IMG/VR virus record: IMGVR_UViG_3300036651_000365
Span: 1-26,807 of that record
Strand: one strand, 5' to 3'
DNA: 26,807 nucleotides
DNA from: a virus
Position numbers and translations under genes: made by a program. A model generated the notes under the pieces. The model was given only the letters and a program-made list of their open reading frames with translations. It did no database searches and was not told the DNA's origin. Numbering within the stretch: the first letter of the stretch is position 1; each line of letters begins with the position of its first letter. Of the stretch, positions 1-26,807 are shown one piece after another.

Positions 1-354
1 CGGCACAAGCCCTTGCACCAAGCTATAAAGGAAATTTTTTGAGAATAAATCAAAACAATAAGTGTTACCTGAAGTATATAATACTGTACCGCCTGAGTTT
101 ACCCAATCCACACGAACACTCGCAGCAATGGAGTTAGTAAAAAGATTTAGCGAAATTGAGGAATCAGCGATAGCCCATACCGAATAATCAGTAGTAGTAT
201 TTGATGCCTCTACAATGTAATCACCAACTGAGTTTTGTACATAGACCCTTTTCTCAGAAATTGCGACATCGCTACCTGTACTTGTATCTGTAAGGACTAA
301 TATTCCCGGATTGGAAGGAGATTGTGATGCGGAAAAACTCGGCGTTAGTGGCAT
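1..354 (-). CDS. Partial phage structural or tail-associated protein, cut by the window's left edge
   Basis: An open frame of 118 codons starts at the ATG complementary to 352-354 and stays open to base 1, so the 3' end lies outside the window. It begins MPLTPSFSASQSPSNPG, followed by a segment containing TDTSTGSD and then short alternating beta-type stretches (RVYVQNS, VWAIADSS, VRVDWVNSGG). I see no signal peptide or membrane segment. This N-terminal style resembles a small family I associate with Bacteroidota phages and prophages, but I cannot name its function. It follows the giant internal protein after a 72-base gap, the place where a T7-type cassette would carry a tail fibre or other late structural gene. 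The start is supported by the AT-rich leader and the lack of a better upstream ATG. That it is a real gene is fairly sure; its role is unknown. Confidence 0.75.
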   Translation of the reverse strand, partial: MPLTPSFSASQSPSNPGILVLTDTSTGSDVAISEKRVYVQNSVGDYIVEASNTTTDYSVWAIADSSISLNLFTNSIAASVRVDWVNSGGTVLYTSGNTYCFDLFSKNFLYSLVQGLVP

Positions 355-426
355 TGTATTAAGGTTTATCAAATATCACATTTTATTGGCGATATTTTGT
401 TGTTTTTTGTAAATTATTTTTTATAC

Positions 427-3400
427 TTACTCCATTTCAGGGAAGACTTCTTTTTTTGCTTCATTAGCGGCTTTTGCTGCCAATGATTTTTTATATTTAT
501 CCTTTTCTAATGGAGTTAAGTTTTTATATAGTTTTGTTTCTCCTGAAGCATTATCCTCACTTGTTGTTACATCCCCGTATTGGTCAAGGGAAATCTCAGT
601 ATCACCTTTAATATCTTTTATTTTCTCTCTTGTAATTCTTGATTTCGCTTCTTCGTATTTAGCCATTTCTTCTTTAGTAGCATTTCTTTTTGTAGAAGTA
701 TTAGGGTCTTTTAGCGTCAATGGTTTACCTGTATCTTTCTCTACTACCCCTGCATCTGTGGCTTTTTTCTCTACTGCTTTATATACGTTTTTAGCTGTTT
801 CTGTCGGGCTGAATATCTTAGTCTGAGGAATACCACCTTCAATTACTTTTAAGTGAGTGTATATTGACTTCATAGCAGCCTCTTTTGTTGTCTTGCCTTT
901 GTCTATTTGGTCTTTATATTCCTGTGCCATGCCTAAACCCATAAATGTAGTCCATAGTGCCGGTATATGTTCAATGATCGGAGCAATGCTATGAGGCAAT
1001 TTCTTATCCCCTACAACAATATCTCCCGGATTAAGTTCACCCGGTTCTAAGTCTTGTTCATCCTTCTTTTTCTTTTGACCCATGTGGGGGAATATTCCAA
1101 AATGAATACCTCCTAAAATAAGAGTCAAAGCATATAGCCCTGCTCCCATACCGCCTTTACGGAAACATCTTGCAATAGTGGCGGCTTGCTTCTCATCCAT
1201 TTGAGATATTTTTTCCTTCAGCGCCGCTTTAAATTCTTCTTTCGTTGTACCTGATGTTATCCCGTCTAATGTCTTTTCTCCTTTTGTATAACCGCCTGCC
1301 GCAAGTTGTTTTTTTATTTCTCTGCTATTCTTAGCCGCCATTGCAAGTGCCTTGAATACACCAAAAGTATATTCTACTAATTGCTCATGTAAAATGTTTA
1401 CCGGTACTCTTGTGATAGCAACATCAGTTTTTAATATGGTCTGCATTGCCTTTGCCATATTCTCTTTTTCAGTCCCCTTTTCGCCTTCAGGTAAATTATT
1501 TACCATTTTATTCCAAAGGTCTGATACTTGGTTAGACTGTTGATATTTACCACGCTCCCAATCAATATATGATTCATGTGCTATTTCAAGTATTCTCTCT
1601 GGATTTGAAATATCTTCCCCTGCTTTAACTGCTCCTTCTAATCTTGCCATAAATCCTGCGGCATAACTAAACCTACCTGAGAATGTTTTTGCTGCACTAT
1701 GAGAGCGTCCGATAAACCCTAATACATAGTTTACTTTATCTAACCAATTACCGTCTTTTATACTTTCTCCCTCTACATGACCAAACTGTTTTTCAATTTC
1801 ATTATGCCTGTACACTAATGCTTTTAACGCATCTTTGATAGATGAACCGCCAATAAACTTATAAATGAATGTTCCCTGAACCTTCATTAGTTTATCATTT
1901 ACATTATCTTTTAGCTTTTTAAGTTGTTTCGGATCTTTATCTGCTCTCTTTGAATAGTTATTAAATGCTGTTGCCGCTTCATTGTATTCTTTATTAGCTG
2001 TTTCGTACAGCCTCTCTATTTTCTTTTCTCCCATCTGCCTGAAGTACGCTTCCACTCCCGCTTTTCTAGAACGCAAACTTGAACTTTCGCCGCCCTTCAA
2101 TGCTACTTTAGAGATGCCGGGGAAAAACTTATCAAATATTTTACCGAATGTAGCCTTTGTAGCTGCTTCTGAAAGAGGACGCATTACAGACATAGATGCA
2201 ACTTTAGCAAGTGTACTTGGCGCACCAATTAGTACAGCAACATAGGCCGACCTTATAAAATCCGCTGCTCTTTCAATCCCTGACTTTTTATTTTCCTCAA
2301 ATTCTTTTTGCTTCTTACGGTATTGCTCTTCTATTATGGATTGCTGTTTTTTAATGCGGATTAATTCAGCGTCTTGTTTTTTTAATTTTACAGGAGGTTT
2401 GTCTTCAAAATTGCCTTCTGCTAACTTCTTGGTGAACTCCTTTATCTTTTTTTCAGCATTTACTTTTTCTCTTGCAAGTTTTATTTTTTGCTCTTGGTCT
2501 GCCGTGAGTTCCGCTTTGGCTATTCTTTTAAGTTCTGCCTGTTGTTCCTTAATTGAATTTTCAATTTTAGCTTTTGTCTCAGGTTTAAAATCTCCTTCTT
2601 TCAAGTATGCCTCAACTAATGATTCTTTAGTCGCATTAGGTAGTATTTTTTTAAGGTCGTTAAACGCTTCTTTGAATAAGTCAGCCTTATCAACTCCCCC
2701 GATATGTGCATTAATGTAATCTCTGATTAAGTTTTTCTCTACTAACTCTTTTGTAATATCTCCAATACTGTTTTTATCAGCGAAGTCTTTAATATCCGCT
2801 AAGTATTCTTCTTTTGATTTCTCCCCTAATGCTGATGCAATATGAGATTCAAAATCTTCTCTGTCTTTATCTGCTTTAAATGCTAATTTGCCATCCTTTA
2901 CCATCTTTTCGATAGCCTCTGCTACCGTTGACCCTTTCTCTACTAATTGAGCAATGCCTTCAACTGCTAAATCCCATGTACCTAATGTAAAGTCAATATT
3001 TGTACTCCCTACGGGTTTCTTTAGTTTACGTATCTTATCAGCAACATCTTTCCCTTTTTGACTTAATGATTTTTCGGTTTTGCTTGGTGTAGAAGATTTG
3101 GCTTTTTTCAGTTTTTCTTCGTACTCTTTTTGAAGTTCTGATATTCTGTTATCAAAATCTTCCTGCATAGAACTAACCTTTGCTTCATGTTCTTTATTAA
3201 GCAAGTCTTTTTCCTGTTCCCATTTATCATTCACCCATTTTTCTTCTTCAGGAGTAAGTTTTTCTCCTCCTTTAGCATTCATTAATTCCATGCGGCGTAT
3301 CTTCAGACCGTTCTCAGGATCATTTCTTATCTCTGATTGGTGCATATTAAATGCCCTACCTGCTTCTCCTTCAGGATTAACGCTTCTTGCTATGTTGAAT

Positions 3401-6400
3401 AGGTCTGATTTAAGTCCATCAAGTTCTGCTAATGCTGCTTGACGCTCTATAACATTATCAGATTCTAATCCTTCGATATTTTTTATTCTTTCCTGCGTCT
3501 CTGCCCTAAACATATTAAGTACCGCTATATCTTCTGATGTAGGGTTGTATAGTATTTTTTCATCAACTTGTTTAGCTAAGAAATCAACCCTTGCTTTTAA
3601 TGCTTCATATAATGATTTCTTAGGGTACATTTTCTGTACATTCTCAGCAGCAGATTGATATGTATTACTCCATGATTTCTTCTCTCTTTTTTCAAAGAGT
3701 TCTTTTGCCCCTTCTATATCTGCTAACTTCTGTTTTCTTATTGAAGTCCACTCTTCATCTCCTGTTGTTGGTTCTGCTTCTTTAGTTGGCGGTTCTTCTC
3801 CTGTTCCGCTGCCACTCGTTTCAGTTCCTTTAATTGGCTCGCTGCTTTCTGTTGTGGACTTGGGAAGATTAGATTTTGTATTTTCTTCCGGGAACATTCG
3901 TTGTGCAATTTCTGTAAGTTCTTTGCCATAGGTTTTTATTGTTGATTCTCTTGACCCTTCATCATGTGCTTGCTCTGCTATGTTTTTTAGATATTTTTGG
4001 AATTGTTCAGGGTCGTTCTTTGCTGCCTCAATTAATGGTGCTGCTGAATACCCTTTTACCTCTCCGCTGTTTACTATTTCTTTTGCTCTTTCAATATCCG
4101 TATCTACTGCACCCTTATCGCTTAATTTATTTTCAATGTGTCTTAATATATCTTTTTCATATAATGGTCGTGCATGATTATTTGGGTCAGTAAGTGCAAC
4201 CCATACAGGTATTGTTTCATTACCATTTTCTTTAGCTGCCAATACTCTATGTTGCCCATCAGTTATTACAACCTTACCCTTATGCTCTGCAAAATTTTCA
4301 ACGCCCTTTACCGGTAATATTTCTCCCGTTTCTTTTTGCCATTTTGCATATTTATCAACGGTTTCTGTTCGCTGCGTTCCTTCAGACTTAGTAATTACAT
4401 CTTTAATTGGCAATTCTTGTAATTGATGAACTTCCCCGTATTTATCTACTGCATAAGTGCCAATAGGATGCTTCTCAAAAGTTGGCGGTGTATTTTCCCT
4501 TTCACGAATAATTTGACTACGCGCTTCTCTGGATTGCTCATCAACCCCATTGGGCAAATTCTCTAATGAAACTGTGTGTGATATTTTAGTTGCATCTTCA
4601 TAATTTACAGGAGTAGCCCGATTAGATACTACTGCACCCTTATTATCAGATGCAGTAGTAGGTTCTCCGGCACTCACTTTATCTGAAAGCCCGTGACGTT
4701 CAATAATGTCATTAGTTAATTGCGTTCTCTGGTTAACTAATTCTGCGGAGTTCCCATCCAATTCATAATCGGCATCAATTTGTGCAAGACGTTTCTTTTC
4801 ATCAGGTGTTAATTCTACCTTTTTTTTAAAATCTTTATCTGCACTTCCATCATGTGTAAACGTGCTTATAAAAACATCATTCCCCTCTCTTGATAACCCT
4901 ACTCGAATGGGAGCGGTTCCTTTTGCATTACCCTGTCCAACTCCATTAGTACTTTCAGGTATTGCTTCTTTACTTGTGCTTTGTCCTTCGGGTTTAGATT
5001 CATCCGATTGTATAGGCTCAGTAGTTGTTTCTCCTTTGCTTTTATTTCTTGCTCGTTCATCTTGTACGTCTTTTATTGCTTCAAGTTCTGCTTCGGTTTG
5101 TAATTTCACTTTATCTTCAATGGGGATAATTTTACCATCTGCATCTTTTTCAGGGATGAGTTGCTTCTCAAGTTTTGCCTTTTGCGTTTCTAACTGCTTG
5201 TCAGTTTGTGGCTCAAGTATCAATGCGTTTTTATGCTTGGCCACCAATTCTGTTTTCTCTAATCCTAATGCTTGTGAAGGCGTTGCTGATTTTGCTTGCT
5301 CCTTTGCGTCAAGTTGAGTTATAGCATTAAGTACAAATTCTCTTTTAGCATCATCCTTTAAATTGTTTATTTGCGGATTTGCTTTAATGACTTTTTGAGC
5401 CTTCTCTATATTTAATTTTATTTGTTCTGCATCTTTTGGAGAAATAGTTCCATTATGTACTCTTTGGTCAAGAGCATTAATAAATGGTTCAGGATTTGTC
5501 CCTGCTTCTATAATTGCAGCAGCGGTAGTTTCTGAAGGACGGGATATTTTCTTTGCTCCACCCAACATTGCACCAAACGCACCGAACTTCAAAGTTTCTA
5601 ACATTGCTTGTTTTGCATAATCTTCAGGTGCTTTTAGTTCTCCGCCTATTGCATCATTCGCCACTTGCCCCGCTGTTGTAAATGCGTTTACTTTTGCGCC
5701 GGAAGTCAACCCCTCTACACCTCCCTTTACTATATTCTTCCCTACCCCGTATAGTTTCTTAAATGTTGTAAAAGTCTTTGAACTTTCTTTTAGTGCAGCC
5801 TCAATTTCACTATCACTTAATTTACTGATTATATCCTTTATCGCTCCTTTCTGAGTAGATGCTAATGCTCTTATAGCATCAGGAGTCCCCGCACTTGCCA
5901 TTGCAAGAGAATTAATTGCGGTATTCCTGAAAGCATAGGCGTAAGGGTTCTCTTCCCCTTTTTCAATAGCGTTAGCAAGCGATTCTTGGTAAGATGTAGC
6001 TGCTGTTGCAGCGAAAGCGGATGCAAATTTACGTGCTGCCCCTGCCGTTGCCCCGCCGCCTGTTGCCGCTTCAAGTGCCATAAATGGAGCAAGATTTGCC
6101 GCTAAGTCCCCAACTCCGTAAAGCATAGATGTAAGCCCGATGTTTGACTTACCACCTTCGATTGGAGTACGTGAAAATTTACCGGGATTCTTATCAAGTA
6201 ATACTTTCACTTGATTTAATTTTTGGGCAAAAGACAAATCTTTATTTGATTTTATCGCATCTATTTGCGCTTTTAAATCTTCGTCTATTTGAGGTTTAAA
6301 TGTTTTTTCTAATTGATTGTCTTGTGTTAGGTATGCAGTATTATCCTGCATCTTTTTCTTACCTAATATTTCTAACTGAGTGATCTGATTGTTTTGATCT

Positions 6401-7791
6401 GACTGAAAAGGTTCTTTAACGAAATTAACTACTCCGTTCCCTGTGTTTTCAATGCTGTTACCAACTGTCATAAACGGATGCCCTAAATCATGTTCCTGAC
6501 CTAATAATTCTTGAGCAAATTCTCTGTTATTAAACTCGGCTAATGTTGGGTATTTTTCATTGAATTTATTATAGGCTTCATTAGCCTTCTGAATATCTTC
6601 ATTTGATTTAATTATTTTATTCCCTATATCTTCCCCTTCAGCCATTTCTTCAGGAGTAATAATACCCGCTTTCATCTTCTGCTCTAACTCATTATATCTT
6701 GGAGTAAGCGTCTGTATATTTTCTTTGGCATGATTAATTGCAAGATTAATCCCCACTTGCTCAAGTTTTTGTTGCTGCTCCTGAAGACCTACTTGTGCAT
6801 CAGGGTTGTCTTTTATTAATGCAGGGTCTATTGCGGCTAAGTCGAATTGCTTTGCTTCATGCGGATGAATATCTTTATAGTAATCAAATGCCGCTGCCTG
6901 ATACTGGTTAAAGTTGGGATTTTTATTTTGTATTGCATCCGGGCTGTTCGCTTGCTGACCATACGTATATTGTCTATCTATTGCAAGATTATGCAACGCT
7001 TTCTCTCTTTCATCATCGTCCGGTATTTTATTTGCTAATTCGACTATCGCCTTATTATCTACTCTTTTATCAGAGTAATTAACATCGGACGCAGAATTAC
7101 GAACAGTATTTACTAAAGGAGTTATATCAAGATTTGGATTCTCTTCTTTCTCTTTTTCAAGAGCGTTAATTACAGGTTGCTGCCATTTTAAAGCCGCAAT
7201 ATACCGTTCTGTATTAGCAGGGCTTTGTTTATATCGTTGTAGTAATTCAGGTTTAGTAAACCCCGGGGTGTTATACCATTCTTCAGGGACATCAGAAATA
7301 ACATTTAAAAACCCTTCATCAAACCCATGTTTATCTTTGAGATTATTTAATATACTTTGTCCGTATGCTTTTGCTTCTTCATCGGGTAAAGTCCTTCCCG
7401 CTACTGTTTTAGTTTTAGCATTAAGTTCATTTACATATTTTACATTGGCAAATGGATCGCTATCATCTGCGGGAGCATTCCCATCTACGGTATTAAATTC
7501 AGGTGGCGTAGCCCCTAAGTCAACTTTCCTTAACTCTTCGTCTGATTGTGATGGTAAAGGGGATGCAGAAACGCCAACATTTTGTGAAGTGTTCGCAGAG
7601 GATTCCCCACCAACTTTTTTTTTTAGCCCCATGTCCATTTCAAAAGCATCTGCTTTATCATGTGGTATTTGATATTCTTCATCCCCTACTTTATAATATA
7701 CTTTTGCAGTAGGGAAATCTTTAATGAACGCATCAGACTTATCCAATGGGATTTCATACTTAACACCGTCAACGTAGTATATTTTTTTCAT
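427..7791 (-). CDS. Giant (2454 aa) polyvalent-type internal virion protein with ParB-like domain
   Basis: This is the largest gene, over a quarter of the window. The N-terminus carries two copies of a 28-residue unit (Y12/Y40, IP 14-15/42-43, DK 17-18/45-46, DAF 20-22/48-50). Long helical, Gln/Glu/Lys-rich stretches follow, then an Ala/Gly-rich hydrophobic zone at about 550-645. Around 1108-1200 lies a segment like the ParB/sulfiredoxin superfamily, with DGQHRVLAA starting at Asp1178. After low-complexity linkers come GRAFNMHQ near 1477, a coiled coil at about 1513-1565, a second hydrophobic segment at about 1840-1870 (VLIGAPSTLAK), and a membrane-like segment at about 2214-2238. The layout resembles large polyvalent proteins carried in virions and delivered with DNA. 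I find no lytic transglycosylase motif and no DxDGD polymerase motif. Its position after the tail-nozzle gene supports an ejected internal protein, comparable in place to T7 gp16. Its start overlaps the preceding stop as TAATG, implying coupled translation. Confidence 0.85.
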   Translation of the reverse strand: MKKIYYVDGVKYEIPLDKSDAFIKDFPTAKVYYKVGDEEYQIPHDKADAFEMDMGLKKKVGGESSANTSQNVGVSASPLPSQSDEELRKVDLGATPPEFNTVDGNAPADDSDPFANVKYVNELNAKTKTVAGRTLPDEEAKAYGQSILNNLKDKHGFDEGFLNVISDVPEEWYNTPGFTKPELLQRYKQSPANTERYIAALKWQQPVINALEKEKEENPNLDITPLVNTVRNSASDVNYSDKRVDNKAIVELANKIPDDDEREKALHNLAIDRQYTYGQQANSPDAIQNKNPNFNQYQAAAFDYYKDIHPHEAKQFDLAAIDPALIKDNPDAQVGLQEQQQKLEQVGINLAINHAKENIQTLTPRYNELEQKMKAGIITPEEMAEGEDIGNKIIKSNEDIQKANEAYNKFNEKYPTLAEFNNREFAQELLGQEHDLGHPFMTVGNSIENTGNGVVNFVKEPFQSDQNNQITQLEILGKKKMQDNTAYLTQDNQLEKTFKPQIDEDLKAQIDAIKSNKDLSFAQKLNQVKVLLDKNPGKFSRTPIEGGKSNIGLTSMLYGVGDLAANLAPFMALEAATGGGATAGAARKFASAFAATAATSYQESLANAIEKGEENPYAYAFRNTAINSLAMASAGTPDAIRALASTQKGAIKDIISKLSDSEIEAALKESSKTFTTFKKLYGVGKNIVKGGVEGLTSGAKVNAFTTAGQVANDAIGGELKAPEDYAKQAMLETLKFGAFGAMLGGAKKISRPSETTAAAIIEAGTNPEPFINALDQRVHNGTISPKDAEQIKLNIEKAQKVIKANPQINNLKDDAKREFVLNAITQLDAKEQAKSATPSQALGLEKTELVAKHKNALILEPQTDKQLETQKAKLEKQLIPEKDADGKIIPIEDKVKLQTEAELEAIKDVQDERARNKSKGETTTEPIQSDESKPEGQSTSKEAIPESTNGVGQGNAKGTAPIRVGLSREGNDVFISTFTHDGSADKDFKKKVELTPDEKKRLAQIDADYELDGNSAELVNQRTQLTNDIIERHGLSDKVSAGEPTTASDNKGAVVSNRATPVNYEDATKISHTVSLENLPNGVDEQSREARSQIIRERENTPPTFEKHPIGTYAVDKYGEVHQLQELPIKDVITKSEGTQRTETVDKYAKWQKETGEILPVKGVENFAEHKGKVVITDGQHRVLAAKENGNETIPVWVALTDPNNHARPLYEKDILRHIENKLSDKGAVDTDIERAKEIVNSGEVKGYSAAPLIEAAKNDPEQFQKYLKNIAEQAHDEGSRESTIKTYGKELTEIAQRMFPEENTKSNLPKSTTESSEPIKGTETSGSGTGEEPPTKEAEPTTGDEEWTSIRKQKLADIEGAKELFEKREKKSWSNTYQSAAENVQKMYPKKSLYEALKARVDFLAKQVDEKILYNPTSEDIAVLNMFRAETQERIKNIEGLESDNVIERQAALAELDGLKSDLFNIARSVNPEGEAGRAFNMHQSEIRNDPENGLKIRRMELMNAKGGEKLTPEEEKWVNDKWEQEKDLLNKEHEAKVSSMQEDFDNRISELQKEYEEKLKKAKSSTPSKTEKSLSQKGKDVADKIRKLKKPVGSTNIDFTLGTWDLAVEGIAQLVEKGSTVAEAIEKMVKDGKLAFKADKDREDFESHIASALGEKSKEEYLADIKDFADKNSIGDITKELVEKNLIRDYINAHIGGVDKADLFKEAFNDLKKILPNATKESLVEAYLKEGDFKPETKAKIENSIKEQQAELKRIAKAELTADQEQKIKLAREKVNAEKKIKEFTKKLAEGNFEDKPPVKLKKQDAELIRIKKQQSIIEEQYRKKQKEFEENKKSGIERAADFIRSAYVAVLIGAPSTLAKVASMSVMRPLSEAATKATFGKIFDKFFPGISKVALKGGESSSLRSRKAGVEAYFRQMGEKKIERLYETANKEYNEAATAFNNYSKRADKDPKQLKKLKDNVNDKLMKVQGTFIYKFIGGSSIKDALKALVYRHNEIEKQFGHVEGESIKDGNWLDKVNYVLGFIGRSHSAAKTFSGRFSYAAGFMARLEGAVKAGEDISNPERILEIAHESYIDWERGKYQQSNQVSDLWNKMVNNLPEGEKGTEKENMAKAMQTILKTDVAITRVPVNILHEQLVEYTFGVFKALAMAAKNSREIKKQLAAGGYTKGEKTLDGITSGTTKEEFKAALKEKISQMDEKQAATIARCFRKGGMGAGLYALTLILGGIHFGIFPHMGQKKKKDEQDLEPGELNPGDIVVGDKKLPHSIAPIIEHIPALWTTFMGLGMAQEYKDQIDKGKTTKEAAMKSIYTHLKVIEGGIPQTKIFSPTETAKNVYKAVEKKATDAGVVEKDTGKPLTLKDPNTSTKRNATKEEMAKYEEAKSRITREKIKDIKGDTEISLDQYGDVTTSEDNASGETKLYKNLTPLEKDKYKKSLAAKAANEAKKEVFPEME

Positions 7792-9272
7792 TAATTGCTT
7801 TTGACTTTATATGACCCCCATTTAGATGCTTTTGACGAACTGCCGCTTTCTGAAGTTGATTTTACCGTTGTCTTAGTTTTAGATTCAGGCTTACTTGTGT
7901 AATGTAAGTTTTCCCCCTTTCTTTCTTTGTCTGCTTGTAGTTGGTAATTGCGTAAATCATTACGAGTTACTACGCCTGTTGGTGTCTCAATACCTTCAAT
8001 TTTACCATTCTTAATTATTGCATTAAAATCAGAAGGTAAGATTATTTTCTGTCCTCTTAAAACTGCATTTACGGTTGATGGCAAATCCTCTTTTTTCATT
8101 CTGATTGTCCCATCTAAAATAGGTTTCCCGTCTTGGTCTATAACAACTCCTTTTGACACTTGCCCTCCTAACCCTTTTGACATTCCCTTTCCATTAACAA
8201 AAACCTGTACCTCTTTATCCATACCTGTATCATCCCAAGATACATCCTGACTAATATCTTGAAAATCTAGCCCTAATGCCTTCCTATAATTCATCCTATC
8301 AATAGCGTACCGCTGTTGCCTTGCAGCCCTCCTATCATTTTCTGCATTCTTATCTTTCTCCAATGCAACTCTATCATAAATCGGGCTACCTTCTTTTGTT
8401 GTTACTACCAATGGAGAAAGTGTATGCTGCATAGCTAAATACTTTGCTGCTCTTTCTGCATCTGTAAGACCTTCGGTTGGCGGAAGTTGTTTGCCTTCCA
8501 TACCTAACCTTTTTACCATTGTAGGGTCTTGCATTAACTGATTATATTTTATTTCAGTTGCTTGCATTTCTTCAGGAGAAATATTACCGAATGTTCTAAC
8601 AAAATCATCTGCCTTTTGGTTGCCTACAAGCCCCGTTCTAATTGCATCAAAATATTCAATGGGGTTGTTAAGCCTTGTTACTTTTGTTACATCCTTGCGT
8701 CTTAATTGTGGATTATCCACAACTTCATCTGTAAGTGCTAAAGGCTTACCGTTTGCTGTGGCAAGAAGTGTATTGAAATCGCTCATATTACCTTTATACC
8801 TTATTGCATCAAACGGGTCTGCATCACCAAGTTTTGTTACCGGTGTATTAAGGATACCTATCATTCCATTATGAGCATCCTTTGTGTAGGAAATAGGTTT
8901 TGTAGCAATCTGTTTTGCTTCTAATTGCTCTTTTTCTTTTTGTGCTTTGCTTTTAGAGATTATATCGTAAACATTTGCCTTTTTTCTAAGAACTTCTAGT
9001 TGTTCTGTAGGTGTAAGGTTGCCTCGTTTAATTTGGTCTTTTGCCGCAGTTTTATAATCAGCATACCTTTGAGTTAGTTCAGGTATGTCGGCATCACGCA
9101 CTCCCGCAACATTCTTAGCGAACTCATTATCTAAGTCCCCTAACGCTTTTCTTTGGTCAGCATCACGTTGTTTTTGCTCGGCATATAGACGTTGGGATAT
9201 TGTATCCGCTGCGGATGTACCTGTAACGTAAATATCTCCCCACGGCCTCGCCGGGTATTGGTGTTCTGCCAT
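7791..9272 (-). CDS. Putative internal virion protein (493 aa), function unknown
   Basis: The product is hydrophilic. Residues about 20-130 are strongly helical and charged (RLYAEQKQRDADQRKALG, then KAQKEKEQLEAKQ), suggesting coiled coil. The middle and C-terminal parts are mixed alpha/beta with a GKGMSKGLGGQVSKG loop. The last 40 residues are a Ser/Lys/Thr-rich, probably disordered tail. No catalytic motif, signal peptide or membrane span is visible. It lies between a small Gly/Ala-rich protein and the giant polyvalent-type protein, which suggests the middle member of a three-protein internal or ejection set (the place of T7 gp15), but sequence alone does not prove this. The start at 9272 is preceded by TATAAAA on the coding strand, in keeping with the other starts here, and the stop overlaps the next start as TAATG. 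The gene is certain; the role is inferred from position. Confidence 0.85.
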   Translation of the reverse strand: MAEHQYPARPWGDIYVTGTSAADTISQRLYAEQKQRDADQRKALGDLDNEFAKNVAGVRDADIPELTQRYADYKTAAKDQIKRGNLTPTEQLEVLRKKANVYDIISKSKAQKEKEQLEAKQIATKPISYTKDAHNGMIGILNTPVTKLGDADPFDAIRYKGNMSDFNTLLATANGKPLALTDEVVDNPQLRRKDVTKVTRLNNPIEYFDAIRTGLVGNQKADDFVRTFGNISPEEMQATEIKYNQLMQDPTMVKRLGMEGKQLPPTEGLTDAERAAKYLAMQHTLSPLVVTTKEGSPIYDRVALEKDKNAENDRRAARQQRYAIDRMNYRKALGLDFQDISQDVSWDDTGMDKEVQVFVNGKGMSKGLGGQVSKGVVIDQDGKPILDGTIRMKKEDLPSTVNAVLRGQKIILPSDFNAIIKNGKIEGIETPTGVVTRNDLRNYQLQADKERKGENLHYTSKPESKTKTTVKSTSESGSSSKASKWGSYKVKSN

Positions 9273-9283
9273 TTTTATAATTA

Positions 9284-9928
9284 TTAAGGATTAAATCCCC
9301 TTGTATTTTCGTAGTTATATTCTTCACTATCAGCATCCCCTACCAATGGCATATTATTCCCCTTTTTCTTTCCTGCACCTCCTGATAAATAAGATCCCGC
9401 TAAAAGACCTAATGAGTTTACTGCATTAGCTTGGTTTTGATGCCCCGCACCTACAAGTCCCATATTATAATCATACTTACGCTGCCACGGCATCCTTACA
9501 TTTGAATTAAATAACCGTGACTTGAAATTACCAACTTGGCTATTTACGCCCATTAGTGTTTTTTCATTATTAATTCTTGCGGCTGCATTTTGAGCATCTA
9601 ATGCTCCTGTCGCTCTGTTTGCATTATCATCAAGTGCTGCAACCAATCCTAATCCGCCACCTCTATCTCCTGCTCTTCTTAAAGACCGAAGTTGTTGTCT
9701 CTGGATGTTTTTCATAGCTAAACTATACTGCTCTGATGGTAATCCTGTGTTTGCACGAAGGGTTGCTAATTGTTGGTTTTGTAGGAGTTCTTCAGGTAAA
9801 GATTCCATTGGGGCAGTAGCATCTAATTGCTTTAATGCTCTCTTCCCTTTATTAATCTGTGACGCTCCTGCAACAAGCCCATAAATGGATGTTAAAGCCC
9901 CGACACCGGCTGAATATGGATCTGGCAT
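9284..9928 (-). CDS. Small Gly/Ala-rich putative internal (ejection) virion protein, 214 aa
   Basis: The N-terminal 30 residues are hydrophobic and small-residue rich (PYSAGVGALTSIYGLVAGAS) and could lie against a membrane. The centre (about 40-150) is helical with many Gln, Asn, Ala and Arg residues (IQRQQLRSLRRAGDRGGGLG). A second Gly/Ala/Leu-rich segment (SLGLLAGSYLSGGAGKKKG) precedes a polar C-terminus. A small protein with amphipathic, glycine-rich ends directly after the tail nozzle gene fits a minor internal or ejection protein such as T7 gp14 (about 200 aa). I recognise no sequence signature that proves it. It starts 13 bases after the 1280-aa gene, with an AAATAAAATG start context and no Shine-Dalgarno, and ends 11 bases before the next start, so it is part of the same operon. 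Alternative: a head-tail accessory protein. Confidence 0.82.
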   Translation of the reverse strand: MPDPYSAGVGALTSIYGLVAGASQINKGKRALKQLDATAPMESLPEELLQNQQLATLRANTGLPSEQYSLAMKNIQRQQLRSLRRAGDRGGGLGLVAALDDNANRATGALDAQNAAARINNEKTLMGVNSQVGNFKSRLFNSNVRMPWQRKYDYNMGLVGAGHQNQANAVNSLGLLAGSYLSGGAGKKKGNNMPLVGDADSEEYNYENTRGFNP

Positions 9929-9941
9929 TTTATTTTATTTT

Positions 9942-12900
9942 TTAAAAGTTACGGGGGCTGTTTTGGCTCATCAAATATACAGCATAAATATAAGCAAAGT
10001 TAGCCCCTTTATATGTTAGTTTTATTTCGCACCAATTACCATTCAAATAGTCCCCTTCTACAAGTGCTAATTGAGCATCTGCACCACTGTTTGCATCTCT
10101 TAATAATGCTGCATACCTGACGCTTTCCTGTATCTCAAAATCTCCTGTTTTTAATTGGCTTATTTGGCGGAGACTGGTCTGCGGATTAATCATACTTGTA
10201 TTAATATCTCCGTTAGTATCTGCTGCCCAAATCTGATTAGATTGATAAGACAACGCATCGAATACTTTCTTTAAAGCAATTTGATTATTAAACACCATAA
10301 TTATTGACGGGTAATACTGTACTCCAAAGAAATTACACCAAGTCGTTTCATTATTTAAGATGTAGGCTGCTCCTGTTTTCCATGCTAAAATCTTATCCTT
10401 TGCCGATGTTACCCACTCAGGTATTAAATCCTTGAAGTCGGTGTAAGCGTTTCTTGGTTCATTGAAGGCAAAACTATATGCAGGTATAGTTATACTGTTA
10501 TAAGTCCCTGTTTGAAGAACTACTACATATTCTTCTTCAAAGTAATCGTAATAACCTATAATCTTTGCTACTGCGCCATTTGGTTGCAAATAAGGTTTGC
10601 TGTATGGTGTTATTAGATTTCTTAAAAGATATTGCCCTTTATACAACTCATTTATAGGCGTAAGCCCGTTACCGGATCTTCTAACTTCATAACCACGAAT
10701 AGGGTCAGTAAAATAATAGCCAGACTTGGCTTTGGCGAAAGACCACTTTTGATTGCCTACCCCATACTCCCCTGCTAAATACTGTATGTTGTTTTTATTT
10801 ATAATAGCATCTGTTGTGGTAAGAACATTTGTGTCTTGATTATCCTGCACTATTTTACCATAAACGCTATACCATCCACAAGCCCTTCTTTGAAGAACAT
10901 TTAGCATTCTATCCTCTGCGGATAGGACTTCAATATCTCCTTTAGAATTATCTACCTCATCAAAATCTAAAAACTTAAATCTGCTTACTTGGTTAATACT
11001 TGTATTTAGAAGGTTTGACAACCCCCATCTTAGTAGAACTGAGTTATACGTTCTTTTAGCATCAGCATCTACTATGAAGTTTCTACCATTTGGTAATGCA
11101 GAACTTTGATAAAAGTCGGAATAGTTTTGATCTATGATACCTATGTTATAAACCTTACTTGATTCTTCTACTGTAAACTTACCGGCAGCCGCCCCTTGAA
11201 AATTTCTAGGTAAAGAGAAATAAGCAAATGTTGTTGGTGCGGGGAATGTAAAATTTGTATCTAATGGTATTACATAATCTACTCCTGCAATTACATTGTT
11301 TATTGTTGCCCCTAGATTTATTGTGCTGAAAGGGTTAACTCCGTCCCAAAATGTCACAGCAAAATTAACAGCCGCAATATTAACTGAGGGTCTGAATAAT
11401 ATTTGACCCGTAATTGTGAAGTTTGGAGATGTCCCTGCATTCAGTTTTCTCATCGCCCAATTTCCGCCTGTAAAAACTTTTGTGGACGAAGTGCTTTGTA
11501 CATTGTATAAGGCTACATCAATCGTGTTTGTTAATAGTGTTAGCCCCATATTCCACCTATCGTTAATTGTTGATGGTGGTGCTGTCTGAACTGAAATATC
11601 CCATGTTGCAGCATTGGCAGTAGATATTTTTCTTTTACGGTAATAGAACTGCCCTTTTATAATATCGAATATTGCACCCTGTGATAAGTTTGGTGTTTGA
11701 TTTTGCGTTTGTCCCTGATGATACCTTGTATTTGTTCCGGGATTCCCAATAGTGTATCTCTCCCCCCATTCGTAATACTGAGTAGCATCGCCACCTGTTA
11801 ATAGTGCGGGAGTATATAACTCAATAAAATAATTAAAGAAAGCTAATGTGCCAAAATCAAATGTCCCCGTTGTTGCAGGTAGCAATATTTTTACATATTG
11901 ACCTGTATGTGTTGTACCGTTGACAGAAGGGTTAAATACTTGGCCTGCTATTTCAAAGTCTTGATTGGTATAAATTGTATTTACTGTACCGCTTATTACT
12001 TTTAAAAATCTTATCCTATCTCCCGGTGCGTAGTCATACGCAAGGTATTTTGAATCGGGGTTTTGAGCAATAAAAGCGTTCAGGTTTTCAATTCCTATGT
12101 AAGCATAAATGGAATCCTTGTATGTGTCCTTACTGATATAGTAAAGAAACTTTTGTTTAGCTAAACTTTTACTCCTACCTATTGTAAAATATTTTGCAGT
12201 AATTGGCGGACGGCTTGTAATTGTCAGACCTACATCCGGTATATTAGGAACCGCTGTTGTCTCAGTATAGTTAACTGTCTGTACAGAAATCCCATTTGTT
12301 GTAACGCTGCCGTTTGTCCTTCCTGCTGCATCGAAATATTGTATCGCATACGCTTCTTTATCATTCCAATTATGAACGTATGAATTAAACGGTATTGGTA
12401 ATGCGAATTGTGTGGTATAAACTCTTTGCAGGCTCTCTCCGTTTTTATTGATTACTAAGTTCGTTGAGTCTGATGATACCACTGTAAATCCTGCTGTTAC
12501 TGCTGCTGCCGATAGACCTGCTATCACCGCTGCCGTTCCTGTTGTAGCAACTGTAAAAGATACTGTTTGGTTTGTGGTTATAATATTAAAAGTATCTCCC
12601 GCTGATGCCACAGCTATGAGTCCTAAAACTATTGCGTGGATATTCCCTGTGCCAAATGCAGAATCCCCGCTTTGTGTTGCTGCGAAAAGATAAGGCAACT
12701 GAGTGTTTCTTTCAGGAACAGATGTAGATGTGGATGTCGCTAGTAATGGTACGGAGTCAAAGTTTTCTGTTATGCCTGCATAAATAGGCACATTCCCATT
12801 AAGCATTTCAAGAGCGTTTGCCTGAAGCGGAACCCAATCCATTAACTGAATGCTATCTTCAGGGTCTATTTCTATGTATGCTTGGTTATTGTAAAAATCA

Positions 12901-13784
12901 AAAGTTGCAAGATCATTGTTCGCTAGCCCCAATGCAGCTTTATCAATAGTTGCCACCAATAAAAAATCACTGAATTGGTTTGGATCAACTACTTGGTTTG
13001 CGTCCGTCTTCCCCGTTACTGCAACTAATATTTCTACTTTTTGTACATCTGCGTCAAGCGTTTCATATACGATTGATATTTTGCAGTTATTGGTAGGGTC
13101 TTTTTCATCAAGATTTATAGGTAATGGAACTTCGCTTTGAATACTCGTTACACTTTTCTCACGACTAAAGTAAACTGCTCTTGTTTTAAACTTGAATAAT
13201 TTCTTTCTGAGTGTATTTACTGTTACCGTGTTGTCATTGCCATAAATAACAAGCGGAGGTCTGTTGGACGGATACTTAATCACTTCCAAAAAAGCACGTT
13301 TCATAACACCATACGTACCCGCAAGTGTTCTTTCTATATTTATTTGGCAGGGTTCTTTTTGAGAATTATTAAAATATAAAGTGTCCCCTTGTTGAGCATC
13401 CCCATAAAGCATTTTTACTGCGAATATTGGCTCATTCAAGGTGAAGTTAAGAATATCCCCGTCCGTATTTGTACCTGAAACTAATAATGCAGAAACGGTA
13501 AGACTATCAAGACTTAATATATATATGCCATGATTGGTATTGGAGTTGTAATTAAAATAAAATACTCGTTGTTTCAGATTATCATAAAAAGATCCAATAC
13601 ACTCGTTATCTCCTGCGGGTAGTGTATTCGTTATAAGAGTTGTTCCCGGTACATTTTCTATTCTTAGATTACCTTCTACACCCCGGTATCTTATATTGCT
13701 TGCACTACGTAATGATGCTGACCCTATATCTTCATTTGGGCTATCAGTATCCATCATTCCATTAAACCTTTTTATTTCTATCAT
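9942..13784 (-). CDS. Large beta-rich tail nozzle/muzzle-like protein (T7 gp12 or crAss muzzle position), 1280 aa
   Basis: The protein is rich in Tyr, Asn, Thr and short beta strands, with few charged helices, as expected of a propeller-like tail tip. The N-terminus (IKRFNGMMDTDSPNEDIG, then NIRYRG) resembles the opening of tail stabilisation or tubular-B proteins of podoviruses, where a short lead is followed by blades such as RVFYFNYNSNTNHGIYIL (about 70-90). About residues 378-455 form an Ala/Val-rich module (GDTFNIITTNQ ... NLVINKNGES) that looks inserted. The C-terminal third contains LSAEDRMLNVLQRRACGWYS and DPIRGYEVRRSGNGL, reminiscent of the conserved part of crAss-like stabilisation/muzzle proteins. 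It follows a 246-aa ring or adaptor and precedes the internal proteins, the same order as T7 gp11-gp12-gp14. The start overlaps the upstream stop as TAATG. Gene certain; nozzle/muzzle role likely but unproven. Confidence 0.85.
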   Translation of the reverse strand: MIEIKRFNGMMDTDSPNEDIGSASLRSASNIRYRGVEGNLRIENVPGTTLITNTLPAGDNECIGSFYDNLKQRVFYFNYNSNTNHGIYILSLDSLTVSALLVSGTNTDGDILNFTLNEPIFAVKMLYGDAQQGDTLYFNNSQKEPCQINIERTLAGTYGVMKRAFLEVIKYPSNRPPLVIYGNDNTVTVNTLRKKLFKFKTRAVYFSREKSVTSIQSEVPLPINLDEKDPTNNCKISIVYETLDADVQKVEILVAVTGKTDANQVVDPNQFSDFLLVATIDKAALGLANNDLATFDFYNNQAYIEIDPEDSIQLMDWVPLQANALEMLNGNVPIYAGITENFDSVPLLATSTSTSVPERNTQLPYLFAATQSGDSAFGTGNIHAIVLGLIAVASAGDTFNIITTNQTVSFTVATTGTAAVIAGLSAAAVTAGFTVVSSDSTNLVINKNGESLQRVYTTQFALPIPFNSYVHNWNDKEAYAIQYFDAAGRTNGSVTTNGISVQTVNYTETTAVPNIPDVGLTITSRPPITAKYFTIGRSKSLAKQKFLYYISKDTYKDSIYAYIGIENLNAFIAQNPDSKYLAYDYAPGDRIRFLKVISGTVNTIYTNQDFEIAGQVFNPSVNGTTHTGQYVKILLPATTGTFDFGTLAFFNYFIELYTPALLTGGDATQYYEWGERYTIGNPGTNTRYHQGQTQNQTPNLSQGAIFDIIKGQFYYRKRKISTANAATWDISVQTAPPSTINDRWNMGLTLLTNTIDVALYNVQSTSSTKVFTGGNWAMRKLNAGTSPNFTITGQILFRPSVNIAAVNFAVTFWDGVNPFSTINLGATINNVIAGVDYVIPLDTNFTFPAPTTFAYFSLPRNFQGAAAGKFTVEESSKVYNIGIIDQNYSDFYQSSALPNGRNFIVDADAKRTYNSVLLRWGLSNLLNTSINQVSRFKFLDFDEVDNSKGDIEVLSAEDRMLNVLQRRACGWYSVYGKIVQDNQDTNVLTTTDAIINKNNIQYLAGEYGVGNQKWSFAKAKSGYYFTDPIRGYEVRRSGNGLTPINELYKGQYLLRNLITPYSKPYLQPNGAVAKIIGYYDYFEEEYVVVLQTGTYNSITIPAYSFAFNEPRNAYTDFKDLIPEWVTSAKDKILAWKTGAAYILNNETTWCNFFGVQYYPSIIMVFNNQIALKKVFDALSYQSNQIWAADTNGDINTSMINPQTSLRQISQLKTGDFEIQESVRYAALLRDANSGADAQLALVEGDYLNGNWCEIKLTYKGANFAYIYAVYLMSQNSPRNF

Positions 13785-14050
13785 TATACAGGGGTATATA
13801 AAAACTGAATATCGCTTTGGTGAACTATTACAAAAACATCTTCATCTGTATCATACGGGCTAAACAAAGTTGGGTTCTTAAAAAACAACTGATTACCTTC
13901 GGCTGCATCCGCATTTGTAACTTCTACTCCCACAGACAAAACAGTACCGAAATTCTCATACGCCCCTGAAGATGACAACCTAAACATATCAGGAGTAATC
14001 TCTAATATAACATATTGACCTGATGCTGTGACTCCTGCGGGTAGTGCCAT
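13784..14050 (-). CDS. Small structural-type protein, 88 aa, unknown function
   Basis: A compact, acidic, probably beta-rich protein (GQYVILEITPDMFRLSSSG near the start, VFVIVHQSDIQFLYTPV at the end) without membrane span or catalytic motif. It sits 16 bases after the tail adaptor gene, and its stop overlaps the start of the 1280-aa tail gene as TAATG, so it is probably translated together with them. Small beta proteins in this position can be tail or head-tail accessory proteins; I do not recognise the family. Its tight fit in the operon and the common AT-rich start context (AATAATAATG) support a real gene. Confidence 0.75.
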   Translation of the reverse strand: MALPAGVTASGQYVILEITPDMFRLSSSGAYENFGTVLSVGVEVTNADAAEGNQLFFKNPTLFSPYDTDEDVFVIVHQSDIQFLYTPV

Positions 14051-14066
14051 TATTATTTATTTTTTA

Positions 14067-14807
14067 TCAACTTCTTAATTTCATAGAATCGGTCTGACGA
14101 ATGACATCGTTTATTGTTTGCAGCGTAACCTTCTTCCCTGTTAATGTTCTTCTAGCTTCCGTTGCTGCTGCGTAAAAGTCTTGCCTTGTTCCTGTTTTTT
14201 TCTTCCATGAAATAAAGGCAATGATAGCTTCCTGCATTGAAGTAAGCACCATATAATCTTCATCTCTTTTAGGATTGCTTATGTATTCAAGAATAATATT
14301 ATCATACTTAAACTCAGGTGAAAGGACAATGAGATTATTTGTTTCATCTACACGACATTCCCCATATTGAATAAGCCCACCGCCAACTCCAAAAAGATTA
14401 TAACAAACTCCTTGATTGTAAAAGTTTTGATACAATAGATTTTGCTCCACCGCTAACCCATCATTAATATTAGGTGTAAGTCTTTCTATTCTGTTTGGAC
14501 TTGTGTCTGCATAGGTTGTAATTGCGGTATTAATCTTTAGGGTATTAATCTGTCCTTTCTCATCCAACAAACCTATTTTAGTCCACGAGATACAGTCAGG
14601 TGGAATAGTTACAGTTTGATTACCATTTTTAGGTAAGCGTACAGTCTTAGGTTCTGCTGCGAACTGTTGCCCCATAAGTGTAAGACCACGAAGCGCAAGT
14701 ATCCAACATTCATCTTCGTCACCTTGCGACTTCTGTGCCTCATCTAAGAAATATGAGACCACCGTCTTTAAGGGAACATACTTTCCTATGTTATCGTTTA
14801 TTGACAT
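14067..14807 (-). CDS. Tail-tube/ring adaptor protein (T7 gp11- or P22 gp4-like position), 246 aa
   Basis: The N-terminal half has the helical start common to head-tail adaptors (IGKYVPLKTVVSYFLDEAQ, then ECWILALRGLTLMGQQF), followed by a beta section with TIPPDCISWTKIGL. The C-terminal part returns to helices: LTSMQEAIIAFISWKKKTG at about 188-206 and FYAAATEARRTLTGKKV after it. This helix-beta-helix plan, with a C-terminal helical pair, is typical of the ring proteins that join portal to tail in podoviruses, including the ring proteins of crAss-like phages. It lies two genes upstream of the large nozzle-like protein, in line with T7 gp11 before gp12. Its start overlaps the stop of the 87-aa gene as TAATG. 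The assignment rests on layout, size and position; no residue-level proof is possible here. Confidence 0.82.
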   Translation of the reverse strand: MSINDNIGKYVPLKTVVSYFLDEAQKSQGDEDECWILALRGLTLMGQQFAAEPKTVRLPKNGNQTVTIPPDCISWTKIGLLDEKGQINTLKINTAITTYADTSPNRIERLTPNINDGLAVEQNLLYQNFYNQGVCYNLFGVGGGLIQYGECRVDETNNLIVLSPEFKYDNIILEYISNPKRDEDYMVLTSMQEAIIAFISWKKKTGTRQDFYAAATEARRTLTGKKVTLQTINDVIRQTDSMKLRS

Positions 14808-15070
14808 TATCCTTTAAGTGTTGCGATTCTTTCCAAAATGATATGATCTAAATGCTTGCCCCAACCACCTGAATGTTGTACATTCATTAGATGACGAAGA
14901 AATAAAATTTCATCTGACTCTAGGGGTTCTGCAATCTTCGCTGCAATAACTTCTTTTTCTTTCTTTTCATCTTTTTTATCTACTCCCTCTTCTTTCATTT
15001 CGACTGTTTCAGGAGTTTCTACTACTGTATCTTTTACCTCTTCTTTTGTGGTGTGTGTTGCTTTTGCCAT
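14807..15070 (-). CDS. Small acidic/lysine-rich protein, 87 aa, unknown function
   Basis: The first 50 residues are a low-complexity mix of Glu, Lys, Val and Thr (KEEVKDTVVETPETVEMKEE), almost certainly disordered or coiled. The C-terminal 35 residues are better ordered (ILFLRHLMNVQHSGGWGKHL, then DHIILERIATLKG). No known motif is seen. It lies 18 bases after the 217-aa gene and overlaps the 246-aa adaptor by one base (TAATG), so it is co-expressed with the connector genes. It could be a minor virion or assembly protein. The short C-terminal helical module is the part most likely to carry function. Confidence 0.72.
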   Translation of the reverse strand: MAKATHTTKEEVKDTVVETPETVEMKEEGVDKKDEKKEKEVIAAKIAEPLESDEILFLRHLMNVQHSGGWGKHLDHIILERIATLKG

Positions 15071-15088
15071 TGTTTTTTATTTTAATTA

Positions 15089-15742
15089 TTAACTTGTTTT
15101 ATTACCGGCGGGAAGCCCATCAAGGATAATATCCTGTGGCAATCCTAATCTTTCTTTAAGTCTTGCTGTTACTAAATCCATTATCATTTTCTGAGCATCA
15201 TCAGGTAAATTCATAGGGTCATCTAAATTAGTTGCTCTTGTGCTTGGCATTTCAACATAAATATTATGATTTGCTAGTGGAATACCGTTGCTTGCAGCAA
15301 GCCACAATTTACTACCTGTTACCCAAGCCCTCACTCCGAATTGCATAGGCATTGATTTTCTCCTGCCAACTCTCTTTGCCTTTATCATAATTATTTCAGA
15401 TCCTTCCCCATGAACACTATCTGCAAAATACATTCTGTTTATGCTATACCCAAGTGGTAATGATAACGGTGGTTGTGGTAATGTTGTAGTCCAATTCCCC
15501 GTTACTGTATCTTGCGTTGGTGCTGCTAATTCAAATTGCAAAATATACGCATCAGGGACTTCCATTGTTCCCAATACTTTTGCCCCGCTCCATACCTGAC
15601 CAACCAATCCGAATGACATTGCCTCATTTATATACAGGAGCATCTGCGATTCAGTCACAGTATAATCCTCATCAGGATAGTTATTATTCATGTGAATGGC
15701 TATGCGTTGACAAAACTGCCGCCACGAAAATGTTAGTGCCAT
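15089..15742 (-). CDS. Head-tail connector/ring-type structural protein, 217 aa
   Basis: The opening MALTFSWRQFCQRIAIHMN is followed by a helix (ESQMLLYINEAMSFGLVGQ) and a beta-rich body with LPQPPLSLPLGYSINRMYF and KAKRVGRRKSMPM. It ends in a helical C-terminus (DDAQKMIMDLVTARLKERLG) and a short tail containing LPAGNK. The pattern agrees with a family I recall from Bacteroidota and aquatic phages lying between the capsid and tail-adaptor genes, but I cannot attach an accepted name. Its position suggests a portal-proximal ring or connector. The start lies one base after the preceding stop (TAA-T-ATG), so translation is very probably coupled. No signal peptide or membrane span is present. Confidence 0.8.
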   Translation of the reverse strand: MALTFSWRQFCQRIAIHMNNNYPDEDYTVTESQMLLYINEAMSFGLVGQVWSGAKVLGTMEVPDAYILQFELAAPTQDTVTGNWTTTLPQPPLSLPLGYSINRMYFADSVHGEGSEIIMIKAKRVGRRKSMPMQFGVRAWVTGSKLWLAASNGIPLANHNIYVEMPSTRATNLDDPMNLPDDAQKMIMDLVTARLKERLGLPQDIILDGLPAGNKTS

Positions 15743-15743
15743 A

Positions 15744-16415
15744 TTATTCTCCTGTTACTGTTGCTATTTGACCAAATGCCTCAAAATCCTTGTCCTTGAA
15801 AGATACGCCTAATGCTTTTAATGTTCTCTTAGAAATTTCTATGACCTCATTTTGGTTCCATTGGGGTTGTACGCTTGCTCCTGCATTATAAACCTGCCTG
15901 CCATCAACTAAAGTAAATGCCCACACAATATCTACAGGTTGCGACAAATAATCTAATTCTAACGGGGTTGCCGCTGCCGGGAAAACTTTGTATGTATTTG
16001 TATATTCAACTACAAAATAATTATTATCAGCTATGCTTGGCGGGTCAATTACGTTATTTACAACGAACCCAATTTGAGCATGATTGATTTTATCTACGCT
16101 ATGATTGTTTATTCTAAGCCCTAATTCATAAGCAAATAATGCAGGCTTTGTCGCTATCCCTGCCGTTACCGTAAGACTTGTATTTAAGGTAAACGGAGTA
16201 AGCTCTGTAAGTATGGGTTCATTCTGAATAAGCCCCGTATTTCCCCCTGCCTTAGTATTGTTGTTACGCTGCCACCTCCCATATAAGTCTTTAAAATAAG
16301 CGGTCTGTTCTGCATTCCATGAATAGAATAACTCGTTTGCGCTCATTCCTCCTGCCTGATTTTTTCTTATCAGAAAGAGTAAGTTTTTGTAAATTGTATC
16401 AACTGACCAAGCCAT
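15744..16415 (-). CDS. Connector/ring-type structural protein, 223 aa
   Basis: The N-terminus is helical (VDTIYKNLLFLIRKNQAGG), followed by NELFYSWNAEQTAYFKDLYG and a mainly beta domain, with a final helical stretch (NEVIEISKRTLKALGVSFK). No enzyme motif is visible. It is the first gene after the second hairpin downstream of the capsid gene and is directly followed, one base after its stop, by the 217-aa gene; the two are plausibly partner ring proteins of the neck. Similar length, place and helix-then-beta plan occur in crAss-like ring proteins, but identity with any one of them is inference. Start context TATATAAATCATG, without Shine-Dalgarno. Confidence 0.78.
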   Translation of the reverse strand: MAWSVDTIYKNLLFLIRKNQAGGMSANELFYSWNAEQTAYFKDLYGRWQRNNNTKAGGNTGLIQNEPILTELTPFTLNTSLTVTAGIATKPALFAYELGLRINNHSVDKINHAQIGFVVNNVIDPPSIADNNYFVVEYTNTYKVFPAAATPLELDYLSQPVDIVWAFTLVDGRQVYNAGASVQPQWNQNEVIEISKRTLKALGVSFKDKDFEAFGQIATVTGE

Positions 16416-16428
16416 GATTTATATAATA

Positions 16429-16461
16429 ATAGCCCTTACAAAATATTAATGCAAGGGCTAT
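16429..16461 (-). terminator. Hairpin between the 330-aa and 223-aa genes (terminator or attenuator)
   Basis: Perfect 9-bp inverted repeat: ATAGCCCTT at 16429-16437 and AAGGGCTAT at 16453-16461, with a 15-base loop. On the minus-strand transcript it is followed by TATTATATAAATC, which is A/U-rich but not a pure U tract. It fills most of the 69-base gap between two genes, and I expect partial termination or a processing/stability role. Confidence 0.55.
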
Positions 16462-16484
16462 ATGTTTTAGTTTTGTTTGTTCAT

Positions 16485-17477
16485 TTAAGAATAGAGTGAT
16501 TTAAGTTGAGTTAGGAACTCTGCCCCGTCTTCTGATTGAGAATATTCAAATATTCTTTGACAGATAGCGTCCGGTGAAGTTAATCCTGAAATATCACAAA
16601 CCTTTGTATTCTTACTACCCCATGTTGCCATGTTAGGGTTCATCTTATTTGTAATAGTTCCTGATTCCCAAGCCTTCTTAATAAAATACTCGGTTTCAAT
16701 AGCTGTATTACCATAAGACTTTATAAAAGTTTCAGGGTCTTTAGCCGCTTCCTCTCTGTATAATGCTCTTAATTGTTTTTCGTTCAGTTTATTCCCGGCT
16801 CTGTCAATATCTGAGATGCCTAACCAATCCGAATGTATTTTCATTTTAACTTCGGATGCTTTTTTAGCCATGCCTAACGCTTCTTCCATTTGGTCTATTT
16901 TAAGCGTTGTCGCATTTGCTATTCTGTCTGCATCAAGAGTTTTAAAAATGCCGTTAGCTGATTGAGTTCTAAAAGGGCTACCAACATTCCAACTTGCAAT
17001 GTTCATGTATAACAGAAGCCATCTTTCGTACCCTTGACACCCCCATTCTCCGTCTATAAATAAGAACTTGTTTTTATTAGTCCCGGCAATAAGTTGATCT
17101 ACTGTTGCTTTATCCTGTGGTTGTTTGTCAACAAAAATAGTTGTACACCCTTCATAGTACCTGATGTTTCTCCGTTGATTATTCCAAATGATCTGAGAAG
17201 TAAGGATAATATTTCTTCTTGGTGTAAACCTATTTGGTTTTAAAGCAAGATTTACTCTGCCACTTTTTGTTGTTTCTATTGTTGGATATGTTGGCGGCAA
17301 AAGTTCATCTGCCAATTCAAACATATACTTTTTTGTTGCATCAAATTCCTGTGTCAGAAACAAATATTCATTTGAGTCTTTTACTACTTTTTCTTTTTCA
17401 GTACCGTCCCCAATTTCTACCCACTCCTTCTGAGCAGGTTCTTTAAATAATGGGGCTAATGTTTTAGCGTCTGCCAT
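16485..17477 (-). CDS. Unknown virion or capsid-associated protein, 330 aa
   Basis: The protein is mostly hydrophilic. The first 60 residues are charged and helical (TEKEKVVKDSNEYLFLTQEF). A beta-type section follows (NIILTSQIIWNNQRRNIRYY, then TTIFVDKQ and KFLFIDGEWGCQGYERWLL). Residues 190-330 are helical (MEEALGMAKKASEVKMKIHS, and a C-terminal CQRIFEYSQSEDGAEFL). I do not recognise the family. Its place directly after the capsid gene would fit a head-completion, auxiliary capsid or cargo protein. It is set off from both neighbours by hairpins (17498-17520 before it, 16429-16461 after it), so its expression level may differ from that of the capsid protein. The start at 17477 follows the AT-rich tract ATAACATACA and is the first ATG of the frame. 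Confidence 0.8.
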   Translation of the reverse strand: MADAKTLAPLFKEPAQKEWVEIGDGTEKEKVVKDSNEYLFLTQEFDATKKYMFELADELLPPTYPTIETTKSGRVNLALKPNRFTPRRNIILTSQIIWNNQRRNIRYYEGCTTIFVDKQPQDKATVDQLIAGTNKNKFLFIDGEWGCQGYERWLLLYMNIASWNVGSPFRTQSANGIFKTLDADRIANATTLKIDQMEEALGMAKKASEVKMKIHSDWLGISDIDRAGNKLNEKQLRALYREEAAKDPETFIKSYGNTAIETEYFIKKAWESGTITNKMNPNMATWGSKNTKVCDISGLTSPDAICQRIFEYSQSEDGAEFLTQLKSLYS

Positions 17478-17497
17478 TGTATGTTATTTTAAAATTA

Positions 17498-17520
17498 GCG
17501 GGTGGAAATACTCCACCCGC
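17498..17520 (-). terminator. Strong hairpin just after the major capsid gene
   Basis: Perfect 9-bp GC-rich stem (GCGGGTGGA at 17498-17506, TCCACCCGC at 17512-17520) with a 5-base loop. In the minus-strand transcript it lies 14 bases after the capsid stop and is followed by TAATTTTAAAAT. This is the most stable hairpin I found in the window. It fits an intrinsic terminator or attenuator that allows abundant capsid mRNA with reduced read-through. Confidence 0.7.
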
Positions 17521-17533
17521 TTGGTATTGAATT

Positions 17534-18946
17534 TTAAGAAGAAATACCTTGAAGTATCACGAACTGCTCTGCTGCGATAGTTCTGCTACCAACATAACTG
17601 ATTTGCTCGTACTTGTTACTTGCTTCTGTTGTCTTCGTTGGTTGAGTATAACCCAAAGACCAACTGTACATTTTCATTCCTGCCGGTATATCCGGATTTG
17701 TTTGATATACAAGTTGCATATAAGGACGGGTTGAGTTATCTTTTGCATCCTGAGTCATCCCTTGTGGAGCGAATAATCCGAAGTATGCACGATAATCACC
17801 TACTGTTGGTGTGTAACCAAACAAAGGCTCTGCACCAAATCCTTTGTAACGATGGAAGTGAAAATCAAAAGTATCTGTAGAAAACCCGGTAAACCCATAA
17901 GAAGCGGCTGCTTCTGCGGTACTTCCTACTGATCCGTAGCTAATTGCTCCGTTTTTGTAGATACCAAACAAAAGGTTGTTGATGTCTTGACGTTGCGTTA
18001 ATTGTTGAAGACCGTGGTATTCTCTTGGCCCACCATTAGCATCAAGTACATTGGTTACATTTTGGAAGTCACCGATTGCAAATTGTTGTGAAATATAATC
18101 CACTTGCGTTCCTCTTGCTTGTACGTCAGGAATAACGCCGGATGTACCATTAGTCCCCGCAATGTTTGAAGATGGTACACCTTCCATGAAAATATCTTCC
18201 ACAGAAGCCATCATTTGAACGTTCATTTCTTTTACTGCCAAGTATGGTTCGTAGAAATTACCGTTGCCAAAGTCAATCTGCGTTTTGTTCATTGAAGCCA
18301 AATCGCTTGACTTAACAGACGCTCTTGCAACTGTAGCGGTATTATCGTAACGATAAAGTTTTGCTTGTTGTGTCCCTTGCGAATCAGAAGATTCACCTGC
18401 AAGTTGATTACCGAATGTTTCCATACCTTCTCCTGCCAATACCACAGTACTTGAACTTGCGCCTGAGTGAACTGTGTAAGCACCATTTGGTGTAAGTTCC
18501 AATACAAATGCGCCTGTCGTTCTTGTAATGTTTGTAACCTTAAATTTTAGACCGTTTGATCGGAATTTAACTGTTTGGTTAAGAAGGAAAGGGGATTGAG
18601 TTCCTGTTGCGCCGTTATTGTAAGATTCAGGGCTTTTGAGCGTAACACTTACCGGTGCGCCTACCGCTCCTGCTGCTACCTGTGTTAGAACTAAACCCGA
18701 ACCGAATGGGCGGCCTTTTTCAAAGTGAGAATATGTATTTGTTGTTGTGCTTGTTTGCTCAACTACTGTGTTTCCCAAAATATCCATCGCAAGCATATAT
18801 TGGCTGTTACCATATTTTGCGATTAGACCCGGAATGTAATCGGGGATTACAAAGTTTAAATCATTGAAGATTCCTGTGGTTATCCCTGAAGGATATGCTA
18901 CCGGGCCGGGTTGACCAGTTACACCACGTACTATACCTGCTGGCAT
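17534..18946 (-). CDS. Major capsid protein (HK97-fold type), 470 aa
   Basis: Forms the icosahedral shell. The length, the neutral and Gly/Asn/Thr/Ser-rich composition, and the place right after a scaffold-like gene and near portal and terminase identify it. The N-terminal arm (GITTGIFNDLNFVIPDYIPG at 21-40) leads to the body. Residues about 85-180 form a beta-rich Thr/Ser/Gly section (VSVTLKSPESYNNG through STVVLAGEGMETFG) that looks like an inserted domain. The centre has LAVKEMNVQMMASVEDIFME at 236-255, like the spine helix of HK97 capsids, and the C-terminal beta part ends SYVGSRTIAAEQFVILQG. The C-terminal half recalls capsid proteins of crAss-like phages, though I cannot test this. No N-terminal prohead protease site is obvious, and no protease gene is in the window. 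The hairpin directly downstream suggests a separately controlled, abundant mRNA. Confidence 0.87.
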   Translation of the reverse strand: MPAGIVRGVTGQPGPVAYPSGITTGIFNDLNFVIPDYIPGLIAKYGNSQYMLAMDILGNTVVEQTSTTTNTYSHFEKGRPFGSGLVLTQVAAGAVGAPVSVTLKSPESYNNGATGTQSPFLLNQTVKFRSNGLKFKVTNITRTTGAFVLELTPNGAYTVHSGASSSTVVLAGEGMETFGNQLAGESSDSQGTQQAKLYRYDNTATVARASVKSSDLASMNKTQIDFGNGNFYEPYLAVKEMNVQMMASVEDIFMEGVPSSNIAGTNGTSGVIPDVQARGTQVDYISQQFAIGDFQNVTNVLDANGGPREYHGLQQLTQRQDINNLLFGIYKNGAISYGSVGSTAEAAASYGFTGFSTDTFDFHFHRYKGFGAEPLFGYTPTVGDYRAYFGLFAPQGMTQDAKDNSTRPYMQLVYQTNPDIPAGMKMYSWSLGYTQPTKTTEASNKYEQISYVGSRTIAAEQFVILQGISS

Positions 18947-18981
18947 GATGAGTTAGTTTATTTTTATAATAATATTGTTTG

Positions 18982-20184
18982 TTAGTTTTTTGCTCCCATA
19001 CCTAAAGACGCTTCCATTTGCAGCTGGAACTCTGTCTTTTCCCCTTGCGTTACTACGGGGATTCTATTTAAACCGCCGTTAGAGTTATCAGGAAGTAAAG
19101 ACTTAATTGTAGCATTTTTTGACTGTTTGATAGCTTCAAGGATGATCTTTTCCTTGTTCTGAGCAAAGTAAATGTCCTCTAAAAACTTACTTCTATTAGG
19201 AGTTCCATCCTGATTAATGTAAGCCTGTAAGAACTTGTTGTCAAAATCTGTTACTGTTTCAACTGCTTTATTAAATCCTTCTTGGTCAGCTACGTAATCA
19301 AAGTTGAAATCAATCTTATTGGATTCATCCTTAAAATTGGTCGTGTACTTAATTTGTTCCGGTTTGAAAGACTTGTAGGCTTCTTTTGTTTGTGTATCGG
19401 CTTGCTCTGTCAGTTTTGATTCTTCCTCCAACGTTTTCTTGTATTGAAGGAACTCTTGAAATTCAGGGTTCGCTGATTCTATATTAGGGAAAACTAATTT
19501 CTGTTTTGCTGCTTCGAGTTTTGGTTTAGCGAACTTTGCATCAATAATCAAATCTTTATTCACTGCTTCCGCTTGTTCTTTCCACTCGTCTTTTCTCATA
19601 GCGAACTCTTCGTCTGTTTCGTCTATGCTTTGTGATGGTTCTTTTGGAACTGAATAAAGTCTTTTGAAACGGTGGTTTACATCTTCATCCGTTAAATCTT
19701 TATTTTCCAATTTCAATCCCATCTTAATAATATCCGCTGCTGTTTCTTTGGTTACTTCTTTGGATATTAAATTGTCAATATTCTTCTGCTGTTGATAGTA
19801 TTCAACTACCTCATCTACTTTACCTGACTGTATCGCTTCAAAGTACTTTTTGCTTTCTTCGTTTTCAAACTTGATTTCTGCTGCCGTTTGTGGTGGCGCA
19901 GCTTTAAAAGCACGTAATTCTGAAATCTCTTTCTCTATATCTTCGGGTTTTTCATAACCGAATTTCTCTTTAAATGTATCAAAAACGAATGCCGGTTGTT
20001 CTTGTGTTGTTGTAGCCGCCGCTGCTTCTGCGCTTGCTGCCGCTGCTTCAGTCTTTTCGGGCGGTATGCCACCGTTTAGACTTATTTCCATCATATCCCT
20101 AACTTCTTGTGGAATTTGATTTTCAGCGTTATTTACTTGGGTTTCTACTACTTCGTTTTGGATTGTTTCTGTTCCGTCTGCCAT
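18982..20184 (-). CDS. Scaffold-like head assembly protein, 400 aa
   Basis: Acidic, almost entirely helical and low in aromatic residues, with an Ala/Glu-rich low-complexity stretch near the start (KTEAAAASAEAAAATTTQEQ at about 44-63). Long charged helices follow (FKEKFGYEKPEDIEKEISEL; FLQYKKTLEEESKLTEQADT), and the Lys-rich C-terminus ends in LQMEASLGMGAKN. This composition and its place directly before the major capsid gene are those of phage scaffolding proteins, which guide prohead assembly and then leave or are degraded. Scaffolds diverge too far for a firm family call. The C-terminus would be the capsid-binding part by analogy. The start is the first ATG after the divergent regulatory gap shared with the plus-strand regulator; the upstream sequence CCCCCAATAAC has no Shine-Dalgarno. 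Confidence 0.78.
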   Translation of the reverse strand: MADGTETIQNEVVETQVNNAENQIPQEVRDMMEISLNGGIPPEKTEAAAASAEAAAATTTQEQPAFVFDTFKEKFGYEKPEDIEKEISELRAFKAAPPQTAAEIKFENEESKKYFEAIQSGKVDEVVEYYQQQKNIDNLISKEVTKETAADIIKMGLKLENKDLTDEDVNHRFKRLYSVPKEPSQSIDETDEEFAMRKDEWKEQAEAVNKDLIIDAKFAKPKLEAAKQKLVFPNIESANPEFQEFLQYKKTLEEESKLTEQADTQTKEAYKSFKPEQIKYTTNFKDESNKIDFNFDYVADQEGFNKAVETVTDFDNKFLQAYINQDGTPNRSKFLEDIYFAQNKEKIILEAIKQSKNATIKSLLPDNSNGGLNRIPVVTQGEKTEFQLQMEASLGMGAKN

Positions 20185-20214
20185 GTTATTGGGGGAATTT
20201 TAAATTGTTTACAT

Positions 20215-20235
20215 AAAAGTATATTTTATACTTTT
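20215..20235. promoter_or_regulatory. Perfect inverted repeat, candidate operator in the divergent gap
   Basis: AAAAGTATA (20215-20223), TTT, TATACTTTT (20227-20235): nine paired bases around a three-base centre. It lies between the divergent starts of the scaffold gene (20184, minus) and the ribbon-helix-helix gene (20275, plus). The position, the symmetry and the presence of a ribbon-helix-helix protein next to it suggest an operator for that protein. It also overlaps TACTTTTA on the minus strand, one mismatch from a TAnnTTTG -7 box. It could instead be a simple AT-rich palindrome. Confidence 0.45.
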
Positions 20236-20261
20236 CACTATGGTTTATTGCCTACAATGTG

Positions 20262-20269
20262 TACATTTG
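20262..20269 (+). promoter_or_regulatory. Bacteroidota-type -7 promoter box (TAnnTTTG) for the regulator gene
   Basis: TACATTTG matches the Bacteroidota -7 consensus TAnnTTTG exactly. The -33 region is weak: ATGG at 20240-20243 lies at about the right distance (19-base spacer after ATG) where TTG would be expected. Only five bases separate the box from the ATG at 20275, so the transcript would start at or next to the start codon. Confidence 0.4.
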
Positions 20270-20274
20270 TATCC

Positions 20275-20430
20275 ATGAAAAGTACGCCATCTAACGATAA
20301 GCCAACCCCCGTAAGATTAAAGGAATTAAAAGCCCCGCTTCAGCAAGAAGCGATGCAAATGGATAGGTCATTAAATTGGCTTATCCGATCTATTATTAAG
20401 AAATATTTATCAGGGAAAGAAAAGAGTTAA
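20275..20430 (+). CDS. Ribbon-helix-helix (Arc/CopG-type) DNA-binding protein, 51 aa
   Basis: This is the only plus-strand gene. After a short polar lead (MKSTPSNDKPT) comes the ribbon-helix-helix pattern: a strand PVRLKEL, helix A LKAPLQQEAMQMD, a turn RSLN, and helix B WLIRSIIKKYL, then a basic tail. RSLNWLIRSII matches the usual S-x-N-x-L-I-x-x-x-I helix-B pattern of Arc/CopG relatives. Such proteins bind DNA as dimers through the N-terminal strand. It probably represses or tunes a nearby promoter; a perfect inverted repeat lies 40 bases upstream. An upstream in-frame ATG at 20257 would add MCTFVS, but it lies before the promoter-like box, so I prefer 20275. The stop overlaps the convergent terminase stop on TTAA. 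No partner toxin gene is present. Alternative: an antitoxin remnant. Confidence 0.78.
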   Translation: MKSTPSNDKPTPVRLKELKAPLQQEAMQMDRSLNWLIRSIIKKYLSGKEKS

Positions 20431-22562
20431 GCAGGTATTTTAATCTTATATTGAGGTAATACCCTTATAGGCGTACTTAGGTCTGTGCGAATAGGCATTT
20501 GCATCTCCCCGAATACAGGAACTAATGCCATTTGTAGTGATACAAATAAATCGCTCTTTGTTCTATCTAAATGGTCGTATTGCAATGCCTGTTTAAGTAA
20601 CGGAATAGATTTTATTCTATGAACATGACCATTGTATAAATCATTCCGGGTTCCATCTATGTACCACTTGGAAATCTGGAGCATCTGACTTAATTGAAAA
20701 GGATCCCCGGATCTACTACCGTACTCCCGCTGTTTATTGGGTTTTAAAGGGTTCATCATAATTTTCGGAGTCCAAGTTAGAAAAGCCTGACAATTTTCTT
20801 TACAGAAATACCTATAAAAATCTGTCCTTCTATCAATTTCATAATTACTTTCGCAGCCATACCACATAGAAACTTTTCTTACCTCATCGTCAAAGTGAAT
20901 ATCTAATCTTGTTGGAGAAATCCATAGTGCAACCGGGTAAAGACCTGTTTCTTCACCATTAACTATCAGTGATTTTTTGAAAACTGTAATTGCAGGGTTT
21001 GACCCCGCCACAGCTACCCTATCTTGTGTAGTATCTACGCCAACTTGATATTGGATTTTATTAGTAGGCTCAAAGTACCCACCACTTTCTTTGAATGCGT
21101 TAGGCTTTAGCGGTTCTTCCAAGATGAACCACCCTCCCTTTTCATCATCCATATAACCTATTGTCCTCTTCTCTTTATCTTTTTTATGTGGGAATATTGA
21201 CTTCTCTATTTCTTTCTTTTCAACCAATCTACATTGTCTCCAAAAAGATGGATTAGCCTCTTCATTTTTTATTGCATTTGTTATGTTTTCAGCATTGAAC
21301 TCGCACCTATCGTTACCCGCATAAAATGCTTCATCTATTGTTTTCGGCTCTTTACGAACCCTCGCCGCCCATGCTCTCTGGTTATGCTTAACTGTTGCCC
21401 GATCTGCATCTATTTCCTGTTCCGTTTTTGCTTCATCAGGATAGCCGTATATATCAAAATTCCTTGCTCTTATGGATGACATGAAGAAACGGTAAAGCCC
21501 ACTTGGTGTCCTTCCATTTTCCCCTTTATTATTTTGGTCACTATCATTCCACAATAATATAGCGGCTTCCGATACTCCATCCTTTTCACTCTCTAACTGC
21601 TCTACTGTGCTTGAATATAAAGCCTTGCCAATTATTCTACCTTCGTCATCCAATAAGCAATACCTAACAACATCATGCCTTTCGTACACATCTGTCTCTG
21701 TTGTCTTAGCAAATTCGTCTCCAAAGTACCGGTGTAATTTTTGGCCATCGTAGGCAACCTTATCCGCACTCTGAAAATCTATCATTGAATTAAGTTCATC
21801 TTTATCCAATGCTTCTTCTGCTTTCTTTCCTCTGATATTTGTTTGCTGAAATCTTATCTCTGTCTTAGGGGTAATACCTAATGACATATCGTACTCTGGC
21901 TTAAAAAACTTAGGTAACGATTTAAAAACAGGAATAACCGCCTTCCCAAAAACCTTCTTCGCATCTCCCCCTGTTTTGCTCTGGATCCCTCCGTTAGTAT
22001 TCTTTGTTCTTGTTACGTAATCTAATAAGAATACACCGCCTCTATACGTTTTACCAAACCTTCTTTTTGTAATCTCAATCATTCCCATGCAGTTATTATC
22101 TTCAATACAATACTGTTGAAAATAATAATACTCTAAGTCTGGGAAACGGAATTTAGGAACGCCTATGTCTATCATTAGCCATTGAAGTAAAAGGTAATTT
22201 GCTCCTGTAAGATACACGGCTTCGCTTACTCCCTTTTTTGGATTAAAATTCATAAACCAAAACCCATTTAACCTTCTGCCCCATTCTTGTTGCTTAAACA
22301 CTTCTAATTGATCGTCATAGAAATCTTCATCACTATCTTTTTTGTTCCGATCATATTTGTCCCATGCAGTCATTGTTGCTTTATACCATGACGGCAAAGG
22401 GATTCTTTCCCAATATTGCTCTTCAGGGACTTCCGATCTGCTGTAAACGCCAATATGCTCTAATTTCTTAGTAGCAATATTGAAGACATACCCTTCTGGC
22501 GGTATCCAACAATGTAACCCTTGTATGTTAGTCAGGCTGCCCTGCGGTATTTCCCAATACAT
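20427..22562 (-). CDS. terL: Terminase large subunit (packaging ATPase and nuclease), 711 aa
   Basis: Drives DNA packaging and cuts the concatemer. The N-terminal ATPase has a Walker A of the terminase type, EITKRRFGKT at 163-172 (R-x-G-K-T), Walker B RYFGDE at 278-283 with Asp282-Glu283, and a coupling motif YSST at 316-319. The C-terminal RNase H-like nuclease starts at YQVGVDTTQD (Asp510). Later acidic residues include DIHFDDE at 554-560, and RTKSDLFVSLQMA supplies Asp671. The length is at the long end for terminases and suits the large subunits of crAss-like and related phages. The first 35 bases overlap the upstream small gene, suggesting coupling. Its TAA stop overlaps the stop of the convergent plus-strand gene. 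Recognition is strong from motif order; phage family affiliation is uncertain. Confidence 0.93.
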   Translation of the reverse strand: MYWEIPQGSLTNIQGLHCWIPPEGYVFNIATKKLEHIGVYSRSEVPEEQYWERIPLPSWYKATMTAWDKYDRNKKDSDEDFYDDQLEVFKQQEWGRRLNGFWFMNFNPKKGVSEAVYLTGANYLLLQWLMIDIGVPKFRFPDLEYYYFQQYCIEDNNCMGMIEITKRRFGKTYRGGVFLLDYVTRTKNTNGGIQSKTGGDAKKVFGKAVIPVFKSLPKFFKPEYDMSLGITPKTEIRFQQTNIRGKKAEEALDKDELNSMIDFQSADKVAYDGQKLHRYFGDEFAKTTETDVYERHDVVRYCLLDDEGRIIGKALYSSTVEQLESEKDGVSEAAILLWNDSDQNNKGENGRTPSGLYRFFMSSIRARNFDIYGYPDEAKTEQEIDADRATVKHNQRAWAARVRKEPKTIDEAFYAGNDRCEFNAENITNAIKNEEANPSFWRQCRLVEKKEIEKSIFPHKKDKEKRTIGYMDDEKGGWFILEEPLKPNAFKESGGYFEPTNKIQYQVGVDTTQDRVAVAGSNPAITVFKKSLIVNGEETGLYPVALWISPTRLDIHFDDEVRKVSMWYGCESNYEIDRRTDFYRYFCKENCQAFLTWTPKIMMNPLKPNKQREYGSRSGDPFQLSQMLQISKWYIDGTRNDLYNGHVHRIKSIPLLKQALQYDHLDRTKSDLFVSLQMALVPVFGEMQMPIRTDLSTPIRVLPQYKIKIPA

Positions 22563-22917
22563 TTGATATGCTTTCTGGTGTGATTCTTTCTTTACGCTTA
22601 ATTGTATCCTCTAAATCTTCTTTTTGCGTTATTCTTAATTCTGTTCTCAATATTTTCAAGTCTGTTATTGACCCTTTTAGTCCTTCTCCCAATGCTTTTA
22701 CTCTATCGTAAAACTTATCATCTTTAGGATTTTTCTTAATCTCCTCTTCAAGTTTGAAGTCCTTTACTATATCTACCTGCTGACGTACCCAAAATTTAAG
22801 AGCATAGTACCCCTCTCTCTCTAAATCCTCATCTTCATAAACTGCAAGTTTTTGATTTAGTACTTCAATTTGTCTTTTGAGATTGCTATTATCTCTTTTA
22901 AGTTCTTCCTCTGTCAT
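22528..22917 (-). CDS. Small coiled-coil protein in the small-terminase position, 129 aa
   Basis: The first 35 residues predict a coiled coil (EEELKRDNSNLKRQIEVLNQ). A central charged part follows (GYYALKFWVRQQVDIVKDF), then more helix (LKGSITDLKILRTELRITQK) and a short C-terminal segment containing RITPESISNVLGN. It overlaps the terminase gene by 35 bases and the GIY-YIG stop by ATGA. Small terminase subunits are short, helical and encoded just before the large subunit, so this is a reasonable candidate. However, I see no clear DNA-binding helix-turn-helix, so the call is positional. Alternative: another packaging or assembly helper. That the gene is real is supported by overlap on both sides in a gapless operon. 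Confidence 0.7.
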   Translation of the reverse strand: MTEEELKRDNSNLKRQIEVLNQKLAVYEDEDLEREGYYALKFWVRQQVDIVKDFKLEEEIKKNPKDDKFYDRVKALGEGLKGSITDLKILRTELRITQKEDLEDTIKRKERITPESISNVLGNTAGQPD

Positions 22918-23849
22918 AGATACTTATAAGGTAATTTGATTTTATGTCTATCCTTCAATATTTCTCTAAATGTATTCTCACAATATTTAGTAGATGCAGC
23001 CGCTTCTTTTACAGTTTTATAAATATGATTAGTTTCAGTATTTATAACCCTCTTTGACATATTATGCCCATTTTTAAGAAGTTGTATCTTTGTTTTTTCA
23101 GAGGCCGCCTTTCTTAGTTCAGGGTTATCTCGGTATAATTTACGCATTCTTTCAGAATGTTCTTTTGATAACTCGGGGTTGTCTATAAACCGCTGTTTCA
23201 TTTTCTTGCTATGTGCATCAGGATTTTCTTTCTTGTATTTAATCCATCCTGACAAACACCTTTCTTTCAATTCAGGATCATTAGCAAATGCTAATTTTTG
23301 CCTTTTTGATGCTGCTAATTTTGCTTCCGGGTTTCTTTTATAATAAGCCTTTCTAACCTCGCTCCTTTCTACTCTTAATTCAGGATTATCAATAAACCTA
23401 TTTTTATGAAGCTGGCTCATGCTTTCTCTTACCTCTGTAGTAAATCCTGCTTTTGTGCGTATTGAGGTATTAAGCCTTTGTTCTGGATTGCTGAAACGTA
23501 TTTTTTGAGTGATACTTATTTTCTCTTTAAACTGTTGTGTAGTCAATGCGGGAATATCATCATACCCCGGCAATAACAAGTTTAACCCGTTACTGTGTTC
23601 TACGGAGGATAGATATAAATCTCCGAAAACTCTCTCCCACATTAGTCGTTCTACTTCCTCGCAGTATATCAAAACTTTAAAAGTGTGTGCTTCCCAACCA
23701 TATTTTTTTATTGAGTTATATATTGCTGACTGCCCTGAACAACTACAATTTTTATAGCGATTAACTCTCTTATCTAGCCTTTTACTGCTACCGACATACC
23801 TGCCATTAGATGGACTTGTTATTAAATATACTCCGCACCTTTTATCCAT
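22914..23849 (-). CDS. GIY-YIG homing endonuclease with NPE repeats and NUMOD1-like C-terminus, 311 aa
   Basis: Selfish DNA endonuclease. The GIY-YIG nuclease is residues about 1-95: GVY at 6-8, GRYVG at 16-20, Arg28, Glu72 and Asn90, matching the key residues of I-TevI-type nucleases (two Tyr, Arg, Glu, Asn). Residues about 119-245 hold an array of units marked NPE or DPE at 121, 155, 173, 191, 209 (NPD), 224 and 242, mostly 18 residues apart, basic and helical. The C-terminus (about 267-301, VINTETNHIYKTVKEAAAST) looks like a NUMOD1 helix-turn-helix DNA-binding module. It starts 3 bases after the portal stop and overlaps the next gene as ATGA, so it was inserted or evolved without a gap. 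Family is sure; target site unknown. Confidence 0.93.
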   Translation of the reverse strand: MDKRCGVYLITSPSNGRYVGSSKRLDKRVNRYKNCSCSGQSAIYNSIKKYGWEAHTFKVLIYCEEVERLMWERVFGDLYLSSVEHSNGLNLLLPGYDDIPALTTQQFKEKISITQKIRFSNPEQRLNTSIRTKAGFTTEVRESMSQLHKNRFIDNPELRVERSEVRKAYYKRNPEAKLAASKRQKLAFANDPELKERCLSGWIKYKKENPDAHSKKMKQRFIDNPELSKEHSERMRKLYRDNPELRKAASEKTKIQLLKNGHNMSKRVINTETNHIYKTVKEAAASTKYCENTFREILKDRHKIKLPYKYL

Positions 23850-23852
23850 AAA

Positions 23853-26333
23853 TTATTGCATTTGCATTTCGGGTTGTTGTTGCATTTCTTGTTGTTCTCC
23901 CATTGGTGATTCTTGTGGCTGCCCTGCTTGTTGTTCTGCTAATTCTTCTTGTTGTTCTTGTGCTACGGCGGCTTGATCCATTTGTTTGTTCTCTGCCGCT
24001 AACGGGATGGTAATGTTGGGTACAAGTTGTTGTATAGCCGGCATGAATGCAGCGATAAGTTTACCTGATTCGTCTTTTGCTGCTACTGCTAAGTACCCTT
24101 GTAAAAGAATTTCTTCTTTCTTTTTTGTAGATTCAAATTCAGCCATTTCTTTTTTAGCATCCATTTCGGCGGCTGCTAATTTAGCATCATTTTCTGCTTT
24201 TTGTTGAAGACTGGTATTTTGCGTTTCGGCATTTTCTCTTGTTCTTCTTGAAGCTTCTTCGTTCGCCTTACGCCTATTCTCTTCGTATGTTTTTGTTAGA
24301 TACCAACGTGCTAATTTTGGATCATCAATTTCCCGAATCATCATTGCATCTTTCAATGTTAATGATGGCTGTCCCATTTCATCAGGCACTTGACTGTAAC
24401 GTTGAATGTCTGCCTCTAATCTTTCTCTTTCATAGTCTGTAGATTTCATTTTAACCTGCACTTTAAAGCGGGTGTTTATCATGTCATCTTTGGATTCAGG
24501 TTCTTCTTTTACTATATCGTTCCAATGAAGTAAACATAATTTGTAGCAGGTCTGTTCCCAAAGAGTATTATTAGCGTTTAGAACATAGTCTGAAACGTTG
24601 TAGGATGCGTTATTTTGCTGTTCTTGAAGTACACCTGAAGTTCTATCGCCTACATCACTACCGTCACGATATTGAGGCACACCAATGAGTTGTCGTATCT
24701 CTTGAACTATGCTTGCCAATACGTTTGTGATTTCAATTATTTTACTAACCGTATCATCGTGTGCTGTATTGGATATTGCCGGGGCTTCTTTTGATAGCGG
24801 GTCAAGTCCTTTACTACTCCAAACTTCTGTACCCGTCTGATTGAATATTCTAAGTACCTCTTCCCATCCTATTGAGTTACCATTACCTAAGTCAATGTTA
24901 CGTGCGCTTTCAACATCAATTCTAATCCCTGCGGGACGTATTTGAGATATTAACTGCTTGCGCTTTAATTTGAGCATTGTGTACTCACGGAGCGGTTCCA
25001 TTATCCTTTCAAATAAAGATGGCACATAATCCCCGTCATTATTAGGGATGCTTATAGTCCATGAGGACATAGGCTTTGATACATTTGTAAACTCACTTAC
25101 AATTAAATCAGGCTCTCCCCAATAAAGCATTTTATCTCCGTAGGGAGCATATACGCCTCTCATCCACGGATTGCTTTGTTTCTTAATTATTTTTACGTTG
25201 TCGGGCTTTGGTTGTTCTATTATTTTGCCTTCTTTGTTTTTTGTTTGATAAGGCACATTTTTTTTAAGAGATATATTTTCACGCCCGAATGAATCTGTCT
25301 TTGCTACATAATAGGTTTCTTCCCCACATAGTATTTCACAATCTAAAACAAGTATTGAGCAATCATCATAAGGTCTAACTGTATTTTGCATCAGCATACT
25401 GTATGATTGCTGCCATTGGTAGTTAAACGTGCCTATGTTTTGTTTTGTTGCTGAGTTCTTTGCTAATTCAAAAATATCTAACTCTGTAAGACCATCAGGG
25501 CGGTCATCTGTTTTACCGAATTTTGCTCTTAATTCTCTTACTTTAAGATTGTAAAACTCCCCTACCATTGTAAGTTCACAATCCCCTGTATCATTCATAA
25601 AGAAGTTGTAAATCATATTTGTCGGGACTCCTTTACGAATACTATACTTTTTAGGCGCAATCCTTTCAATCTTTGTAGCCCCAAGATTAACTACGGTATG
25701 GTCATAAAGCGTTTTTCTATTAAGTACATTTTCAAACAATATACTATCCAATGTAAGCCCCAACATTTCTTCAAACCGTATTTCCTTTGGCAATCTATCC
25801 TCCAATTCAAAATACACTCTTGCCATTAATTCATCATCAGGAACGTATGCCCCTGTAGGTTCTAATTGAACTCCTGCTTGTTGCTGTAAATCTTGAATTG
25901 TTTCAATATCCCTCATACGAAATAACGCTTCAAGCATCCTGTCTTCTTTCTCTGAGAGAGAACCGTCATCTATTGCGTTTACACAAGGGTAAAGTTTATT
26001 TTTAGCCATTGATTCTACCAACGTACCTACGAACTGTGCCGCTATACGCTGCTGTGTCATATCCATCGGAACGTGAGCCTTATTAGCATCACTTACACTC
26101 ATGAAATCCAAGAACTGTTCCATTGGTTGCGACCCTTTGCTCCATAGGAGTAACTGTTGCATACGCTGACTTCTGCCTAAAAAGAAGTTCAAATTAGTTG
26201 CATTACTCGTCTGCTGAGAGTAAAATGCTTTCACGATTGCCTTCCCTTTTTCTTTATTAGCCCTATCTTCAGGAGACAAGAAGACCTTTTCCATTAACGG
26301 ATCGGTAAATGTGGGTAGTGTTGGTTCTGGCAT
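23853..26333 (-). CDS. Portal protein, 826 aa
   Basis: Forms the dodecameric channel at one capsid vertex through which DNA is packaged and ejected, and binds the terminase. The length fits the large portals of podoviruses and crAss-like phages. The body is mixed alpha/beta with a clip/stem-like middle (LREYTMLKLKRKQLISQIRP) and the portal-typical run GDRTSGVLQEQQNNASYNVS before helices near LWEQTCYKLCLLH. A long charged coiled coil (NRRKANEEASRRTRENAETQ onward) covers about 685-745, and the last 50 residues are Gln/Glu/Met-rich (the barrel or a disordered tail). The order of portal, small gene, terminase, scaffold and capsid supports the call. The start region overlaps the HNH gene by 40 bases; AATTATAAATG is the start context. 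Confidence 0.85.
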   Translation of the reverse strand: MPEPTLPTFTDPLMEKVFLSPEDRANKEKGKAIVKAFYSQQTSNATNLNFFLGRSQRMQQLLLWSKGSQPMEQFLDFMSVSDANKAHVPMDMTQQRIAAQFVGTLVESMAKNKLYPCVNAIDDGSLSEKEDRMLEALFRMRDIETIQDLQQQAGVQLEPTGAYVPDDELMARVYFELEDRLPKEIRFEEMLGLTLDSILFENVLNRKTLYDHTVVNLGATKIERIAPKKYSIRKGVPTNMIYNFFMNDTGDCELTMVGEFYNLKVRELRAKFGKTDDRPDGLTELDIFELAKNSATKQNIGTFNYQWQQSYSMLMQNTVRPYDDCSILVLDCEILCGEETYYVAKTDSFGRENISLKKNVPYQTKNKEGKIIEQPKPDNVKIIKKQSNPWMRGVYAPYGDKMLYWGEPDLIVSEFTNVSKPMSSWTISIPNNDGDYVPSLFERIMEPLREYTMLKLKRKQLISQIRPAGIRIDVESARNIDLGNGNSIGWEEVLRIFNQTGTEVWSSKGLDPLSKEAPAISNTAHDDTVSKIIEITNVLASIVQEIRQLIGVPQYRDGSDVGDRTSGVLQEQQNNASYNVSDYVLNANNTLWEQTCYKLCLLHWNDIVKEEPESKDDMINTRFKVQVKMKSTDYERERLEADIQRYSQVPDEMGQPSLTLKDAMMIREIDDPKLARWYLTKTYEENRRKANEEASRRTRENAETQNTSLQQKAENDAKLAAAEMDAKKEMAEFESTKKKEEILLQGYLAVAAKDESGKLIAAFMPAIQQLVPNITIPLAAENKQMDQAAVAQEQQEELAEQQAGQPQESPMGEQQEMQQQPEMQMQ

Positions 26334-26807
26334 TTATAATTTATTTTTCCGGGTTTTGTATTGAACTTTTTTAGAGGTTTTTCTATTGATTCTTTTATAT
26401 CCCAACCTAATTCTACATATCTTGCCCACACTACACTATATTTTACGTTGTATTTATCTGCCGCTTGTTTTAGTGTTAATCTTTCTCCTTTATAATTCAC
26501 AACGATATTATCTCTTCTGTTATTTTGATTTTCTTTTGAAGTCATTACCTCGCAAGTTTCAGGAGAATATATGTTGCCCCCGCTTTTATCCTTATCAATA
26601 TTAAGTCCTTTTCTCCATCCGTTTGCTATTGCCCAATCATGGTAACTTTTGAAGTTTTCTCTCCATTCCTTACAAACTGTAACCCCTTTCCCTCCATAAT
26701 TTAAATAATTTTCGCTGTTTTTATTATAACACCTCTCCTTCATTGTACTCCATACTTTATACAAAGGATGATTTTTTGAAAAGCCATGCGTTTTATTACA
26801 AACTATC
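26294..26807 (-). CDS. HNH-type homing endonuclease, 5' end cut by the window's right edge
   Basis: The frame is open to base 26806 and reads IVCNKTHGFSKNHPLYKVW before KERCYN, so the true start lies beyond the window. An internal TTG at 26764 is not a good start because the conserved family lead (HG-S ... LY-W) precedes it. The typical family blocks are present: YNKNSENYLNYGGKGVTVC, then KEWRENF, WAIANGW, NIDKDKSGGNIYSPETCEV and SKENQNNRRDN. These are the blocks of freestanding phage HNH endonucleases. The C-terminal segment (ERLTLKQAADKYNVKYSVVW, then ELGWDIKESIEKP) is the usual DNA-binding helix-turn-helix. The last 13 codons overlap the portal gene in another frame. It acts on DNA, probably promoting its own spread between related phages. 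Family sure; specificity unknown. Confidence 0.88.
   Translation of the reverse strand, partial: IVCNKTHGFSKNHPLYKVWSTMKERCYNKNSENYLNYGGKGVTVCKEWRENFKSYHDWAIANGWRKGLNIDKDKSGGNIYSPETCEVMTSKENQNNRRDNIVVNYKGERLTLKQAADKYNVKYSVVWARYVELGWDIKESIEKPLKKFNTKPGKINYKCQNQHYPHLPIR

Follow-up and report, generated by a model that had tools for sequence, protein, structure and literature searches.

The window analysed here, a stretch of 26,807 nucleotides of viral DNA, encodes a 2454-residue protein that probably serves as an ejection (cargo) protein and brings an NTP-binding effector domain into the host. We infer its packaging, its injection and its nucleotide binding. The gene closes a three-gene cassette that follows the tail-tip gene, the position typical of podoviral ejection proteins. 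The candidate effector is an internal segment that almost certainly has the fold of the ParB/sulfiredoxin (Srx) superfamily, as judged from profile matches and a predicted structure.

The giant gene and the probable ejection cassette

All of the larger genes of the window lie on the minus strand. Their order is portal (PHROG, 4e-28), GIY-YIG endonuclease, terminase large subunit (2e-64), a scaffold-sized gene, a major-capsid-sized gene (1.6e-19), small head/tail genes, muzzle, a 214-aa gene, a 493-aa gene and the giant. The last four are as follows.

9942-13784, minus strand: muzzle (tail-tip) protein, 1280 aa (PF25729 crAss_MUZ_C, 6.6e-10; tblastn to phi38:1 gp97, 7e-11)
9284-9928, minus strand: 214-aa gene, putative small ejection/pore-type protein (profile matches in relatives)
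7791-9272, minus strand: 493-aa gene, putative second ejection-type protein (its profile places it beside the giant in about 25 relatives; position of phi18:3 gp121)
427-7791, minus strand: giant gene, 2454 aa, probable ejection/cargo (polyvalent) protein (intact ORF and synteny)

On the minus strand, the giant reading frame opens with an ATG at 7791 and its stop codon ends at 427; it has 2454 codons and no internal stop, and the plus strand across 427-7791 is closed by many stops. The earlier note had described the gene at this length, which is correct, and had given no strand. It had also placed the gene after the tail genes, and this gene order bears it out. The stop of the 493-aa gene and the start of the giant overlap by one base (TAATG). 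Two endonuclease genes flank the portal gene: the GIY-YIG homing endonuclease on one side (22914-23849; PF01541, 1.5e-6) and on the other a probable HNH-type frame (26294-26806), which was assigned by reading the sequence and matches Pfam only weakly, to HTH_psq.

Matches to the muzzle are gp97 of Cellulophaga phage phi38:1 and gp060 of Tenacibaculum phage Gundel, and those to the terminase come from phages of Cellulophaga, from Flavobacterium phage elemo and from Maribacter phage Panino. By these matches the phage is classed as a Bacteroidota podovirus related to the Pervagoviridae/Pachyviridae, and to the Crassvirales through its muzzle. No close relative was found among the phage records. 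Eighty relatives were gathered from IMG/VR via the terminase. The order muzzle, 214-aa gene, ~490-aa gene, giant is kept in about 25 of these relatives, and wherever their regions were examined a ~200-aa and then a ~490-aa gene precede the giant. About ten relatives (L094-L098, L103-L107, L113) have two large ORFs in place of a single giant, separated by a ~490-bp gap that may hold a small gene.

The 214-aa protein is homologous to small proteins of five cultured phages, its profile finding phi38:1 gp99 (1e-21), elemo gp20 (9e-21), a Panino protein (4e-19), Gundel gp072 (3e-4) and phi18:3 gp120 (1e-3). The giant itself is syntenic with phi18:3 gp123, phi38:1 gp101, Gundel gp074 and crAss001 gp47. 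In phi18:3, gp120, gp121 and gp123 (small, medium and giant) are annotated with 'experimental MS/MS proteomics analysis'. In crAss001, muzzle gp44 is followed by gp45, gp46 and gp47, and gp45-47 are cargo proteins detected by MS (PMC10172136). By analogy, on this synteny and the small-protein homology, the giant is very likely packaged in the virion. The argument runs through synteny because sequence homology between the giant and the giants of cultured phages is undetectable. Of the earlier description of a virion-type polyvalent giant, the polyvalent part stands, and the virion location is a reading from synteny with the phi18:3 proteins and the crAss001 cargo. Entry into the host with the DNA would follow from the established behavior of ejection/cargo proteins.

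The crAss001 cassette is the closest in layout, with three genes directly after the muzzle, the last of them a giant of about 2.3-2.5 kaa, and with a muzzle domain homologous to that of the window (PMC10172136). In contrast, the three window proteins have no detected homology to gp45-47. Weak E-values to crAss001 gp49/gp50 found no support from hhalign, with the small and medium proteins scoring near shuffled controls. While gp47 is annotated as RNA polymerase-related, the window giant has no DxDxD, and no similarity to the solved crass RNA polymerase was found in the PDB; it is thus not a Crassvirales RNA polymerase of the gp47/gp50 type. The ejection proteins gp14/gp15/gp16 of T7 and gp7/gp20/gp16 of P22 also come as small, medium and large proteins with enzymatic domain swaps among relatives (PMC8954989). 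They differ in that the window giant is nearly twice the size of T7 gp16 and carries a ParB-fold domain instead of a transglycosylase.

Taken alone, the giant had no homologue by tblastn in 50,697 phage records and none among the solved structures of the PDB. Pfam matches of the whole giant to DUF7326 and MbeD_MobD fell under the cut-off and were judged to be chance, as were matches to CCDC50_N, spermine synthase and rpsB. It had been called membrane-prone, which is weakly borne out: there are two marginal hydrophobic stretches (residues 1851-1869 and 2216-2237) and a module at 480-820 that is 24% Ala plus Gly and abundant in small-xxx-small pairs.

A divergent ParB/sulfiredoxin domain

4147-4509, minus strand: ParB/sulfiredoxin-superfamily domain, residues 1095-1215, core about 1120-1205 (PHROG, PDB profile, Foldseek)
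4246-4260, minus strand: DGQHR, P-motif (GxxR) of the ParB fold, residues 1178-1182 (from the sequence; GxxR as nucleotide-contact motif from PMC12704722)

The longer motif DGQHRVLAA, noticed earlier at residues 1178-1186, does occur there, at plus coordinates 4260 down to about 4234. The exact pentamer DGQHR has a chance expectation of 1.8e-4 in a protein of this composition, and the pattern [DG]GxHR-h-x-x-A arose in 2 of 20,000 shuffles. The ParB/Srx signature proposed from this motif is now supported by profile matches over the whole surrounding domain and by its predicted fold. The isolated segment 1095-1215 matches ParB-like families in PHROGs (E 4e-5 and 3e-4) and, in NCBIfam, DGQHR (0.015) and parB_part (0.033), both weak and below curated cut-offs; no curated cut-off was reached in any family model. 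The scores set the domain apart from canonical ParB (TIGR00180, 13.9 bits against a cut-off of 58.45) and from the DGQHR/DndB family (TIGR03187 and PF14072; DGQHR 15.1 bits against 58.85, DndB 11.1 against 29.1).

Two syntenic giants of IMG/VR relatives, L103 and L111, have related domains with DGHNR and DGHTR, respectively, of which the L103 domain matches PF02195 at 5.6e-5. Identity between these two and the window domain is low, at 21-26%, and D-G-x-x-R is invariant across all three. A profile of these two domains without the window finds Noc in the PDB (E 0.0039), and the three-sequence profile finds SbnI (E 0.0036) and Noc (E 0.0062). A phmmer search of the PDB with the domain by itself returned chance matches only. 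Among phage records the domain had only very weak matches (halovirus HCTV-5 gp114, cyanophage Dfl-JY45), and pattern scans of IMG/VR and GTDB returned no homologue of giant or domain.

Structure prediction against ParB/Srx folds, the check that the earlier note had proposed, likewise pointed to this fold. The AF2 model from the three-sequence alignment was of moderate quality (pLDDT 57, pTM 0.51), against pLDDT 35 for a single-sequence model. Its elements (E27-34, H49-61, E79-82, H86-94, E99-105) follow the expected order of beta strand, Box I helix and loop, strand, GxxR loop-helix and strand. All 50 of the 50 PDB matches listed by Foldseek are ParB, Noc, Srx, SerK, SbnI, KorB or PadC, with TM about 0.42-0.52 and none passing E 0.001. 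A Foldseek search of a viral library agrees.

The nucleotide-contact motif is intact as G1179-Q-H-R1182, and the Box I helix and loop are also present. Box III is absent or unrecognizable, as is usual in orphan ParB-fold proteins (PMC12704722). In the binding assays of that study, ParB-fold proteins of phages, bacteria and archaea bound ATP, CTP or GTP, with R-to-A changes in GxxR as negative controls; for some proteins binding was undetectable in vitro, and the choice of nucleotide was not predictable from sequence. The same study describes phage fusions in which a divergent ParB-CTPase fold is joined to other domains, Box III is absent or divergent and GxxR is kept. The window domain resembles these fusions, and differs in sitting inside an ejection-type giant and below detection by PF02195 (no match at E<=10). 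A PF02195-based survey would therefore probably have missed it.

Modules of the giant and a variable, putative effector zone

Iterated profiles across the syntenic giants divide the protein into modules.

7588-7791, minus strand: N-terminal two-copy repeat tag, residues 1-68, then KKKVGG (self-alignment beats 40 of 40 shuffles)
5353-6294, minus strand: conserved Ala/Gly-rich helical module N3, residues 500-813 (iterated profile)
4522-5334, minus strand: segment V, residues 820-1090 (common to L009, partly to L090)
3862-4146, minus strand: segment Lk, residues 1216-1310 (common to L006)
2257-2964, minus strand: charged helical segment, residues 1610-1845 (profile comparison)
1342-2241, minus strand: C-terminal helical module, residues 1851-2150 (common to L091, L092, L107)

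About 20 syntenic giants contain module N3, at E values from 1e-21 to 1e-105. The module was not found in the giants of cultured phages, where hhalign scores lay near shuffled controls. What follows N3 changes from phage to phage. The related ParB domains of L103 and L111 lie after N3. In L009, segment V is followed by an HEVGH motif in place of the ParB domain. In L006, Lk directly follows N3, so about 400 residues, including the ParB domain, are missing. A DdrB-type ParB domain (PF18763, 1.4e-28) occurs in L095 (G029:23988-24374), the syntenic giant of another crass-related phage. A histidine phosphatase domain occupies residues 904-1051 of the L092 giant (5.5e-18), and HExxH occurs in L003, L009, L099 and L103, assigned by motif alone. 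Among cultured phages, the Gundel giant has a weak GNAT match and the elemo giant has DUF3293 and HEIFH. At the level of sequence, this comparison shows that the region between the conserved helical modules is a lineage-variable effector zone.

At least four syntenic giants out of 31 carry a ParB-superfamily domain (window, L095, L103 and L111), a lower bound because PF02195 misses the window domain. Polyvalent proteins combine disparate domains, are encoded beside virion genes and commonly have zincin-type peptidases as companions (PMC5512222). The giant has the same makeup, with disparate domains in one protein beside virion genes, swapped among relatives. The histidine phosphatase of L092 is an unusual cargo domain for a giant virion-type protein. 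In L088 and L089 the counterpart of window residues 1610-1845 is duplicated in tandem.

A two-copy tandem repeat, whose self-alignment score was matched in no more than 1 of 40 shuffles, opens 26 of 31 syntenic giants; this survey took in the window, L006, L009, L088-L113 and phi38:1 gp101. The repeat unit varies by phage (YVDGVKYEIP.., LPKGFKLD, KWDKY, DPLGIL, ELDEFGIP, YNGKIY..), and KKK often follows the pair. The paired repeat is perhaps a virion-docking tag and may deserve a study of its own.

A model for the giant and its alternatives

We propose that a crassvirus-related Bacteroidota podovirus encodes three ejection (cargo) proteins, that the giant is the largest of them, and that it would be made late and packed in the capsid. 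It would then be extruded via the tail in partly unfolded form, together with the 214-aa and 493-aa proteins and either before or alongside the DNA, and would refold in the host, as proposed for the crAss001 cargo and T7 gp16. The conserved helical modules may aid envelope crossing. The ParB/Srx-fold domain, with its intact GxxR, would bind and perhaps hydrolyze an NTP in the newly infected cell, acting at entry as an NTP-dependent enzyme or switch. The earlier suggestion that it could modify DNA or counter defense finds no direct support here, since the intact P-motif does not discriminate between a nuclease, an NTPase and a kinase.

There are several other possible roles for the domain. First, it could be an NTP-regulated DNase or nickase delivered at infection, directed at host DNA, a rival element or the phage's own DNA. 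Such a role has been proposed for DdrB-like ParB domains, and several proteins of the ParB/Srx fold are reported to have nuclease activity (PMC5512222). The polyvalent proteins of that study, including phage P1 DdrB, resemble the window giant in being large, multidomain and encoded beside virion genes, with a ParB/Srx domain inside, and their zincin-type motifs recur here in the giant's relatives; the window giant itself has no metallopeptidase motif. Other syntenic giants have ParB-superfamily domains, one of them DdrB-type. However, the window domain gives no PF18763 match at E<=1 and so falls outside the DdrB family, a separate nuclease motif was not found, and a nuclease carried in the capsid with its own genome would have to be kept in check. 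We regard a nuclease as a possibility, and an unlikely one.

Second, the domain could use ATP to act on small molecules, as the free serine kinases SerK and SbnI do, or could be a nucleotide-depleting enzyme. SbnI (DGVHR) is the best PDB profile match, and the fold matches include SerK and Srx; all three have the ParB/Srx fold, a P-motif of the DGxHR or GGCHR type and an ATP-binding pocket, features also assigned to the window domain. Against a kinase, Glu20 of SbnI, which we take to be the catalytic Glu, is not clearly kept: in the HMMER alignment its column holds a Ser beside a Glu in the window and an Arg in L103 and L111. The domain is not a sulfiredoxin itself, as the catalytic Cys is missing, with Gln in its place (DGQHR versus GGCHR). 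Unlike these enzymes, the domain sits inside a giant phage protein. An enzyme of this kind is quite unlikely.

Third, the domain could be a DNA-handling or structural module, for example a CTP-type clamp holding the entering DNA. ParB and Noc, which are CTP-dependent DNA clamps, stand at the top of the fold list, and T7 gp16-C binds DNA, with a DNA-clamping role proposed (PMC8954989). However, no HTH, dimerization domain or ParA-binding motif was seen, and some relatives lack the domain entirely, so ejection does not need it. We give a clamp little chance. Finally, a decayed passenger kept as a spacer would fit the weak scores to every known family and the state of Box III, but it is very improbable given that the P-motif and Box I are intact and that similar domains recur in other syntenic giants.

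The ejection protein with an NTP-binding effector is a further example of a known theme, the phage polyvalent or ejection giant with a ParB-fold domain, and not a new type of system. Its added interest lies in a ParB-fold branch that standard models miss, and in the variable effector zone that comparison with relatives reveals. It is tempting to speculate that crass-related podoviruses of Bacteroidota use their giants as delivery chassis, in which a slot behind the conserved helical module takes exchangeable effectors, with each giant docked to its own virion by a phage-specific paired N-terminal tag. The slot would here hold an undescribed ParB/Srx branch, an entry-stage NTP enzyme acting against host defense or metabolism. 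We hold this wider proposal only tentatively. If it is true, an alignment of syntenic giants would reveal phage effector domains that act early from their position only, even where family models fail, as they do for this ParB domain. The ParB fold would then be one used repeatedly at genome entry, with its nucleotide and target testable by single-domain biochemistry.
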